Shown here piece after piece: positions 1 to 64,000 of a stretch of 64,000 nucleotides of DNA. Origin of the DNA: Foetidibacter luteolus. Its GTDB lineage: Bacteria > Bacteroidota > Bacteroidia > Chitinophagales > Chitinophagaceae. Numbering within the stretch: position 1 is the first letter of the stretch; every line of letters starts with the position of its first letter. The notes below the pieces were generated by a model. The model was not told where the DNA came from and searched no databases. It worked only from the letters and a program-made list of their open reading frames with translations. Location: positions 62,001 through 126,000 of the forward strand of contig NZ_VVIP01000052.1 of assembly GCF_009650435.1 (NCBI RefSeq), written 5' to 3'. The translations under genes were made by a program, and so were the position numbers.

Positions 1-189
1 CCCAATAAAATTCTTGCCGCTTTTAAGCGCTTAAACAAAAAGAAACTCACAACTGTAAAAAGCGCAAGACCAATATAATGTCGCCAGGTTGGGGAATAAA
101 AACCAGCTATGAAATTGTACCAGCAATAGGCTAATACAGCGGAAATGATAATGTATGGTATGAGAAGCCTTAAGTTGTTTTTTTGTCAT
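1..189 (-). CDS. Partial membrane protein, apparent frameshift near its start
   Basis: An ATG at 187-189 lies 16 bases after the stop of the upstream protease gene. Its own frame runs into a stop after about 52 codons and reads as nonsense. The frame one base away stays open to the window edge and encodes a convincing hydrophobic protein with two membrane segments (LLIPYIIISAVLAYCWY, then GLALFTVVSFFLF) followed by a basic stretch. The two frames join cleanly if the run of seven A residues (178-184, seen as T on the plus strand) had six, giving MTKNNLRLLIPY. This may be a sequencing error, a real mutation or slippage. The family is not recognised. The C-terminus lies outside the window, and the gene is probably co-transcribed with the protease. 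Confidence 0.5.
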
Positions 190-205
190 TTGAAGATCAA
201 CTTTA

Positions 206-832
206 CTATTTCAGGTTCCAGCCCCGGTTACTCAAAAATAGCTTACAGGAAGCACAAAAGGCTGTTTCTTCGTCCAGGGGGTTGCCGCCTTCCGCATCCC
301 GCATAAAGCAGGTTTTTACAGAACAATGGGGCAGCCCCTGCGTATGCCCCAATTCATGCACGGCCAGCTTATACAACTGGCTGTGCATCTTAGGTTTGGA
401 AACCCGGAAAGCAGATACCACACAGGCATGCCCCGGCAGGTAACCCAGGCCCATTATGCCCCAGTCTGCTTTGCCGTTTTTGGTGGTACTTATGTCTTTG
501 GTGGTAAGGCCAATCAATACCGTATCTGCATTGCCAAATGCACTAAGCCATCGTATCAGCGAATCTGCCCTGTACCTGTGGCGTGGCGCATAATAGGCAC
601 TGGCCGGAAGGGCTACAGGCTTGCGGAGGATGGCGCCGGGGCAAACAAGCTGAAGTTGCCGGTAAACCGCTTGTGCCTGGCCTGGTGAAAAATCAGTGAA
701 AGGTTGTATAACCACAACCCGCTTTTTATGTACGGTTACATGCCGGCAGGCAGGTACTAAAAGCAGGAAGAACAAGCCGTATAAAGCATGGCTAAGGCGT
801 AAGTTGCCAGGTTTGGTTGAAACTATTTTCAT
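206..832 (-). CDS. Archaemetzincin-type zinc metalloprotease, predicted lipoprotein
   Basis: 208 residues. The zinc signature HExxHxxGxxH lies at residues 159-169 (H159, E160, H163, H169). Cys170, Cys175, Met177 and the C193-x-x-C196 pair follow, which is the archaemetzincin pattern of a catalytic zinc, a second four-cysteine structural zinc site and a Met-turn. The spacing between Met177 and C193 is 15 residues. The N-terminus has a hydrophobic stretch (residues 16-28) ending in VPAC, so Cys29 is a plausible lipidation site and the enzyme would sit in the envelope. Archaemetzincins are thought to be aminopeptidase-like proteases, but natural substrates are unknown. The membrane protein gene at the window edge follows after 16 bases on the same strand and may be its partner. 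Confidence 0.85.
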   Translation of the reverse strand: MKIVSTKPGNLRLSHALYGLFFLLLVPACRHVTVHKKRVVVIQPFTDFSPGQAQAVYRQLQLVCPGAILRKPVALPASAYYAPRHRYRADSLIRWLSAFGNADTVLIGLTTKDISTTKNGKADWGIMGLGYLPGHACVVSAFRVSKPKMHSQLYKLAVHELGHTQGLPHCSVKTCFMRDAEGGNPLDEETAFCASCKLFLSNRGWNLK

Positions 833-903
833 AACGGATAATTGCTAAGGCTGTAACAAGCCTTATTAAAACTAAAAAAGCTGACATTTGTTGTTCACCA
901 TCT

Positions 904-1635
904 ATGAAATTCATTCTACTGCCATATTTTTTCCTGTTTACCGGCATGGTGGCCTGCCAGGGACAAACCGGCGTTAAGCCCGGGGGTGCCAAGGACTCGG
1001 GTTATGTAAAAGGCCCCGCATCCGCAGGTGGCACCGGCAAGTTTTACCTGGGCCGCGAAATAGCTAAAGTTATGGGCGCATCAGGCTCTGCCTGGCTTGA
1101 CAGGGAAAGCCGGCCGGATGAAGAGAATACCCAACTATCTATTGACAAAATTAATGTAGGGGATTCCGGCGTTATTGCAGACATTGGAGCAGGCACAGGC
1201 TATTATACCTTTCAGCTTTCGCCAAAAGTGCCGCAGGGCAAAGTATACGCGGTAGAAATACAGAACGAGCTGATAGATGAACTAAAGAAACGCAGCCGGC
1301 AAAAAGGGGCAACCAATGTTGAGGTTATAAAGGGCAGTGAATTTTCTCCCAACCTGCCGGAGAACAGTGTGGATCTGGCCATTATGGTAGATGTGTACCA
1401 TGAGCTTGAGTACCCGAGGGAAATGTTGCAGGCCATTAAAAAGTCATTGCGCAAAAAAGGCAGGCTGCTGCTGATTGAGTACCGTGGGGAAGATGATGCC
1501 GTACGTATAAAACGCCTGCATAAAACCACTGTTGCCCAACTGACAAAAGAATTAGCCGCCAACGGCTTTACCCTTGCTTACCGCGGCGATTTTTTGCGCA
1601 TACAGCATTTTTTACTATTTGAGAAAGCTGAATAA
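904..1635 (+). CDS. SAM-dependent methyltransferase domain lipoprotein
   Basis: 243 residues. A signal peptide ends in the lipobox MVAC (Cys18), so the product is probably anchored in the envelope. This is odd for a methyltransferase because SAM is cytoplasmic. The class I methyltransferase fold begins with the glycine-rich motif I ADIGAGTG (residues 92-99) and continues through an acidic residue after strand 2 (AVEIQ) and a typical motif IV (LAIMVDVYHEL). Similar secreted or lipoprotein-like methyltransferases with a long pre-domain are common in Bacteroidota. The substrate is unknown. It is transcribed divergently from the protease gene with a gap of about 70 bases and is followed by repeat-rich non-coding DNA. 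Confidence 0.8.
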   Translation: MKFILLPYFFLFTGMVACQGQTGVKPGGAKDSGYVKGPASAGGTGKFYLGREIAKVMGASGSAWLDRESRPDEENTQLSIDKINVGDSGVIADIGAGTGYYTFQLSPKVPQGKVYAVEIQNELIDELKKRSRQKGATNVEVIKGSEFSPNLPENSVDLAIMVDVYHELEYPREMLQAIKKSLRKKGRLLLIEYRGEDDAVRIKRLHKTTVAQLTKELAANGFTLAYRGDFLRIQHFLLFEKAE

Positions 1636-1675
1636 ACCTGCCCGCAAAAGCAACAGCCTGTTACACTTTCCGGTG

Positions 1676-1748
1676 AGGGATTGAAGCGGATACCCCGCTG
1701 AAGCCTTCGCAGCCCGGCTTTGTGGCGGAGTATGAGCGGAAAGCCCGG
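1676..1748. repeat. Dispersed repeat family B, copy 1
   Basis: Begins AGGGATTGAAGCGG and ends GAGCGGAAAGCCCGG. The same two end blocks, separated by a more variable middle, recur at 8805-8876. The first block can fold (AGCGG-ATACC-CCGCT). It lies just downstream of the methyltransferase gene. It has no coding potential, so it is either a REP-like element or a small RNA or terminator module. Confidence 0.7.
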
Positions 1749-1786
1749 CCCGAGGTACGAGGGACACCCCCCATGTGCGAAATTTG

Positions 1787-1965
1787 AAGTACGAAGTACT
1801 TACTTATGTTAGATGTTTGATGTGGGATGTACGATGTAAACAAGTACGAAATTTGAAGTACGAAGTACCTGTAATATGTTAGGTGGATGATGTACGATGT
1901 AAACAAGTACGATTTACGAAGTAACTGTAATATGTAAGTGTTAGATGTGGGATGTAATCAAGTAC
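1787..1965. repeat. Imperfect tandem repeat of TACGATGTA/GAAGTACGAAGTA units
   Basis: About two and a half imperfect copies of a unit of roughly 75 bases, built of shorter words such as GAAGTACGAAGTA, GATGTACGATGTAAACAAG and TTAGATGT. Together with repeat B it fills the gene-free stretch 1636-2009. A short related piece (AAGATGTTTGATGTACGG) occurs at 18556-18573. No gene or promoter is seen here. Confidence 0.75.
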
Positions 1966-2009
1966 ATGTAGGGCTAAATGGATGATAAGTAAAAATGCAG
2001 CTTGAAAAC

Positions 2010-2330
2010 TTAGCCTTTAATAAACAACCTTGCACCCTGGTTTGTGGAGGCTACCGGCATATCCGGCCCATGTTTGGTACGCAATTGTTTCAGTTTTCTG
2101 ATAACATGCTTAATCATTTGGCCATCCTTAAATTTAAGCTGCCGGTATTGCTCCAGTATCAGTTCATAAATTTCGATAGCAGCCATAAACTCTCCATTGT
2201 CTTCGCAATGCTGCGCCTCTTTGAACAATTGGTAAACCGGCCTGTCTTTACGGTAGCTGAATAGGAACAAAACCACTACCAGCAGCAGCAATACAGGAAC
2301 AAGAATATGCATCAACTCAACCTTAGCCAT
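2010..2330 (-). CDS. Small membrane-anchored protein with TPR-like helices
   Basis: 106 residues from the ATG at 2330 (MAKVELMHIL). An upstream in-frame start would add 34 residues of poor coding quality, so the internal Met is preferred. One membrane helix (about residues 7-25) is followed by a cytoplasmic part with helix pairs resembling one tetratricopeptide unit (FKEAQHCEDNGEFMAAIEIYELIL). This suggests a small scaffold or interaction protein, but no function can be assigned. It lies downstream of and on the same strand as the 90-residue unknown at 2416-2688, with repeats on its far side. Confidence 0.6.
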   Translation of the reverse strand: MAKVELMHILVPVLLLLVVVLFLFSYRKDRPVYQLFKEAQHCEDNGEFMAAIEIYELILEQYRQLKFKDGQMIKHVIRKLKQLRTKHGPDMPVASTNQGARLFIKG

Positions 2331-2415
2331 AGTAATTAAACACGGCGGTAAAAATAGTGCTAAGGCTGTAATAAGTTTTTTTTTGTTTTCAAAACATATA
2401 TGTATATACCTGTAA

Positions 2416-2688
2416 TTACCGGGCGGAGGCAAAAAAGCTGTAATGGCTGTTGATATCCGGAACTTCTGACAGCAAAAAGTTGCGTAACTGGTTGGCTTTT
2501 ACTTCTTCTTCTGGCGTGCAGGCATTAATGACGGGGGAGATGGTATCGGGATAAATCTTATAGGTATGTACTTCCCCTTCGTAGGCAGGGCTGGTAAAAA
2601 CGTGCACCTGGTTGGTGTCTTTATTAATCTTGTAGGTTACAGAAAAATCTTTGTTCCTGAAGTTCCATTTGCTTTTAATGTGCATCAT
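2416..2688 (-). CDS. Hypothetical protein, 90 residues
   Basis: A soluble-looking protein without signal peptide or membrane segment. It starts MMHIKSKWNF, with an alternating hydrophobic pattern typical of beta strands in the first 50 residues and a helical C-terminal half. It is not recognised as a member of a named family. It lies 85 bases upstream of the small TPR-like membrane protein on the same strand, so the two could be co-transcribed. The reading frame has normal codon use for the window, which is the main reason for calling it real. Confidence 0.5.
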   Translation of the reverse strand: MMHIKSKWNFRNKDFSVTYKINKDTNQVHVFTSPAYEGEVHTYKIYPDTISPVINACTPEEEVKANQLRNFLLSEVPDINSHYSFFASAR

Positions 2689-3056
2689 AGTGTTTGCAGT
2701 TGTATAATTTGTTTAGGTAGTTTTTACGGTTTTAAAATAAAAGGGGCTTGCATGGAAATGCGGCCCCGTTTTTAATCCAATATCCTATGAAAAACCTGCA
2801 GAGGTATTTTCAACTGTTGTGCCAGACATAAACAAACTGGCAGCCAATGATTTACAGAGATAAATAAATGCCATGTTTTTCATAAGTGGAAAGGATTGTC
2901 TAAAATTGAGACAACAGGTAGTTAACCTGGGTTGTTGACGCTGCTGAAAGCCTTATAAATCATCGGTTTAAGGTTTAATTAAATTGGCCTCGCTGTTTGC
3001 AAACAATGCGGCCGAAGGTTATATTTGTAAGCATGAGCAATCCTTAAATCCGTAGT
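2689..3056. other. Intergenic region between divergent genes
   Basis: 368 bases without a gene, separating the minus-strand gene at 2416-2688 from the plus-strand SseB-like gene. It contains a short inverted repeat TTGTCT-N7-AGACAA (around 2897-2915) and, at its right end, a good Bacteroidota promoter (2996-3027). Nothing else is recognised. Confidence 0.6.
2996..3027 (+). promoter_or_regulatory. Predicted Bacteroidota promoter of the SseB-like gene
   Basis: TTTG at 2996-2999 and TATATTTG at 3020-3027, 20 bases apart, match the Bacteroidota housekeeping promoter (TTG...TAnnTTTG). The predicted transcript start is about 25 bases before the ATG at 3057. Confidence 0.65.
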
Positions 3057-3836
3057 ATGGAATTCCTTAAAAAATTATTCGGCTGGGGTAACGCCGCCAT
3101 AGAGAACACCAAACTTAACTACCTGCTTGATACCTGGCAGCAGTATCCATCTGACATTAATTACAATGCTGTTATGCTGGAATTACTGGCCGGAAATTCT
3201 TTTTTGCTTTTACCTTCTGCCCAAAATGATGGCCCTGCCGGCTGGCAAACGAGTGAAACCGGTACTATGCTGCAGCTTTCTTCGCTGTTTTTGCTGGATG
3301 GCATTAAAGCCCTGGGCGCTTTTACCACAGAACAATCGCTTATTGCCTGGTCTGCAAATAAAAAGGCCCCTTATACTGTTATGCGGGCGCAGGATGTATT
3401 TACCGTGTGCCAGCAAAATGATATCAGCAGGCTGGTAATTAACAGCGGGCAACCCACCATGTTTGTGCTTGACAGAAATAACAGTACCCCCGGCTACGCC
3501 AAGCAGGCCCAGCCCACCAAAGTGTTGATAGGCACACCGGTAACGCCGCTTTCGCCAGGTATTATTCAAAAACTTATTGATGCTTTTAACAGCAATCAAA
3601 ATGTTAGCGAAGCGTACCAGTACGGGCAGTTTAAAAATGATAAACCCGGCATTGTAATCGGAATAAAACTTATAGATAATTCCCCCCTGGCCAAAGCTGC
3701 CGCTTTAAGCATGCTGCAAAGCGTGCTGCAGGAACAACCCGTAGCACCCAACCTGGAAGTTACCATACTGGAAACAGAAGAATGGCTGGCAAGTGTTAGA
3801 AAAGTAGAGAGTGCCCTGTTCTACAAAAAGCCATAG
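3057..3836 (+). CDS. SseB-family protein
   Basis: 259 residues, no signal peptide. The first half (roughly residues 20-140) matches the SseB N-terminal domain, with features such as NAVMLELLAGNSFLLLPS and a terminal strand LVINSGQPTMFVLDR. The second half (about 150-258) resembles the SseB C-terminal domain. The Salmonella namesake began as a label for serine-sensitivity; in most bacteria the role is unknown. A consensus promoter lies just upstream, so it is probably transcribed alone. The TPR protein gene follows after about 100 bases with its own possible promoter. Confidence 0.75.
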   Translation: MEFLKKLFGWGNAAIENTKLNYLLDTWQQYPSDINYNAVMLELLAGNSFLLLPSAQNDGPAGWQTSETGTMLQLSSLFLLDGIKALGAFTTEQSLIAWSANKKAPYTVMRAQDVFTVCQQNDISRLVINSGQPTMFVLDRNNSTPGYAKQAQPTKVLIGTPVTPLSPGIIQKLIDAFNSNQNVSEAYQYGQFKNDKPGIVIGIKLIDNSPLAKAAALSMLQSVLQEQPVAPNLEVTILETEEWLASVRKVESALFYKKP

Positions 3837-3903
3837 CCAACTATAACTTATTAAAACTTGCTCTAAACTGTCCTTCGCCTGTACACGGCAAACGTCAAAA
3901 CTT

Positions 3904-3911
3904 TATTTTTG
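3904..3911 (+). promoter_or_regulatory. Possible -7 element before the TPR protein gene
   Basis: TATTTTTG matches TAnnTTTG and lies about 30 bases before the ATG at 3942. No clear TTTG block is present at the usual distance upstream, so confidence is moderate. Confidence 0.4.
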
Positions 3912-3941
3912 GCCTGTAAACACACCAAACCTTTAGAGAAT

Positions 3942-4691
3942 ATGTTTTTCGGCGGCAATTACTTTTATTATCTAACAATTGGGTTGCAGGCAATTTGCGT
4001 TATACACTGTCTTAAAAAAGGCACCCAGAACAAATGGATATGGCTAATTGTTTTCCTGCCCGTTATAGGCTCCCTGGCTTATATTTTTATGGAAATGTTC
4101 AGCGGCAACGAGCTTAAGAATGTGCAATCCGGCATTGGATCGGTAATTAACCCGGGCGGCAGGGTAAAAAAACTGGAAGAGCAACTGCGCTTTTCTGATA
4201 CGTTCAATAACCGTGTAATGCTGGCCGATGCTTACCTGCAAACCGGTAACACCAACCGGGCCATAGAGTTGTACGAAAGCAGCCTTACCGGCGCCTTTAC
4301 CGAAAACGAGCATGTGCTTACCCAACTTATACTGGCTTATGCAGAAGTGCAGCGATACAACGATATTCTGAAAATTTATAAAAAAGTACATAACCTGCCA
4401 CAGTTTGCCCGTTCAAAAGCGCACATGTTGTATGCCATAGCACTGGAAAAAACAGGCAACAGCCAGCAGGCCGAAAAAGAGTTTATTTTCATGAAGGGCC
4501 GTTATGCTTACTTTGAGCAGCGTTACGAGTACGGCATGTTCCTGCAGCGTGCAGGGCGCACAGATGAAGCCCGTAACCTGTTTAAGGAAATGCTGGACGA
4601 GGCCCCTCACCTTAGTGCCAGAGAAAGAAAATACAATTACCAGTGGTTTTCTAAAGTGAGGGAAGAATTAAGAAAAATGCAGGCAGCCTGA
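3942..4691 (+). CDS. Membrane-anchored TPR protein with PLD nuclease N-terminal-like helix pair
   Basis: 249 residues from the ATG at 3942. A longer version from a TTG at 3909 would start inside the likely promoter and is rejected. Two membrane helices lie in the first 45 residues; the first includes the pattern AICVIHCLKKG and the second WIWLIVFLPVIGSLAYIFMEM. This arrangement resembles the PLDc_N module. From about residue 65 on there are repeated helix pairs of the TPR kind (NRAIELYESSL, AEVQRYNDILKIYKK, QQAEKEF, GRTDEARNLFKEML). It probably serves as a cytoplasmic scaffold at the inner membrane. The partner is unknown. It converges on the phosphonate operon, with a strong hairpin between them. 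Confidence 0.75.
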   Translation: MFFGGNYFYYLTIGLQAICVIHCLKKGTQNKWIWLIVFLPVIGSLAYIFMEMFSGNELKNVQSGIGSVINPGGRVKKLEEQLRFSDTFNNRVMLADAYLQTGNTNRAIELYESSLTGAFTENEHVLTQLILAYAEVQRYNDILKIYKKVHNLPQFARSKAHMLYAIALEKTGNSQQAEKEFIFMKGRYAYFEQRYEYGMFLQRAGRTDEARNLFKEMLDEAPHLSARERKYNYQWFSKVREELRKMQAA

Positions 4692-4746
4692 CGGCTGTAT
4701 AAAAAGACATTTTGGTAACCAGCAACAGTATTTCATGGCATCGCCT

Positions 4747-4770
4747 GTTGTGTCACTCACTTGTACGTCC
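4747..4770 (+). repeat. Dispersed repeat family A, 20-mer copy 1
   Basis: Contains TTGTGTCACTCACTTGTACG exactly. Three more exact copies lie at 18435-18458 (opposite strand), 31084-31106 and 52272-52295. It is followed here by TTTTTCATGGCGG, another word that recurs in this family. Confidence 0.8.
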
Positions 4771-4945
4771 GGTTTTTCATGGCGGCTTTTTCCACCATGT
4801 AGCATCCCACAATTACCCCTGCTTAAGTAAACGTGAGTTTTGGGCTGATATTCAGATATATAAAAATAAAAATCAGATAGGGTATTCATTTAACTGCATC
4901 ATTAAGTTTAGCATGCCTTGTACAAGAACATTCTACTGTTGACAT

Positions 4946-5050
4946 AACAGTAGTACAAGAGCTTAATCAGGGCGAATGGAAGAAACGTGCTGTATATCGT
5001 TTCTTCCTTGACTTTTTTTGTTACTTTTTTGTGTCAAGACAAAAAAGTAA
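4946..5050 (+). repeat. Dispersed hairpin repeat family C, copy 1
   Basis: Contains AATCAGGGCG, then a perfect 10-bp hairpin (arms GGAAGAAACG and CGTTTCTTCC at 4978-4987 and 4998-5007, loop TGCTGTATAT). A second hairpin at 5021-5050 follows. An inverted copy lies at 8521-8690 with the same loop and one base-pair exchange in the stem. Confidence 0.8.
5021..5050. terminator. Possible two-way terminator hairpin
   Basis: Arms TTACTTTTTTG (5021-5031) and CAAAAAAGTAA (5040-5050) pair perfectly over 11 bp around an 8-base loop. The T run in one strand and A run in the other suit termination from both sides of the convergent gene pair 3942-4691 and 5095-6222. The stem is AT-rich, so it may be weak. 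Confidence 0.45.
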
Positions 5051-5094
5051 GTAAGGGTATTCAATATAGGTATGTGCGATACCCAAAACTTACG

Positions 5095-6222
5095 TTATTT
5101 AGCTTTTTCTACCACTTCTTCGGCCAGGCCAAAACTTAGCGTCATGCCTGCGCCGCCAAGGCCGTTAACAATGGTAACACCCTGTTCCGGGCTGTGCACA
5201 AAATCTGTTTGGCCATCTGTTTTTTTAGGGTAAATGCCATGCCAGCTTTGCGCTATGGTCCAGTCTTTAAACACCGCAAATTTTTTAAGGTAATCAACAA
5301 TTAACTGGTTAATAAATTGCTTGTCAAACGGGTCAAAAACCTGGGCATACTCATGGCTGTCACCAATGGTTAGCTCGCCCTCGGCATTTTGAGATACCAT
5401 AACATGAATGCCCCATTTAATATAGTCTGGCAGTGTTTTTTTGAAATGGTCTTTTAACTGCGGCAAAGAAACCGCGGCTTCAAAACCTTTGTAGTGTATA
5501 AGCGATAAGCCGCCACAAAGTGAAGGGCCAATGCGCCAGCCATTGGGTTGCGCAGTAATACGCATCATCTGCAGTTTACACTTGGTAAAAAAGTTGGCTG
5601 CAAAAATTTCGGGGTACAGCGTTTCAAAATCTGCACCGTTGCAAACATATATTTCGTCGGCGTTGTACACTGCCCCGGCAGCGGTAACGGCTGGATGCCG
5701 GATAGCTGTTACGGCTTTTCCAAAATGAAAAACAACACCATATTTTTCCGTTAAGTAGGCCGGTATTTTTTCAATAGCCACCCTTGCTTCCACAATCATT
5801 TCATCGGCGCTCCACAAAGCGCCCAGCAGGCCATTGCTGTTAACAGCTCCAGACTTTTTAACCGCTTCCGCAGGGCTGATGGCTGCTACACTACGTGTGG
5901 GTCGATAGGCTTCAGCAAATTCATTGATGACCTGCCACTCCAGCGGGTGGTGGGCAAGGTGAAGGCTGCCCACTTCGTTGTACCAAAGCCCGGCGCCATC
6001 GCATACCTGTTTCCAGATGCTTTTGCTGCGCAATGCCCTGTCATATAAGTATCCGTTTGGCTGGCCAATGGGCCATACCATTCCAAAATTGCGGATAGAG
6101 GCACTAACAGCTTTTTCATTTCTTTCAAAAACTGTTACCTTGTAACCCCTCTCGGCAAGGCTTTTTGATACTGCCAGGCCCACAATACCGGCCCCGATAA
6201 CAATCGCTTTTTTTTCAGGCAT
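5095..6222 (-). CDS. Phosphonate-associated FAD-dependent oxidoreductase (TIGR03364/HpnW-PbfD type)
   Basis: 375 residues. The N-terminal dinucleotide-binding motif GAGIVG (residues 10-15) with an acidic residue at the end of strand 2 (VFERN), and a C-terminal FAD-contact segment (NGLGGAGMTLSFG), mark the DAO/glycine-oxidase superfamily. The pattern SIRNFGMVWPIGQP near residue 42 is typical of the subgroup seen in phosphonate operons. Members are reported or proposed to oxidise 2-aminoethylphosphonate or its N-methyl derivative to phosphonoacetaldehyde, which is the substrate of PhnX encoded just upstream. It overlaps the transporter gene by 8 bases (ATGCCTGA), so the two are translationally coupled. 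The exact amine substrate is inferred from context only. Confidence 0.8.
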   Translation of the reverse strand: MPEKKAIVIGAGIVGLAVSKSLAERGYKVTVFERNEKAVSASIRNFGMVWPIGQPNGYLYDRALRSKSIWKQVCDGAGLWYNEVGSLHLAHHPLEWQVINEFAEAYRPTRSVAAISPAEAVKKSGAVNSNGLLGALWSADEMIVEARVAIEKIPAYLTEKYGVVFHFGKAVTAIRHPAVTAAGAVYNADEIYVCNGADFETLYPEIFAANFFTKCKLQMMRITAQPNGWRIGPSLCGGLSLIHYKGFEAAVSLPQLKDHFKKTLPDYIKWGIHVMVSQNAEGELTIGDSHEYAQVFDPFDKQFINQLIVDYLKKFAVFKDWTIAQSWHGIYPKKTDGQTDFVHSPEQGVTIVNGLGGAGMTLSFGLAEEVVEKAK

Positions 6223-7519
6223 AAGTTGTTTGTTGTGTTAATTGCATAGATGAATATTTTTTCCTGAACCAGGCTGCCGCTACTGCGGTACCGGCAATAC
6301 CCACGATGCAAATAATGATAATCGCGGTTGAAAAAAAACTTGTCCACGACAGGCCGGTACCTATTTGTTTTTTAAGAAACAGGAACAATACGCTGCCGAG
6401 ATAACCAAATGAATCTGCGATGTAAATAATAAAGCCCACATTGCTTTTTACCTTGTAACTGGCAATCATTCTTTCAAAGTATAAAGCGTTAAAAGGAACG
6501 TAACTTAAGTAAAGCCCGGTGCCAATAGCTGTCATCCATAAAACCGGGCTGATGGATTTGTTTAAGAACAGAAGGGTAGATACCAGCGCCAAAGCATAGC
6601 CACCCATGATAATGTAGTGGTTAATTAAAAAAGCTTTCATGTTGTTCTTAACCAGGATGAGCAGGCTCATACAAAACAGCACAATCAGGGATACCGGTAT
6701 TTCAGTAGTAGTAAAAATGGCGGCCTGGTTACCAAAGCCAAGTTCTGTCCATAGTTCGTTGGCAAAGTTGTCTCTGAAATCCCGTAAAATGGTTAACAAA
6801 ACATAGGTGGTAACAATAATAACAATGCCTGGCAAGAAAATAGAAAGAAAATTCTTACGGTCGCTGGCTGTCATAGGATGGCGTATGCCCCGGTTTTGAA
6901 TATCTTTTGCTGAAGGCAGCGGTGTATGGTTAAGCAACCAGGTACAAACCACCAGCGGAACAACAAATAAAGCGCCGGCAACAAATGGCATCCACGATTC
7001 TGATATGTGCCAGTTTAAAACTATTGATTTACCAATACTTTTGGCCACGCCCGATGAAAAAATGAAGTTAACACACAGTACCGCGCCGATAAACTCTGTA
7101 GCCCTGCGGCCTTCTACATAGCCGAATACAAGGCCCCATATTATACCTAACGGAAAGCCATTCATTACAAAAAACAGGATGTTGTACGGCGCTGGTGTAA
7201 CAGCAAACAGCAACAGCGATGCCCAGCTTGCCAGGATGAGTTTTAGGATAGACGCTGCCCTCTTTTCCCCTTTCATGCCGGCAATTAATTTAATACCATA
7301 GAACTTGCCCAGCATATAGCCGATTGTTTGCGCCGATACCAGCCATATCTTATAATCATCGCCAAGAAAATGCATGCCTGTAAAACCTGCTGCTGAAAAA
7401 GGCTTCCGGTAAATGTACATGCAGAAGTATACTGCAAAAGAGCAGAGGGCAGCATATACAGATATCAGCCAGGGAGGCATACTATCCAGTTTTCGTTGGA
7501 GGCGGTTTGATTTTGTCAT
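6215..7519 (-). CDS. MFS-type transporter (DUF5690-like), probable phosphonate importer
   Basis: About 434 residues from the ATG at 7519 (MTKSNRLQRKL). A longer start at 7549 exists, but those codons lie in a stretch that resembles the flank of dispersed repeat D, so the shorter start is preferred. There are twelve probable membrane helices, with a cytoplasmic loop near the middle (residues about 205-225). Features such as FCMYIYRKPFSAAGF resemble the DUF5690 group of Bacteroidota MFS-like proteins. It lies between phnX-like and the FAD oxidoreductase gene and overlaps the latter, so import of 2-aminoethylphosphonate or a related phosphonate across the inner membrane is the natural guess. The substrate is not visible in the sequence. 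Confidence 0.75.
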   Translation of the reverse strand: MTKSNRLQRKLDSMPPWLISVYAALCSFAVYFCMYIYRKPFSAAGFTGMHFLGDDYKIWLVSAQTIGYMLGKFYGIKLIAGMKGEKRAASILKLILASWASLLLFAVTPAPYNILFFVMNGFPLGIIWGLVFGYVEGRRATEFIGAVLCVNFIFSSGVAKSIGKSIVLNWHISESWMPFVAGALFVVPLVVCTWLLNHTPLPSAKDIQNRGIRHPMTASDRKNFLSIFLPGIVIIVTTYVLLTILRDFRDNFANELWTELGFGNQAAIFTTTEIPVSLIVLFCMSLLILVKNNMKAFLINHYIIMGGYALALVSTLLFLNKSISPVLWMTAIGTGLYLSYVPFNALYFERMIASYKVKSNVGFIIYIADSFGYLGSVLFLFLKKQIGTGLSWTSFFSTAIIIICIVGIAGTAVAAAWFRKKYSSMQLTQQTTYA

Positions 7520-7552
7520 GTGTTGAGTAGTGAATGATGAATTTTGCATCAA

Positions 7553-7685
7553 TGACGTTTGGTTAAGAAACCAATGTCAGGTTGAGCTTGTCGAAACCGG
7601 TTTATAACTTTTGCTTTTCATGCATGCGCCTTCGATTCCGAAGTTTCGGAACTTGGGCTGACATCTTTACTAACGATATTGAATT
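7553..7685. repeat. Dispersed nested inverted repeat family D, copy 1
   Basis: Left arm AATGTCAGGTTGAGCTTGTC and a degenerate right arm ending in GGGCTGACATC, inside an outer pair GACGTTT / AACGATATT. A better kept copy lies at 16525-16645 and a partial one at 35938-35960. It sits between the PhnX-like and MFS genes, in the leader of the MFS gene. Confidence 0.7.
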
Positions 7686-7751
7686 GTCAATGCTCAATAA
7701 TATTCTCTGAGACCAGCATTTCCTTTAGCTTAACATAACCCATATACAAAA

Positions 7752-8444
7752 TCAGTTTTCCAGGATGTTTATTAATTCTTCCAAATCATCAATGATAAAA
7801 GATGGTTCATAGGGTTCAAGCTCCTGCCGGGTAAAGGCGCCGGTGGTAACCGCAATAGAATATAGGCAACCTGCATTTTTACCTTCATTTACATCTACCT
7901 CTGTATCGCCGAGCTTTATTACTTTTTTGCTGTCTTCAATGCCGGCTTCTTTCATCATCTTCTGTATCATGAATGGTTGCGGCCTGCCGGCAGGTACTTC
8001 GTCGCTGGATACTACATAGTCTATCTTGCCATCGGCCAGCCAGCCCAGCCTGCTGATAATAACATTGGTTATTTCTGTTGAAAAGCCTGTATCAAGCCCG
8101 ATTTTTATGTTGTTCTTTTTCAGGTAATCAAATACTTCTTCCGCATGTGGCATGGGCTGCAACTGCTCTGTGGTTTTGTAGTGCTCTACCATCAGGTAAA
8201 GAAAGCGATCGTGTATGCTGTTGATGTACGCTGCATTGATGGCTGCAATATCGCTTTCATATTCTTCCAGCATAAGCCTGATGGCTTCGGGCTTTTTATA
8301 ACCCATCAGCGGGTTAATTTTTTCAACAGGTATATTGTAACCGTTTTCGGCCATTGCCTTTTGAAAGGCAATGGCAATTTCACCATGGTCTTTTACAGTA
8401 GTACCGGCTATATCGAAGACTACTAACTGGATGTCATGCTTCAT
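7752..8444 (-). CDS. phnX: Phosphonoacetaldehyde hydrolase-like HAD enzyme (phosphonatase)
   Basis: 230 residues from the ATG at 8444; the upstream extension is not protein-like. HAD superfamily: motif 1 FDIAGTT has the nucleophile Asp11, and motif 4 KLGDTEVDVNEGKNAG supplies the magnesium-binding acids. In the cap region, MGYKK places Lys51 where phosphonatases carry the Schiff-base lysine (Lys53 in Bacillus cereus PhnX, motif MGLLK), so C-P cleavage of phosphonoacetaldehyde to acetaldehyde and phosphate is plausible rather than plain phosphatase activity. It belongs to the phosphonatase-like group TIGR03351. The neighbouring FAD oxidoreductase could supply the aldehyde. The two copies of dispersed repeats on either side may separate it into its own transcript. 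Confidence 0.8.
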   Translation of the reverse strand: MKHDIQLVVFDIAGTTVKDHGEIAIAFQKAMAENGYNIPVEKINPLMGYKKPEAIRLMLEEYESDIAAINAAYINSIHDRFLYLMVEHYKTTEQLQPMPHAEEVFDYLKKNNIKIGLDTGFSTEITNVIISRLGWLADGKIDYVVSSDEVPAGRPQPFMIQKMMKEAGIEDSKKVIKLGDTEVDVNEGKNAGCLYSIAVTTGAFTRQELEPYEPSFIIDDLEELINILEN

Positions 8445-8520
8445 GTATGTTGGTTTTGCTGAAACGTATTTTAAAAATTTTTGGAACAATAAATTCTGGC
8501 TACAATTCGCGTTATAGAAA

Positions 8521-8690
8521 GCTAAAACGCTGTTTTACTTTTTTGTACCCGGAACAAGTCCGGGACAGGCTTGACCAAAAAAGGCAACCGAAATCGTAGG
8601 TTGCGTAAAAAAAGTCAAGAAAGAAACGATATACAGCACGTTTCTTTCTTACGCCCTGATTAGGCTTTTGTACTACTGTGGCTTCAGCAA
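8521..8690 (-). repeat. Dispersed hairpin repeat family C, copy 2
   Basis: Inverted relative to the copy at 4946-5050. It has a perfect 12-bp hairpin (AAGAAAGAAACG 8617-8628, CGTTTCTTTCTT 8639-8650) with the same 10-base loop. It also carries two extra hairpins not in copy 1: CCCGGA-ACAAG-TCCGGG near 8549-8565 and GCAACC-N9-GGTTGC near 8584-8604. The shared right end is AATCAGGGCG read on the minus strand. Confidence 0.8.
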
Positions 8691-8804
8691 TAGAATTTCC
8701 ATCAGCAGCACTTACCAATCATGAAGGGGCACTAAAATCAGTTATTTCTAAAGGTTTACGGGGCAGGTTGACGATGTTTTGTTACGCTGCTGCACCCCCG
8801 CGCC

Positions 8805-8876
8805 AGGGATTGAAGCGGATACCCCGCTGAAGGCATTGTGTGCGGCCTTGTGGCGGAGTATGAGCGGAAAGCCCGG
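8805..8876. repeat. Dispersed repeat family B, copy 2
   Basis: AGGGATTGAAGCGGATACC at the left and GGCGGAGTATGAGCGGAAAG near the right are identical to copy 1 at 1676-1748; only the middle differs. It lies 3' of the PhnZ-like gene. Confidence 0.75.
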
Positions 8877-8908
8877 TGCCTTCGGCAGGCGCCCTGACAA
8901 AACCCCGT

Positions 8909-9490
8909 TTAGTATTTGTTTTTCAAGTAATCAAGAATGAGGCCGGTGAAATGCTGCAGGGGCAGTAAAACCGCATCCTGCTTTTTTGCTTCCTCATCCC
9001 AACGGCGCACTTTAATGATGTCTTCAAAGAACGGGTGCTGCTGAAAGGTCTGCACCTCCTGCGGCGACATTAGCCCGCCCTGCCACTGCATCATTGTTTG
9101 CAGGCTGGCTTCGGAAAGTTTATGCCGGTAGGCGGGATTGGTGGTGACAAGATAGCGTTTTGCAGGCACATGCATTTCTACCATAGCGCAAATTCTGCCG
9201 GAAAAGCCTTTGCCGGCAAGCCATGCGGCGCCCACGCCTTCGTGATTTACCACGCCGTAATTGCCCATGGTTTCTGTATGTTGTTTGTGCCGCAGCAAAT
9301 GGCCCACATCGTGCAGCAGTGCGCCTAAGATAAGCTCTATATCAGAACCTTCTGACATGGCTTGCATGGCGCATTGCAACATGTGTGAAGTTTGTGTTAC
9401 GGGTTCTCCGTCGTAATCTTCGCTGCCATGCTTTTCAAACAGCTCTTTTATTTCTGCCGTAACAGTTTGCGGGTTGATGATAGCTGCCAT
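8909..9490 (-). CDS. phnZ: PhnZ-like HD-domain diiron oxygenase
   Basis: 193 residues from the ATG at 9490, a usual PhnZ length; an upstream TTG would overlap the previous gene. All key residues of PhnZ appear present: iron ligands His36, His60-Asp61, His83, His107 and Asp165, and substrate residues Tyr26, Glu29, His64, Lys111, Ser129 and Arg162. Each lies two to four positions from its PhnZ counterpart (Y24, E27, H34, H58/D59, H62, H80, H104, K108, S126, R158, D161). PhnZ cleaves (R)-1-hydroxy-2-aminoethylphosphonate with O2 to glycine and phosphate; the sister enzyme TmpB acts on the trimethyl analogue. A PhnY/TmpA hydroxylase to make the substrate is not in this window. Four bases separate it from the upstream phosphatase-superfamily gene. 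Confidence 0.85.
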   Translation of the reverse strand: MAAIINPQTVTAEIKELFEKHGSEDYDGEPVTQTSHMLQCAMQAMSEGSDIELILGALLHDVGHLLRHKQHTETMGNYGVVNHEGVGAAWLAGKGFSGRICAMVEMHVPAKRYLVTTNPAYRHKLSEASLQTMMQWQGGLMSPQEVQTFQQHPFFEDIIKVRRWDEEAKKQDAVLLPLQHFTGLILDYLKNKY

Positions 9491-9494
9491 AAGG

Positions 9495-10568
9495 CTATTT
9501 GTATATTGATTCAATGGGTTTCATTACTTCGTGTGCCGGTTTGAAGTTAAAGCCCAGCAAAGCGGCAAGTGTGGTAGCTATCTGGCGTTGGTATAACTGG
9601 CCTTGTTCTTTTACTTCGCCAAGTGGTTTTGTATCCGGCCCTAATGCCACCAGCCATATTTCGTTGGAATCGGCCACTTTCTCGCCATGGGATGTCCATT
9701 CGGATTTTACTTTATCACCACGGCCATGATCGCAGGTGATGATGAGGGTTGTTTTGTTTTTGTATTGCGGCATGGATTGGATGGTATTCCACAGGTCTTC
9801 TATCATACGGTCCTGCGAATAAGCGCTCCTTAGATATTGGTCGTACATGCCGCCATGAGCAAAATCGTCTGTTTCGTCGAAAGCTATGTACAGCACTTTG
9901 GGCTTATATGCTTTGAGGTATTCCCTTGCGGCGAAGTAGGTAATAACATCGGGCCTTACACCAATGGGGCGGGTTGTCAGGAACTGCCAGTCGTTAATGA
10001 GTTTAAGATGGTCGTCTTTAAACTTAAGCGTATCTACATCTGAGTTAACATATATGCCGCTGCGTGGCGCATTTAAGATGTATGGGAATACGCCCCAGGT
10101 TGAAAAAGCCGCCACTTTGTTTTGATAACCGGGCTGCTTGTTGATGAACTCCAGAACGTTTTCGTTTTTGTTATAAACCTTATCGTTGCTGTTAACAGCC
10201 TTATCAGGGTAGCCGGTGAAGATTTCATTGTAACCAGGATAAGAAAACTGGTAGGGGTTGGTGATGTTTACGAAGTTGTTGTATGTTCTGTTGCCATAAA
10301 TCTGTCCGTGGTTGTTTATGGCCGACCAGATAAATGGGAATATCTTTTTCCTGCTCTCTTCAGGAGCAGGGGCGTAGAAGGATTGCGCAACATACTCACT
10401 GTCTCTTGTATATTGTTTACTGTTCATTAAGGCGGTGTCAACGCCTTTCATTACTTCCTGCCAGCGCATACCATCCAGGGTAACAATGATGATGTTTTCT
10501 GTTTTGTGCTGGGCGGAAAGTGTAGCTGAGATGGAAATGAGCAAGCCAATCAATAAGCGGAATTTCAT
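9495..10568 (-). CDS. Secreted alkaline-phosphatase-superfamily hydrolase
   Basis: 357 residues with a cleavable signal peptide (residues 1-19, ending LSA). Metal and catalytic pattern of the nucleotide pyrophosphatase/phosphodiesterase branch: Asp32 (VTLDGMRW), a probable nucleophile Ser109 in FSYPGYNE (aligned with the Thr of FTNPNN in phosphonoacetate hydrolase), the cluster DETDDFAH, then CDHG and a late TSHGE histidine. It is thus a two-zinc esterase of the periplasm or cell surface. Between SusD and PhnZ, it most likely releases a small phosphonate from a larger ester such as a phosphonolipid or a phosphonate-decorated glycan, although a plain phosphodiesterase or phosphonoacetate-type hydrolase is possible. 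It is four bases from phnZ. Confidence 0.75.
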   Translation of the reverse strand: MKFRLLIGLLISISATLSAQHKTENIIIVTLDGMRWQEVMKGVDTALMNSKQYTRDSEYVAQSFYAPAPEESRKKIFPFIWSAINNHGQIYGNRTYNNFVNITNPYQFSYPGYNEIFTGYPDKAVNSNDKVYNKNENVLEFINKQPGYQNKVAAFSTWGVFPYILNAPRSGIYVNSDVDTLKFKDDHLKLINDWQFLTTRPIGVRPDVITYFAAREYLKAYKPKVLYIAFDETDDFAHGGMYDQYLRSAYSQDRMIEDLWNTIQSMPQYKNKTTLIITCDHGRGDKVKSEWTSHGEKVADSNEIWLVALGPDTKPLGEVKEQGQLYQRQIATTLAALLGFNFKPAHEVMKPIESIYK

Positions 10569-10679
10569 GATGAAAATGTTTTGCGGTTAGCGAAAAAAAT
10601 TTACTGTAATGGCTGGGTGCTAATAAGAAAGAATGGCGCACAATGCATGCGCCATTCGTCTTATAACTGTATAATAACT

Positions 10680-12212
10680 CTATTGCAATACCCAGGGTTT
10701 GGTATTAATGTCATCGGTTCCACCCTGGCGTGATACGGCTTCTGCGCGGTTATCGCCATTAAGTGTTTGCTCAGATTGAGGATAGATGTACCTGATAGGT
10801 ACCTTGCCATTGTTAAGGTTAGCGGGACCAGGCACCACAGCAGGCATACCTGTCCTGCGCCAATCGTACCAGGCTTCCAGGCCGTTGAAGTAAAGTGATA
10901 TCCATTTTTGCAGGGCTATCTTTTCCAGCCTTTGTTGCGTAGTGCCTGTATAGGCAACGCTTGCCTGTTCTAGATAGCCGGCAGGCATGGCAATATCCAG
11001 GCCGTAAGCGGAGGGTACAACGGCCAGCCAGTATTCGAAATTGGCGTTAATACCGTTTTTATAATAGGTTTCTGCAGTGCCAGTGGTAATAATGTTTGCT
11101 TCTCTGGCTTCGGCAAGAATGAACTGAAGTTCTGCGTAAGTCATCAGTAATGCCCGTGGCGCTGCGGGGTCTGGAGGGGCCTGGCCAACATCGTTACAAA
11201 CCAGGCAGGCAAAAGTGTAACCTACCCTTGACACACCTTGTACACCGCCATTGTAGGCCAGCGCATCCACATCGCTAAGGCCATTGGGGATGCCCTGTAT
11301 TTCCGGTGTTCCGGCAGCCACTGATTTTTGTGTGGGCCTTGCAAAAATATTCAAACGGCTATCACCGAGGGTTTTAAGCCTGTCAACCATTGTTTTGCTT
11401 ATGCGGAACTCGTCAAAAGAACCCACACGTGCACCATACAGCGGCCACTGGTTGGGCGCCGCAGCAAGATATTCCAACTGTGCATTGTCATCGTTGCTTT
11501 CAAAAATGGGGTTGGTGGTTGTATTGCCAATAATTTCCTGCATCTGGGTTTTTACATCCACCTTTTTTGAAATGCGCATCAGGTAACGCAGGCGCAAAGA
11601 GTTGGCTAGTTTACGCCATTGTATGATGGAGGACGCACCACCGCCAAACAAAATGTCCCCACCAAGTGTAGCTCCGCTGCTGGTGGCTAAAACTTCATTG
11701 GCTTTTTTCAGATCGGCCAATATGCCTGTATAAATATCCTGTTGTGCATCGTATTTGGCCTGGTATATTTCTTCCAGCTTGGCTTTGCCAGCTTCAGAGT
11801 AAGGAATGTCACCATAAGCATCTGTAGCCTGGGCGAACATCCATGATTTAAGAATAAGACCTACTCCATAGTACGGGTTGCTCTCATCACCGCCAACAGC
11901 AGTAAATATGTTCTGCAGGTTGCGGTAATTGCCATACACGTTATTCCAAACATCATTACGCTCTCCCCATTGATAACGGTCTTCGTTTACGAACTGAATT
12001 TTGGAGTGGTGCTGGATAACTATGTTACCAATGCCCCAGGCTTCATTTACCTGCAGGTTCATCATATTGCGGATGATGCCGCTTAACAATAGATCCGGAG
12101 TAACGTTGGTGGGGTTATTTTCGTTGGTGTTGACTTCTGCAAAGTCCTTGGTACAGCTATACAGCAACGTAATCGCCAGTACCGGTAAGAGAAATATCTT
12201 AATGCGTTTCAT
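10680..12212 (-). CDS. SusD/RagB-family surface lipoprotein
   Basis: 510 residues. The lipobox LLYSC puts the lipidated Cys at residue 20. The early motif (SCTKDFAEVNTNENNPTNV), TPR-like helices around AQATDAYGDIPYSEA and the late LEKIALQKWISLYFNGLEAW segment are those of the SusD-like_2 group. SusD proteins cap the SusC transporter on the cell surface and bind the ligand. Its gene follows susC after 32 bases and precedes the phosphatase-superfamily gene by about 110 bases. The gene order predicts that the ligand carries a phosphonate rather than being a plain glycan. Confidence 0.9.
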   Translation of the reverse strand: MKRIKIFLLPVLAITLLYSCTKDFAEVNTNENNPTNVTPDLLLSGIIRNMMNLQVNEAWGIGNIVIQHHSKIQFVNEDRYQWGERNDVWNNVYGNYRNLQNIFTAVGGDESNPYYGVGLILKSWMFAQATDAYGDIPYSEAGKAKLEEIYQAKYDAQQDIYTGILADLKKANEVLATSSGATLGGDILFGGGASSIIQWRKLANSLRLRYLMRISKKVDVKTQMQEIIGNTTTNPIFESNDDNAQLEYLAAAPNQWPLYGARVGSFDEFRISKTMVDRLKTLGDSRLNIFARPTQKSVAAGTPEIQGIPNGLSDVDALAYNGGVQGVSRVGYTFACLVCNDVGQAPPDPAAPRALLMTYAELQFILAEAREANIITTGTAETYYKNGINANFEYWLAVVPSAYGLDIAMPAGYLEQASVAYTGTTQQRLEKIALQKWISLYFNGLEAWYDWRRTGMPAVVPGPANLNNGKVPIRYIYPQSEQTLNGDNRAEAVSRQGGTDDINTKPWVLQ

Positions 12213-12244
12213 CTTTTTGTATTTAAGATTGGATGAAAGTTGGT

Positions 12245-15200
12245 TTACAGTTTAAAGCTCAGGTTAATGCCATAGCTGCGGGTGGTAGGTATGCTCATGT
12301 ACTCAATACCCGGTAAAGCTGTGCCACCGGAGTAAGACATGTTTTCAGGGTCAACATGCGGTACATTATCCCATAGCAGCAGGTTACGGCCCACCAATGA
12401 AACGGTTACCCCTTTAAAGGGAAGTTTGCCGAACACTTTGTCGCTAATCGTGTATCCAATCTGTAGTTCACGAAGCTTAACAAAAGAGGCGCTGTACATA
12501 ACACCTTCCGCTATATTACGGCCTGCTGTCCAGGCGGTATGCCACTCACGTGCAGTAAGTTTGGTTGTGTTTTCAGTAAAGCTACCATCATTGTTCTGCA
12601 CTACCCCTTGGCCTATTACGCCATTGCCGGGTTTGCTGAGGTCGTAGCCATCGGCACGGCCTTCCAGTGTTTCCGCAATAATGCCACCTTCGCGGCCAAC
12701 GGTTTGTGTTAAGGAGTACAATTCACCACCCTGGCGTATATCGAAGAGGAAGCTAAGGCGTACACCTTTGTAATTAAAGCTATTGCCAATACCCATCAGC
12801 CAGTCAGGGTTGTAGTTGCCAAGTTTCATAACGTTTGTAGTAGCTACAGGACGGCCATTTGCAGCGAATACCATCTGGCCTGCGAATTTACCTGAGGCAT
12901 CATAGTAAGGTGCGGAAGCATCGCTGCTTTGCACCCTGGCGAAGCCAATACCGTAAAGGTCGCCCATTCTTTCACCTACTTTGGCAAGTACCTGAACTGA
13001 TCGGCTGGCCATTTGGTAGGTAGTTAGATCGTCACTTAGCTCAACCACTTTGCTGCGGTTAGCTGAGAAATTGATATATCCATCCCAGCTAAAGTTTTTG
13101 GTTTTAACCGGAGTATAGTTCAGCATTACTTCCACACCATAATTGCGGATAAGACCGGCGTTGATTACCCTGCTATCGTAACCGCTGGTATTGGAAAGCG
13201 GTATATTCAAAATTTGGTTTTTGGTGCTGCTACGGTAATAAGTAACATCAATACCTAACCTGTTATTCAGAAAACGCAGGTCTGCGCCAAATTCGTAAGC
13301 TGAGCTGATTTCAGGCTTAAGCCTCAGGTTGGCCAGGCGGCTGGTTTCGCCATATATCTGACTGCTGCCAAACGGGTCGCTCCTGTTGAAAGTTTGCGTA
13401 AATGCAAATGGGTCTGTGTCGTTACCCACTTGTGCAAAACTGGCCCTAACCTTGGCAAAACTGATTGCGTTTGGCAATCTAACCATATCGCTAACCACTG
13501 CGCTCAGGGCAACAGAAGAGTAGAAGTAAGAATTGTCTTCTGAGCCCAGCAGTTTAAGATCATTGGGTAGTGTAAGGGCACTGCTCCAGTCGTTACGGCC
13601 GGTAATATCCAGAAAGATCATATTCTTGTAAGCAAGGCCTGCAGAACCATACAAACTGTTGATTCTTTTAGCAACATTACTTTGATCTGCCACCAATGCA
13701 ATACGTGAGTTGGTAAGCCTGTAAATGTTAGGAATATTTAACTGGCCTGCTACTGCCTCATTAAACCTGGAGGACTGGCGCATTTGGTTGCCGCCTGCTG
13801 TGGCTGTTAAGCTGAAATCATTATTGATGGGTTTATTTACAGTAAACAGAAAGTCGCTGTTGCGTTCTTCGTTAATGATCGTTACTTCCCTGTACTCACC
13901 AAAAGGAAAGCGCTGGGTGCTGAAGGCCCTGCGGTATTCACGGCGCTCATTGCTCCAGTCGGTGGCTGTACGCAACTGCAGGCTAAGCCAATTGGTAAAA
14001 TCATATTTAAGGATAACGTTGCCAATTAGACGGTCATAGTACTGGCCGTTGGTATTCTGGTAAACGGTAAGATAGGGGTTATCGTGATAGTTGTAGTTCC
14101 AGCTATATTGCCTTTGATTTTCCAGGCCATTTTGCCATAGCCGCATCATATCCCTCACCTTTACAGAAGCAGGCAGCCAGCAATTAAACAGGTACATAAT
14201 GCTTTCTGTGCCATAGCTGATGGAAGGGCGGTTATCGCTTTCGCTCTTGATGTAGCTTACGAATGCCCTTGCGGAAAGTTTGCTGGTAAAGTTGTAGCCA
14301 CCAGATATTGAAACCGTATGCCTGGCAAGGTCTGTATTGGGAACAATGCCTTTTTGATTAAGGTTGGTATAGCTAAGGCGGAAGTCACCGTCTTTGTTAC
14401 CTGCTGTTAAAGCCACATTGTTGGTAAATGTGCGGCCGGTTTCTAAAAAGTTTTTGAGGTTATCAACGTCCGGCTCCCATAAAGTTGGGGTAATTATACT
14501 TCCGGCAGGGGCATTTAAATCGCCCCCGGTGTAGGGTATGGTTTCTCCGTTTAAAGTACGTGGAGAGTTATATTGCGGAAACAATTGGCCTCTAAAAGCA
14601 GGGCCCCAGCCTTCGTCAGTGCCATCGGCGAGACCACCGCCGCCGCCATTAACAAAAGCAAAGTCTCCGCCGCTGCCATTACCCTGGCCGTATACCTTCT
14701 GATAGTCGGGCAGTTTTAAAGCTTTTTCCATTGTTGCGTTGCTGTTAACTTCAACGCCAATGCCACGCTGCTTTCTGCCGCCTTTTGTTTTAATAAGAAT
14801 TACACCATTAGCAGCCCGTGAACCGTAAAGGGCCGCTGCAGCAGGGCCTTTTAAAACGCTCATGCTTTCAATATCATCTGGATTTATAAAGCTTGCACCA
14901 TTACCGTAATCCACCTCCATATTTCCCCTGCCCGAAGCGCCGCTGATTGAATTGCTGATGGGCACACCATCGATTACATAAAGCGGCTGGTTTTTATTCA
15001 GGTCTACAGAGCGCTCCCCACGTATGGTAACCCTTGCAGAACCGCCAATGCCAGATGGACTACCCACAACGGTAACACCAGCTACTTTGCCAGCCAGTTG
15101 GTTAACCACATTACTTTCGCGGGCTACGGTAAGTTCATCGCCTTTCACTTCCTGGATAGCGTAGCCCAATTTTTTCTTTTCACGCTTAATACCTAATGCC

Positions 15201-15541
15201 GTTACAACCACTTCATTTAACTGGTTGCTGCCCTGTGTAATTTCTATTTCCATAAAAGCTTCACCGGTAACCTTTACCAGTTGTTCATTGTAGCCAACAT
15301 TGGAAATCAGCAGGTCGCTGCCTTTGATTACATTAATGCTAAACTCACCATTTTCGTTGGTTAAGGTTGCCTTAGAGCTGTTGTTTACAGCAATAGTGGC
15401 GCTAGCTACCGGCTTTTTGGTAGCCGCGTCAACAATGCGTCCCTTTAAACTATACTCCTGTGCAAACAAGTAAGCCGAGAAAAAAAATGCTGCTATGAAC
15501 ATAACACAGCATTTTGTGTAATGGGGTAATCGCTGCTTCAT
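12245..15541 (-). CDS. SusC/RagA TonB-linked outer membrane transporter
   Basis: 1098 residues, the normal SusC size. A signal peptide (to about residue 27) is followed by the carboxypeptidase-D-like domain (LKGRIVDAATKKPVASATI), the plug with NEVVVTALGIKREKKKLGYA and ALYGSRAANGVILI, and a long beta-barrel ending in an aromatic strand (SYGINLSFKL). It imports a ligand bound by the partner SusD, powered by TonB-ExbBD encoded elsewhere. No N-terminal STN signalling domain is present, so regulation does not run through an anti-sigma factor; the XRE-cupin regulator immediately upstream is the likely controller. It is the first structural gene of the phosphonate locus. Confidence 0.95.
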   Translation of the reverse strand: MKQRLPHYTKCCVMFIAAFFFSAYLFAQEYSLKGRIVDAATKKPVASATIAVNNSSKATLTNENGEFSINVIKGSDLLISNVGYNEQLVKVTGEAFMEIEITQGSNQLNEVVVTALGIKREKKKLGYAIQEVKGDELTVARESNVVNQLAGKVAGVTVVGSPSGIGGSARVTIRGERSVDLNKNQPLYVIDGVPISNSISGASGRGNMEVDYGNGASFINPDDIESMSVLKGPAAAALYGSRAANGVILIKTKGGRKQRGIGVEVNSNATMEKALKLPDYQKVYGQGNGSGGDFAFVNGGGGGLADGTDEGWGPAFRGQLFPQYNSPRTLNGETIPYTGGDLNAPAGSIITPTLWEPDVDNLKNFLETGRTFTNNVALTAGNKDGDFRLSYTNLNQKGIVPNTDLARHTVSISGGYNFTSKLSARAFVSYIKSESDNRPSISYGTESIMYLFNCWLPASVKVRDMMRLWQNGLENQRQYSWNYNYHDNPYLTVYQNTNGQYYDRLIGNVILKYDFTNWLSLQLRTATDWSNERREYRRAFSTQRFPFGEYREVTIINEERNSDFLFTVNKPINNDFSLTATAGGNQMRQSSRFNEAVAGQLNIPNIYRLTNSRIALVADQSNVAKRINSLYGSAGLAYKNMIFLDITGRNDWSSALTLPNDLKLLGSEDNSYFYSSVALSAVVSDMVRLPNAISFAKVRASFAQVGNDTDPFAFTQTFNRSDPFGSSQIYGETSRLANLRLKPEISSAYEFGADLRFLNNRLGIDVTYYRSSTKNQILNIPLSNTSGYDSRVINAGLIRNYGVEVMLNYTPVKTKNFSWDGYINFSANRSKVVELSDDLTTYQMASRSVQVLAKVGERMGDLYGIGFARVQSSDASAPYYDASGKFAGQMVFAANGRPVATTNVMKLGNYNPDWLMGIGNSFNYKGVRLSFLFDIRQGGELYSLTQTVGREGGIIAETLEGRADGYDLSKPGNGVIGQGVVQNNDGSFTENTTKLTAREWHTAWTAGRNIAEGVMYSASFVKLRELQIGYTISDKVFGKLPFKGVTVSLVGRNLLLWDNVPHVDPENMSYSGGTALPGIEYMSIPTTRSYGINLSFKL

Positions 15542-15561
15542 AATAGTTAGTATTTAGGTGT

Positions 15562-15569
15562 CAAAATTA
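15562..15569 (-). promoter_or_regulatory. Possible -7 element of susC
   Basis: Read on the minus strand, TAATTTTG matches TAnnTTTG and lies about 20 bases before the susC ATG. A TTTG lies only 14 bases further upstream, shorter than usual, so this is tentative. Confidence 0.4.
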
Positions 15570-15709
15570 GCAGGGTGGGCAGGCAAAAGAAGGAATCACG
15601 CATTAACAAATAGTAAAGTAATTGTAAACTTATACGCAGTTCTGGTTAGCGATTTTTACAAATACTAAACTTTAACGGAAATTATTTAACATTATGGAAA
15701 CGGGCAAAA

Positions 15710-16282
15710 TTATTTTTCTTCAAAAAAATATACTACCAGCATCGTGTAATAATCATGTGTAAGACATTGAGAGAGATGGGGCTTGCGGGCATCGTAATAA
15801 AAAGAGTCGCCTTCTTCCAGTATATATTCCTTGTCATCAATGGTGTACTTCATGGTACCCCTGATCATATAATTATACTCAAAAGCATTGGTGGATACGA
15901 AACCTCTTTCTGCATTATGATCCTGGCGGTACAGAACAATATCCACCAGTTTACCATCAGATTTAAACGACATAATGCGGTTGTAATAGGAACCCTTGGT
16001 ATATTCTTTTTCAAATGGCTGCAATGCCGTGGCCTTTACCAGCACAGGTTCATCGCTTTCCTTATTACCCAGGTTATCAAAAAAATCATTCAGGTCAACA
16101 TGCAAGGCCCTGATGATGCCCAGCAAAACACTTAGCGAAGGGACCGTACGGTTATTTTCAATTTGAGAGATAAGGCCCTTGGTAACGCCAGCCTCATTAG
16201 CCAGCGCCTGCAACGTAATGTGTTTTTCTTTGCGTTTTTCTTTAATGCGGCTGCTTATCTGAAGAAGGATATCGTTTTGCAT
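15710..16282 (-). CDS. XRE-family regulator with C-terminal cupin sensor
   Basis: 190 residues. The N-terminal helix-turn-helix spans about residues 8-62 (ALANEAGVTKGLISQIENNRT is the recognition core, NRTVPSLSVL follows). The C-terminal half is a cupin barrel (EYNYMIRGTMKYTIDD, EEGDSFYYDARKPH). Such XRE-cupin proteins are usually repressors or activators of a nearby catabolic operon that sense a pathway metabolite in the cupin. It lies directly upstream of susC on the same strand with a gap of 168 bases, so it is the best candidate regulator of the phosphonate locus. The sensed molecule, perhaps an aminophosphonate, is inferred only. Confidence 0.85.
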   Translation of the reverse strand: MQNDILLQISSRIKEKRKEKHITLQALANEAGVTKGLISQIENNRTVPSLSVLLGIIRALHVDLNDFFDNLGNKESDEPVLVKATALQPFEKEYTKGSYYNRIMSFKSDGKLVDIVLYRQDHNAERGFVSTNAFEYNYMIRGTMKYTIDDKEYILEEGDSFYYDARKPHLSQCLTHDYYTMLVVYFFEEK

Positions 16283-16463
16283 GGCTTGCCCAAATAATGT
16301 GTGAATGTAGGCAAAACCGGCAACTACAGCTACTGCCCCGTAACGCCGGCCAGCGGAATGCCAGAACGTAAACCGCTACAAAGCAGGCCTGTACAGGGTT
16401 TTAGCCAGGCAGGCCAGTTTTTGTTGGCTTATAAAATAACAAAAGGGTAAAATAGCGGCAGGG

Positions 16464-16524
16464 AAGTGGTGGGTGGTGAGTGGTGAATGGTGAGTGGTGA
16501 ATAGTGAATAGTGAATGGTGAATC
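16464..16524. repeat. Tandem GTGAATG/GTGAGTG microsatellite
   Basis: Roughly eight imperfect copies of a 7-base unit alternating GTGAATG, GTGAGTG and GTGAATA. The same word pair GTGAATGGTGAATC also precedes the partial repeat D copy at 35901-35914, so the array may be part of that element's flank. Confidence 0.7.
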
Positions 16525-16645
16525 GATGTCGTTTAGTTGAGAAACCAATGTCAGGTTGAGCTTGTCGAAACCGTTTTACGTCTATTGCTTTCCACGTATC
16601 CGCCTTCGACAGGCTCAGGCTGACATCCTTAATTTAAACGACATT
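16525..16645. repeat. Dispersed nested inverted repeat family D, copy 2
   Basis: Inner arms AATGTCAGGTTGAGCTTGTC and, read inverted, GATGTCAGCCTGAGCCTGTC; outer arms GATGTCGTTT and AAACGACATT. The middle is about 40 bases. Copy 1 at 7553-7685 keeps the left half almost unchanged and has a decayed right arm. Confidence 0.8.
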
Positions 16646-16764
16646 GAATACAAAATGGTGAGTGGGGCCCTCTCCCAAAAGCAACAGTGGTAACTCCGGT
16701 TTAAGTTGGTTGCTTTCTCCTTCGCTTCAACATTCAAAACTCCTTGCTCCCTGTTCAGTCTCCG

Positions 16765-18210
16765 CTACTCCCAGCCGCCGCCCAGGCTCCTGTATAACCC
16801 AATGACAGATTGAAACAATTGCTTCTTGTTGCCATTTAATTGTAACTCGGCTTCCAGCACACCTTTTTGGGCGCTGATAACTTCCAGGTAGTTGGCATAA
16901 CCGGTAAGGTATAAATCTTTGGCGGTGGCTACGGCGTTGGTTAATTCTCTTACTTCCTGCTCTTTCAGTTTAAAAGATTCACTGCCGTTTTCTATACTCT
17001 TAAGACTGGTAACCACTTCACTGAAGCTGCTTAACAATACTTTCTGGTAGTTGTAAATGGCTTCTTTGTTTTGCGCATTGGCTATGGCATAGCCCGCCTT
17101 TAATTTATTTTGGTTAAAAATGGGGGCGGTAAGGCCGGCAACGGCGCCATAAGCCACAGAGCCTGAGTTAAACAGTACATTAGGTTTAAAGGCGTTTAAG
17201 CCAATGTAAGGGGTTAGGTTAAGCGATGGCAGAAATGCTTTTCTCGCAGCCAGTACGTTGGCCTCTGCGGCTTCCAGTTCCAGTTCTGCCTGCTGAATAT
17301 CCGGCCGGCGGGTAAGCAGCGTAGAGGGCAGCCCTGTTTGTAAAGATGCCGGCAATTGCTGGTGCATCAGCGATGTATCGCGGCTAATGGTTTGCGGGTA
17401 CCTGCCGCAGATGAGGTTTATTTCATTCTCTGCCTGCACTATCTCCTGCTTTACTGAATATTCAATGGCTTTTGTGTTAAGCAACTGCGCGGCAAACTGC
17501 TGCACCGCCAGCTCTGTTGCACGGCCGCCTTCCTTCTGTACTTTAACAATGTCCAGCGCTGTTTCCTGCAGCAGCACGTTCTTTTTAATAATGTCCAACT
17601 CGTTATCCAATGCCAGCAAATCGTAATAGAGCATGGCTATATCCGCCACAATAGATGTAGTTATGTACTGCCTGCCTTTTTCAGTTGCCAGTAATTGCGC
17701 AATGGCCGCTTTTTTTTCATTTTTCAGTTTGCCCCAGATATCTATTTCCCAATTGCTGCGAAAACCAACGAACAAATCAGGCGTAAAGCTGGTAGGTATT
17801 TTTTGCTTGGAGTTAATGTTGGGGGAAAGGTTGGTGTCAAAATTACCTACGCCATTCATGGTGTAGTCGCCATACCTGTCGCCTGCGGCGCTAACAACAC
17901 CGTTTAGCGATGGCAGTAAAGCGCCCCTGCTCATAGCTACCTGTGCCCGGGCAGCTTCTATCCGTTGCAGCGCAATGTATAAGTCGGGGTTATTGTGCAG
18001 GGCAGTGTCTATTAAGGCCACCAGGTGGTCATCGGTAAAAAATTGTTTCCACGCAATGCTGGCTATGCTGCTGCTGTCTTTAGCGGCAGGAAAAGAGTCC
18101 GGCAGGTTTTTTACAGGTGGCATTGTTACGGGCCGGGCCACTTTACAACTGCTGAAAATAAGAATGCTTACAGCAAGTATTGCGAAGCTGTGCTTTAAAA
18201 GTTGTTTCAT
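16765..18210 (-). CDS. RND efflux outer membrane factor lipoprotein (NodT/OprM type)
   Basis: 481 residues from the ATG at 18210 (MKQLLKHS). An upstream start would place extra residues before the signal sequence. A lipobox ends in SSC (Cys22). Two outer membrane efflux domains follow, with the expected duplicated layout: NPDLYIALQRIEAARAQVA, the strand-turn WEIDIWGKLKNEKKAA, then RRPDIQQAELELEAAEANVLAA and a final ANYLEVISAQKGVLEAELQ. It forms the trimeric exit duct for the pump and adaptor encoded just upstream. About 640 repeat-rich bases separate it from the pump gene, more than is usual in such operons. Confidence 0.9.
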   Translation of the reverse strand: MKQLLKHSFAILAVSILIFSSCKVARPVTMPPVKNLPDSFPAAKDSSSIASIAWKQFFTDDHLVALIDTALHNNPDLYIALQRIEAARAQVAMSRGALLPSLNGVVSAAGDRYGDYTMNGVGNFDTNLSPNINSKQKIPTSFTPDLFVGFRSNWEIDIWGKLKNEKKAAIAQLLATEKGRQYITTSIVADIAMLYYDLLALDNELDIIKKNVLLQETALDIVKVQKEGGRATELAVQQFAAQLLNTKAIEYSVKQEIVQAENEINLICGRYPQTISRDTSLMHQQLPASLQTGLPSTLLTRRPDIQQAELELEAAEANVLAARKAFLPSLNLTPYIGLNAFKPNVLFNSGSVAYGAVAGLTAPIFNQNKLKAGYAIANAQNKEAIYNYQKVLLSSFSEVVTSLKSIENGSESFKLKEQEVRELTNAVATAKDLYLTGYANYLEVISAQKGVLEAELQLNGNKKQLFQSVIGLYRSLGGGWE

Positions 18211-18434
18211 CTTTTTAATTAATGCTACCGGGCTGATGAATGGTACAGCCTTTTTCAATATTCTTTTTGGTTAACGTATCATTTTCTGCGCAGTAGCCAC
18301 CCGTACAGGTACAGCGGGCAAACCCGCAACCTTAAAACATTATAACCTTACAGGTGGCCTCTACGCTGAATTTTTTATGAATAAAAGAGCTAAACCTTTT
18401 TACAGGTTGTTGCACATTGGCGAATAGTGTTACT

Positions 18435-18458
18435 GAACGTACAAGTGAGTGACACAAC
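18435..18458 (-). repeat. Dispersed repeat family A, 20-mer copy 2
   Basis: Reverse-strand exact copy of TTGTGTCACTCACTTGTACG with one further conserved base on the left side; copy 4 at 52272-52295 is identical over all 24 bases. Confidence 0.8.
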
Positions 18459-18626
18459 TAAAGCCTCATAGTAGCTATAGCGGCCGTCCCAAAAAAGTCC
18501 CGCCTGGAAGGCTGTTTTAAAATGACTGATTTAGATACCAACACCGTAACATGTAAGATGTTTGATGTACGGTGTATGATGTATTTGCCACTCGCAACTA
18601 CCTTTTGCCACCATCTTTTTTTTTAG

Positions 18627-18678
18627 ATACCAGCCACATAATTTCATGGCGACTTCGTTGCGTCGCAATCCTTTCATC
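18627..18678 (+). repeat. TTGCGTCGCAA element, copy 1
   Basis: Words in order: GATACCAGC, TTTCATGGCG, and the palindrome TTGCGTCGCAA (18658-18668) followed by TCCTTTCATC. The same words occur at 35842-35900, 42457-42532, 52390-52470 (inverted) and 63298-63385. Confidence 0.75.
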
Positions 18679-18848
18679 TGCATATCATTGGGCGACATTT
18701 ACGCGGGTATTAAACATGTCGCACCTACGGCGCTCCTGGTTTTCCCGGCCGGCCATCTACTAACATGCCGCCCGTACAGGGCTTTGCCATCACTTCAGTT
18801 CTTACATTTCATCCAACCAGCTACCAGCATCCGGTAACCTGCATCCAG

Positions 18849-21800
18849 CTACGCCGGTTCCAGCTCTTCATGCTTTACAACTGTCTTCTTCTTTTTGCCC
18901 TTACGTTCTGCCAGTTGTGCAAATACCACATACAGGCCAGGTATCAGAAATATGCCGAACACTGTGCCTATCAGCATGCCGCCTGCGGCAGCGGTACCAA
19001 TAGAACGGTTGCCCATAGCGCCTGCGCCGGAGGCTATGCAAAGCGGTATTAGACCTGCAATGAATGCAAATGAGGTCATAAGAATGGGGCGCAACCTGGA
19101 AATGGCGCCCTCTTTGGCAGCTTCTAATATGGATAACCCCTGCTTGCGCCTTTGTATAGCAAACTCCACGATAAGAATGGCGTTTTTGCTTAACAAACCC
19201 ACCAGCATTACCAGCGCCACCTGCGCATAAATATTATTTTCAAGGCCTGCCAGTTTAAGGAACATGAACGAGCCAAACACACCCGTGGGCAACGACAATA
19301 TTACCGGCATGGGCAATGCAAAACTTTCGTATTGCGCTGCCAGCAGTAAATACACAAACACCAGCACGATAATGAAAATGACAACCGCCTGGTTGCCTGA
19401 TAAAATTTGTTCTCTTGTCATGCCGCTCCATTCATAATCAAAGCCACGGGGTAGCTTTTCTGCCGCCAGTTTTTGAATGGCTTCAATGGCCTGGCCGCTG
19501 CTGTAGCCCTCTGCTGCATCGCCTGTAATCATTGCCGAAGTGTACATGTTGTAGCGTGTTATCTGCTCAGGGCCAAATACCCTTTCCAGCCGTATAAAGG
19601 TGGAGTAGGGCACCATTTCGCCCTTATCGTTTTTAACGTACAGGTTAAGTATGTCTTCCGGCTTGCTGCGGTAAGTAGGGTAGGCCTGCAGCATAACCTT
19701 ATACATTTGCCCGAAGCGTATAAAGTTGGTAGCGTAATAGCTGCCCAGCAATGTTTGCAGGGTGCTCATCGCATTGTCTATGGTAACACCTTTCTTGGCG
19801 GCCATCTCCTGGTCCACATGTATCAGGTATTGCGGAAAGTTGGGGTCAAAGCTGGTAAAAGCGCTGCCGATAATTTTATCGTTGCGCATGGCTTCGATAA
19901 AGTCTTTGGTTACTTTGGCTGTTTCATCCAGGCTGTTGCCCCGGTTTTTGTCAAGCAGGCGCATTTCAAAGCCACTGGCATTGCCAAAACCGGGCACCGT
20001 TGGCGGGGCGAAAAATTCTATGGTGGCGTCTGTAATGTGTTTGGTTTTATCCTGCAGTTTTTTAATAAGCGCATTAACTGTTTCATCGCGTTCTTCCCAC
20101 ATTTTCAGGTTAATCATGGCCATGCCGTAAGAAGCGCCGGATATGTCGCTCATTAAACTGTAACCAGCCAGGGTGCTGATGTTTTCCACTACTTCAAACT
20201 CAGCGGCCGCGGTTTCTATTTCATCCATCACCTTTTCAGTACGGTCAACTGTAGAGCCGGGCGGGGTGGTTACATTTACGTAAATCATGCCCTGGTCTTC
20301 GGTAGGTATAAAGCCCGAGGGCAGTATAGCACTCATGCCCCAGGTTGCCAGGCAAAAGCCAACGAACAAAATGAGTGTTACCATTTTGCGGCCGGCCATC
20401 CAGGCCACCATGCTGCCGTATTTCTTCTCTGTTTTATTGTACCCTTTATTAAAGGCGCCATAAAAACGCTGCAATAAATTCTTTTTCTTTTTGCCGGTAT
20501 TGTGCTTAAGCATTAATGCGCAAAGGGCCGGTGTAAGTGTTAACGCGTTAATACCCGATATTACGATGGATATGGCCAATGTTAAAGAGAACTGCCGGTA
20601 AAACACACCCACCGGCCCGGAAAGGAATGCTACCGGAATAAACACTGCAGACATTACCAGTGTAATGGCCACAATGGCGCCGCTTATTTCTTTCATGGCA
20701 GAAATGGTTGCTTCCAGCGGCGGCAAATGCTCCTCGCTCATTTTTACGTGCACTGCTTCTACCACCACTATCGCATTATCCACCACTATACCAATGGCAA
20801 GCACCAGCGCAAAAAGTGTAAGCATGTTAATGGAAAAGCCGAGCATCTGCATAAAGGCCAGCGTACCTATAAGCGCTACGGGTACCGCCAGTGCCGGTAT
20901 TAAAGTAGAGCGGAAGTCTTGCAGGAAGATAAACACCACGATAAACACCAGTATGAATGCTTCAACCAAAGTGCGCAGTACCTCGTGTATACTGGCATCA
21001 AGAAAACGGGAAACATCATAGGCATAGTTTACATCCATGCCAGGCGGAAAAGTTGTTGACTTTAACTCTTCCATTTTGTTTTTGATATTTTCTATCACTT
21101 CCTGCGCATTACTGCCGGGTCTTTGTTTAATCATGATGGAAGCAGAGGGCTTACCATCTGTTTTGGAGGCCATGTCATAGCTTACCGTTCCAAACTCTAT
21201 GTCTGCAATATCTTTTAAGCGCAGTACAGAACCGTTGGCATCGGCTTTCAGCACTACATTCTGGTATTCTTCCGGCGTATTGAATTTGCCGGTATATTTC
21301 AGTACATACTGTTTTACCTGTTTGTCTTTACCGGAGTTTTCGCCGGCCACACCGGGCGCCGCTTCTATGTTCTGGGCACGCAGCGTAGCAATAATTTCTT
21401 CGGTAGATATATTGTAGGCAAGCATACGGTCTGGCTTAAGCCAGACACGCATGGAGTATTCCCTGGCGCCCATGATGTCGGCAAAACCAACTCCGTTAAT
21501 GCGTTTTAATTCGGGCAGAACGTTTATGTCGGCAAAGTTGTAAATAAACTCTTCGTTCATGCTGCTGTCTTTGCTGATGAGGTTTAGGTACAGCAGCATA
21601 CTGTTCACCTCCTTTTCTGTGGTAACGCCGGCTTTTATTACTTCTTCCGGCATTTCGTCAAGGGTAGTGGTAACACGGTTTTGCACGTTAACGGCGGCGC
21701 GGTCGGGGTCGGTGCCCACTTCAAAAAAAACCTGCACCAATGTAGTGCCGTTATTGCTGCTAACGCTGTTCATGTAAGTCATGCCGGGTACGCCGTTAAT

Positions 21801-22004
21801 GGCTCTTTCCAAAGGGGTGGCAACTGCTTTGGCGCACACTTCTGCATTGGCGCCGTTATAGTTAGCGGTAACCACCACGCTGGGCGGCACAATATCAGGA
21901 AACTGCGTAATAGGTAAAGTAACCAGCGCCAATACGCCAAGCAGGGTAATAATGATAGAGATAACTAATGATAAAACCGGGCGTCGTATAAAAGTTTCAA
22001 CCAT
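18849..22004 (-). CDS. RND-family efflux pump, inner membrane component (HAE1/AcrB type)
   Basis: 1051 residues from the ATG at 22004 (MVETFIRRPVL); the TTG at 22028 is rejected. AcrB-like: first helix, porter entrance LPITQFPDIVPPSVVV, two sets of membrane helices around residues 335-540 and 860-1030, and the family motif GSNAQEVIENI. The proton-relay segment in helix 4 reads GIVVDNAIVVVE, so the second aspartate of the AcrB pair Asp407-Asp408 is asparagine. The relay lysine is present (LSKNAILIVEF). Together with the adaptor and outer membrane factor it exports hydrophobic or amphiphilic compounds. The substrate cannot be read from the sequence. Confidence 0.92.
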   Translation of the reverse strand: MVETFIRRPVLSLVISIIITLLGVLALVTLPITQFPDIVPPSVVVTANYNGANAEVCAKAVATPLERAINGVPGMTYMNSVSSNNGTTLVQVFFEVGTDPDRAAVNVQNRVTTTLDEMPEEVIKAGVTTEKEVNSMLLYLNLISKDSSMNEEFIYNFADINVLPELKRINGVGFADIMGAREYSMRVWLKPDRMLAYNISTEEIIATLRAQNIEAAPGVAGENSGKDKQVKQYVLKYTGKFNTPEEYQNVVLKADANGSVLRLKDIADIEFGTVSYDMASKTDGKPSASIMIKQRPGSNAQEVIENIKNKMEELKSTTFPPGMDVNYAYDVSRFLDASIHEVLRTLVEAFILVFIVVFIFLQDFRSTLIPALAVPVALIGTLAFMQMLGFSINMLTLFALVLAIGIVVDNAIVVVEAVHVKMSEEHLPPLEATISAMKEISGAIVAITLVMSAVFIPVAFLSGPVGVFYRQFSLTLAISIVISGINALTLTPALCALMLKHNTGKKKKNLLQRFYGAFNKGYNKTEKKYGSMVAWMAGRKMVTLILFVGFCLATWGMSAILPSGFIPTEDQGMIYVNVTTPPGSTVDRTEKVMDEIETAAAEFEVVENISTLAGYSLMSDISGASYGMAMINLKMWEERDETVNALIKKLQDKTKHITDATIEFFAPPTVPGFGNASGFEMRLLDKNRGNSLDETAKVTKDFIEAMRNDKIIGSAFTSFDPNFPQYLIHVDQEMAAKKGVTIDNAMSTLQTLLGSYYATNFIRFGQMYKVMLQAYPTYRSKPEDILNLYVKNDKGEMVPYSTFIRLERVFGPEQITRYNMYTSAMITGDAAEGYSSGQAIEAIQKLAAEKLPRGFDYEWSGMTREQILSGNQAVVIFIIVLVFVYLLLAAQYESFALPMPVILSLPTGVFGSFMFLKLAGLENNIYAQVALVMLVGLLSKNAILIVEFAIQRRKQGLSILEAAKEGAISRLRPILMTSFAFIAGLIPLCIASGAGAMGNRSIGTAAAGGMLIGTVFGIFLIPGLYVVFAQLAERKGKKKKTVVKHEELEPA

Positions 22005-22263
22005 TTTAGATAAGTAGGTTATATGCAAAAAGCATAGCCAGCATTCATTACCATAAGCAATGAGCTACGTATTATGGGTTAATCCCACGAAATGGCCATG
22101 GTTAGAATAATTATGTACTTAGCAACAGAATTGCTATTAAACTTCGTTGTGCAATCTTGCGTGTCGAAGCAGCAAGATTGGAACACTTGTACGTTCGGTC
22201 CTTAAGGGAGGAACACACGTTAACAAATGCTCTTTAAACATTGAACAACCAAACATTCAACAA

Positions 22264-23391
22264 TTACAGCTTTGCAGCCACAAGGCTATCACTTTGTACA
22301 TACCGTGGTGTTATACTGGCGCCGTCACGTATACTTTGTATACCTTCGTAAACAATGGTATCACCGGCAGACAAACCGGATTTGACAATGATAAATTCAT
22401 CAATCCTTGTTTGCGGGGCAAAGTTTTTCATGGTCACTTTATTGTCTTTGCCAACCACAAATACGTAGTTTTTGTCCTGTATTTCAAACACCGCTTTTTG
22501 AGGGATCATTAAGGCGGAAGATACTTCTGTAGTAAGTTTTACCTTGCCGGAAGCGCCATGCTTCAGTATTTTTTCCGGGTTGGGAAATTTGGCCCGGAAA
22601 GCGATGGAGCCGGTATTCTCGTCAAATTCGCTTTCCATTGTTTCTATGTCTCCTTTGTAAGCGTATTCTGTACCATCGGCTAACACCAGCACAACATCAT
22701 CCATAGATGGTTTATTGCTTTTCTTGGTCTTCATATAACGCAGGTATTCATTTTCCGATACATTAAAGTAAGCGTACATGGCTTCAAGGTTAGAAACTGT
22801 AGTAAGCAGGTTACCTTCTGTAACCAGGCTGCCCACTTTAAAGGGAATACGGTCTATCACCCCGTTGAAAGGAGAGCGTATGTAAGTATAAGACAGCCGT
22901 ATTTTAGCGTTTTCTTCCAAAGAGCGGGCTTCGCTTATTTTGGCTTCCGCGGATTTTATTTTTGCCTCGGCCAGTTCCAGCTCCGTTTTAGAAATAATGT
23001 TTTTTTCAACAAGTATTTTTACGCGTTTCATTTCCAGTTCAGCCGTTTTGGCTTCAGCTACGGCGCTGGCCAGTGCCGCCTTTGATTGTGAAAGCTGGGT
23101 TTGGTATTCAGCGTCGTTTATAATAAACAAGGGCTGCCCTTTGGTTACAGCCTGTCCCTCGTCCACAAGTATTTTATCGATAAAGCCGGGCACTTTGGCC
23201 CTTATTTCAACATTCTGTAAGGCTTGTATATCTGTTACGTACCCTTGTTGCAGAACAGTGTCTTTTTCTTCTAATCTAACTACCGGGAGTGTGATAGGTT
23301 TTTCGCCTGTATTTTCCGTGCCCCCTTTAACAGTACATCCCGTTATCGCTATCAAAAAAATCGCCGTTAAGTATAAATAATATTTCATCAT
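22264..23391 (-). CDS. RND efflux periplasmic adaptor lipoprotein (HlyD/AcrA type)
   Basis: 375 residues. The signal peptide ends in AITGC (Cys19). Lipoyl half-motifs (VEIRAKVPGFIDKILVDEGQ and RSPFNGVIDRIPFKVGSLV) flank a helical hairpin of about 70 residues (AALASAVAEAKTAELEMKR...). The beta-barrel and membrane-proximal domains follow (GSIAFRAKFPNPEKILKHGA, SALMIPQKAV). It bridges pump and outer membrane factor. It is the first gene of the efflux set; the pump gene follows after about 260 bases, which include a weak relative of repeat A around 22145-22200. Confidence 0.92.
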   Translation of the reverse strand: MMKYYLYLTAIFLIAITGCTVKGGTENTGEKPITLPVVRLEEKDTVLQQGYVTDIQALQNVEIRAKVPGFIDKILVDEGQAVTKGQPLFIINDAEYQTQLSQSKAALASAVAEAKTAELEMKRVKILVEKNIISKTELELAEAKIKSAEAKISEARSLEENAKIRLSYTYIRSPFNGVIDRIPFKVGSLVTEGNLLTTVSNLEAMYAYFNVSENEYLRYMKTKKSNKPSMDDVVLVLADGTEYAYKGDIETMESEFDENTGSIAFRAKFPNPEKILKHGASGKVKLTTEVSSALMIPQKAVFEIQDKNYVFVVGKDNKVTMKNFAPQTRIDEFIIVKSGLSAGDTIVYEGIQSIRDGASITPRYVQSDSLVAAKL

Positions 23392-23491
23392 GCTAATTTT
23401 TGGTTGTTAAAAATTGGCAGGCAATCCAAAGTCTCAATAAAGTAAAAAGTGTAATGGCTGCGTGGCGCAGCATGGCAAATTGGGGGAGTAA

Positions 23492-23884
23492 TCAGAATGG
23501 GGTAAGCCTGAAAAGGAAGGCGTAGTAGTACGGAAGCGCATGCGCCCCTCTATCGTTGTTGAAGTCGTGGTGTTCGGGATAACAAGCTATTTCATACTTC
23601 CAGCCGGGTGTTTTGGTCACCTCTACACTGGCGGTACGTACCTGCCTGAACTTAAGGCGGTATTTGTTGGTAAGTTTTTTTTCGGAAGACGGTTTATAAA
23701 AACTAATATCTTCCTGGAACCTGATGCGTTCAGAACATTCCCGTTTAATGTCCGATGCCTCAGAATGCATCTCCAGCGTGGTGAATGTATGGTCTATTTT
23801 TTCCGCTGAAAGTTTGTTAGCGGTACAGAGCATGAAAAAGCAAAAGATAAACAGAACGATATTTTTCGCTTTTCCTAACGGCAT
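23492..23884 (-). CDS. Secreted hypothetical protein, 130 residues
   Basis: A signal peptide (IVLFIFCFFMLCTANKLSA) is followed by about 100 residues rich in charged and aromatic amino acids (HEAL-type clusters absent, strand-like VRTASVEVTKTPGWKYEIACYPEHHDF). Two cysteines remain in the mature part (in IKREC and YEIACYP) and could form a disulfide. No family is recognised. It lies upstream of the efflux adaptor gene by 100 bases on the same strand, so it may be part of that transcript, but no functional link is apparent. An inverted repeat 55-85 bases before its start may be an operator. Confidence 0.55.
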   Translation of the reverse strand: MPLGKAKNIVLFIFCFFMLCTANKLSAEKIDHTFTTLEMHSEASDIKRECSERIRFQEDISFYKPSSEKKLTNKYRLKFRQVRTASVEVTKTPGWKYEIACYPEHHDFNNDRGAHALPYYYAFLFRLTPF

Positions 23885-23939
23885 TGTTACAGGTTAAACA
23901 TTTGGTGAGGCCTAAAATTACAGCTTATAAGGCAATTTT

Positions 23940-23967
23940 AATGTGAATTAAAAGTAATATTCACATT
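23940..23967. promoter_or_regulatory. Inverted repeat AATGTGAAT-N10-ATTCACATT, possible operator
   Basis: Perfect 9-bp arms (23940-23948 and 23959-23967). A further AATGTGA half-site lies at 23979-23985. The site is upstream of the secreted 130-residue protein and downstream of the nucleosidase-like gene. It could bind a dimeric regulator, but this is a guess. Confidence 0.35.
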
Positions 23968-24016
23968 TTATTTAAATTAATGTGAGACACTTTTAAGGAA
24001 TCTGGGTTACGCATAT

Positions 24017-24616
24017 TTACAGAAATTGCTGGATTATTTTTTTGAACGCCGCTGCTGCGTTGTGCACCTGTACAGCCCAGTCGTCAGCCGCCATGCCATC
24101 AGCCCCGTCAGATATATATTTAAGGCACAAAAAAGGAATTTGTTCTTTCATTGCAATCAATGCAAGGGGGTAGGCTTCCATGTCAATGATATTATAGTCT
24201 GAAGCGGAATGTGCCATTTCAAAACTGTCACCTGTGCCACAAATGCCTTGCTCAAAGCCGTCAATGGTTAGCCCGTACTGCAAAACCGGTGCTACGCCAG
24301 ACAGCGGGGTTTCATATTTTTTGAAACCAAGGCCACGCACATCCATATCCCGTTGTATAAAGCTGGTACAGCATATTACCTGCCCACGTTTAAAACTATT
24401 ACTGCCTGCCGAGCCGAGATTAATGATAATGCCTGGTCTTAGTTCCTGTATTGCTTTGGTAAGATGATAGGCCGCGTTTACTTTGCCAATACCAACGATA
24501 AGTGAATTGAACTCTTCAAATTCCCCGGCTGCCTCAGAGCTTAGTGCGAACACAAATAATGGATGGTATTCTAAAAGGTTTTTTTGTTGGAGAAATTGCT
24601 GTAACGATTGCTGCAT
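24017..24616 (-). CDS. Nucleoside phosphorylase / MTA-SAH nucleosidase-like protein
   Basis: 199 residues. Motifs of the PNP_UDP_1 fold: GIGKVNAAYHLTKAI, IINLGSAG, and IIDMEAYPLALIA, which carries the ribose-binding Met-Glu pair. LKYISDGAD holds the catalytic aspartate. It is shorter than classical MTA/SAH nucleosidase (about 230 residues), with a compressed N-terminus. This resembles the futalosine-hydrolase or uncharacterised nucleosidase branch. It probably hydrolyses an N-glycosidic bond of a nucleoside (methylthioadenosine, S-adenosylhomocysteine or futalosine). It is downstream of the Rieske gene by 20 bases on the same strand. Confidence 0.7.
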   Translation of the reverse strand: MQQSLQQFLQQKNLLEYHPLFVFALSSEAAGEFEEFNSLIVGIGKVNAAYHLTKAIQELRPGIIINLGSAGSNSFKRGQVICCTSFIQRDMDVRGLGFKKYETPLSGVAPVLQYGLTIDGFEQGICGTGDSFEMAHSASDYNIIDMEAYPLALIAMKEQIPFLCLKYISDGADGMAADDWAVQVHNAAAAFKKIIQQFL

Positions 24617-24636
24617 TATTTTAATGTACTTAAGTG

Positions 24637-24981
24637 TTAGCCAAATAACCCTGACGACTCAATGCCAATGTAAATGCCGTCTTCCTTTTGTTCTATGTGG
24701 TAGGTTTTAAGATAATAACCCTCTCCGCTGGTATTGCGGCCATTTTGCATGTTAAACCTGTAGCGGTGCAGCGGGCAAACTACATTACCAAGCGCATCCA
24801 TAAAACCATTTGCCAGTACGCCGCTGGCATGCGGGCACTTGTAGGCAAAAACAAACAATTGCTCTTTAAACCTGGCAACGGTTATTTTTTTACCTCCCGC
24901 TTCCACAATAGCCATATTATTGCTTTGCCAGTTAAGTTCAGCAATATCTTCCGCTACTTTGTGCCAGTTTATTTTACGCAT
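24637..24981 (-). CDS. Rieske [2Fe-2S] ferredoxin
   Basis: 114 residues, no signal or membrane segment. The cluster ligands are Cys49-x-His51 (CPHA) and Cys69-x-x-His72 (CPLHRY), with the expected spacing and a hydrophobic strand between. The absence of a catalytic domain makes it an electron-transfer ferredoxin of the NirD or dioxygenase-ferredoxin type. It is 20 bases upstream of the nucleosidase-like gene. Its redox partner is not in the window; one could speculate about oxygenases such as PhnZ, but PhnZ needs no ferredoxin. Confidence 0.85.
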   Translation of the reverse strand: MRKINWHKVAEDIAELNWQSNNMAIVEAGGKKITVARFKEQLFVFAYKCPHASGVLANGFMDALGNVVCPLHRYRFNMQNGRNTSGEGYYLKTYHIEQKEDGIYIGIESSGLFG

Positions 24982-25040
24982 GTAAACAAAAATTGTCTTG
25001 TAAGCAAAGCTTCTTTTAATGGCTTCGCCATTCAGGATGA

Positions 25041-25108
25041 TTTTTTGGGCCCGGCTGCATGAACTACTATGAGGCGCCGCTTGCGTCGCACTCTTTTGCG
25101 TTCAGTAT
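25041..25108 (+). repeat. TTGCGTCGCA element, related copy
   Basis: TTTTTTGGGCCCGGCTGC at the left, then ATGAGGCGCCGC and TTGCGTCGCACTC at 25081-25093. It matches the inverted copy at 28143-28208. Along with the promoter at 25283 it is all that is seen in the gene-free stretch 24982-25373. Confidence 0.65.
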
Positions 25109-25282
25109 TTCTATTCGCCACTGTGCAACAACCAGGTTATTTGCGGTTTTGTAATTTCGGCAGCTAGCGATTCACTGTATACTCCGCTTCTGCACTATTG
25201 AAAATATACCCCGTCCCTTATATCTAAAAAGATACTTGAGCGCAAATTAAGTGGGGGGAGCCAATTTTTTAATAAAACCATG

Positions 25283-25290
25283 TAATTTTG
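25283..25290 (+). promoter_or_regulatory. Possible -7 element of the DUF3800 gene
   Basis: TAATTTTG matches TAnnTTTG and lies about 85 bases upstream of the ATG at 25374. No clear TTTG block is found at the usual distance. Confidence 0.4.
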
Positions 25291-25373
25291 CCTTACAGTC
25301 GGGAGGCCTGCCTTTCTGCAGGCCGCGAGAACATGGTTTCTCCTTGGCTGTTTTTTTATTTAATACGATCCCT

Positions 25374-26063
25374 ATGTATTTGCTCTATGCAGATGAATCC
25401 GGTAGCTCAAGCGATCCTAAACAAATTCATTTTGTCTTGGCTGGAATATGTGTTTATGAAAGACAAAGTTTTTGGCTTGCAAGCGAATTGGACAAAATAG
25501 CATCAAGATTTAATCCTTCTGATCCTCTATCTGTTGAGCTTCATGGAAATCCTATGTTTGGAGGTAAAAATTATTGGAGAAGAATTCCCAGGGATGAGCG
25601 TGTGCAAGCTATAAAGGATAGTCTTTCATTAATAGCAAGTCACAACTTAAACCGTGTTTTTGGCTGCGTTGTCAGGAAGTCTGTCGTATCTCCAAAAGAT
25701 CCTGTTGAGTTCGCTTTTGAACAATTGGCAAGTCGTTTTGATTACTTTTTAAGACGATTGCACAATTCTGGAGATACTCAACGCGGCATTATCATTTTTG
25801 ATAAATCCACTTATGAAAGTACCATACAAAACCTGGCTACCTATTTCAGAACTACCGGCCACTCCTGGGACATACTGCGAAATCTTGCGGAAGTTCCATT
25901 ATTCATAGACTCTAAAGCTTCCCGCCTTATACAATTGGCAGACCTGGTTGCTTATGCGATACTCAGAAAATATGAACAAGGCGACGACCAATTTTTCAAC
26001 ATTATTGAAAACAGGTTTGATGGTAAAGGCGGTATCCGCCATGGTCTTTACGAAACGGTATAA
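25374..26063 (+). CDS. DUF3800 family protein
   Basis: 229 residues from the ATG at 25374 (MYLLYADESG); the upstream 41 codons are not protein-like and contain the promoter. The family hallmarks are present: YADESG at residues 5-10 and, near the end, IDSKASRLIQLADLVAYA. These acidic motifs suggest an RNase-H-like metal site, but no activity has been established for most members. DUF3800 proteins are often found in accessory or defence-type islands. Here the gene stands alone, and its codons are AT-richer than the neighbours, which hints at transfer. It ends two bases from the convergent hflX gene, with no room for a terminator between them. Confidence 0.8.
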   Translation: MYLLYADESGSSSDPKQIHFVLAGICVYERQSFWLASELDKIASRFNPSDPLSVELHGNPMFGGKNYWRRIPRDERVQAIKDSLSLIASHNLNRVFGCVVRKSVVSPKDPVEFAFEQLASRFDYFLRRLHNSGDTQRGIIIFDKSTYESTIQNLATYFRTTGHSWDILRNLAEVPLFIDSKASRLIQLADLVAYAILRKYEQGDDQFFNIIENRFDGKGGIRHGLYETV

Positions 26064-26065
26064 GC

Positions 26066-27253
26066 CTAAAAATGCACCTCTCTATACGGATATCTCACCT
26101 TATACATATCTCTTACTTTTTGCAGTATAAAATTGCGCAACTCATCAATATTCAACCTTTCCGTAGCGGATATAAATACGGCGTTGCCGTCGGTAATGTT
26201 ATTCCAGCGATCTTTCAAATCAAGAAGGATTTCTTTTTTTACATCTTCTGCAAGCCATTCATCAAATGTGCGTTCTTCATATAAATCCATTTTATTGAAA
26301 ATGGTAAGAATGGGTTTGTCGAATGCGCCGATTTCCTGCAGCGTTTTGTTTACCACGCCAATATGTTCCTCATGCTGGGGGTGTGCAATATCAACCACAT
26401 GCAGCAGTATGTCTGCTTCCCTTACTTCGTCTAAAGTGCTTTTAAAGCTTTCCACCAGGTGGTGCGGCAGCTTGCGGATAAAACCAACCGTATCGCTCAG
26501 CAGGAATGGAGTGTTCTCAAAAACCACTTTACGGGTAGTGGTATCCAGAGTGGCAAACAGCTTGTTTTCGGCAAAAACATCGCTTTTGCTCAACAGGTTC
26601 ATAATGGTGCTTTTGCCAACATTGGTATAGCCCACCAGGGACACCCGGATGAACTCTCCACGTTCTTTACGCTGGGTAAAAGACTGCTTGTCAATTTCAG
26701 CCAGGCGCTTACGTAACAGGGATATTTTGTCACGAACAATACGGCGGTCAGTTTCTATTTCCGTTTCCCCCGGCCCCCTGGTGCCAATCCCGCCACCAAG
26801 GCGCTCCAGGTGTTTCCACATACCGCGCAGGCGGGGAAGGATGTACTGGTATTGGGCCAGTTCTACCTGCGCTTTGGCCTGTGCCGTGCGGGCACGCCGG
26901 GCAAAAATGTCAAGTATAAGGTCGCTGCGGTCAATGGTTTTTACGTTTAAAGCTTTCTCTATATTGCTTATTTGCGAGCCGCTTAATTCGTCATCAAAAA
27001 TTACCACATCGGCGTTCTTAGCCTGCACATAATCCCGTATTTCTTCCAGTTTGCCTTTGCCTACAAAGGTTTTGCTATCCGGGTGAGGTAGCTTTTGCGT
27101 AAACCTCTTAATGGTGTTGGCGCCGGCGGTGGCTGCCAGGAAAGCCAGTTCATCCAGGTACTCCTGCACCTGTTCATCGGTTTGTTCTTTCTGCACCAGG
27201 CCTACCAGCACTGCTGTTTCTTCCGCACTTATTTTCTGTTTCTTATCAATCAA
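26066..27253 (-). CDS. hflX: GTPase HflX
   Basis: 395 residues. The N-terminal HflX domain is followed by the glycine-rich signature GGGIGTRGPGETEIETDRR. G1 is GYTNVGKST, G3 DTVGF, G4 NKMD and G5 SATE. HflX binds the 50S ribosome and rescues stalled or heat-damaged ribosomes. The best start is a TTG at 27253 (an ATT precedes it); no ATG is available before conserved sequence. A good promoter lies immediately upstream, so the leader is only about ten bases. It converges with the DUF3800 gene. Confidence 0.93.
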   Translation of the reverse strand: MIDKKQKISAEETAVLVGLVQKEQTDEQVQEYLDELAFLAATAGANTIKRFTQKLPHPDSKTFVGKGKLEEIRDYVQAKNADVVIFDDELSGSQISNIEKALNVKTIDRSDLILDIFARRARTAQAKAQVELAQYQYILPRLRGMWKHLERLGGGIGTRGPGETEIETDRRIVRDKISLLRKRLAEIDKQSFTQRKERGEFIRVSLVGYTNVGKSTIMNLLSKSDVFAENKLFATLDTTTRKVVFENTPFLLSDTVGFIRKLPHHLVESFKSTLDEVREADILLHVVDIAHPQHEEHIGVVNKTLQEIGAFDKPILTIFNKMDLYEERTFDEWLAEDVKKEILLDLKDRWNNITDGNAVFISATERLNIDELRNFILQKVRDMYKVRYPYREVHF

Positions 27254-27269
27254 AATGAAAAATTTTTGG

Positions 27270-27303
27270 CAAAAATAAACGTTGCAGCAAAAAGGCCTCC
27301 AAA
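27270..27303 (-). promoter_or_regulatory. Predicted promoter of hflX
   Basis: On the minus strand TTTG (27303-27300) and TATTTTTG (27277-27270) are 22 bases apart, a good Bacteroidota promoter. It implies a very short leader before the TTG start at 27253. Confidence 0.6.
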
Positions 27304-27357
27304 TTATATCGAATTCAATGATTCTGACAGTTTGGGTATATTCAGTAAATTAGCATT

Positions 27358-27881
27358 GTGAAATTAAAGAAACTCGTACCCCTTGATTTTTTTGTTGATA
27401 AATTGACTAATTCAATTGAAAAAGTTGATACCGGTGAAAGTTTTCAAACGCTGGTTTTGCCCCTTCCGCGGTAGACATTAAGGTGACAACAAAAAAGGCG
27501 GGGTGGTTGTTTAACTGGAAGTATGAATGTAAGTGCCCGGGACGAGAGGTTTATAAATTAACAATAGCGAATGATGCTTCTACAATTCAGGGGCTTATAA
27601 GTTTGGAAGTAAAAAGTGATCATATTTATATGCACCTGGTAGAAAGTGCACCTTTTAATAAGGGAAAGAGTAAGCTTTTTTCGGGTGTACCCGGCAATCT
27701 TGTTGCTTATGCATGCCGGCTATCTTTTGAGAGAGGCTTTGATGGAAATGTATCCTTTATCTCAAAAACACAATTAATTGGCCACTACGAGAAAACACTG
27801 GGCGCAGTTCATTTTGGTGGCCGGTTAATGATTATTGAAACAAAAGCAGCAAAAATGCTGATTGAAAAATATTTTAAATGA
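27358..27881 (+). pseudogene. Frameshifted GNAT-like gene of a two-gene accessory module
   Basis: A GTG at 27358 opens 38 good codons (MKLKKLVPLDFFVDKL...) that end at a TAG at 27472. The adjacent frame then carries on without a gap (AVDIKVTTKKAGWLFNWK) to 27881. Inserting a single base near 27465 would restore one continuous protein of about 174 residues. From memory, intact Bacteroidota homologues begin with this LDFFVDKL segment and continue through the GWLFNWK segment. The last 60 residues (YACRLSFERGFDG, LIGHYEKTLGAVHFGG, MIIETKAAKMLI) look like the acetyl-CoA fold of GNAT proteins. Without repair, only a 132-residue fragment from a GTG at 27483 could be made. The small gene 27889-28059 follows after seven bases. 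Confidence 0.7.
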
Positions 27882-27888
27882 TGCAGTC

Positions 27889-28059
27889 ATGAAAAAGAAG
27901 AAAAATGAGCTTGATGTTGACTTTATCGGCGGCCAGGGACCATTAACGATGGATGAAGAAGCCGCTATAAGCAACTATCTTAAATCTGTTAGAGATCGGG
28001 AAGCGAAAGAAAGGAACCGCAAAATCAGAACAATGTCAAAGCAGAAAGCAAACTTTTAA
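27889..28059 (+). CDS. Small basic protein, partner of the GNAT-like gene
   Basis: 56 residues from the ATG at 27889 (MKKKKNELDVDFIGGQGPL). It has a basic N-terminus, a conserved-looking DFIGGQGPLTMDEEAAISNYL core and a basic C-terminus; it is probably mostly helical. The gap to the preceding gene is seven bases, so the pair is an operon. Small proteins of this type accompany the same larger gene in other Bacteroidota as far as I recall. Whether it is an antitoxin, a toxin or something else is unknown. Confidence 0.65.
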   Translation: MKKKKNELDVDFIGGQGPLTMDEEAAISNYLKSVRDREAKERNRKIRTMSKQKANF

Positions 28060-28142
28060 GTTTGCTTTGCTTTGAGAACTATTTTGAATTGAAATTGGAC
28101 ACTGTTAGAAAAGTACCCGGGCTGCAAAGCTGCATAGCGAAT

Positions 28143-28208
28143 CTGGACGTACAAGAGTGCGACGCAACGAATGCCTCATGCTTATTCCTCTGCCGGGCTC
28201 AAAAAAAA
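28143..28208 (-). repeat. TTGCGTCGCA element, inverted copy
   Basis: Read on the minus strand: TTTTGAGCCCGGC, GCATGAGGC, then TTGCGTCGCACTCTTGTACG. It bridges the two word sets, since TTGTACGTCC is the tail of the family A 20-mer. This suggests that the 20-mer and the TTGCGTCGCA elements are variants of one family. Confidence 0.7.
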
Positions 28209-28211
28209 TCG

Positions 28212-28964
28212 CTACAAACCGCTGAGTGTTAAACCGATAGAATAGGGGCGGATGGTTGGGCCCGCACCGTCTTTCAGCAAACCGGTAAGCTGGTAAGAGC
28301 CATCCAGCGAAAAGTGCCCGAGCCCAATGCGTACCGTGCCGGCAACTTTAGTGCTGTTAAAAAACTGTTTGCTTTGTTCTTTAATAATGTACGAACCGCC
28401 GTATATTGATTTGCCGGTGGCATCAAGGGCATTTTTGCCTTTGGTCCAGGCTTTCATCAACAAGCCAAATTTAGCGCCAACAGCAAACTTTAGCCCCCTG
28501 TTAGGGTTTTCGGCATTGGCAACCCATCTTAATTCCAGCGGCACTTCAAGGTAAGATGTAACCAGCTTGAATTTTTTGTAGTGATTGCTGGCAGATGTGC
28601 TTACATCTGTTATGGGAAGTGTGGATTGTGTTGACTTAAGATCCAGGTAAACATCTTTAAAGAAAATATTGCTCCATCCCATTCCTATGCCGTAAGCAAC
28701 ACTCATGTGCGGGTTGCTTTTAAAAGGCTTATCAAAAAGAAAGTATATATTAAAATGCCTTGAAAAACCTGATGGTTTAAGATTAGAGGCAAGGCCGCTG
28801 GTGCTCCAGCCGTCAACGCCAAACTGTATCAGCAGGTGGTCGTTGGCCCTGTTGGAAAGGTCAATTATTTTTTTTTGAATAGGGGCGGCGCCTGAAGAGT
28901 CTTGGGCTTTTGCCCCGTTTATAGCAACGAATAAAACCGCGGCTACTAAAAATTTTTTCGTCAT
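28212..28964 (-). CDS. Outer membrane beta-barrel protein (porin-like)
   Basis: 250 residues from the ATG at 28964 (MTKKFLVAAVLF). A signal peptide ends at about residue 20 (AKAQ). The rest consists of alternating strand-like segments with aromatic girdles (HLLIQFGVDGW, MSVAYGIGMGWSNIFF, KLVTSYLEVPLELRWVA, LKFAVGAKFGLLMKAW, VRIGLGHFSLDGSYQL, PYSIGLTLSGL), fitting the Outer_membrane_beta-barrel_2 type group of Bacteroidota. The function is unknown; it may be an envelope structural protein. It is monocistronic and ends close to a dispersed repeat. Confidence 0.75.
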   Translation of the reverse strand: MTKKFLVAAVLFVAINGAKAQDSSGAAPIQKKIIDLSNRANDHLLIQFGVDGWSTSGLASNLKPSGFSRHFNIYFLFDKPFKSNPHMSVAYGIGMGWSNIFFKDVYLDLKSTQSTLPITDVSTSASNHYKKFKLVTSYLEVPLELRWVANAENPNRGLKFAVGAKFGLLMKAWTKGKNALDATGKSIYGGSYIIKEQSKQFFNSTKVAGTVRIGLGHFSLDGSYQLTGLLKDGAGPTIRPYSIGLTLSGL

Positions 28965-29199
28965 GCAGTCTAAATTATCAATATGTTTTATGTGTACGTT
29001 TGTTAAAACGAACAAAAATAAAAGAATTGGGCTGTAGCGTGTGGTTAAAAATATGCCAAAACAAGATTACCTGAACCACATTAAAATTCAATAATTTCAC
29101 CAATAGAACACCATTATCCTATCTATGCAGTTTTACTGTAATTACACATGGGTATAAGTGAAGGGTTTACAGCTTTATAAACCAAATTCAGGCAAATCT

Positions 29200-29982
29200 A
29201 TGCAGGAAGAACCAGTAATTTTTAATAGCGTACTTATTGCGGAAGACAGCGTAATTAACCAAATTTTCATTAAACGTGCCTTACAGAAAGTATGCGCCCG
29301 TATTGATGTTGCTGAAAATGGCGCTGAGGCGGTAGCGTTTGCAAGCAATAATAAGTACGATCTTATTCTCATGGATCTTTTTATGCCGGAATTAGACGGT
29401 TACACTGCTACGGAAAAGATTCGCAAAGAGCTGGGAGTTAATACGCCTATTATAGCTATTACGGCGGTATCGCTGCCTGGCGAAGAACAAAAATGTATTG
29501 AATGCGGAATGAATGGCTATTTTATAAAACCTTTTACCCAGGAAACCATTGCTATACTTACCCGAAGTTATGGGGTAAAACAGCCTGTTAGGTTTAAAGA
29601 AGAGCATGTGTTTGGAGATGCCGATCTTATAGTAGACCTTACCATATTGTATGCCCTGGGCGATACCACCCCCGAATACATTGGAATGATGATAAACGTA
29701 TTTACTGATAATATGGAAAAAACCATAGATGAGCTTAACCAACTGCTACGGCAACAAAAGTGGGACGAACTGCAGAAGAAAGCCCATTTTGCCAAATCTT
29801 CCTTATCGGTTATTAAAATAAATGCGCTTTTTGAAATTGCAAAGGATATTGACATGAGTTGCCGTTCTGGTAAGGGTCTTGAGCTGATACCCTCTAAAAT
29901 AAGCCGTTTTGAAGAGTTGTTTAACAGGTCAAAAGAATATTTAAAGCACTACATTGAAAATTTATTAGCGCATAAATCTTAA
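29200..29982 (+). CDS. Receiver-Hpt two-domain signalling protein
   Basis: 260 residues from the ATG at 29200; a GTG at 29158 is a possible longer start. The receiver domain spans residues 8-125: acidic pair Glu15-Asp16, phosphorylation site Asp59 (LILMDLFMP), Thr88 and Lys110. The C-terminal Hpt domain (about 145-255) carries the phospho-histidine His196 in KKAHFAKSS. The protein could therefore move phosphate between its own receiver and another partner, as an intermediate of a multistep phosphorelay. No histidine kinase is encoded nearby. Two single-domain receivers follow on the same strand within 50 and 130 bases. Confidence 0.88.
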   Translation: MQEEPVIFNSVLIAEDSVINQIFIKRALQKVCARIDVAENGAEAVAFASNNKYDLILMDLFMPELDGYTATEKIRKELGVNTPIIAITAVSLPGEEQKCIECGMNGYFIKPFTQETIAILTRSYGVKQPVRFKEEHVFGDADLIVDLTILYALGDTTPEYIGMMINVFTDNMEKTIDELNQLLRQQKWDELQKKAHFAKSSLSVIKINALFEIAKDIDMSCRSGKGLELIPSKISRFEELFNRSKEYLKHYIENLLAHKS

Positions 29983-30028
29983 TTTAGCCGTAAACCTGAA
30001 ATAAACTAAAATACTGGAGTGCAACTCT

Positions 30029-30400
30029 ATGAAGGTACTGATAGCAGAAGATGAACCGGTTATGCTAAAGGCCATCCAAACCAGGCTGGTAAGCGATGGC
30101 TACGAGGTGGTTATTACTACTGATGGTAGGGAAGCGCTACAGGCCCTGGAAACATTTGATCCCGACCTTATTATTACAGACATACTAATGCCCTATACTT
30201 CAGGGCTGGAATTGATTGGTGTTGTAAAGTCAAACCCTTTTAAAAAGATACCTATCCTGGTATTATCCGCCTACGGCCAGGAAAACACGGTAGAAGAAGC
30301 GTTCACACTTGGGGCAGACGATTTTCTTACCAAACCTTTTAACCCCACCGAGCTTTCTATGCGGGTAAAGCGCCTGTTAAGCGATGTTACAGAAAATTAA
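30029..30400 (+). CDS. Single-domain response regulator
   Basis: 123 residues, only a receiver domain: Glu7-Asp8, phospho-acceptor Asp51 (IITDILMP), a Ser-Ala switch in VLSAYGQENT and the Lys of TKPF. There is no output domain, so it works by protein contact (CheY or Spo0F-like). It is closely similar to the next gene (both contain GQENTVEEAFTLGADD), the result of a local duplication. It lies 46 bases after the Receiver-Hpt gene. It may accept phosphate from His196 of that protein. Confidence 0.88.
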   Translation: MKVLIAEDEPVMLKAIQTRLVSDGYEVVITTDGREALQALETFDPDLIITDILMPYTSGLELIGVVKSNPFKKIPILVLSAYGQENTVEEAFTLGADDFLTKPFNPTELSMRVKRLLSDVTEN

Positions 30401-30530
30401 AAAGCGCATTAAAACATATTAAATACGCTATAAAACTCTCACTTACAATTTTTTGCTGATTAACGAAGAGATAAAGATTTATCTTTACATACTTCAATTA
30501 GCGTATATATTAAAAACACCAATATTCCTG

Positions 30531-30905
30531 ATGAGAATACTTATTGCTGAAGATGAGCCGCTTATGCTCAAAACACTTGAACTTAAACTTAAAAAAGAAG
30601 GTTACGACGTGTTAGGGTGTCCCGATGGAAGAGACGCCCTTAATAAGATAAGCCATTTCATGCCCGATATGGTTATTACCGATATTATGCTGCCCTATGC
30701 TTCGGGCCTTGAAATAGTAAACGCTGTAAAAGCCATTGGCGAAAAAAATATTCCGGTTATCGTACTCTCTGCAATGGGTCAGGAAAACACGGTAGAGGAA
30801 GCTTTTACACTTGGCGCAGATGATTACGTAACCAAGCCGTTCAGCCTTACAGAGCTGGCCATGCGCATAAAAAGGCTGGCAAGGTCATCCGTAAAAACAG
30901 CGTAA
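30531..30905 (+). CDS. Single-domain response regulator, paralogue
   Basis: 124 residues from the ATG at 30531 (MRILIAEDEP). An in-frame extension upstream has poor coding quality. Receiver features: Glu7-Asp8, Asp51 (VITDIMLP), VLSAMGQENT and TKPF. It is a paralogue of the preceding gene with a more basic C-terminus (KRLARSSVKTA). The HEAT-GT2-LTA-synthase-like block follows after about 300 bases of repeat-bearing DNA, so these regulators could act on polysaccharide synthesis, but that is inference. Confidence 0.85.
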   Translation: MRILIAEDEPLMLKTLELKLKKEGYDVLGCPDGRDALNKISHFMPDMVITDIMLPYASGLEIVNAVKAIGEKNIPVIVLSAMGQENTVEEAFTLGADDYVTKPFSLTELAMRIKRLARSSVKTA

Positions 30906-31211
30906 ACGCAGCATATAACCGTCTTTTAAGCTGTTTAGTCCCTTCTTATTGGTATTTTAATAGGTGCAGGCTAAAGCATCAGGTAGCTTTGCACTAATTA
31001 ATATTCATCATGAAAAACACCATCTGCGGCTTAATGCTTCCGGTTTTTTATGAGCCAGGCCATATTACTGCTATCGGGCTTTGGTTGTGTCACTCACTTG
31101 TACGCCTTGTTCGCTACTCGCCGTGGGGTAAATGCCCGCCTGGGTGCATGCAGGTAGCCTTGTAAAAACAAATTCCGATACAATCATTTCATCACCATAT
31201 CCAATATCACG
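30906..31211. other. Intergenic region with a promoter-like box and a family A repeat
   Basis: 306 bases. TAGCTTTG at 30984-30991 matches the -7 consensus. An ATG at 31010 opens 51 codons, but most of them lie in the repeat, so I do not call it. The family A element covers 31044-31106. Confidence 0.5.
31044..31106 (+). repeat. Dispersed repeat family A, 20-mer copy 3 with leader
   Basis: TTTTTATGAGCCAGGC (31045-31060) followed after a variable spacer by the exact 20-mer TTGTGTCACTCACTTGTACG (31085-31104). The same two-part layout is seen at 52234-52295 (TTTTATGAGCCGGGC then the 20-mer). Confidence 0.8.
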
Positions 31212-32306
31212 TTGCCTTTTCTTCTTAATATATTCTCCGGTTTTCTTCAGCCAGGTGTGTTATATAAGGTAATTGTATTTTTTACCTCTGCTACTATACT
31301 ATTCGTAGGTCTTACTTATCTGCACCTGTACAGGAAGAAGAAGGGTTTTTTTACCCGTAAAAGCATAGAGAAAAGCCTTGAGCTTTGGTTGAGCAAAGTA
31401 ATGCTGGAAGATGAGGATGCAGAAAAGCCTATCATAATACCCGCCAAGTTTACCAAGCACTTTCGTAATCCCGCCAAAAGACAGTTTGCCATAAATGAAC
31501 TGCTGAACATGAAGCGCAATTTTACCGGTTATACCGGCGACAATATTATTAAGCTGTACCTGCAAAGTGGATTTAAAAAAGACTCCATGAGCAAGTTCCG
31601 GAGCACAGTATGGCATAAAAAGGCAAAAGGCATTAACGAGTTGTACGTAATGAACCAGCAGGATATGATTCCCAAAATATTTAAGCATACCAATCATTAC
31701 AATGAAATAGTACGCATGGAAGCCCAAACAGCCATGATTGGTTTTTTGGGATTTGAAGGCTTAAGATTTTTGGATGTAGTTACGCAGCCGGTATCAGACT
31801 GGCAGCAGGTAAAAATACTGGAGCAGTTAAAAACGCTTGACCCCGGGGAAATGAAAAACATAGGAGCCTGGTTACAGTCGCCAAACGATACCGTGGTAAT
31901 TTTTGCCTTAAAGCTAACTGATGTGTACCAGCAGTTCCAGGTGTATGATGAAGTGGTAAGCTGCCTGGCGCATACCAATTCCAAAGTGCGTATGCTGGCT
32001 GTAAAAACACTGGTGCGTATTGATAATGAAACCACAGCGGCTGTATTAACAAGTCAATACAGTAAGGAAGCAGGGGTTAACCGCTACGCTATACTGGGCG
32101 CCATTAAAAGGGTAGCTACGGAAAATGAGCAGTCATTTTTAACCACGCAGCTTAGCGACGAAGATGATTTGATAAAATTGGAGGCAGCCAAAGTGCTGGC
32201 ATACTGTTGTGTGGATGGATTGGATATTCTCAAGCAAAAAGCAGCAGAAAATGCTGAACCCTATGAGCAGATTTACAGGCATGTAAAACGGGAGTTGCAG
32301 CGATGA
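31212..32306 (+). CDS. Membrane-anchored HEAT-repeat protein
   Basis: 364 residues. The only plausible start is a TTG at 31212; no ATG precedes the membrane helix (VIVFFTSATILFVGLTYLHLY, residues about 20-40). From residue 90 on, helical repeats of the HEAT kind occupy the cytoplasmic part (YNEIVRMEAQTAMIGFLG, PNDTVVIFALKLTDVY, NSKVRMLAVKTLVRI, EDDLIKLEAAKVLAYC). It overlaps the next gene by four bases (ATGA), so it is made together with the glycosyltransferase. It probably acts as a membrane scaffold for that enzyme or for the receiver proteins encoded upstream. Confidence 0.8.
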   Translation: MPFLLNIFSGFLQPGVLYKVIVFFTSATILFVGLTYLHLYRKKKGFFTRKSIEKSLELWLSKVMLEDEDAEKPIIIPAKFTKHFRNPAKRQFAINELLNMKRNFTGYTGDNIIKLYLQSGFKKDSMSKFRSTVWHKKAKGINELYVMNQQDMIPKIFKHTNHYNEIVRMEAQTAMIGFLGFEGLRFLDVVTQPVSDWQQVKILEQLKTLDPGEMKNIGAWLQSPNDTVVIFALKLTDVYQQFQVYDEVVSCLAHTNSKVRMLAVKTLVRIDNETTAAVLTSQYSKEAGVNRYAILGAIKRVATENEQSFLTTQLSDEDDLIKLEAAKVLAYCCVDGLDILKQKAAENAEPYEQIYRHVKRELQR

Positions 32307-33739
32307 ACATATTGCTTATCATATTAAAAGTTATTACTTTCTGCATACTTGCCTATTCTACATTGCTGTTCTTTTTTTATTTGTGGATTGGTATTTACGC
32401 CATTGGCGAAACAAGAAGGTATGTGCATAAAAATGGTTTTACAGATTACCGTATGCTGGCATCATCCCCGCATGCTCCTTCCATCAGCATTATAGCACCT
32501 GCTTATAACGAGGGTGCAACCATTGTGGAAAATGTAAGATCGTTATTGTCTATTTATTATAGCAACCTGGAACTTATTGTGGTAAATGACGGCAGTAAAG
32601 ACGACTGCCTGCAAAAACTGATAGATACCTATAACCTGGAAAAAATTGATTTTTTTGTACGTTACCAGTTAAAAACCAAAACTGTAAGAGGTGTCTACAA
32701 AAGCCGCAACCCGGTATTTAAAAAGCTGATTGTGGTGGATAAGGAAAACGGCGGCAAGGCTGACGCGTTGAACGTAGGGATTAACATTGCCAGCAATGAT
32801 TTTACTATTTGTATAGATGTTGACTGCATATTGGAACAGGATGCCATTCTAAAAATGGTAAAGCCCTTTATCGAGGAAACGAAGATGAGGGTAATTGCAT
32901 CAGGAGGGGTGATACGCATAGCCAACTCCTGTGAAGTAGAGGATGGCCGCCTGGTAAAAGTACACCTGCCCAGGCAATACCTGCCCCGCATGCAGGCCTT
33001 GGAATATATAAGGGCCTTTTTGCTGGGCCGTATGGCATGGAGCCGGTTGAACGGGCTGCTGTTGATATCCGGCGCTTTTGGCGCTTTTGATAAGGAAATA
33101 GTTATTAAATGCGGCGGGTACGACCATAATACAGTAGGTGAGGACATGGAACTGGTAGTGCGGATGCGCCGCTATATGGAAGAACAGAAAGTACCTTATA
33201 AGGTTACATTTATTCCGGACCCGTTATGCTGGACGGAAGCACCGGCCTCTTATAAAATATTAGGCCGCCAGCGCAACCGGTGGACCCGCGGTACCTACGA
33301 AACACTTAAGTTTCACAAGAAGCTTTTCTTTAACCCGCGTTACGGTTTGCTGGGTATGCTTAGCTACCCTTACTGGTTCTTCTTTGAAATGCTGGCGCCC
33401 GTTATTGAATTTTTCGGGTTTATTGTATTTCTTTTTCTTGCCGGCTTTGGCATGATTGAATGGGATACATTTTTTGTACTGCTTTTGTTTGTGATAAGTT
33501 TCGGTTACCTGTATTCTTCATTCGCGGTATTTATGGAAGTAATAACGTATAACCAGTACAAGCGCAAAACAGAAATAGCCAGCCTGCTGCTTTCCGCCCT
33601 TACAGAGCCATTTAATTTTCACCCGTTTGTGGTATGGAGCGGTATACAGGGGTACATCAATATCATCAGAAAAAAGAAAGCCTGGGGCGATATGACCCGG
33701 CAGGGTTTTCAAAAAACGCAACCTGCAAAAACGGCCTGA
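32303..33739 (+). CDS. Processive family 2 glycosyltransferase (BcsA/PgaC-like)
   Basis: 478 residues. One N-terminal membrane helix is followed by the GT-A domain: SIIAPAYNEG, VVNDGSKDD, the DVD metal motif (FTICIDVDCILE), the later GEDMELVVRM acid and QRNRWTRG, which is the Q(Q/R)xRW signature of processive beta-glycosyltransferases. Three to four helices lie at the C-terminus. There is no PilZ domain. It likely polymerises and exports a polysaccharide such as a hexosamine or glucan. Neighbours are the overlapping HEAT scaffold gene and the LTA-synthase-like gene three bases downstream. Confidence 0.87.
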   Translation: MNILLIILKVITFCILAYSTLLFFFYLWIGIYAIGETRRYVHKNGFTDYRMLASSPHAPSISIIAPAYNEGATIVENVRSLLSIYYSNLELIVVNDGSKDDCLQKLIDTYNLEKIDFFVRYQLKTKTVRGVYKSRNPVFKKLIVVDKENGGKADALNVGINIASNDFTICIDVDCILEQDAILKMVKPFIEETKMRVIASGGVIRIANSCEVEDGRLVKVHLPRQYLPRMQALEYIRAFLLGRMAWSRLNGLLLISGAFGAFDKEIVIKCGGYDHNTVGEDMELVVRMRRYMEEQKVPYKVTFIPDPLCWTEAPASYKILGRQRNRWTRGTYETLKFHKKLFFNPRYGLLGMLSYPYWFFFEMLAPVIEFFGFIVFLFLAGFGMIEWDTFFVLLLFVISFGYLYSSFAVFMEVITYNQYKRKTEIASLLLSALTEPFNFHPFVVWSGIQGYINIIRKKKAWGDMTRQGFQKTQPAKTA

Positions 33740-33742
33740 TAA

Positions 33743-35794
33743 ATGGACAATCATCCTAAAAAAAATTTTTGGCAAACAACCGTGCTGGCGGTTAAAGATT
33801 TTACACCACGTTACCTGGTGTTGCTGTTGCTTTTTGTGTTGTTACGTTTGGTTGAGTTGGTTTACGACAGCATAAATCACGGCCTTAACAGCGATTTTGT
33901 GTCTGTCTTTTTAAATGGCGTGCTAAAAGATATTGGTTTTGTACTTTCTGCCGGGTTGCCCTTGGTGTTGATATACTTATTGCTTTTCCTGCTAAGCAGG
34001 CGTGCAGCAAACATTTTTTTTATCATTACTGCAATCCTGTTATGTGTTATACAGGCAGCCCTGCTGTTATATTTTCAAAATACACTGGTACCGCTTGGCG
34101 GAGATTTATGGGGATATACCATGGCCGATATTAAGCAAACTGTTGGCGCCGCAGGCATTGGCTTTTTACCTGTACTGATATTGGTTTTGCTGATAGTAGC
34201 AGTTGTTTTCTTGATGGTATATGTTCCCGGAAAATTAAAGTTGCCGGCTGTTGCCCCGGCTGTTGTGTTGGTGGTATTCATTCTTTGCCGTTTGCTGAAT
34301 GTAGCAGCTTTAACATCATCCATTCAATTAAAAGCGGAGTATGCCAATAACCTGGCGCTTAATAAATCTTACTTTTTTTATACGGAAAGTTTCCGGCATT
34401 TTTTTCCTGTAGAAGATGCGGGGCCGGATATTTATGCAGATAGTTATATTGGAGATTATGGTAATGAAACAGGGCCTGCGCCTGTTTTAAAGCAATTTGC
34501 GTATGTGAATGAGGGTGAATATCCGTTTCTTCACAAGGAAGAAACGCAGGATGTATTGTCAGCATTTTTCAGTAATGCATCCGGCCGGCCAAACATTGTG
34601 GTGCTGGTTGTGGAAGGCCTGGGCAGGGCGTTTAGCAATGAGGGTGCTTACCTGGGCAGTTATACGCCATTTATTGATTCTCTTTCGCAGCATAGCCTTT
34701 ATTGGGAAAACTGTTTAAGCGGTGGTGGAAGAACTTTTGCTGTATTGCCAACTTTGCTGGGCTCTTTGCCATTTGCAAAAAATGGTTTTGCCGCCCTGGG
34801 CAATGTTATGCCGCAGCACAATACCTTGCTAAGCCTGCTGCAGTTTAATGGCTACAGCACATCATTTTATTATGGAGGCGATTCCCGTTTTGATAACATG
34901 GATTTATTCCTGAACAAGGGGAACATCAACAGTATTTACGACGTTAAGACTTTCCCGGCAGGATATAGCAGGCTACCTTCCGGTGCGGCAGGGGAAAGTT
35001 GGGGATATGGAGATAAAGAATTGTTCAGGTGGTATTTTAATTCAACACCGCAAGCAAGGCAAAAGCCAGGGGTATCGGTATTGCTTACACTTGCCACACA
35101 TAGTCCTTTTTTGGTTAATGACCAGCAGAAATATCTTGACCAGTTTGAGAAGAGAATGGATGCGCTGGCTTTTAGCGAAACAGAGAAGAGCAAGGCCCGT
35201 AATTTTAAAATGCAATATGCCAGTGTGCTTTTTACGGATGATGCCATCCGATATTTTTTTGAAGAGTACGCCCGGAGAAATGATTTTGCCAATACCATTT
35301 TTGTAATTACGGGAGACCACCAGATGCCGGAACTGCCTATGAACAACAAGGTTGACCGGTATCATGTGCCATTGATGATATATTCGCCGATGTTGAAAAG
35401 AACAGCTAAGTTTTCATCCATCGTTTCGCATTTTGATGTGGCTGCATCGTTGCTGGCAATGCTTAAAAGCACCAGCAACATAAAAACACCTTCATTAGTA
35501 AGCTGGATTGGCAGTGGGTTGGATACCGCCCGTGGTTTCAGGAATGTTCATGCTTACCCCATGATGCAAACCAAGAATGATTTGCTGGATTTTACAATGG
35601 GCAATAATATGATCAATGGCAGCACCCTGTACGAGATGAACAATAGCCTGGAACTATCAATACAAAAAGATGACGCTGCTTATAACCGCCTGAAAGGCAT
35701 GTTTGACAGGTTTAAGCAAAAGAATACTGCAATGGTGGGAGGCGCTAAGTTGTTACCTGATTCTATTTATGCTAATTACCGGCCCACCCGGTAG
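33743..35794 (+). CDS. LTA-synthase-like membrane sulfatase/phosphotransferase
   Basis: 683 residues with five membrane helices in the first 200 residues and a large extracytoplasmic alkaline-phosphatase fold. Metal and catalytic pattern: VVEGLGRAF, the nucleophile region GGGRTFAVLPTLLGSLP with Thr, and the late TGDHQMPE. This is the architecture of lipoteichoic-acid synthase, OpgB and related enzymes that transfer a phosphodiester head group such as glycerol phosphate or phosphoethanolamine onto a glycan. Bacteroidota lack teichoic acids, so decoration of the polymer made by the GT2 protein is more likely. Three bases separate it from the GT2 gene. Confidence 0.82.
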   Translation: MDNHPKKNFWQTTVLAVKDFTPRYLVLLLLFVLLRLVELVYDSINHGLNSDFVSVFLNGVLKDIGFVLSAGLPLVLIYLLLFLLSRRAANIFFIITAILLCVIQAALLLYFQNTLVPLGGDLWGYTMADIKQTVGAAGIGFLPVLILVLLIVAVVFLMVYVPGKLKLPAVAPAVVLVVFILCRLLNVAALTSSIQLKAEYANNLALNKSYFFYTESFRHFFPVEDAGPDIYADSYIGDYGNETGPAPVLKQFAYVNEGEYPFLHKEETQDVLSAFFSNASGRPNIVVLVVEGLGRAFSNEGAYLGSYTPFIDSLSQHSLYWENCLSGGGRTFAVLPTLLGSLPFAKNGFAALGNVMPQHNTLLSLLQFNGYSTSFYYGGDSRFDNMDLFLNKGNINSIYDVKTFPAGYSRLPSGAAGESWGYGDKELFRWYFNSTPQARQKPGVSVLLTLATHSPFLVNDQQKYLDQFEKRMDALAFSETEKSKARNFKMQYASVLFTDDAIRYFFEEYARRNDFANTIFVITGDHQMPELPMNNKVDRYHVPLMIYSPMLKRTAKFSSIVSHFDVAASLLAMLKSTSNIKTPSLVSWIGSGLDTARGFRNVHAYPMMQTKNDLLDFTMGNNMINGSTLYEMNNSLELSIQKDDAAYNRLKGMFDRFKQKNTAMVGGAKLLPDSIYANYRPTR

Positions 35795-35841
35795 TTAATG
35801 CTTTTCTACCCGGGTCTGAAAAGCCGCCCAAAGTACCGGAC

Positions 35842-35900
35842 GATGAACGGATTGCGACGCAACGAAGTCGCCACGAAGAACTATCGCTGGTATTATAATC
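35842..35900 (-). repeat. TTGCGTCGCAA element, copy 2
   Basis: Contains the palindrome TTGCGACGCAA (35852-35862, minus-strand form), AAGTCGCCACGAA and GCTGGTATTATAATCG. It lies downstream of the LTA-synthase-like gene. Confidence 0.75.
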
Positions 35901-35937
35901 GTGAATGGTGAATCAATGCGGGGTTCTATATCCCCCC

Positions 35938-35960
35938 TATTCGACAAGCTCAGACTGACA
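35938..35960. repeat. Partial copy of repeat family D
   Basis: TTCGACAAGCTCAGACTGAC matches the right arm of the nested inverted repeat at 16525-16645. GTGAATGGTGAATC precedes it at 35901-35914, as in copy 2. Confidence 0.6.
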
Positions 35961-36005
35961 GCACTAAGGGAACAACATTGGAGGTGAACAGTTTGATAGG
36001 TGTAA

Positions 36006-37322
36006 CTACAACTCTTCCAGCATTTTTACCACGCCCTCTTTACGGAGTATCAGGTAACCAAGCCTGTCGTTACTGATGCCTTCTTTTAACTGATAACTGA
36101 ACAATAACTGATCGTCTTTAACCTCTGTTTCAAAATACCGGAACTGGATATTGGGATATTGTTTAAGGCCTTCGCCAATTTCGTATAAGTGGGTGGAGAG
36201 CACAAACAAAGCGTTTTTCATTTTACGCAATCCTTCCACAACTGCTGTGCTGCACTTCATGGCATCCTGTACATTGGTGCCCTTGAATAATTCGTCAATC
36301 AGTATCAGCCATTTTTTGCCATCGCTTATCTTTTCGATAGTCTTGCGTATGCGCTGTACTTCGTTGAAGAAATAACTTTCTCCCTTAACAATATTATCGG
36401 CTACTTGTATGTTGCTCAGCAAGCCATCAAACAGGGTAAGTTGCATAGCCGCTGCCGGTACCGCCATGCCTATATGGGCAAGGTAAACGGCAACGCCAAC
36501 AGCTTTTATAAATGTGCTTTTGCCGCCCATATTGGCGCCGGTAAGAAATAAAAAATTCTTGTGCGGTGTAAGGCCTATGGTATAAGGTACAGGCGACCGC
36601 AGTAACGGATGAAACAATCCTTCTACAGTAACGAATGGCTGCTCCTCTTTGCTGAATACCGGGAACTGGTAACCAAACTGCATGCAGGCGGTGGCCATAC
36701 TGTAATAAGCATCAAGCCTGCTGTAAATGCTTACAAGTTCATTAGCCTGCTCTTTATACCTTGTTCTTAAAAAAGCACCTGTTTCCAGTATTTGCGAAGG
36801 AGTAAGGCCTTTGGCTTTATCAAGGGCCAGCATATTTTGTATATCGGGCAGTTGCAGCAGCCTGCTAATGCGGTCCAGCATGTTTTGCAGCAATGTTGGA
36901 GTATCGCCTGCGGATAGCAAAGTATGTAGCTGGTACATGCCTTTTACAAAATCCAGGAAATGGTTAACGGAGTAACGGATGATACTGTAATCAGGCCCGC
37001 TGATGAGCTTATAGTACAGGCTGCTGATATAATTAGGGTGCGATGGGATATCATCCAGTGCGGTTTCATAATAGCGTTGAATAACCATCACTGTTCCGTT
37101 GGAAATAACCTGTGGCCACTGGGTGTGGATGCCGATGATTTTTTGAATGGTTTGCTGGGTTTCGGTAATATCCTTAAGGTTGTCAAGGGGGCGGCTTATT
37201 AACTGGTGCAGCATATCTCTGCCGCCATTGGTACGGGCGAAATCAATATGATGAGCTACGGACTGTTCTTCATCATGTGTAAAAATAGATAAATCGCTGA
37301 TGGTGGTTTTATCTGCCTGCAT
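36006..37322 (-). CDS. MutS-core ATPase (MutS-related, no mismatch-recognition domain)
   Basis: 438 residues, about half of MutS. The clamp and lever region (residues 1-230) precedes the ABC-type ATPase: Walker A GANMGGKST, then Walker B ILIDELFKGTN and the H-loop ALFVLSTHLYE. The N-terminal mismatch-recognition and connector domains of MutS are absent, as in the short MutS-related proteins of Bacteroidota (annotated as DNA mismatch repair protein MutS domain). It also lacks the Smr nuclease of MutS2. The role is unknown; it is not likely to be mismatch repair by itself. Dihydroorotase lies 18 bases upstream on the same strand. Confidence 0.85.
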   Translation of the reverse strand: MQADKTTISDLSIFTHDEEQSVAHHIDFARTNGGRDMLHQLISRPLDNLKDITETQQTIQKIIGIHTQWPQVISNGTVMVIQRYYETALDDIPSHPNYISSLYYKLISGPDYSIIRYSVNHFLDFVKGMYQLHTLLSAGDTPTLLQNMLDRISRLLQLPDIQNMLALDKAKGLTPSQILETGAFLRTRYKEQANELVSIYSRLDAYYSMATACMQFGYQFPVFSKEEQPFVTVEGLFHPLLRSPVPYTIGLTPHKNFLFLTGANMGGKSTFIKAVGVAVYLAHIGMAVPAAAMQLTLFDGLLSNIQVADNIVKGESYFFNEVQRIRKTIEKISDGKKWLILIDELFKGTNVQDAMKCSTAVVEGLRKMKNALFVLSTHLYEIGEGLKQYPNIQFRYFETEVKDDQLLFSYQLKEGISNDRLGYLILRKEGVVKMLEEL

Positions 37323-37340
37323 TGGTATTGTTTAGTTGGA

Positions 37341-38681
37341 TTAGTGCCGTTCGAACTGAAGCCTTAAACCAGCTTTAGATTCATCAACCACCCCATTTCC
37401 ATAAACCTTATGGCCATTCACAAAAGTATTAACGATTGTAGCGGGAAAGCTGAAGCCTTCCAGCGGGCTCCAGCCACATTTGTATAAGATGTTTTCTTTT
37501 GAAACGGTATAGGCTTTATTAAGGTCAACCAGCACAAGGTCGGCATGGTAATCTTCACGTATGTAACCGCGTTCTTTAATGTCAAAACAATCGGCTACAG
37601 CATGACTCATTTTTTGCACTACTTTTTCAAGTGAAATTTTGCCCTGCTGTACATAATGTAACATGAGCAACAAAGAGTGTTGAACCAGCGGCAGGCCGGC
37701 ATGCGCTTTTTCGTAGGGCTCATCTTTTTCGGCCCAGGTATGCGGGGCATGGTCTGTAGCAATAACATCCAGCCTGTCGTCCAGCAAGGCTTCCCACAAA
37801 GCTGCCCTGTTATGTGGTGCCTTAATAGCGGGATTGCATTTAATACGGTTGCCAAGCTCGGCATAATCGTTGCTGGTAAAATGCAGGTGGTGTACGCAAA
37901 CTTCTGTAGTAATGCGTTTATCTTTCAAGGGAAGCATGTTGGTAAAAAGCGGCAGTTCTCTTTCCGTAGATATATGCAATATGTGTAACCTGCTGTTGTA
38001 TTTTTTTGCAAATTGTATGGCCTTGAAAGACGATTCAAAACAGGCCTCTTCGTCGCGGATGATAGGGTGGTCTGATGGTTCCAATGTGCCCTTTTCAGCC
38101 TTCAGCCTGGCCAGGTTGGCCTTGATGATAGATTCTTCCTCGCAATGCGTGGCTATCAGTATTTCGCTGCCTGCGAAAACCTTATCCAGTACCAGCGGGT
38201 TATCAACAAGCAGGTTACCTGTAGATGAGCCCATGAACATTTTTATGCCGCATACCTCATTTTTCTTTTTGTTGGTTTTAAGCACCTCTTCAATGTTGTC
38301 GTTAGAGGTGCCCATGTAAAAGGAATAGTTGGCAACAGATGTTTTAGAAGCTATGCTGTACTTGTCTTCCAGTAATTCCTGTGTAAACACCGGCGGATTG
38401 GTATTGGGCATTTCCATAAAACTCGTTACACCGCCTGCTACTGCTGCCCTTGATTCCGTGTGTATGTTTGCCTTATGGGTAAGGCCGGGCTCCCGAAAAT
38501 GCACCTGGTCATCTATAGCGCCGGGCAGCAGGTGCAGGCCGGTGCCATCAATTTCTACTACATTAAAACTGGTGTTTATACTACCTGCTATTTGCTTAAT
38601 TTTGCCGTTCTTTACAAGAACATCTCCATGAGTGATTTTTCCCTCGTTAACTATACCAGTATTTTTAATCAAATAATCCAT
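37341..38681 (-). CDS. pyrC: Dihydroorotase
   Basis: 446 residues. An amidohydrolase: metal motif DQVHFREPG at about residues 58-66, IKMFMGSS (the site usually holding the carboxylated lysine), ATHCEEES, LHILHIST, and TDHAPHTWAEKD with the catalytic aspartate. It closes carbamoyl-aspartate to dihydroorotate in pyrimidine synthesis. It is a long class I-type enzyme of the dihydroorotase/allantoinase group; allantoinase is a less likely alternative. Its start codon lies only four bases from the start of the divergent outer membrane gene at 38686, so promoters must lie inside the neighbouring coding regions. Confidence 0.87.
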   Translation of the reverse strand: MDYLIKNTGIVNEGKITHGDVLVKNGKIKQIAGSINTSFNVVEIDGTGLHLLPGAIDDQVHFREPGLTHKANIHTESRAAVAGGVTSFMEMPNTNPPVFTQELLEDKYSIASKTSVANYSFYMGTSNDNIEEVLKTNKKKNEVCGIKMFMGSSTGNLLVDNPLVLDKVFAGSEILIATHCEEESIIKANLARLKAEKGTLEPSDHPIIRDEEACFESSFKAIQFAKKYNSRLHILHISTERELPLFTNMLPLKDKRITTEVCVHHLHFTSNDYAELGNRIKCNPAIKAPHNRAALWEALLDDRLDVIATDHAPHTWAEKDEPYEKAHAGLPLVQHSLLLMLHYVQQGKISLEKVVQKMSHAVADCFDIKERGYIREDYHADLVLVDLNKAYTVSKENILYKCGWSPLEGFSFPATIVNTFVNGHKVYGNGVVDESKAGLRLQFERH

Positions 38682-38685
38682 ATCT

Positions 38686-40392
38686 ATGCTTTTGAGACAA
38701 TGGCTAAAGTTGCAAATTATTAAATCTGTACTCTTATCTGCTATTTATATTATCCCATTTGCACTATGTGCCCAAACAAATTATATATATTATGGCGATA
38801 AGGGTAATATTATCTTAGACCGGCTGGAAATTAAAACAGGTAACGACCAGTTGCGTTTTTCTACCCTTAAACCCTACGCAAGAAGGTCTTCCGTAGCAGT
38901 GGTGGAGTCGCTTGACAGCCTGGTACAGGCTAATGACCCTTCCGTAGCCCATCTTACCCCCACTGACCGTTACAACATGCAGCGCCTGTTGATGAATAAT
39001 GCGGAATGGAGCAAACCCAGGGATTTTTACAAGAACAGGAAACCCTGGTTCTGGTCGCTCTATAAAACCCATGCCAACATGGTAGAAGTAAATAATCCCG
39101 ATTTTTTCATGGCTATCAACCCAGTTTTTCAATTGGGGCTGGGTAAAGAAAGCGGATATGGCGAAAAAATGTTTATTAATACCCGCGGTATTGCCATACG
39201 TGGTATGATATCCAAAAAAATTGGCTTTAACCTGTACGCTACGGAAAACCAGGAGCGTGACCCTCTTTATGTACAGGCATTTGAAAGAAAATTTACTGCC
39301 GTGCCTGGTGTAGGTTTTTACAAAGATTTTAATGGCACCGGCTATGATTATTTTGATGCCCGTGGATCCGTAACCTGGAATGTTGCCAGGTTTATTGACA
39401 TGCAGTTTGGATACGATAAAAATTCCATCGGCAATGGCTACCGCAGCCTGTTCCTGAGCGATTTCTCTAATAGTGCTTTATTCTTCAAAATCAACACACG
39501 CATCTGGAAGCTTAATTACCAAAGCCTGCTTACGGAACTGTATGCAGACCATGGCCGCGGCGGCGCCGAGTTGTTCAACCGTAAGTATGCCCGCATTAAC
39601 CACCTTAGCGTTAACGCTACTAAATGGCTTAATGTGGGTTTGTTCGAAAGCATCGTATTCGGCAGACCCAACCATTTCGATTTTCAATATATGGTGCCCG
39701 TTATGTTCTTACGGCCTGCCGAACAGCAGACCGGCAGTGGCGATAATGCCATGCTGGGTTTTGATGCCAAGGTTAATCTTAAACAACGGGTGCAGTTGTA
39801 CGGTCAATTGCTGTGGGATGAATTTGTACTGAAAGAAATGACCAGCAGCAGGGGCTTTTGGGCCAACAAATACGGTTACCAGTTAGGGTTTAAATATATT
39901 GACGCGTTCGGCCTGAAAAATGTTGACCTGCAGGTAGAAACCAACAGGGTGCGACCCTATACCTACGCCCATTATGATACCAGCGTAGGCAGCTATACCC
40001 ACTACAACCAGCCACTGGCACACCCGCTGGGCGCCAATTTCCAGGAGTTGATTGCTATTGTAAGGGCGCAGCCTATGGAGCGTTTGTACCTGCAGGCAAA
40101 GGTTATCCATTACTTCCAGGGGCTGGATAGTGCCGGCCTTAACTTTGGCAGCAACCCGTTTCTTGATTACACCACCCGCCCCCGCGATTATGACTTTAAA
40201 GTGGGTACCGGCGACAGGGCAACCTGCAATTTCCTGGAGTTCTCCGCCTCTTATGAGTTATTGGAAAACCTGTTTGTTGATCTTACTGCGTTACGCCGAA
40301 CTTATAAAGTACAAAGCGGTTTCAAGCAAAATTCAACCATATTTAATGTGGGTGTGCGTATGAATATAGCCCGGCGGGCATTTGATTTTTAG
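38686..40392 (+). CDS. Wzi/RemB-like outer membrane beta-barrel
   Basis: 568 residues with a signal peptide ending FALCAQ (about residue 29). The mature protein shows repeated amphipathic strands over residues 150-568 (INTRGIAIRGMISKKIGFNLYA, SVTWNVARFIDMQFGYDKNS, YGYQLGFKYIDAFGLKNVDLQVE, FLEFSASYELLENLFVDLTALR). It resembles the capsule-assembly Wzi family and the gliding-motility protein RemB of Flavobacterium. Either role, surface attachment of polysaccharide or gliding, would fit a genome with a Wza/Wzc cluster nearby. It starts four bases from pyrC on the other strand. Confidence 0.75.
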   Translation: MLLRQWLKLQIIKSVLLSAIYIIPFALCAQTNYIYYGDKGNIILDRLEIKTGNDQLRFSTLKPYARRSSVAVVESLDSLVQANDPSVAHLTPTDRYNMQRLLMNNAEWSKPRDFYKNRKPWFWSLYKTHANMVEVNNPDFFMAINPVFQLGLGKESGYGEKMFINTRGIAIRGMISKKIGFNLYATENQERDPLYVQAFERKFTAVPGVGFYKDFNGTGYDYFDARGSVTWNVARFIDMQFGYDKNSIGNGYRSLFLSDFSNSALFFKINTRIWKLNYQSLLTELYADHGRGGAELFNRKYARINHLSVNATKWLNVGLFESIVFGRPNHFDFQYMVPVMFLRPAEQQTGSGDNAMLGFDAKVNLKQRVQLYGQLLWDEFVLKEMTSSRGFWANKYGYQLGFKYIDAFGLKNVDLQVETNRVRPYTYAHYDTSVGSYTHYNQPLAHPLGANFQELIAIVRAQPMERLYLQAKVIHYFQGLDSAGLNFGSNPFLDYTTRPRDYDFKVGTGDRATCNFLEFSASYELLENLFVDLTALRRTYKVQSGFKQNSTIFNVGVRMNIARRAFDF

Positions 40393-40397
40393 TAGCA

Positions 40398-40470
40398 ATT
40401 TTATGAGCCCGGCTGAAGGTATTTCATGGCGTCGTTCCTTGCGTCGCACAGCGTGTACTGTAGCTTTTCA
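40398..40470 (+). repeat. TTGCGTCGCA element with family A leader
   Basis: TTTTATGAGCCCGGC (40399-40413), then TTTCATGGCGTCGTTCC and TTGCGTCGCACAGCG. It combines the leader seen in family A with the palindromic core seen at 18.6 kb. It lies upstream of the truncated DUF6934-like gene. Confidence 0.7.
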
Positions 40471-40520
40471 TGGCGGCAGTTAAGCGGGTATTAAATATCC
40501 AAATCCACTACCCTATTGTT

Positions 40521-40820
40521 ATGTTCAAAGAGCGATATGATGTTATAGCATCTCCCAATCTCAATATTTTTGAGTTTGAAAGTACTGGGCCAAAAGGAGT
40601 TATTAAAAAAGTGGTTTTGTACTCAAGAATTAGAAATAGCAAATTTTATAATCTTGGCTTTGGAGATAAGGAGCCCCAAACAGGCTTAATTAGCGATGTA
40701 GTAATAACTAACAACGGCGATAGTAAAAAAGTACTTGCAACTGTTGCCGCAACACTACTTGTTTTTACAAATCAGAATCCGGATGCTATTGTTGTAGCAA
40801 CTGGCAGCACTTCAGCATGA
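40521..40820 (+). pseudogene. Truncated DUF6934-like gene
   Basis: 99 residues from the ATG at 40521 (MFKERYDVIASPNL). It has the family pattern: FEFESTGPKGVIKKVV, FYNLGFGDKEPQTG, VITNNGDSKKVLATVAATLLVFT and VVATGST. In the DUF6934 proteins I recall, about 50 more residues follow ATGST (starting with an ARTRLY-like segment). Here a TGA comes two codons later, so the C-terminal third is missing. The function of the family is unknown. The small partner gene begins four bases on. It is likely a decayed member of a two-gene accessory module. Confidence 0.65.
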
Positions 40821-40824
40821 AATC

Positions 40825-40989
40825 ATGAAAACAAAAAAACAGCCGGAAGCGAATACGGTGAAGCTACCTAAAGGGTTTGTGATTGACGAAAATCTAAATG
40901 AAAAAAGATATGAGGGTCAGCCCTTTTTTAAAAAAAAATCAGAACAGGCAAAGCATATTTTAAAAATAGCGCCACTCCCAAAGCTTTAA
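40825..40989 (+). CDS. Small basic protein, partner of the DUF6934-like gene
   Basis: 54 residues from the ATG at 40825 (MKTKKQPEANTVKLPKGF). Basic and polar, it has a central LPKGFVIDENLNEKRYEG part and a helical, lysine-rich end (KKKSEQAKHILKIAPLPKL). The start is four bases after the stop of the DUF6934-like gene, so the pair is an operon. I recall similar small genes behind DUF6934 genes elsewhere. The role is unknown. A very strong hairpin follows at 41009. Confidence 0.6.
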   Translation: MKTKKQPEANTVKLPKGFVIDENLNEKRYEGQPFFKKKSEQAKHILKIAPLPKL

Positions 40990-41008
40990 ACTTGCTAAAT
41001 AATTGTAT

Positions 41009-41056
41009 TACATAAACGACAAAACCCGCTGCACAGCGGGTTTTGTCGTTTATGTA
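41009..41056. terminator. Two-way terminator, 23-bp perfect hairpin
   Basis: Arms 41009-41031 and 41034-41056 are perfectly complementary, with AAAACCCGCTG / CAGCGGGTTTT at the centre and only two bases between them. The A and T tracts suit termination on both strands. It lies between the convergent small gene (ending 40989) and cysN (ending 41066). Confidence 0.85.
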
Positions 41057-41065
41057 CGATACCTG

Positions 41066-42322
41066 TTAATTATTAAATGAATCCACTACCATGCCTGCGG
41101 CAACGGTTTCGTTGGTGGATTCATCAACCAGTATCAGCGAGCCGGTACTGCGGTTTTTACGGTAGGCATCCAGCATTAACGGCTGTGTGGTGCGCAGGCG
41201 TACACGGGCAATGTCGTTCATTTTAATTTCCTTGTCGCCTTCCATGCGGTGCAATGTATTAATGTCAATTTTATACACCACTTCCTTTATCACAGAACGT
41301 ACTTCGCGGCTGGTATGGCGCAGGTAATATTTGGCGCCCTGCTGCATGGGCCTGTTGTTAAGCCAGCATACCATCATATCCACTTCCTGGCTTACATGCG
41401 GCTGGTTGTTTTGTTTAACTATCATATCGCCGCGGCTGATATCAATATCATCTTCCAGTGTAATGCTTACACTCATAGGGGGGAAAGCTTCTTCCACAGC
41501 TCCGCCAAATGTGTCTATTGATTTTATTTTGGACGAAAGGCCGGAAGGCAGTACAGTAACTTTATCACCGGGGCGGAAGATGCCACCGGCTACACGGCCG
41601 GCGTAGCCACGGTAATCATGGTATTCATCGCTGTGTGGGCGTATAATTGTCTGTACCGGAAAACGGCCATCTATATGGTTATAATCACTGGCAATGTGTA
41701 TTGTTTCTAATGTATTCAGCAGGGTGGCGCCCTGGTACCAGTCCATATTTTCAGAGCGGTTTACTACGTTATCGCCATTGAGAGCGCTAATGGGTATATA
41801 GCGGATATCGGTTACGTCCAGCTTACTGGCAAACTCAGTATATTCTTCTACAATCTGGTTAAAGCGGTCTTCGGCATAGTCTACCAAATCCATTTTGTTG
41901 ATGCAGACGATAAGATGCGGTATTTGCAGAAGCGAAGCTATAAAGGAGTGGCGGCATGTTTGTTCTACAATGCCGTTGCGTGCATCTACCAATATCAATG
42001 CAAGGTTAGCTGTAGATGCGCCGGTAACCATATTTCGGGTGTATTGGATATGCCCAGGCGTATCGGCTATAATGAATTTGCGTTTGGGCGTAGCGAAGTA
42101 ACGGTAGGCAACGTCTATGGTTATGCCTTGTTCCCTTTCGGCACGAAGACCGTCAGTTAGCAGGGACAGATCAACGTGGCCGAGCCCTTTTCTTTCGCTG
42201 GATAGCTGAACTGCTGCCAACTGGTCTTCGAAGATGGATTTTGAATCGTATAAAAGGCGCCCAATTAAAGTGCTTTTGCCATCGTCAACACTACCCGCGG
42301 TTGTAAAACGTAAAAGTTGCAT
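41066..42322 (-). CDS. cysN: Sulfate adenylyltransferase subunit 1 (GTPase)
   Basis: 418 residues. The GTPase core has GSVDDGKST (P-loop), DTPGH and NKMDL, followed by the EF-Tu-like beta-barrels (TIIRPHSDEYHDYRGYAGRVAGG, DISRGDMIV). With CysD it forms APS from ATP and sulfate using GTP hydrolysis. It has no fused CysC kinase domain; a separate cysC gene completes the set two genes upstream. Of the order cysC-cysD-cysN on the minus strand, the cysD-cysN gap is 242 bases and includes a dispersed repeat, so cysN may have its own promoter. Confidence 0.93.
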   Translation of the reverse strand: MQLLRFTTAGSVDDGKSTLIGRLLYDSKSIFEDQLAAVQLSSERKGLGHVDLSLLTDGLRAEREQGITIDVAYRYFATPKRKFIIADTPGHIQYTRNMVTGASTANLALILVDARNGIVEQTCRHSFIASLLQIPHLIVCINKMDLVDYAEDRFNQIVEEYTEFASKLDVTDIRYIPISALNGDNVVNRSENMDWYQGATLLNTLETIHIASDYNHIDGRFPVQTIIRPHSDEYHDYRGYAGRVAGGIFRPGDKVTVLPSGLSSKIKSIDTFGGAVEEAFPPMSVSITLEDDIDISRGDMIVKQNNQPHVSQEVDMMVCWLNNRPMQQGAKYYLRHTSREVRSVIKEVVYKIDINTLHRMEGDKEIKMNDIARVRLRTTQPLMLDAYRKNRSTGSLILVDESTNETVAAGMVVDSFNN

Positions 42323-42456
42323 ACTATTCAGATTCCTGGATATGGCCAGGCTATTTTTTTTATCAACCCGTTGTAAAGCCGGTTGATGATTTTATAAATA
42401 ATAGTCTTTTTTTAAACCAGTCAACTTACGCGGTGGACTAATACCCGCTTAAAAGT

Positions 42457-42532
42457 TGCCATGAAAAACGGAACGATGAAGTGATTGCGACGCAACAGGC
42501 GATGCCATGAAAAACCGTCGCTGGTATTATAA
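42457..42532 (-). repeat. TTGCGTCGCAA element, copy 3
   Basis: Palindrome TTGCGACGCAA at 42485-42495, flanked by GCCATGAAAAACGGAACGATG at the left and GCTGGTATTATAACC at the right. It sits between cysD and cysN. Confidence 0.75.
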
Positions 42533-42564
42533 CCTCACCCCATCTTTTTTGAAAGAAGAGGGGG

Positions 42565-43470
42565 TTAAAAATATCCCAGTTTCTTCCTGTCTTCCATAGA
42601 AGTTTCGCTGCGCTTATCATCGCCACGATTGCCACGTTCGGTGCTGCGGACAGCGGCAACTTCGGCCACAATTTTTTCCAGCGTATCAGCATCGGATTCA
42701 ATGCCGCCCGTAATAGTAATATCGCCTAAGGTGCGAAAACGGATTTGCTTTTCTTCCACCGATTCGCCCTGGCGCAGAGTAACAAACTCAGAAAGCGGCA
42801 GCCAGGTATTGTCTCTATAAATTACCTGCCGCTGGTGAGCAAAATACAAAGATGGAATGGCAATGTTTTGTTCTTTGATATAGTTCCAAACGTCCATCTC
42901 TGTCCAGTTACTGATAGGGAAAACACGAAAATGTTCGCCCATTTGTTTGCGGCCGTTGAAAATATTCCAGAGTTCGGGACGCTGGTTTTTGGGGTCCCAC
43001 TGGCCAAAATCGTCGCGGTGAGAAAAGAAACGTTCTTTGGCACGGGCCTTTTCTTCGTCCCGGCGGGCGCCACCAATAGCGGCATCTATTTTATGTTCCT
43101 CAATAGCATCAAGCAAGGTTGTTATCTGCAGCGCATTACGGCTGGCATTGATGCCCGTTTCTTCCTTTACGCGGCCCTTACGCAAGGATTCTTCCACGGA
43201 GCCTACGATGAGTTGCACACCTAATTCTTTTACCAGGTTATCCCGGAAAGCCATGGTTTCCGGAAAATTGTGGCCGGTATCTATATGAATAAGCGGCATG
43301 GGAATTTTAGCCGGCCAGAAAGCCTTTTTGGCCAGGTGGGTAACCACGATAGAATCTTTGCCACCAGAGAACAGGATGCCAGGCTTATCGAACTGCGCCA
43401 CCACTTCGCGTATTACGAAAATGGCTTCAGCTTCCAACTCCTGTAAATGATTCAGATAATACTTATGCAT
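42565..43470 (-). CDS. cysD: Sulfate adenylyltransferase subunit 2
   Basis: 301 residues. The ATP-pyrophosphatase P-loop is FSGGKDSIVV (residues about 34-43). The usual CysD segments follow: PLIHIDTGHNFPETM, AIGGARRDEEKARAKER, RVFPISNWTEMDVW, and the C-terminal basic tail containing MEDRKKLGYF. It transfers AMP from ATP to sulfate, giving APS, with CysN as GTPase partner. cysC ends five bases upstream, so the two are co-transcribed. Confidence 0.94.
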   Translation of the reverse strand: MHKYYLNHLQELEAEAIFVIREVVAQFDKPGILFSGGKDSIVVTHLAKKAFWPAKIPMPLIHIDTGHNFPETMAFRDNLVKELGVQLIVGSVEESLRKGRVKEETGINASRNALQITTLLDAIEEHKIDAAIGGARRDEEKARAKERFFSHRDDFGQWDPKNQRPELWNIFNGRKQMGEHFRVFPISNWTEMDVWNYIKEQNIAIPSLYFAHQRQVIYRDNTWLPLSEFVTLRQGESVEEKQIRFRTLGDITITGGIESDADTLEKIVAEVAAVRSTERGNRGDDKRSETSMEDRKKLGYF

Positions 43471-43475
43471 GTTGC

Positions 43476-44075
43476 CTAATTGATTTTAAGCCGGGGCGAA
43501 ATATAGTCTAAAATTCTGCACACCGACTGTTCTATATGTTCATTTTGCGTTTCTATATGAATTTCAGGATGTTCCGGTTTCTCGAAAGGGGAGGATATGC
43601 CGGTAAAGTTACTGATCTCGCCCCGACGGGCTTTTTGGTAAAGGCCTTTGATATCGCGTTGCTCGCAAATTTCCAGTGGGGTATCCACAAAAATTTCGAT
43701 GAAGTTTTCACCGATAATGTCACGGAGCATTTGCCGGTGCTGTTTTAGGGGCGACACAAAAGCAGCCAGCACAATGAGACCAGCATCGCACATTATTTTA
43801 GCTACTTCGCCCATGCGGCGCATGTTTTCCTGGCGGGAGTGTTCGGTAAAATCCAGGTCTTTGTTGAGGCCTTTACGGATATTATCGCCATCGAGGGAAT
43901 AGGTAAAGAAACCGGTGGTAAAAAGCTTCCACTCCACAAGGTTGGCCAATGTACTTTTTCCTGACCCTGATAACCCCGTAAACCACAGGCATGCAGGCTT
44001 ATGGCCGTATTTATACATACGGTCGAACCGGCATATGCCATAAGCATGTTCTGTAGTATGGGCATTTTGGCTCAT
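43476..44075 (-). CDS. cysC: Adenylylsulfate kinase
   Basis: 199 residues from the ATG at 44075 (MSQNAHTTEH). The longer TTG start at 44111 is less likely. P-loop GLSGSGKST, then DGDNIRKGLNKDLDFTEHSRQENMRR and the APS-binding region (FVDTPLEICEQRDIKGLYQKARRGE). It phosphorylates APS to PAPS. PAPS serves either sulfate reduction or sulfation of sugars or lipids. No reductase (CysH, CysIJ) or sulfotransferase is seen in the window, so the destination is open. Confidence 0.94.
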   Translation of the reverse strand: MSQNAHTTEHAYGICRFDRMYKYGHKPACLWFTGLSGSGKSTLANLVEWKLFTTGFFTYSLDGDNIRKGLNKDLDFTEHSRQENMRRMGEVAKIMCDAGLIVLAAFVSPLKQHRQMLRDIIGENFIEIFVDTPLEICEQRDIKGLYQKARRGEISNFTGISSPFEKPEHPEIHIETQNEHIEQSVCRILDYISPRLKIN

Positions 44076-44398
44076 GGTAGGCGTGTCAACAGCTTTTACA
44101 GGTTGAATCAATTGAATATGAGCAGATTAACAAAGTAAAGTATGTAGCCGGCCTGTACCGGTAAATACTTTTATGTAATGGTAAAACTGCCAGGTGGTTC
44201 ACTTCTCTATAGACTTTACAGGAATTCGGCTGCAAGATACGGCTGAAAAATGAGAGGCGGGGTAGAAACGGGAATGCAATTTTACAGGGGTATCCCCTAT
44301 CTGAAATTTAATTGCCGAATTTGTTAGGCAAAAACCTGGTTATGCGATAAAAAACACTATTTTGAGATGGTCTATTTTAAAATTTAAACAATATCTTG
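44076..44398. other. Intergenic region between divergent cysC and methyltransferase-like genes
   Basis: 323 bases that must carry both promoters. I find no exact TAnnTTTG with a matching upstream block and no dispersed repeat, which is rare among the larger gaps of this window. Confidence 0.5.
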
Positions 44399-45346
44399 AT
44401 GCTTAGCCATTTCGTATCTCTGACAAACCAAATTAACGATGCCTGCACTTATGGTGTATTAAATGAATCTGAAGTGTTAACAGGCTTTTCCGGAAAAAAA
44501 TTAATCGGGACCTTACAGCGATTTTCTAACTACCTGGTAAACGAAGACAACTGCTATCTTGAAGTAGGTGTTTTTCAAGGATTAACATTGCTGTCAGTGG
44601 CCATGAGCATCCAGAGAGGAGAAGCTTATGGGATTGATAATTTTGCCTATTTTGATAAGGATAGCAAAAATTTCTCTATTGTAAAAGATAGGATTGCCAG
44701 GCTGAAGTTAACCAACGCTAACATTATCAATATGGATTATGAAGATGCTTTGGAAGGCTTGAATGACCACATCAAAGGCCGGAAAGTTTCTGTTTATTTT
44801 GTTGATGGCCCGCATGATTACCGTAGCCAGTTAATGTGCCTGGAACTTGGGAAGCACTACCTGGCGGATAATGCAGTTGTAATAATAGATGACTGTAACT
44901 ATAATCATGTAAGGCAAGCCAACAGGGATTTTTTAGTAGCACATCCTGAATTCAAATTATTATACCAGGCATATACTAATGCGCACCCGGGTAATATGAC
45001 GCCTGAAGAAAAGAAAGATGCAGAAGAAGGCTGGTGGGACGGGGTAAATATCCTGGTAAAAGACCCTGAAAATCTCCTAACGCCAATTTATCCGCCTTGC
45101 AGGAGGGATAAAACATTGTTTGAAAATGAATCAACGCTGCATTCCTTAAAGTATCCCTATGCCTATATGAACAACCTGGGATTAATTCAGCGGATTGAAG
45201 GATGGAAAAGAAAAATATCCTCAAAAAAAGCCACCAACGAAATTGAAGGAAAGTTTAAAAGGCTTAACACCTATTCAAGCGATTTAACCAAAGGGGAGTT
45301 GAACCCATCTGCTGAAAGCCTGTTAAAAAAGGCAATACAACAATAG
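44399..45346 (+). CDS. Class I methyltransferase-like protein (Methyltransf_24 type)
   Basis: 315 residues from the ATG at 44399. The Rossmann core has CYLEVGVFQGLTLLSVA (glycine motif I), AYGIDNFAYFD (acid after strand 2) and VYFVDGPHDYRSQLMCLELG, whose FVDGPHxY pattern is typical of the glycan or rhamnosyl O-methyltransferase type. ADNAVVIIDDCNY forms strand 5. The C-terminal 100 residues are basic and specific. It lies at the left border of the polysaccharide cluster and is followed by a MITE-like element and terminator. Probable role: O-methylation of a surface sugar. Confidence 0.72.
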   Translation: MLSHFVSLTNQINDACTYGVLNESEVLTGFSGKKLIGTLQRFSNYLVNEDNCYLEVGVFQGLTLLSVAMSIQRGEAYGIDNFAYFDKDSKNFSIVKDRIARLKLTNANIINMDYEDALEGLNDHIKGRKVSVYFVDGPHDYRSQLMCLELGKHYLADNAVVIIDDCNYNHVRQANRDFLVAHPEFKLLYQAYTNAHPGNMTPEEKKDAEEGWWDGVNILVKDPENLLTPIYPPCRRDKTLFENESTLHSLKYPYAYMNNLGLIQRIEGWKRKISSKKATNEIEGKFKRLNTYSSDLTKGELNPSAESLLKKAIQQ

Positions 45347-45352
45347 AAAAAC

Positions 45353-45460
45353 AGGCTGTCTCAAAAGTAAAATGAAGGGTTTAAGAATGGCCTAAACGAA
45401 AATAGATTCCATCAGGGGATACAAATAAAAAGAGGCTGCTCAATACCATTGAGACAGCCT
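45353..45460. mobile_element. MITE-like element with 12-bp terminal inverted repeats
   Basis: AGGCTGTCTCAA at 45353-45364 and TTGAGACAGCCT at 45449-45460 are perfect inverted repeats 108 bases end to end. The left end continues AAGTAAAATGAAGGG, like ends of Bacteroidota IS elements. There is no room for a transposase. It is probably a remnant or a non-autonomous element mobilised by an IS elsewhere in the genome. It begins six bases after the stop of the methyltransferase-like gene. Confidence 0.6.
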
Positions 45461-45466
45461 CTTTTT
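45432..45466 (+). terminator. Rho-independent terminator
   Basis: GAGGCTG-CTCAAT / ATTGAG-ACAGCCTC forms a 13-bp stem with one bulge and a three-base loop, followed by TTTTT. It ends transcription from the methyltransferase-like gene and overlaps the right end of the MITE-like element. Confidence 0.75.
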
Positions 45467-45596
45467 GGTTGATTTAAATAATTATTAACGTTGCAAGAAA
45501 TCAAGTAAAACCAAGAGTTTGGCTTTTAATTTGCAATTTATTCACAGTTTTTTTGATAATTTATATACTTTTTTCAGTATATATAGATTATACCCT

Positions 45597-45604
45597 TATA
45601 TTTG
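45597..45604 (+). promoter_or_regulatory. Possible -7 element of the epimerase gene
   Basis: TATATTTG matches TAnnTTTG perfectly. It lies about 190 bases before the ATG at 45792, so the leader would be long. The stretch 45461-45791 otherwise shows only AT-rich DNA. Confidence 0.5.
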
Positions 45605-45791
45605 TAAAAACCAATAACACCATACCCAATTCTAATTATTCTTGCCTTAATGCATCAGGTATTTAATGCCTTTAGCGATGAAAAACCAGAATTCATAAAA
45701 AAACGAATGCATTACTTATGATAATCTATTTCCTGTAGAAGGATAGTTGTTATAGTATTTGCTAACCTGTAAAATAAAAACTACATACAGT

Positions 45792-46688
45792 ATGAAAATT
45801 GCAGTATTTGGCGGAAGCGGCTTTCTGGGCCTTTACCTTGTACAGGAACTGACCAGCCGCGGTTATCACGTGACCATATTTGACAGGCTGGCGCCGGTTG
45901 AAGGATTTGACAATACTGATTTTTATGAAATGGATATTATGAAGAGAGAAGAGGTTATTGAAGCCATTGTTGCGGGAGGGTTTGATATTGTATATAACCT
46001 TGCGGGCTTTGCCAATCTTGACAAAGCGATTAAATATCCTTACCTGACCATGCAACTTAATGTAATAGGAAATATCAACGTACTGGATGGTTGTGTAAAA
46101 GCAAAGGTAAAACGCTTTGTTTACGCAAGCAGTGCCTATGCCATGAGCGACAAGGGTTCTTTCTATGGCATAAGCAAACTTGCATCTGAAAAGACAGTTG
46201 AAGAATATGCGATAAAATATCATCTGCCTTTTACGGTGCTGCGCTACGGTTCAGTATATTCTGAAATGAATTTTGATAATAATTATATCTATAACCTGGT
46301 AGCCAAAGCAATACAAACCGGAAAAATTGAACACGGTGGAGATGGAAGTGAAATAAGAGAATATATACATGCATCTGATGCAGCGAAATTATCTGTTGAT
46401 GTAATAGAATCTGAGGATTACAGAAATGAGCATATTATTTTTACCGGTACCGAAAAGATGAAAAGAGTAGAGCTTTTCGAACTTATTAAGGAAATATTGG
46501 GCGATAAAATAGAAATCTCTTTACAGGCAGGGCACTACCATAACCATTACAAGTTTACGCCTTATTCTTACACACCTACGTTAAGCCGTAAATTAGTGGC
46601 TAACCCCCATATTGATATGGGGCAGGGAATTTTGGAATGTATAAAAGCAGTTTACAGGCGCCAGGAAGAACTTCAGGCAAATAATTAA
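45792..46688 (+). CDS. NAD-dependent sugar epimerase/dehydratase (extended SDR)
   Basis: 298 residues from the ATG at 45792. GGSGFLG (residues 7-13) binds NAD; YNLAG follows; the catalytic YGISK carries the Tyr-x-x-x-Lys pair; a serine-rich strand lies before it (VYASSAYAMS). It acts on a nucleotide sugar, probably as a 4-epimerase or 4,6-dehydratase-type enzyme; the exact sugar is not visible. It is the first gene of the polysaccharide cluster with a promoter of its own, and wza follows after about 190 bases with another. Confidence 0.82.
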   Translation: MKIAVFGGSGFLGLYLVQELTSRGYHVTIFDRLAPVEGFDNTDFYEMDIMKREEVIEAIVAGGFDIVYNLAGFANLDKAIKYPYLTMQLNVIGNINVLDGCVKAKVKRFVYASSAYAMSDKGSFYGISKLASEKTVEEYAIKYHLPFTVLRYGSVYSEMNFDNNYIYNLVAKAIQTGKIEHGGDGSEIREYIHASDAAKLSVDVIESEDYRNEHIIFTGTEKMKRVELFELIKEILGDKIEISLQAGHYHNHYKFTPYSYTPTLSRKLVANPHIDMGQGILECIKAVYRRQEELQANN

Positions 46689-46843
46689 TATTTACTTTTG
46701 ATATACAATTAATTATAAATTATAATTTTTTAAAATTAAAATTGGCATCCTTTTCGCTTCTGGGGCTGGCTGAACGAAAAATAAGGGGTATATTAAAGTA
46801 AAAAGAAATGTAATCCGCAAAAGAAAGTTTAATATTATGAACT

Positions 46844-46851
46844 TATATTTG
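46844..46851 (+). promoter_or_regulatory. Possible -7 element of wza
   Basis: TATATTTG matches the consensus and lies 30 bases before the ATG at 46881. No clear TTTG block is found upstream; the region is AT-rich. Confidence 0.5.
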
Positions 46852-46880
46852 CGAAATTGTAAAATATATTAAAAAACAAT

Positions 46881-47690
46881 ATGAAATATCCTTCCAGGGT
46901 AGTTATAAGTATTCTCTTGGTATGTGTTTTTCTTTCTTCTGTTACTTCCTGTACAACTTATAAAAATGTTCCCTACTTCATGGACTTTTCGGATTCCGCT
47001 GCTCCCACAACCGTAAAGACCATAACCTATCAAGACCCTGTTATTAAAACTGACGACATCCTGAATATAAACGTGCAAACCCTTGATACTGATGCTGATT
47101 TGCTGTTTGCAAGGGCAAATGCCATATCTCCTACCGTTGGTGCAAGCTCCATGGGAAATATTTTAGGCAACCAATCTGTAAGTGGTTACCTGGTAGATAA
47201 ATCAGGGAATGTAGAATTACCGCTGATTGGAAAAGTATACCTGCAAGGTTTAACAACCGGCATAGCCCGTGATACTATACGCAACAGGGTTAACCTGCTA
47301 TATAAGAATCCATCTGTTGATGTTCGTTTTTCCAACTTCAGAATAACACTTATGGGAGAAATAGCGCGGCCTGCTACATACACTATCCCTAATGAACGGG
47401 TATCTATTATAGATGCCCTGGGTATGGCAGGGGACATGACTATTTTTGGAAAACGTGAAAACGTTTTGCTCATACGAGACTCGGCAAATCAAAAACAACT
47501 GGTTCGGTTAAACCTTAATAAAAAGGATGTAATAAGCTCTCCTTATTTTTATTTAAGGCAAAACGACATTGTTTATGTTGAGCCTAATAAATACAAAGTA
47601 GCCAGCGTTGATGCTGTGCGTAACCGTAATATCACTATCGCCTCTGCTGTACTATCTGTAGTATTAGTTGCTTTAACCCGAATTAGATAA
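46881..47690 (+). CDS. wza: Polysaccharide export lipoprotein Wza-like
   Basis: 269 residues. The lipobox ends in VTSC (Cys24). The polysaccharide biosynthesis/export domain starts with TDDILNINVQTL, and SLBB-like segments follow (GYLVDKSGNVELPLIGKVYLQGLT and the second LMGEIARPATYTIPNERVSIIDALGMAG). A C-terminal membrane helix (ITIASAVLSVVLVALTRI) is typical of the Bacteroidota form. It forms the outer membrane exit for the polymer. wzc starts 24 bases downstream, so the two are one operon. Confidence 0.92.
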   Translation: MKYPSRVVISILLVCVFLSSVTSCTTYKNVPYFMDFSDSAAPTTVKTITYQDPVIKTDDILNINVQTLDTDADLLFARANAISPTVGASSMGNILGNQSVSGYLVDKSGNVELPLIGKVYLQGLTTGIARDTIRNRVNLLYKNPSVDVRFSNFRITLMGEIARPATYTIPNERVSIIDALGMAGDMTIFGKRENVLLIRDSANQKQLVRLNLNKKDVISSPYFYLRQNDIVYVEPNKYKVASVDAVRNRNITIASAVLSVVLVALTRIR

Positions 47691-47713
47691 TCTTGACAAT
47701 TACGAACACATCA

Positions 47714-50098
47714 ATGGATACTAACCAAACTAATATACAAACTGAGACCGACCAGGATTTTGACGTAAAAAAAATAATTGCTTTATTCTTAGACAACTGG
47801 AAACTTTTTGTTTTTAGCGTTACGCTTTTTGTATTCGCAGCTTATCTTATTGTATTGAACAGTGATCCGCGTTATAAAATACATGCCAAGCTGCTGATAC
47901 AGGATGAAAGCGGGAAAGGAAGTTCGTCCCTTTTTGGAGCGGCTTCAGGAATGATGACCGACCTTACTGGCGGTTTGTTTGGCGGACAAAGCAATGTTGA
48001 TAACGAAATAGAGGTAATACAAAGCCGTGATCTTACGGTAAAAGTGGTAAAAGACCTTATACTGAATGTAAGATATTTTAAGCAGGCCCAGATAAGCAGC
48101 GATGAAATTTTCCAGCCGCCATTTAATGTGCACAGTTTACAACTGAATTCCACTAATGTTACCCCTGTTTTGTTTAACCTGGAGTTGCAGGCGGATAACA
48201 GTAAGTACAAAATTTCCAGTTCAGATCTTGACGACAGCTCCTATACAGGGCGTTTTGACGATACCATTCAAACCGCGATAGGTAAGTTCAGTATTAGCAA
48301 AACCGGCGTTCCGTTTGAGCAAGGCGAAAATTATACTTTTAGTGTTGGATCAGTAGATGAGGCCGTTGAAGCGATGGTAAATAATCTTGAAGTGTCTGTT
48401 ACCAACAAACTGGCCACGGTAATAGACATGCAGTATAAATCCAATAACTCCAATAAAGGCGAAAATATTTTAAACAGCCTTATCTCTGAATATATTAAGG
48501 GAAACCTGGAAGAAAAAAACCGGATAACGGATAGCGCCATTGCCTTTATAGATGAGCGTATTGGCATTGTAAACAGGGAATTGGGCGGAGTTGAAAACGA
48601 TATACAAGGTTTTAAGCAACAGAATAATATCGCTGATTTACAGGAACAATCACGTGTTCTTATTGAAAATGCCAGTGAATATGTAAAACGTTTAAATGAA
48701 GCTGAAGTACAGTTAAACGTGGTGGATATTTCGTTGCGCTACATTATGGACCTGAAAAATGTTCACCGCCCTGTACCCGCGATAACCACGGAAGATCCAA
48801 ATTTTATCGCTGTTCTGGAAAAATATAACCAGATGCAGATGCAGCGTGATAAGCTGATGCTTTCAAATACAGAATCGAACCCGGCTGTTAAAAGTCTCGA
48901 TGCTCAAATGAACAACTTGCGGAATGATATGATTATCAGTTTGCAAAATCAAAAAAGGGCTTTATCCGTAGCAAGGGATAAAATCCTGAGCGAGAATAAT
49001 AAGCTTACCAATTTTGTACGTAAAGTTCCGGCGCAGGAAAGGATTTACCTGGATTTGGCAAGGCAGCAACAGGTAAAACAGGAACTTTACCTGTACCTGC
49101 TGCAGAAAAGAGAAGAAAGCGCTATTGCCAAAGCTTCCAATATTGCAAGTGCACGTGTGATTGAAACCCCTAAGTCAGAATTTTTACCCTATTTCCCCAA
49201 AAGATCTATTTTTCTCGCAGGTGGTTTTTTACTGGGTGTCATCATACCTTTCGCAATACTATACATACGCAGTACTTTGAACAATAAGATTATTTCCCGT
49301 AAGGATATAGAGCATGCCACAACATGTTCCATACTTGCTGAAATAAGCCATAATGAAGACAAGAGTGTGCTGGTGGTAAAAGAAAAAGCAAGGTCTGTGC
49401 TTGCTGAACAATTCCGTGCATTCCGTACCAATCTGCAGTTTGTGCTGGGGGATAAGGATACGCCTGTTATAATGATGACTTCCAGTATGAGTGGTGAGGG
49501 TAAATCATTCATTGCCTTAAACTTATCTCTTGCTTATGCACTTGCCGGTAAAAGAGTGTTGCTAATGGAGATGGATTTGCGCAAACCCAAAATTTCTCAA
49601 AATATAGGATTGTCCAATAACATGGGCTTTACCAACTATATTATCTCCAATCTTAAAACAAAAGATGTAATACAGCCTTCAGGTATAGATCCTAATGTAT
49701 TTGTGTTAAGCTCAGGCCCCATACCGCCCAATCCTGTTGAGTTGCTGATGAACCCTAAGATGACAGAAATGTTTAAAGAATTAAAAGCGGGGTTTGATAT
49801 TATCATAATTGACTCGGCTCCAATAGGACTTGTTACGGATGCACAGGTATTGTCTGAACATGCTGATGCCAGCCTTTATGTAGTAAGGCAGAACTACACC
49901 TTTAAGAATCAATTAGGTATCGTAAGCGAACTGGCGGCTTCAGACAAAATAAAGAACCTTTACCTGGTTGTTAACGATGTTAAGAGAAATACTTCTTATA
50001 AATACGGTTATGGCTACGGCTATGGCTATGGTTATGGATATGGTGAATATCATGATGAAAAACTAAAGAAAAAGAAGAAGTCTTTATGGAAAAGATAA
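47714..50098 (+). CDS. wzc: Wzc-type polysaccharide co-polymerase with tyrosine kinase domain
   Basis: 794 residues from the ATG at 47714 (a TTG at 47693 is less likely). The Wzz domain with its two membrane helices (residues about 26-45 and 495-515) encloses a long periplasmic coiled-coil part and a GNVR-type segment (VPAQERIYLDLARQQQVKQELYLYLL). The C-terminal BY-kinase has Walker A SGEGKSFIALNL, Walker A' LLMEMDLRKP and Walker B IIIIDSAPIG. The tail is a tyrosine cluster, six consecutive Tyr-Gly pairs then EYHDE and a lysine-rich end, which is the expected site of autophosphorylation. It sets chain length and couples to Wza. Confidence 0.93.
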   Translation: MDTNQTNIQTETDQDFDVKKIIALFLDNWKLFVFSVTLFVFAAYLIVLNSDPRYKIHAKLLIQDESGKGSSSLFGAASGMMTDLTGGLFGGQSNVDNEIEVIQSRDLTVKVVKDLILNVRYFKQAQISSDEIFQPPFNVHSLQLNSTNVTPVLFNLELQADNSKYKISSSDLDDSSYTGRFDDTIQTAIGKFSISKTGVPFEQGENYTFSVGSVDEAVEAMVNNLEVSVTNKLATVIDMQYKSNNSNKGENILNSLISEYIKGNLEEKNRITDSAIAFIDERIGIVNRELGGVENDIQGFKQQNNIADLQEQSRVLIENASEYVKRLNEAEVQLNVVDISLRYIMDLKNVHRPVPAITTEDPNFIAVLEKYNQMQMQRDKLMLSNTESNPAVKSLDAQMNNLRNDMIISLQNQKRALSVARDKILSENNKLTNFVRKVPAQERIYLDLARQQQVKQELYLYLLQKREESAIAKASNIASARVIETPKSEFLPYFPKRSIFLAGGFLLGVIIPFAILYIRSTLNNKIISRKDIEHATTCSILAEISHNEDKSVLVVKEKARSVLAEQFRAFRTNLQFVLGDKDTPVIMMTSSMSGEGKSFIALNLSLAYALAGKRVLLMEMDLRKPKISQNIGLSNNMGFTNYIISNLKTKDVIQPSGIDPNVFVLSSGPIPPNPVELLMNPKMTEMFKELKAGFDIIIIDSAPIGLVTDAQVLSEHADASLYVVRQNYTFKNQLGIVSELAASDKIKNLYLVVNDVKRNTSYKYGYGYGYGYGYGYGEYHDEKLKKKKKSLWKR

Positions 50099-50293
50099 CT
50101 GGTATTTTTCATTTATCTTTTACCCTGTGCCCAATTGTAAGCAATTTTATTTTAGTGGATTAAGGGAATTTGCTAACCCCATAAATCTTCTGAAAAACCT
50201 TATACCTGCGCTGACGCGTTAGACTGTTAATTCAATAACTGAAGATCCTGTATTATATTTTACAGAAAGGATACTGTTTCTAAAATATCAAAT

Positions 50294-51211
50294 ATGCTAG
50301 TATTAACCTCACCATCCTCTTTTGGAGAAGTTGGTAAAGAACCATTCGAGTTGTTAGAACAAGCTGGTTACAAGGTAATTAATAACCCTTATGGCAGAAA
50401 ACTAACCGAAGAAGAAGTAATTGACCTGGCAAAAGACTGTGTTGGTATTGTTGCCGGCCTGGAGCCTTTAACGCCAAAAGTTATGGATGCGTTGCCTGCG
50501 CTTAAATGTATTAGCCGTGTAGGCATTGGTATGGATAATGTAGATATGGAATATGCCAAACAAAAGGGCATTGCTGTAGTTAATACACCCGATGCGCCCA
50601 CACGCAGCGTAGCCGAACTAACTGTAGCCATGACTTTTTCTATGCTGCGCAAAATACCGCAGGCCGATGCTGCCCTAAAAAACAAACAGTGGAAAAAACA
50701 GATCGGTAACCTCATTTTCAAAAAAACAATTGGTGTAGTTGGCCTGGGCAGGATAGGCCGCATGGTTGCCGAAATGTTCAGAGGACTGGGTAACCCTGTT
50801 ATCGGTTTCGACCTTTACCCTGATACCGCCTGGGCAGAAAAAAATAATGTGCAACTGGGCGATTTTGATACCGTTCTTCAACAGGCGGATATTGTAACTT
50901 TGCATGTGCCCGGCAATAAAGACAAAACTGCGGTAATTGGCGAAAAAGAAATAGCCTTGATGAAAAATGGCGCATTCCTGGTAAATATTTCCAGGGGAGA
51001 GGTAGTTGATGAAGCGGCCTTATATAATGCCCTGAAAAGTAACAAACTCTCTTCTGCTGCCGTGGATGTGTTCTCCAAAGAACCTTACGATGGCCCGCTT
51101 TGCGAATTGAACAATATCATACTTACGCCCCATTTAGGTTCATACGCACACGAGGGAAAACTACAGATGGAAATAGACGCAGTGAATAATCTAATTCAAC
51201 AACTAAAATAG
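50294..51211 (+). CDS. 2-hydroxyacid dehydrogenase, phosphoglycerate-dehydrogenase-like
   Basis: 305 residues. The NAD motif GLGRIG in VVGLGRIGRMVAEMF (about residue 150), then Arg in NISRGEVVDEAAL, Glu in FSKEP and His in LTPHLGSYAH form the catalytic Arg-Glu-His triad. It lacks the ACT or ASB domain of SerA, so it is not the normal serine-pathway enzyme. In sugar clusters such enzymes oxidise or reduce a 2-keto or 2-hydroxy acid. It is the first gene of the sugar pathway block; the Gfo/Idh gene follows after eight bases. Confidence 0.82.
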   Translation: MLVLTSPSSFGEVGKEPFELLEQAGYKVINNPYGRKLTEEEVIDLAKDCVGIVAGLEPLTPKVMDALPALKCISRVGIGMDNVDMEYAKQKGIAVVNTPDAPTRSVAELTVAMTFSMLRKIPQADAALKNKQWKKQIGNLIFKKTIGVVGLGRIGRMVAEMFRGLGNPVIGFDLYPDTAWAEKNNVQLGDFDTVLQQADIVTLHVPGNKDKTAVIGEKEIALMKNGAFLVNISRGEVVDEAALYNALKSNKLSSAAVDVFSKEPYDGPLCELNNIILTPHLGSYAHEGKLQMEIDAVNNLIQQLK

Positions 51212-51219
51212 CACTTCTT

Positions 51220-52212
51220 ATGAGTTACAAAATTGGTATAATAGGCTATGGTAAAATGGGCGAAATACGCCGCGAGGCTATCGAAGAAGTGGGCAAGGGA
51301 AAAGTGATCGCCATTTCCGAACCTTATCTTAAAGAAGAAGTACCGGGCATTCCAAATGTTAGTCATGATGAGATCATTAATCATCCTGATATTGATGCCG
51401 TAGTAATTTGCACACCTAACTTTTTAAACAAACCGCTTACCATAAGGGCGCTTAACGCCGGCAAACACGTTTTTTGCGAGAAGCCACCGGCATTTACCGG
51501 TGCAGATGTTGCTGAAATAAGAGCTGCCGAAGTTGCCAGCGGTAAAAAGCTGATGTATGGTTTTAATCACCGTCATCATGATAGCATCATCCGCATGAAA
51601 GAGATGATTGACAGCAACACCTACGGAAAAGTTTTGTGGATGCGTGGCCGTTACGGTAAAAGTGTAACCGCAGATTATTTTAATGAGTGGAGGGCAAAAA
51701 AAGAACTGGCCGGCGGCGGCATCCTGTTAGACCAGGGCATTCACATGCTGGATTTGTTCCTGCACCTTTCCGGGGATTTTGATGTGGTGAAAGCAGAAAT
51801 ATCCAACCTTTACTGGCACATGGATGTTGAAGACAATGCCTTTGTAATATTGAAAGATTCCAAAACAGGTAAAGTTGCATCGCTGCACTCTACCATGAGC
51901 CAGTGGCGCCATTTGTTCTCTCTTGAAATTTTCCTTGAGAAAGGTTATATGGTATTAAACGGTATGATTACTTCATCCATGAGCTATGGCGAAGAAGTGC
52001 TGTCTGTTGCAAAAAACAGGTCAACCGCGCCTGCCGCTACCTGGAAAGACGAGGTAATAACCAAGTACACCAATAACAATAGCTGGCGTTACGAAATGGA
52101 TCATTTCTTCAACTGCATTCAGAACGATACACCGGTAACCATTGGCAATTCTGAAGACGCGTTAAAGCTGATGACCATTATTGACGAAATATACAAGCAA
52201 AAGGATTTCTAA
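51220..52212 (+). CDS. Gfo/Idh/MocA-family oxidoreductase
   Basis: 330 residues. The N-terminal Rossmann motif is GIIGYGKMGEIRREA, with VVICTPNFLNKP and the family EKP motif in FCEKPPAFTG. The second domain has GGGILLDQGIHMLDLFLHLSG, whose D-x-G-x-H-x-x-D is the usual catalytic pattern. It probably oxidises or reduces a hydroxyl of a sugar or cyclitol, or of a nucleotide sugar. It is eight bases downstream of the hydroxyacid dehydrogenase gene; a repeat-filled gap of 316 bases precedes the SIS gene. Confidence 0.85.
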   Translation: MSYKIGIIGYGKMGEIRREAIEEVGKGKVIAISEPYLKEEVPGIPNVSHDEIINHPDIDAVVICTPNFLNKPLTIRALNAGKHVFCEKPPAFTGADVAEIRAAEVASGKKLMYGFNHRHHDSIIRMKEMIDSNTYGKVLWMRGRYGKSVTADYFNEWRAKKELAGGGILLDQGIHMLDLFLHLSGDFDVVKAEISNLYWHMDVEDNAFVILKDSKTGKVASLHSTMSQWRHLFSLEIFLEKGYMVLNGMITSSMSYGEEVLSVAKNRSTAPAATWKDEVITKYTNNNSWRYEMDHFFNCIQNDTPVTIGNSEDALKLMTIIDEIYKQKDF

Positions 52213-52233
52213 TGGTAAACATGCCGGGCGAAA

Positions 52234-52295
52234 TTTTATGAGCCGGGCTGAGTTACAACTATTAGTCTTTCGTTGTGTCACTCACTTGTACGTTC
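52234..52295 (+). repeat. Dispersed repeat family A, 20-mer copy 4 with leader
   Basis: TTTTATGAGCCGGGC (52234-52248), a variable spacer and the exact 20-mer TTGTGTCACTCACTTGTACG (52273-52292). The gap 52213-52528 holds this element, the one at 52390-52470 and nothing else recognised. Confidence 0.8.
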
Positions 52296-52389
52296 TGTTC
52301 TCTACGCAGCAATGTGCAACAGGTTAACAACAGCAAACAGCTCTTTTAAAAATAAGCTTTGCAAGTAATCAACGGGCATCAGCCGCAGC

Positions 52390-52470
52390 CGGAACGATGC
52401 CACCTGTACTGCAGATGAAGTGATTGCGACGCAAGGGACGATGCCACGAAGACCATAGCTGGTATCGTAA
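52390..52470 (-). repeat. TTGCGTCGCAA element, copy 4
   Basis: Palindrome TTGCGACGCAA at 52424-52434, GGAACGATGCC at the left, GGGACGATGCCACGAAGACC at the right and AGCTGGTATCGTA at the end. The doubled GACGATGCCAC / GAACGATGCCAC words suggest internal duplication. Confidence 0.75.
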
Positions 52471-52528
52471 AAAATGCAAACCAAAGTATATAGTATAAAC
52501 CATTTTCATAAACTTTAAAACCAATGTT

Positions 52529-53131
52529 ATGAGAAACGTTGAAAAAGTAGGAGACTACCTGGTAGATTATAAAACACGCCTTACAGCTATTCTTGACCTG
52601 ATTGATCCTGAAGTATTGAAGCAGGTGATAGATGCAATGGTTACCACGTTTAAAAACCGGAAAACTGTGTATGTAATAGGCAATGGCGGCAGCGCTGCAA
52701 CAGCATCGCACATGCAGGCAGACTTTAGCTTCTTTGTACGTTACTTCACAAAGTTCCGCCCCAAAATTTTCGCACTTACCGATAACGGCCCTATTATGAC
52801 TGCTGTTGGTAACGACACATCTTTTGATGATGTTTTTGTTGAGCAAATGCGTGGCCGTTTTGGTGAAGGAGATACACTGATTGCTATTTCCGCAAGCGGT
52901 AACTCGCCCAACCTGGTAAGGGCTACAGAATTTGCCAACAGCCTTGGTGGAACAACCATTGCTTTTGTTGGCTTCCAGGGTGGTAAGTTGAAAGAAACAG
53001 CTAAGATTCCTTTGTATACACCTAATCCTGCAAAAGATTACGGACCAATAGAAGATGTGCACATGATAATAAACCATATCATCGTAAACTATCTTTCTAA
53101 AGACGAAGAATTTTTAGCCATACCAGCATAA
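52529..53131 (+). CDS. SIS-domain sugar isomerase, GmhA-like
   Basis: 200 residues, one SIS domain with an N-terminal helix. VIGNGGSAATASHMQADF corresponds to the phosphate-binding loop of sedoheptulose-7-phosphate isomerase GmhA (GNGGSAADAQHFAAE). AISASGNSPNLVRA matches its second loop, and EDVHMIINHII its end. A phosphoketose/aldose isomerase acting on a seven-carbon (or six-carbon) sugar phosphate is likely. Next to an AroB-like cyclase, a heptulose substrate is a good guess. Ten bases separate it from the SDR gene. Confidence 0.83.
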   Translation: MRNVEKVGDYLVDYKTRLTAILDLIDPEVLKQVIDAMVTTFKNRKTVYVIGNGGSAATASHMQADFSFFVRYFTKFRPKIFALTDNGPIMTAVGNDTSFDDVFVEQMRGRFGEGDTLIAISASGNSPNLVRATEFANSLGGTTIAFVGFQGGKLKETAKIPLYTPNPAKDYGPIEDVHMIINHIIVNYLSKDEEFLAIPA

Positions 53132-53140
53132 TACAGTAAC

Positions 53141-53902
53141 ATGAGCAGTACATCCACGGTAAGTATAGATTTAACCGGCAGAACGGCATTAATTACAGGC
53201 GGCACGAGAGGTATAGGAAAGTCAATAGCAGATAAGCTGGCAGCAGCCGGCGCTACACTTATTCTTACCGGAACCAAAGCCGCCGAAATAGACAGGCTTA
53301 ACAGCGAAAAAACTACCGGGAATATAAGCTATATGCAGGTAGATTTTTCAGACGAAAAATCGGTGGCAGCATTTCTTGAGAAAGTAAGTGCGCTGGAAAA
53401 AATTGATATTCTTATCAACAACGCCGGTGTTAACAGGATAAACCTGAACGTTGATACAACGCTGGAAGATTTTAATTTTCTGAGTGATATTAATGTGAAA
53501 GGGCCATACCTGTTAAGCCGCGAAGTAAGTAAGATTATGAAGAAGCACAGGTATGGCAAAATCATCAACCTTACTTCTATCTGGAGCGCTATTACCAGGC
53601 CAGGCAGGTCAATTTATACCGCCAATAAATGGGCGGTGGCCGGCCTTACCAAAACACTGGCCATAGAGCTGGCGCCGGATAACATACTGGTAAACTCTGT
53701 AGGCCCAGGTTTTACTTTAACTGAGATGACTGCTACTACCAATACCGCGGAGGAAATTCAAAAGCTGTCTGACATGATTCCGATGAAGCGCATGGCGCAG
53801 CCGGAAGAAATAGCTAACCTTGTACTGTTCCTAAGCAGCGATTTAAACACTTACCTAACTGGTCAAAACATCATAATAGACGGAGGCTACACCAATGTAT
53901 AA
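53141..53902 (+). CDS. Short-chain dehydrogenase/reductase
   Basis: 253 residues of classical SDR type: TGGTRGIG binds NAD(P), NNAGVN follows, the catalytic serine is in NLTSIWS and the Tyr-x-x-x-Lys is YTANK. The late GPGFTLTEMT and GQNIIIDGG complete the pattern. It likely reduces or oxidises a keto group of the sugar or cyclitol intermediate. It overlaps the AroB-like gene by eight bases, so the two are translated together and probably act on consecutive steps. Confidence 0.87.
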   Translation: MSSTSTVSIDLTGRTALITGGTRGIGKSIADKLAAAGATLILTGTKAAEIDRLNSEKTTGNISYMQVDFSDEKSVAAFLEKVSALEKIDILINNAGVNRINLNVDTTLEDFNFLSDINVKGPYLLSREVSKIMKKHRYGKIINLTSIWSAITRPGRSIYTANKWAVAGLTKTLAIELAPDNILVNSVGPGFTLTEMTATTNTAEEIQKLSDMIPMKRMAQPEEIANLVLFLSSDLNTYLTGQNIIIDGGYTNV

Positions 53903-54959
53903 CTTTACAGTAAAATCCATTATTCACGATTATGAAGTGAATTTTATTGAGGATACCAAAGCCGTACTGGAACAGGAAATAAAAGAAGGCGATTTTATTA
54001 TCATAGATAATAAAATAAAGGAGTTGTATAAAGATGAGTTAGGAGAAATACTCGCAGCCAATAAGTTTATTGGTATAGATGCTACAGAACCTCAAAAAAG
54101 CTACCAGGGAGCAGAACCTGTACTAAAGCATTTGATTGAAAACGGCTTTAGAAAAAACCACCGCCTTATTGCTATTGGCGGGGGAATAACGCAGGATATT
54201 ACTGCTTTCATGTCATCTATTCTTTATCGCGGTGTTGACTGGATGTTCTTTCCTACGTCGTTGCTTGCGCAGGGCGATAGCTGCATAGGCAGTAAAACCT
54301 CCATTAACTTCGGAGACTTTAAAAACCTGGTGGGCGGCTTTTATCCTCCTAACAAGATTTTCATCAATCCAAAGTTTCTTGATACGCTTTCTGAGCAGGA
54401 AATGAAATCCGGGCTTGGCGAAATGTTGCACTATTTTATCGTATCAAGTGAAGAAGATTTCAGAAGGTTTAAGAACGATTATCCACAGGCGCTTACAGAT
54501 AAAAAAGTACTTGCAGGTATTATTGCCAGAAGCCTTGAAATAAAGAAAAGTTATATTGAGAGGGATGAATTTGACCAAAATATACGGCAGGTGTTTAACT
54601 ACGGCCATACCTTCGGTCATGCCATCGAATCGCTTACTAACTACCGCATACCGCATGGTATTGCAGTAAGCTATGGTATGGATATGTCGAACTTTGTGTC
54701 TGTTAAGCTGGGTTATATTCCAGACAGCCTGCGCAGGGATGTACGTGAACTTGTTGAAAAAATCTGGTCTGGTACACAGATAACGGATATATCGCTGGAT
54801 AAGTTTACTTCTGCACTTAGCAAGGATAAGAAAAACATAGGCAAACAACTGGGGCTTATTTTAAACAAAGGCTACGGTAAAATATTTAAAGACTTAAGGC
54901 CTATGGATGATGAGTTTATAGGATGGTTGAAAGAGTATTTTGCCAACGAATTAAATTAA
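53895..54959 (+). CDS. 3-dehydroquinate-synthase-like sugar phosphate cyclase (AroB-like)
   Basis: 354 residues. NAD motif GGGITQDITAF, then FPTSLLAQGDSCIGSKT with the Asp and Lys of the family, GDFKNLVGGFYPP, and the metal-binding part LGEMLHYF (Glu) plus NYGHTFGHAIE (two His). The RQVFN segment keeps the Arg and Asn of DHQ synthase. The Lys of the DHQS motif AEVIKYG is His here (GEMLHYF), and the loop after GGG is divergent, so a different substrate is likely. Related cyclases turn sedoheptulose-7-phosphate into valiolone-type C7 cyclitols or glucose-6-phosphate into 2-deoxy-scyllo-inosose. The gene overlaps the SDR gene. Confidence 0.82.
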   Translation: MYNFTVKSIIHDYEVNFIEDTKAVLEQEIKEGDFIIIDNKIKELYKDELGEILAANKFIGIDATEPQKSYQGAEPVLKHLIENGFRKNHRLIAIGGGITQDITAFMSSILYRGVDWMFFPTSLLAQGDSCIGSKTSINFGDFKNLVGGFYPPNKIFINPKFLDTLSEQEMKSGLGEMLHYFIVSSEEDFRRFKNDYPQALTDKKVLAGIIARSLEIKKSYIERDEFDQNIRQVFNYGHTFGHAIESLTNYRIPHGIAVSYGMDMSNFVSVKLGYIPDSLRRDVRELVEKIWSGTQITDISLDKFTSALSKDKKNIGKQLGLILNKGYGKIFKDLRPMDDEFIGWLKEYFANELN

Positions 54960-54968
54960 GCAGGCAAT

Positions 54969-55421
54969 ATGATACTGGACAGTTTAAAAAATATAGACGT
55001 TTATAAAGGGGTTTCTCCTGATATTTATGCGGGTTTGCAGTTTTTGCAGGCGGCAACACCCGATATTGAATTAGGTGAATACCCGATAAATGAAAACGTG
55101 AAAGCTATTGTTAGTGAATACGAAACAATAGAATGTTTTGAAAGGGGTTACGAAGCTCACCTGCATGTAATAGACATTCAGTACCCCGTAATAGGGCAGG
55201 AGCGTGTTAAATGGTCGCCCATAGAAGGGATGAACATAAATATACCTTACGATGAAAAGAAAGACAGGACATTTTATAAAGACCCTTTGCCAGAGGGCAC
55301 ACATGTAGACATTGGAAAAGGTATATTCGCCATTATGTTTCCGCAGGATGGCCATAGCCCTCAGCATTACATCAGCAAACCGGAACGTATTAAAAAAATA
55401 ACCATAAAAGTATCCATCTAA
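54969..55421 (+). CDS. YhcH/YjgK/YiaL-family protein, copy 1
   Basis: 150 residues, a single cupin-like domain (DUF386): GYEAHLHVIDIQYPVIG, the charged DEKKDRTFY and GIFAIMFPQDGHSPQHY, where the conserved His and acid residues would hold a metal. In E. coli yhcH belongs to the sialic acid regulon, and relatives (EbgC, TabA) act on sugars or in biofilm. A mutarotase or isomerase of an anionic sugar is the general expectation. It overlaps the NeuA-like gene by one base, giving tight coupling with CMP activation. Confidence 0.83.
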   Translation: MILDSLKNIDVYKGVSPDIYAGLQFLQAATPDIELGEYPINENVKAIVSEYETIECFERGYEAHLHVIDIQYPVIGQERVKWSPIEGMNINIPYDEKKDRTFYKDPLPEGTHVDIGKGIFAIMFPQDGHSPQHYISKPERIKKITIKVSI

Positions 55422-56104
55422 TGAGCACTATACCCGGCATAAAGGCATTGGTACCCATGAAAGGGCATTCTGAAAGGGTGCCGCATAAAAATATCCGCCC
55501 GTTATCGGGCAAACCCTGTTTCCATTGGGTAATGGAAGCATTAAGCAAGAGTAAGTATATTGATGAAATTGTGGTGAATACAGACTCGCCTGAAATTGCA
55601 AAGAGCGCTACTGATAATTTTGATAAAATTACTATACTGGAACGGCCGGAGTTTTTGCTGGGCGATATGGTAAGCATACAGCCATTGATTGAATACGACC
55701 TTTCGCAAACCAACGGTGAGTTTTACCTGCAAACACATAGTACTAACCCGTTATTAACAACGGAAACCGTGGACAATGCCATTGAGGCTTTTTTTGCACA
55801 GCAGGAGCATGATGCTTTGTTCTCTGTAACAGAGGTAAAGCAACGTTATTACTGGCCTGATGGGCGTGGTGTAAACCATGACCCTAACGTGTTGATAAGA
55901 ACACAGGATCTGGAGCCGATCTTCCACGAGAATTCATGTTTCTACATTTTTTCAAGGGAAACCAATTATAAAACAAAAAGCAGGCTGGGTTCCAATGCAA
56001 TGATGTTTCCTATAGACAGGCTTGAGGCGGCTGATATTGATGATATGGAGGATTTTTATTGGGCTGAATTTTTAATGGAAAGAAGGCTGGCAAATAAATT
56101 ATAA
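55421..56104 (+). CDS. CMP-sugar-acid cytidylyltransferase, NeuA-like
   Basis: 227 residues. The nucleotide loop is ALVPMKGHSERVPHKNIR, a variant of the NeuA/KdsB motif (PARxGSKxxPxKN), followed by LSGKPCFHWVMEA and VNTDSPEIAK. The expected acceptor elements YLQTHSTNPLL, DALFSVTEV and NSCFYIFSRE follow. It couples CTP to a 2-keto-3-deoxy sugar acid such as a nonulosonate or related acid. No NeuB, KdsA or nonulosonate synthase lies in the window; the HpcH-type aldolase gene 30 bases downstream is a candidate replacement. Confidence 0.85.
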   Translation: MSTIPGIKALVPMKGHSERVPHKNIRPLSGKPCFHWVMEALSKSKYIDEIVVNTDSPEIAKSATDNFDKITILERPEFLLGDMVSIQPLIEYDLSQTNGEFYLQTHSTNPLLTTETVDNAIEAFFAQQEHDALFSVTEVKQRYYWPDGRGVNHDPNVLIRTQDLEPIFHENSCFYIFSRETNYKTKSRLGSNAMMFPIDRLEAADIDDMEDFYWAEFLMERRLANKL

Positions 56105-56133
56105 ACCTTTCGCTTAGAAAGCAACTGATTGTA

Positions 56134-56901
56134 ATGAAAAATAATACGCTTAAGCAGAAGCTGAAGAACAGGGAAAATACAACAGGATCATGGATTACCA
56201 TTGGCCACCAGGCAATTATTGATATAATGGCTGAGGCTGGTTTTGAATGGCTTACAATAGATATAGAGCACACACCCATTGATTATAATGAAATACAGGT
56301 ATTAATAGGCTTTATACAGTCCAGGGGCATGGCAGCGTTGGTACGTGTTAGCAAGAATGAAGAAGTGGTAATTAAGCGTGTACTGGATGCTGGTGCTGAT
56401 GGCGTTATTGTACCTATGGTATGTTCCGCAGAAGATGCAAAACAAGCCGTTGAGTATGCAAAATACCCGCCAATTGGTAAGAGGGGTGTTGGATTAAACC
56501 GGGCACAGCGGTATGGTTTTGGCTTTGAGCAGTACAAGGAATGGGTAAAAGAAAACCTGGTGGTTATAGCCCAGATTGAGCACATTAAAGGTGTAGAGAA
56601 TATTCAGGAAATCATTGCCACAGAAGGGATTGATGGTATTATCATCGGGCCTTATGATTTATCTGGATCTTTAGGTATACCCGGTCAGTACAATGAGCCT
56701 GTGGTGGTGGAAGCTTTACAAAGAGTGGAAAAAGCATGCCTTGAGAACAAGTTCTCCATGGGCTACCATGTAATAGAGCCTGATGCGGATTTGGTAAAAC
56801 AAAAAAACGAAGCAGGATATAACTTTATCGCTTTTAGCACAGATTTCCTGTTTATGGGAAAGAAGGCTGCTTATGAAATGGGCAGGTATAAAACTGCTTG
56901 A
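56134..56901 (+). CDS. HpcH/HpaI-family class II aldolase
   Basis: 255 residues, a TIM barrel. Characteristic residues: WLTIDIEHTPID (Glu-His base), ALVRVSK (Arg), GADGVIVPMVCSAEDAK, GKRGVGLNRAQRYG, IAQIEHIKGVENI (metal Glu) and IIIGPYDLSGSLG (metal Asp). The family splits or joins pyruvate and an aldehyde to give a 4-hydroxy-2-keto acid. In a cluster with a CMP-sugar-acid transferase and no PEP-dependent synthase, making the 2-keto-3-deoxy sugar acid by pyruvate aldol addition is an attractive idea. Degradative use is the known role elsewhere. Confidence 0.87.
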   Translation: MKNNTLKQKLKNRENTTGSWITIGHQAIIDIMAEAGFEWLTIDIEHTPIDYNEIQVLIGFIQSRGMAALVRVSKNEEVVIKRVLDAGADGVIVPMVCSAEDAKQAVEYAKYPPIGKRGVGLNRAQRYGFGFEQYKEWVKENLVVIAQIEHIKGVENIQEIIATEGIDGIIIGPYDLSGSLGIPGQYNEPVVVEALQRVEKACLENKFSMGYHVIEPDADLVKQKNEAGYNFIAFSTDFLFMGKKAAYEMGRYKTA

Positions 56902-57091
56902 AAATAATTGAAGGAAAAACATTTTCGAAAGTTTATTTGAGATTTAGCGCCTCGTTTTGGCTGAAACAATTTTTTGCGACAGCCACTTTATTAGTTCGTA
57001 TATCTATGTGTGAGTTCATTAGCTGAAAATGCAAACGAAATCCTTAAAAAACTGACAATAAACCGAATTCCTAAAAAAACTAGTTTGACCA

Positions 57092-57832
57092 ATGAGCTAT
57101 TCAAATTGGGAGAATGATCTATTAACAGCAGTAAATGCTGCAAAAGAAGCCGGAAAGATACTGTTGGCCGGCAAAAATGAAGTGACTGTAAACAGTAGCA
57201 TTAATAAGGACATTAAGCTGGAAGCGGATATTATATCTGAAAAGCTGATAATAGACTTGTTAAGCATTGGTACTGACTATTATATCATCAGCGAAGAGCA
57301 AGGGGTAGTAAAGCAAGCAAAGGAAGGGTACTGCTGGATAGTTGACCCGCTGGACGGAAGCTTAAATTATTCGCGGGGTATAGAAATAAATGCTGTATCC
57401 ATAGGGTTGTGGAATGGAAATGAGCCGGTGCTGGGGGTTATTTACGACTTTTTGCACGATAAACTTTACAAGGGGGTAGTGGGTATTGGGGCCTGGTGTA
57501 ACGATGAGCCGATTAGCGTAAGTAAAAAAACTATGGTTGAAGATAGTATTATCGCAACAGGCTTTTCTGTTTATTCTGATTATGACCAACAGACGCTTGA
57601 GAGTTTCATCAGGCGGATTCAAGGATATAAAAAAGTAAGGCTTTTTGGCTCCGCGGCAGTTAGCCTGATCTATGTTGCAAAAGGCAGTATAGAAGCATAC
57701 CAGGAAGATAATATTGCAATATGGGATGTTGCCGCCGGGCTGGCTATCATACTTGCTGCCGGGGGCAAAGTGGATATTAAAGAGGGTAAAGGTTCTCACT
57801 ACCTGAACGTTTATGCCTCTAACGGACAATAA
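57092..57832 (+). CDS. Inositol-monophosphatase-family sugar phosphatase
   Basis: 246 residues. Metal motifs: ISEEQG (Glu), VDPLDGSLNY (the IMPase signature) and IWDVAAGLAIILAAGG. The middle is shorter than in CysQ, and the loop SRGIEINAVSIGLW is that of sugar or inositol phosphatases. It could dephosphorylate a sugar or cyclitol phosphate before or after activation, or be a CysQ-like nucleotidase disposing of the PAP formed from PAPS; the latter would link it to the cysCDN genes. The second YhcH gene follows after 12 bases. Confidence 0.83.
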   Translation: MSYSNWENDLLTAVNAAKEAGKILLAGKNEVTVNSSINKDIKLEADIISEKLIIDLLSIGTDYYIISEEQGVVKQAKEGYCWIVDPLDGSLNYSRGIEINAVSIGLWNGNEPVLGVIYDFLHDKLYKGVVGIGAWCNDEPISVSKKTMVEDSIIATGFSVYSDYDQQTLESFIRRIQGYKKVRLFGSAAVSLIYVAKGSIEAYQEDNIAIWDVAAGLAIILAAGGKVDIKEGKGSHYLNVYASNGQ

Positions 57833-57844
57833 TAAAAGAAAAAT

Positions 57845-58294
57845 ATGATTATAGATTCTCTATCCAACATCGAGTTTTATAAATCCATCAACAGGGATAT
57901 TTACGAGGGGTTAGTTTTTATAAAGAATGCATCTCCAGACATTGAGTTAGGGAGCTATCCTTTAACCGAAACAGCCAAAGCACTGGTAATGGAATACGAA
58001 ACAAAACCAGAGAATGATTTTGGTTACGAGGCTCATAAGCATGTTATTGATGTGCAGTATTGCATTAAAGGCACGGAGTTAATACCCTGGAGTAATCTGA
58101 AAAGGTTAAAAGCCTACACTGAATACAGTGAGGAAAAAGACGTAACATTTTATGAGAAGAAAGAAGAGCAAGGCAGGGTGATAATTGGCAATGATATTTT
58201 TGCCGTGTTCTACCCTGAAGATGCACATGCGCCTGTGTATGCGAATGGAGAACCCGGGTACATAAAGAAAATTGTAATTAAGGTTAGCGTATAA
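57845..58294 (+). CDS. YhcH/YjgK/YiaL-family protein, copy 2
   Basis: 149 residues, same family and length as the copy at 54969-55421 and clearly similar through MIxDSLxNI, the GYEAHxHVIDxQY motif, the charged EEKDVTFY and FAVFYPEDAHAPVY. The two differ enough to be old duplicates, perhaps acting on different anomers or different intermediates. Two copies in one cluster is notable. It lies between the IMPase gene and the flippase gene, and no gap exceeds 75 bases. Confidence 0.83.
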   Translation: MIIDSLSNIEFYKSINRDIYEGLVFIKNASPDIELGSYPLTETAKALVMEYETKPENDFGYEAHKHVIDVQYCIKGTELIPWSNLKRLKAYTEYSEEKDVTFYEKKEEQGRVIIGNDIFAVFYPEDAHAPVYANGEPGYIKKIVIKVSV

Positions 58295-58367
58295 GCGATG
58301 CTTATTTTGCAGCGCTAAAGGCCAAATAACAGGTTGTATAATCCTTTTCTGTGAAAAACATTAAGAG

Positions 58368-59849
58368 TTGCTGCCAGGAAAAGTAAAAAGCTTTTATACC
58401 AAATTATTTATCAAGTTGAATATCCGGGTATTATTTAAGCGGGCATGGAACTCTCCCACGATAATGACGTGGATGAGCTATTTTACCAAGTCTGCCAACC
58501 TTTTGCTTATTCTGCCGCTTATTCTTAAGCGTTTTGCATTACCTGAAGTGGCTATCTGGTATCTTTTTGCTGCCATTCTTTCCATGAGCAGCCTGGCAGA
58601 TTTCGGTTTTCGTAATACTTTTATCCGTTTGTTTGCCCTGGCCTTTGGCGGCGCCAGGGATATAGGCGTTTTTACAAAAGATTCTGAAAAGTCGGATGGT
58701 ACTGTTAACTGGCATCTGATAGAGCGGTTGTATTCTTCCATGGGCCGCATATACATTTACTCAACACTGGCTTTTTTTGGATTATTACTGGCACTGGGTT
58801 CTTATTCACTGGTAAAACCAATATCAGAATCTGCTCACCAGGCGCAGGCATGGGCTGCCTGGTTGATTATCCTAGTGGGTATAGTGGCCGATTTTTACGG
58901 TAAAGTTTTCACTAATTACCTGGAGGGAATGTACCAGATTGCCCTGGTAAGAAGAATTGAAACCTTGTTTAAGATTGGCAGTATTGGAAGCAGCTTCCTG
59001 GTATTATTATTTGCCCCCAGCCTGCTTAACCTTACCATTGCGCACAGTAGCTGGATGGTAATTAATGTATTCCGCAACAGGTTTTTGGCAAGGCATATAT
59101 ACGATGGAAAGCTGAAGCTTTTTAAACCTCAGCCTTTTGAAAAAAACTTCTTCAAAAAAATATGGCAACCTGCATGGAGAAGCGGTATATCTGGCCTTAT
59201 GTCTAATGGCCTTACAAATTTAACCGGCATTATCTATGCGCAGTTGGGCAATACGGCATCTGTTGCTTCTTACATGATTGCGCTAAGGGTTATAACTGAA
59301 ATCAGAAATGTTTCTAATGCGCCATTTTACAGTAAAATACCGCTGATGGCTAAGCTGCGTGCAGAAGGCAACTACGACCGTTTGATACAGGTGGCGCAAC
59401 GGGGCATGAAGATGACACACATTGTATTTACAACTGGTGTTTTATTCGTTGGTCTTTTCTTTGGTTATTTTATAAGTTTATTAAAAACAGACACACAGTT
59501 TGTTGAGCCTAAGTTGTGGTTATTGATGTCTGTGGCATTTTATGTACAGCGGTATGGTGCCATGCACATGCAGTTGTACAATACAACCAATCATATTATT
59601 GGCCATATAGCCGATACTATTGCCGGAGGGTTATTTATCATAACGTCTTTATTGCTGGTAAAACAGCTTCAGTTGTTTGCTATACCAGTAGGTATGCTGG
59701 TAGGCTATCTTGGTTTTTATGCATGGTTTGCTGCTTATTTTTCTTTGAAATCTTTGAATATAAGTCTTATAAAATTTGAATATAAAGTTTCTGTCATACC
59801 CGCAGTGCTGTTTTTATTGTATTCGGTGGTAAGGCTTATTGGAGTTTAA
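58368..59849 (+). CDS. Polysaccharide flippase (Wzx/MATE-like)
   Basis: 493 residues. The start is a TTG at 58368 because a stop codon lies two codons upstream; the next ATG would remove the first 32 residues. There are about 12-14 membrane helices in the polysaccharide-synthase arrangement (YFTKSANLLLILPLIL, VAIWYLFAAILSMSSLADFGF at the start). It would flip a lipid-linked repeat unit across the inner membrane. A Wzy polymerase is not recognised in the window. It is followed by about 220 bases with a partial repeat A and then the MptE-like trio. Confidence 0.82.
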   Translation: MLPGKVKSFYTKLFIKLNIRVLFKRAWNSPTIMTWMSYFTKSANLLLILPLILKRFALPEVAIWYLFAAILSMSSLADFGFRNTFIRLFALAFGGARDIGVFTKDSEKSDGTVNWHLIERLYSSMGRIYIYSTLAFFGLLLALGSYSLVKPISESAHQAQAWAAWLIILVGIVADFYGKVFTNYLEGMYQIALVRRIETLFKIGSIGSSFLVLLFAPSLLNLTIAHSSWMVINVFRNRFLARHIYDGKLKLFKPQPFEKNFFKKIWQPAWRSGISGLMSNGLTNLTGIIYAQLGNTASVASYMIALRVITEIRNVSNAPFYSKIPLMAKLRAEGNYDRLIQVAQRGMKMTHIVFTTGVLFVGLFFGYFISLLKTDTQFVEPKLWLLMSVAFYVQRYGAMHMQLYNTTNHIIGHIADTIAGGLFIITSLLLVKQLQLFAIPVGMLVGYLGFYAWFAAYFSLKSLNISLIKFEYKVSVIPAVLFLLYSVVRLIGV

Positions 59850-59963
59850 ATTTTTTGTTGTAGTGTGTAAGAAAATATTGTGAAGGGGTTGATTAATTAT
59901 GGTTACATGAGAAATTGGTTTAATAGCAAAATGTGGGAAAAGCTGAATAGAAATGCTGCAGGT

Positions 59964-59980
59964 GCAGTGAGTGACACAAC
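59964..59980 (-). repeat. Partial copy of dispersed repeat family A
   Basis: GCAGTGAGTGACACAAC; on the minus strand it is GTTGTGTCACTCAC followed by a degraded end. It is the fifth occurrence of the core and lies in the gap before the MptE-like genes. Confidence 0.6.
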
Positions 59981-60072
59981 GGAAGTTTAATAGTATTCCC
60001 GTAGTTGGTCCCCAAAAATCTGTTTTGCAGTTGTTGAGCATATGTTATTAACAGGATAAACGAAAATTAAAC

Positions 60073-61179
60073 ATGAACAGGTATATACATAAATTAAGCG
60101 AAGCTTTTAAGAAAGAGGGCCCGGCAGGTGCTTTTAAAAAAATAATGCGTAATGTTTCCATACGCAGTAAAAGAAAGCTTACAATTAATAAAAGAAGCCT
60201 GGAAAACTGGGCTGATCTTAAGGGGAAATTCAAAGGCAAGAGAGCTTTCTTAATTGGCAATGGCCCCTCTCTTAATAAAACCCCGCTGTACCTGCTGGAG
60301 GATGAATACTGTATTTGCTTTAACAGGTTTAATGTAATGTTTGAGCGGCTGGGGTGGGTGCCTAAGTTTTACATGTGTGCAGATGCGCTTGTTGCTAAAG
60401 ATATGGCCGGGGAAATTAATGAAATTGCCAGCCAGGTAGAGTTGGCTTTTTTCCCGGATATACATACCAGCGGCCTTGATTTCAGAACGTTTATAGATGA
60501 CAGAGAAAACATTCAATGGATGTTTCCTGAATTCAAGGGGTTTTATTTCGACCTGCCTAAAGTTGGCCTCGGCGGTTCTGTAGCCTACCCGGCATTGCAG
60601 GTATTAACCTTTCTTGGGTTTTCAGAAATTTACCTGATTGGGGTGGATATGAATTACCAGGTGGTAAAATCGGTTAAGGAAATAAAAGGTACGGATGTGG
60701 CTTCTCAAAAAGATGATGATCCCAACCACTTTGACCCGCGCTATTTTGGCACCAACAGAAAGTATCACCAGCCCGTTAAAGCCGTGGTGGATAATATCAT
60801 GTCTTCGTTCGATTACGCGGCTGTTAAAATAGCGGAAAACACCCCCACCAAAGTATATAATGCAGGCATAGGCAGCAAGGTGGAATGTTTTGAGAAGGTA
60901 GATTTTAACAGCCTGTTTTCCAATGTTACCGAAGAGGAAAAATTCAGGTTGTTTGGTAAACCATTTTCAAAAGCAGTTACTTTTAACAACTACGATGATA
61001 TGGTTGCCAAAGCAACCCTCGTAAATGCTAAAGACGAAATATCAGAAGGGATGCCTTACTTTCTTGCCCCGGTTGAATTGGGGGGAGCTTTAATTAAAGA
61101 TTTGATTTTTAAGTACATACCGTTTGGCCCGTATAAGGATAATATGCTGTTTGTATCCCGTACCCTGCTCGAAAAATAA
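60073..61179 (+). CDS. MptE-like/DUF115 domain protein, paralogue 1 (glycosyltransferase candidate)
   Basis: 368 residues without signal peptide. An N-terminal basic helix is followed by a Rossmann-like domain with AFLIGNGPSLNKTPLYLL (residues about 58-75), CICFNRFNVMFERLGW and SEIYLIGVDMNYQ. The GNGPSL-type loop and the GVDMNY strand are shared with the MAF flagellin-glycosylation and MptE-like group and with sialyltransferases such as CstII. A DPNHFDPRYFG segment recurs in paralogue 3. A transferase of a CMP- or nucleotide-activated sugar acid is likely in this cluster. It is the first of three tandem paralogues. Confidence 0.72.
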   Translation: MNRYIHKLSEAFKKEGPAGAFKKIMRNVSIRSKRKLTINKRSLENWADLKGKFKGKRAFLIGNGPSLNKTPLYLLEDEYCICFNRFNVMFERLGWVPKFYMCADALVAKDMAGEINEIASQVELAFFPDIHTSGLDFRTFIDDRENIQWMFPEFKGFYFDLPKVGLGGSVAYPALQVLTFLGFSEIYLIGVDMNYQVVKSVKEIKGTDVASQKDDDPNHFDPRYFGTNRKYHQPVKAVVDNIMSSFDYAAVKIAENTPTKVYNAGIGSKVECFEKVDFNSLFSNVTEEEKFRLFGKPFSKAVTFNNYDDMVAKATLVNAKDEISEGMPYFLAPVELGGALIKDLIFKYIPFGPYKDNMLFVSRTLLEK

Positions 61180-61283
61180 TTACCGGCTAAAATAATTGCG
61201 GTGGTGTTAATGCTATGCCATATAAAACAAAGCAGGCAGTGTATGCCTGTTGTTGAATAAATAGATGTATAAATTTTAAAAGT

Positions 61284-62114
61284 ATGAGCAGGTTAAGATA
61301 TTTAAAGGATTTGTCTTTCAAAGAATTATCTGTTGAGAGAATTGCAACTGCTATAAATTCAAGAATGAAGGATCTGCCTCATTTATTGTCATGGCATCTT
61401 AACAGCAGAACGGCAAAAAACAACAAGAAAAAACTGGAGGCCTTTCATAATATACATAAAGGAAAAAGATGCTTTATTGTAGCCAATGGCCCAAGTTTAA
61501 AAAATACGGATTTGTCTTTATTGAAAGACGAAATAACCATTGGCATGAACCGCATTTACCTGAGTGCAGAGCAAAATGGCTTTATGCCCACCTATATAGT
61601 TGTACATGACATACCTGTGCAACTACTGCAGTTTAGGGAAGATTTTGAGCAGCTTGCATTGCCTAAGTTTTTTAACTGGAATGCCCGTAAGCATTTTACG
61701 CATAAGGATAACCTCACGTTCATTCGCTCAGATTACAGCCCGCATTTTTCAACAGACCTCACTAAAAGCACCTGGGGCGGGCATAGCGTAACCAATATAT
61801 GCATTCAGCTTGCATTTTACATGGGGTTTGATGAAGTGTACCTGGTAGGTAAAGATCACAATTACGAACAAAAGGGTACGCCAGGTAAAATGATTAAAGC
61901 AACGGGCGAAGAAACAAACCATTTTGCCAAAGGATACTACAAAAAAGGCATGGGATGGCGTATACCGGATTACAAAGGAGAGGAACTGGCATATACGCTG
62001 GCCAGGGAAGGATTTGAAAAAGCAGGCCGCAAAATTTTCGATGCTACCATCAATGGAAAACTGGAAATATTTCCAAAAGTTGATTACTATTCTCTCTTTA
62101 AGCAAAAGGCATAA
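61284..62114 (+). CDS. MptE-like/DUF115 domain protein, paralogue 2
   Basis: 276 residues, about 90 shorter than its neighbours at the C-terminus. The core elements are FIVANGPSLKNTDLSLL (NGPSLKN as in CstII sialyltransferase), TIGMNRIYLSAEQNG, THMGFDE-like IQLAFYMGFDEVYLVGKDHNY, and NHFAKGYYKKG corresponding to the DPNHFDPRYFG of the others. It probably shares the catalytic type with a different acceptor. It ends three bases before paralogue 3 begins (stop TAA 62112-62114, ATG 62118), hence operonic. Confidence 0.72.
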   Translation: MSRLRYLKDLSFKELSVERIATAINSRMKDLPHLLSWHLNSRTAKNNKKKLEAFHNIHKGKRCFIVANGPSLKNTDLSLLKDEITIGMNRIYLSAEQNGFMPTYIVVHDIPVQLLQFREDFEQLALPKFFNWNARKHFTHKDNLTFIRSDYSPHFSTDLTKSTWGGHSVTNICIQLAFYMGFDEVYLVGKDHNYEQKGTPGKMIKATGEETNHFAKGYYKKGMGWRIPDYKGEELAYTLAREGFEKAGRKIFDATINGKLEIFPKVDYYSLFKQKA

Positions 62115-62117
62115 TAT

Positions 62118-63197
62118 ATGAGATCATTACTAAAAAAAGCAAAGAAAACCCTTGAAAATGATGGTGTAAAGGTATTGGGTATCAGGGTTTTTAATTATTC
62201 CATAGTAAAGTTAAAACGCCTTACCCGCAAAACGGATAAAGCCAATCTTGAAAAATGGAAACAACTGAAAGACAAGTATAAGGGAGAACGAATATTTGTA
62301 ATTGGTAATGGCCCATCTTTAAACAGAACTTCTGTACACCTTCTTAAAGATGAGTACACCATGTGCTTTAACCGTATCAACCTTATGTTTGAGCGGCTTA
62401 ATTTTAAGCCAGACTTTTACGTGGTTATTGATGACCTGGTTGTATTGGATAACGATAAGGAAATAAATACCGAAATATTGCCCCAGGTAAAATATGCCTT
62501 CTTCCCCGATATACACCCATCTAATGTTGATTTTATCAACTATATAGACCATGCAGAAAATGTACACTGGTTTAAGTCAGACATTCCAGCTTTCAGAAGC
62601 GATTTGCCCTACTGTGGGCACAACAAAACAGTAGTGAATGCCGGCCTGCAAATTGCCGCTTATCTTGGTTTTTCTGAAATCTATATGATTGGTGTGGATA
62701 TGGCCTTCAGCGATCAGAAGGTTAAGAAAATCACCTCCAGGGATTGGCAGGCTGGTGAGAACGATCCAAACCATTTCGACCCCCGATACTTTGGCAACGG
62801 CAGAAAGTATCATAACCCAACCGTGCCCGAAATGATAGAAAAATTTGAGGAGGGTAAAAAGTTTTTTGATAAACTGGGGGTTAAAATTTACAATGCCGGC
62901 GTTGGGGGTAAGCTGGAGGTTTTTCCAAGGGTTAATTTTGACTCGCTGTTTAATTATACCGATGATGAAATTATTGCACTCTTTTCCGATATAGAAATAT
63001 TGAAGAAAATGAACCTTGATTTCAGGTATGTTATTGAGAATGCTCCCCTGGTTACAGATGCTTCCGCAGAAACATTTCCAAAAATATTCAAGGCCGATAT
63101 TGATTTAGGCATAACCCTTATTCACAAGCTTATTCATACTTACGCCCCTGTTGGCCCCTATAAAGGCCAGTATTATTTTGTAAATCGTTCTTTGTAA
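62118..63197 (+). CDS. MptE-like/DUF115 domain protein, paralogue 3
   Basis: 359 residues, closest to paralogue 1: FVIGNGPSLNRTSVHLL, MCFNRINLMFERLNFKPDFY, SEIYMIGVDMAFSDQ, DPNHFDPRYFGNGRKYHNP and YNAGVGGKLEVFPRVNFDSLF. Both have a C-terminal extension ending in a YxPxGPYKxxxxFV-type segment (TYAPVGPYKGQYYFV here). The DPNHFDPRYFG pattern is likely the acceptor or catalytic region. A strong terminator follows at 63258. Its place at the end of the cluster fits a glycosyltransferase role. Confidence 0.72.
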   Translation: MRSLLKKAKKTLENDGVKVLGIRVFNYSIVKLKRLTRKTDKANLEKWKQLKDKYKGERIFVIGNGPSLNRTSVHLLKDEYTMCFNRINLMFERLNFKPDFYVVIDDLVVLDNDKEINTEILPQVKYAFFPDIHPSNVDFINYIDHAENVHWFKSDIPAFRSDLPYCGHNKTVVNAGLQIAAYLGFSEIYMIGVDMAFSDQKVKKITSRDWQAGENDPNHFDPRYFGNGRKYHNPTVPEMIEKFEEGKKFFDKLGVKIYNAGVGGKLEVFPRVNFDSLFNYTDDEIIALFSDIEILKKMNLDFRYVIENAPLVTDASAETFPKIFKADIDLGITLIHKLIHTYAPVGPYKGQYYFVNRSL

Positions 63198-63257
63198 AGA
63201 AGGCGTAGCAGAAGTAATGTTTGTTGGTAAGGAATCTTACACAATCTAAAATTTCGG

Positions 63258-63285
63258 GATGGCTTATCGCAAGCCATCTTTTTTT
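63258..63285 (+). terminator. Rho-independent terminator of the polysaccharide operon
   Basis: GATGGCTT (63258-63265) and AAGCCATC (63271-63278) form an 8-bp perfect stem with a five-base loop, followed by seven T. Confidence 0.85.
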
Positions 63286-63297
63286 GTTTCAGCATTT

Positions 63298-63385
63298 TTA
63301 TGATACCGGCAATAGTGCCTTGTGGCATCATCGTTGCGTCGCAATCCTTTCATCGCCTGGTACACCGGGCATCTTTTCAGGCCCG
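63298..63385 (+). repeat. TTGCGTCGCAA element, copy 5
   Basis: TTTTTATGATACCGGC at the left, palindrome TTGCGTCGCAA (63334-63344) followed by TCCTTTCATCGCC. It shares TTGCGTCGCAATCCTTTCAT exactly with copy 1 at 18658-18677. With the terminator it fills the gene-free stretch 63198-63519. Confidence 0.75.
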
Positions 63386-63519
63386 AATAGAAACACATAG
63401 CTACTACTGGCCACGCAACCATACCTGGCAAATACAAAGTAATTTACCCGTTGCAGCCTTCTTAAGCCGTGCACGGTAGTGCGTATTGTTACAATGAAAT
63501 TTTGGTTATAAGGCTAATG

Positions 63520-64000
63520 CTACTTTACACCACCCGGTACTATTTCTTTTTCAGCCGGCAGAAGATAAGTGGTGCTTATAGTTGTTGGTACGGTAGTTTT
63601 TTCCACGGTTAGCCCATCCGGCTTTTCTTCTTCTTTTGCGGTTTTTTGCACATTGGAACCATATTTTCTTCTTAAAGACATAATTGGTTTTTCTACCAGG
63701 TTATAACTGCCTAATGCAAACGCAAAAGAACCTGTTACCACTACCGCGTACCAAATTTTCGATTCCGGGGTAAGAAAATGATTGGCTGCCGTAATAACAA
63801 AAGAATGAAACAGGTAAAGCGAATAACTGAGCTTTCCTATAAACGCTAAAGGGTTAGTTGCCAGTATTTTTGCAAACAGGCTGTATTTTTCGTTATATAC
63901 AATCGGTGGTATTAATATGGCCAGGCCCAACCCCTGCAGAGTATATTTAAAAGTTTGGCTAAAGAATTCATCTTTGTATCCAAGGCTTATGATGATAAGC
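63520..64000 (-). CDS. Acyltransferase family 3 protein (OafA/YrhL-like), C-terminal part
   Basis: The open frame runs from the stop at 63520 to the window edge on the minus strand, so the N-terminus is beyond 64000. 160 residues are visible. Two or three membrane helices (GLGLAILIPPIVY, NPLAFIGKLSYSLYLFHSFVI, IWYAVVVTGSFAFALGSYNLVEKPIM) are the usual end of the membrane-bound acyltransferase-3 family; SYSLYLFHSF and NLVEKPIM are typical. A polar tail of about 50 residues follows. Such enzymes add acetyl groups to surface polysaccharides, which suits the neighbouring cluster. Confidence 0.8.
   Translation of the reverse strand, partial: LIIISLGYKDEFFSQTFKYTLQGLGLAILIPPIVYNEKYSLFAKILATNPLAFIGKLSYSLYLFHSFVITAANHFLTPESKIWYAVVVTGSFAFALGSYNLVEKPIMSLRRKYGSNVQKTAKEEEKPDGLTVEKTTVPTTISTTYLLPAEKEIVPGGVK

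Follow-up and report, generated by a model that had tools for sequence, protein, structure and literature searches.

A SusCD-linked gene row of Foetidibacter luteolus that probably scavenges preformed (R)-1-hydroxy-2-aminoethylphosphonate together with non-hydroxylated aminophosphonates

One row of genes in Foetidibacter luteolus encodes two different candidate C–P cleavage enzymes, a PhnZ-like oxygenase and a PhnX-like hydrolase, and no known hydroxylase that would supply the first of them was found in the locus or in the genome. In our favored reading, which we hold to be probable, the locus scavenges a mixture of aminophosphonates: PhnZ would act on preformed (R)-1-hydroxy-2-aminoethylphosphonate [(R)-HAEP], while the FAD-dependent oxidase PbfD and the PhnX-like hydrolase would act on the non-hydroxylated amines. 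The window, by which we mean the whole 64,000-nucleotide stretch that was analyzed, comes from a 7.28-Mb genome that is 99.98% complete.

The gene row and its products

The row is transcribed on the minus strand, in the order regulator, SusC, SusD, esterase, PhnZ-like, gap, PhnX-like, DUF5690, and PbfD:

15710..16282, minus strand: XRE-cupin (PuuR-like) regulator, PF01381 + PF07883; likely regulator of the row
12245..15541, minus strand: SusC/RagA-type TonB-linked outer-membrane transporter, TIGR04056, 627 bits
10680..12212, minus strand: SusD-like lipoprotein, the ORF directly after SusC; homologues recur beside PhnZ in relatives
9495..10568, minus strand: alkaline-phosphatase-superfamily (NPP-type) esterase, probably exported, PF01663
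8909..9490, minus strand: PhnZ-like HD-domain mixed-valent di-iron oxygenase, TIGR03276, E = 4e-60
8590..8700, minus strand: hairpin and trailing U7 between PhnZ-like and PhnX-like, folding energy −28 kcal/mol, z −2.98
7752..8444, minus strand: PhnX-like HAD hydrolase (phosphonoacetaldehyde hydrolase-like), TIGR03351, E = 5e-52, under the cut-off
6215..7552, minus strand: DUF5690 membrane protein (MFS fold), PF18943, 530 bits
5095..6222, minus strand: FAD-dependent amine oxidase, TIGR03364 (HpnW/PbfD), E = 6e-128, 427 bits

A preliminary description of this DNA had recognized two different C–P cleavage enzymes, and both are indeed present as minus-strand ORFs that keep their active-site residues. 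It had also placed them side by side. They are neighbors on the same strand, but they are 464 bp apart, and the gap contains a hairpin and a U run. Its gene picture named PhnZ and PhnX correctly and left out the FAD gene at 5095-6222, PbfD.

The PhnZ-like ORF starts at an ATG at 9490, with an alternative TTG at 9514, and its product is 40% identical to crystallized PhnZ (4MLM). We use the name PhnZ-like because its TIGR03276 score of 202.6 bits falls just below the curated cut-off of 214.6 bits, a threshold that only 31 of the order's 92 genomes with PhnZ exceed. With residue roles that we assign from the 4MLM/4MLN structures, the six iron ligands (H34, H58, D59, H80, H104, and D161; PhnZ numbering) and the substrate or gating residues Y24, E27, K108, S126, and R158 are all identical, and H62 and Q133 are likewise kept. 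The ligand and substrate columns are almost invariant across 92 aligned rows. Thus, the earlier statement that the iron ligands and substrate residues are all retained holds at each of the 13 positions that were compared with PhnZ.

The PhnX-like ORF starts at an ATG at 8444, with an alternative TTG at 8489. It scores 176.9 bits against TIGR03351 (curated cut-off 218.9) and 131 bits against TIGR01422, the PhnX phosphonatase family (curated cut-off 220), and since both NCBIfam cut-offs are missed, we call it PhnX-like. In Bacillus cereus PhnX numbering, the nucleophile D12, the Schiff-base lysine K53, R160, D186, and D190 are kept, and these columns are also kept in 57 of 57 PhnX-like relatives. 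This alignment bears out the earlier claim that the Schiff-base lysine is conserved. The DxAGT motif of TIGR03351 reads DIAGTT, and the cap lysine K53 and arginine R160 are present. H56 of true PhnX is an alanine here, as in most of the PhnX-like family.

The gap hairpin at 8590-8700 is strong and A/U-rich and is followed by seven U residues, and its sequence marks it as a possible terminator or attenuator. A single transcript for PhnZ and PhnX-like is therefore not a given. Scans for promoter and terminator consensus sequences gave matches no richer than those in shuffled sequence.

The remaining products of the row suggest a route of uptake. The SusD-like ORF at 10680-12212 had no match in the NCBIfam search, and a homologue of the XRE-cupin regulator lies near SusC in 19 related loci. 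The esterase is predicted to adopt the AP fold (pLDDT 92.8), and its N terminus is hydrophobic by eye. It carries S109 and the residues D32, D234, H238, D280, H281, and H294, which we take to be the nucleophile and the metal ligands. Among 23 homologues these columns either do not vary or are conserved to 90% or more, and we regard the enzyme as a candidate phosphonate-ester hydrolase. The AlphaFold model of DUF5690 (pLDDT 88) finds its best PDB folds in human G6PT1/SLC37A4 (E = 3e-8, TM 0.66/0.73), and this predicted fold makes it a probable G6PT/OPA-type importer of phosphonates or organophosphates. A sequence-profile search of the PDB returned no solved structure close to the esterase or to DUF5690, and our literature search found no paper on DUF5690.

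In the scheme that we propose, the SusC/SusD pair would carry aminophosphonate conjugates across the outer membrane, the exported esterase would free their head groups, and DUF5690 would bring these into the cytoplasm. PbfD would then oxidize AEP and N-methyl-AEP to phosphonoacetaldehyde, as characterized PbfD enzymes do, and the PhnX-like hydrolase would split phosphonoacetaldehyde into acetaldehyde and phosphate. (R)-HAEP made by other organisms would enter already hydroxylated, to be cleaved by PhnZ to glycine and phosphate. PhnY* would not be needed if (R)-HAEP arrives preformed.

Genomic company and substrate of PhnZ

PhnZ is present in 92 of the 399 genomes sampled from the strain's order, and its 93 loci there are often built from the same parts. 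PbfD occurs in 59 of these loci, PhnX-like in 55, and both in 51; DUF5690 is found in 65, SusC or SusD in 59, and the NPP-type esterase in 38. PhnZ and PbfD co-occur more than by chance, with 75 of 399 genomes holding both where 25 would be expected (p ~5e-38, by a statistic that ignores phylogeny). The pairing is not obligatory, since in 27 of the sampled genomes PbfD is present while PhnZ and PbfA are both missing. The named relatives that have the row, among them Chitinophagaceae, Spirosoma, and Mucilaginibacter, show it to be a typical feature of Bacteroidota. In Pseudomonas, several loci (L176, L184, L216, L219, and others) have a PbfD-type FAD gene beside PhnZ and no PhnX-like gene nearby; L176 also has genes resembling an ABC transporter.

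The PhnZ of the window falls in a clade of six (support 100/93) in which the hydrolytic branch is swapped and PhnZ stays. Its partners are PbfD and PhnX in the window, L114, and L116, and PhnW, phosphonoacetaldehyde dehydrogenase (PhnY), and PhnA in L100, L104, and L108. The PhnW, dehydrogenase, and PhnA of L100 lie above their cut-offs where these were checked. Outside these counts, the "PhnA" of L061 and the aminotransferase and dehydrogenase of L075 and L097 are possible superfamily matches and were not scored as PhnWYA clusters.

A second line of evidence comes from the (R)-HAEP-specific lyase PbfA (PMC8154272), which is found in 13 of the 399 genomes. At L242:3690-9164, PhnX-like, DUF5690, and PbfD stand with PbfA in a genome without PhnZ. 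PbfA here takes the place of PhnZ, in an exchange of two unrelated enzymes with a common substrate. Six of the 33 PbfD genomes that lack PhnZ carry PbfA. The F. luteolus genome itself has a second PhnZ-like gene on another contig (C59, locus L008; 9634-10215), directly beside a PbfA ammonia-lyase gene (10315-11667) whose product scores 644 bits and clears the curated cut-off of 525. The C59 pair is an exception to a published survey, in which PhnZ and PbfA never shared a cluster and no genome with PbfA had PhnZ (PMC8154272). (R)-HAEP is not properly processed via PhnW/PhnX, and a separate enzyme for it makes sense because its deamination product, 1-hydroxy-phosphonoacetaldehyde, is apparently no PhnX substrate (PMC8154272). 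The best documented source of (R)-HAEP in the cited literature is an Acanthamoeba polysaccharide (PMC8154272); the preliminary description had pointed to natural phosphonolipids.

These observations also bear on whether PhnZ instead acts on another alpha-hydroxyphosphonate, such as N-methylated HAEP, hydroxymethylphosphonate, or a hydroxy-alkylphosphonate, which we consider improbable. PhnZ tolerates several (R)-alpha-hydroxyphosphonates, and its relatives cleave hydroxymethylphosphonate or M3HAEP (PMC10574752). In keeping with such a shift, the window protein misses the cut-offs of all three curated PhnZ subfamilies, and the neighboring PbfD may prefer N-methylated AEP. However, Y24 and E27, which we take to face the substrate amino group, are both kept, the (R)-HAEP-specific PbfA replaces PhnZ in L242, and the enzymes that accompany PhnZ within its clade (PbfD, or PhnW and PhnA) belong to aminophosphonate metabolism.

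Search for a hydroxylase

The preliminary description saw no PhnY or TmpA in the window, and none was found there by sequence. A search of the whole genome for PhnY/TmpA-like oxygenases returned no TauD-family protein and five PhyH proteins, none of them close to PhnY*. A normal TmpA is thus unlikely, since the genome is without a TauD-family protein. Over aligned stretches, the identity of the five PhyH proteins to four reference PhnY* proteins is about 20-29%, rising to 32-37% in short pieces of 23-63 residues; by comparison, the references are 45-51% identical to one another. No PhyH gene of the genome lies near phosphonate genes. Among the PhnZ genomes, nine carry neither PhyH nor TauD, and PbfD is present in eight of these nine; G050, which has no PhnZ, was excluded from this count.

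The references were taken from PhnZ loci of other phyla, either as adjacent genes (L141 and L154) or as fusions to PhnZ (L149 and L155), and since all four were picked up, the search is able to detect PhnY*. For the contig search that gathered PhnZ loci, an alignment served as the query; the window PhnZ alone gave no match. The two fusions are single ORFs with PhnZ at the N terminus and PhnY* at the C terminus, one from Myxococcota (L149:6734-8329) and one from a Pseudomonadales MAG (L155:3418-4743). They correspond, in bacteria, to the fungal PhoF fusion.

It is therefore disfavored that the hydroxylase simply lies elsewhere, as the preliminary description had allowed. This would require a PhyH protein of the genome, or an oxygenase unrelated to that family, to turn AEP into (R)-HAEP for PhnZ, and we rate it as quite unlikely. 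The presence of five PhyH proteins speaks for it, as does a PhyH4-type gene in a relative (L115:6759-9559) that lies two genes from a C59-type PhnZ, on the opposite strand. This gene is the only PhyH near any PhnZ in the order sample (1 of 93 loci). The distance of the five PhyH proteins from PhnY*, the lack of linkage between any PhyH of this genome and phosphonate genes, and the nine PhnZ relatives with neither PhyH nor TauD speak against it.

The other option raised earlier, that the substrate arrives already hydroxylated, is supported: the absence of a known hydroxylase, the exchange of PhnZ for PbfA in L242, and the strain's own PhnZ-PbfA pair all favor it. Phosphonate made by the strain itself was also considered as a source of HAEP and was rejected, since PepM is absent from the genome. 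The strain is thus not apparently a phosphonate maker.

The hydrolytic branch and relation to known systems

PbfD accounts for the PhnX branch of the row, as the most likely supplier of the PhnX-like substrate. The protein clears the curated TIGR03364 cut-off (427 vs. 285.1 bits), and by analogy with characterized PbfD proteins, for which M1AEP and AEP are substrates (PMC10590968), it is probably an N-methyl-AEP/AEP oxidase that yields phosphonoacetaldehyde. PhnW was not found in the genome, where the best match reaches 35.9 bits against a cut-off of 400.8; clusters of the PbfD2 type likewise lack PhnW (PMC10590968). An older TIGRFAM idea, in which both branches would act on hydroxylated substrates, with PbfD/HpnW turning HAEP into hydroxy-phosphonoacetaldehyde and PhnX-like releasing glycolaldehyde and phosphate, draws on a TIGR03364 family note that proposes HAEP as the substrate of the FAD enzyme (quoted in PMC10590968) and on the missing H56, by which the PhnX-like substrate could differ, but it is very doubtful given that characterized PbfD proteins work on M1AEP and AEP (PMC10590968), that 1-hydroxy-phosphonoacetaldehyde is apparently not taken by PhnX (PMC8154272), and that close relatives swap PbfD/PhnX for PhnW, PhnY-dehydrogenase, and PhnA, the AEP-phosphonoacetaldehyde route.

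It is useful to contrast the locus with systems already described. First, it shares with the oxidative PhnY*/PhnZ pathway for AEP (also TmpA/TmpB and GmPhnY/GmPhnZ) a di-iron oxygenase of the PhnZ type, its ligands all retained, but here no known 2-oxoglutarate hydroxylase was found in the locus or genome, and a hydrolytic branch is coupled instead. Second, it resembles the PbfD2-PhnX pathway (PMC10590968) in having a TIGR03364 FAD oxidase and a PhnX-type hydrolase in a genome without PhnW, whereas its PhnX is of the TIGR03351-like form, and PhnZ, SusCD, the NPP-type esterase, and DUF5690 are added. Third, like SusCD polysaccharide utilization loci, it has a SusC/SusD pair, an exported hydrolase, an inner-membrane transporter, and a regulator; unlike them, it has no glycosidases, and its payload enzymes are those of phosphate release from phosphonates. 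Finally, phnZ is known from 15 of 1186 phnWX clusters and 24 of 75 phnWAY clusters (Table 1, PMC8154272), where PhnZ beside a hydrolytic AEP route was also read as separate (R)-HAEP processing. The present form differs in being from Bacteroidota, in its PbfD/PhnX-like branch, SusCD, and esterase, and in that one genome can hold PhnZ and PbfA together, even as neighbors.

Thus, PhnZ without PhnY* beside hydrolytic AEP genes, and the same reading of it, are already known (PMC8154272). By the literature that we searched, what is new is the SusCD-linked Bacteroidota form with PbfD/PhnX-like and its frequency in the order, along with the exchange of PhnZ and PbfA, the pairing of the two on C59, and the recurrence of DUF5690 as a transporter candidate. 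In surveys, phnZ is commonly taken to mark AEP oxidation via PhnY*. The PhnZ of this order is tied to hydrolytic AEP modules, without a known hydroxylase, an indication that these bacteria really use (R)-HAEP as a nutrient. DUF5690 gains a testable role, and the row offers a candidate route by which conjugated phosphonates may be taken up.

More broadly, and only as a tentative suggestion, such rows could represent a Bacteroidota class of SusCD "phosphonate utilization loci" that evolved to harvest foreign phosphonate lipids or glycans. In such loci, PhnZ and PbfA would be alternative modules for (R)-HAEP, and DUF5690 would exchange phosphonate for phosphate as an antiporter. Within that suggestion, soil-amoeba polysaccharide yielding (R)-HAEP would be one possible target.

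Elsewhere in the window, at 60073-63197, three consecutive ORFs (368, 276, and 359 aa) appear by eye to be paralogues of one family, in surroundings that look like an exopolysaccharide gene region.
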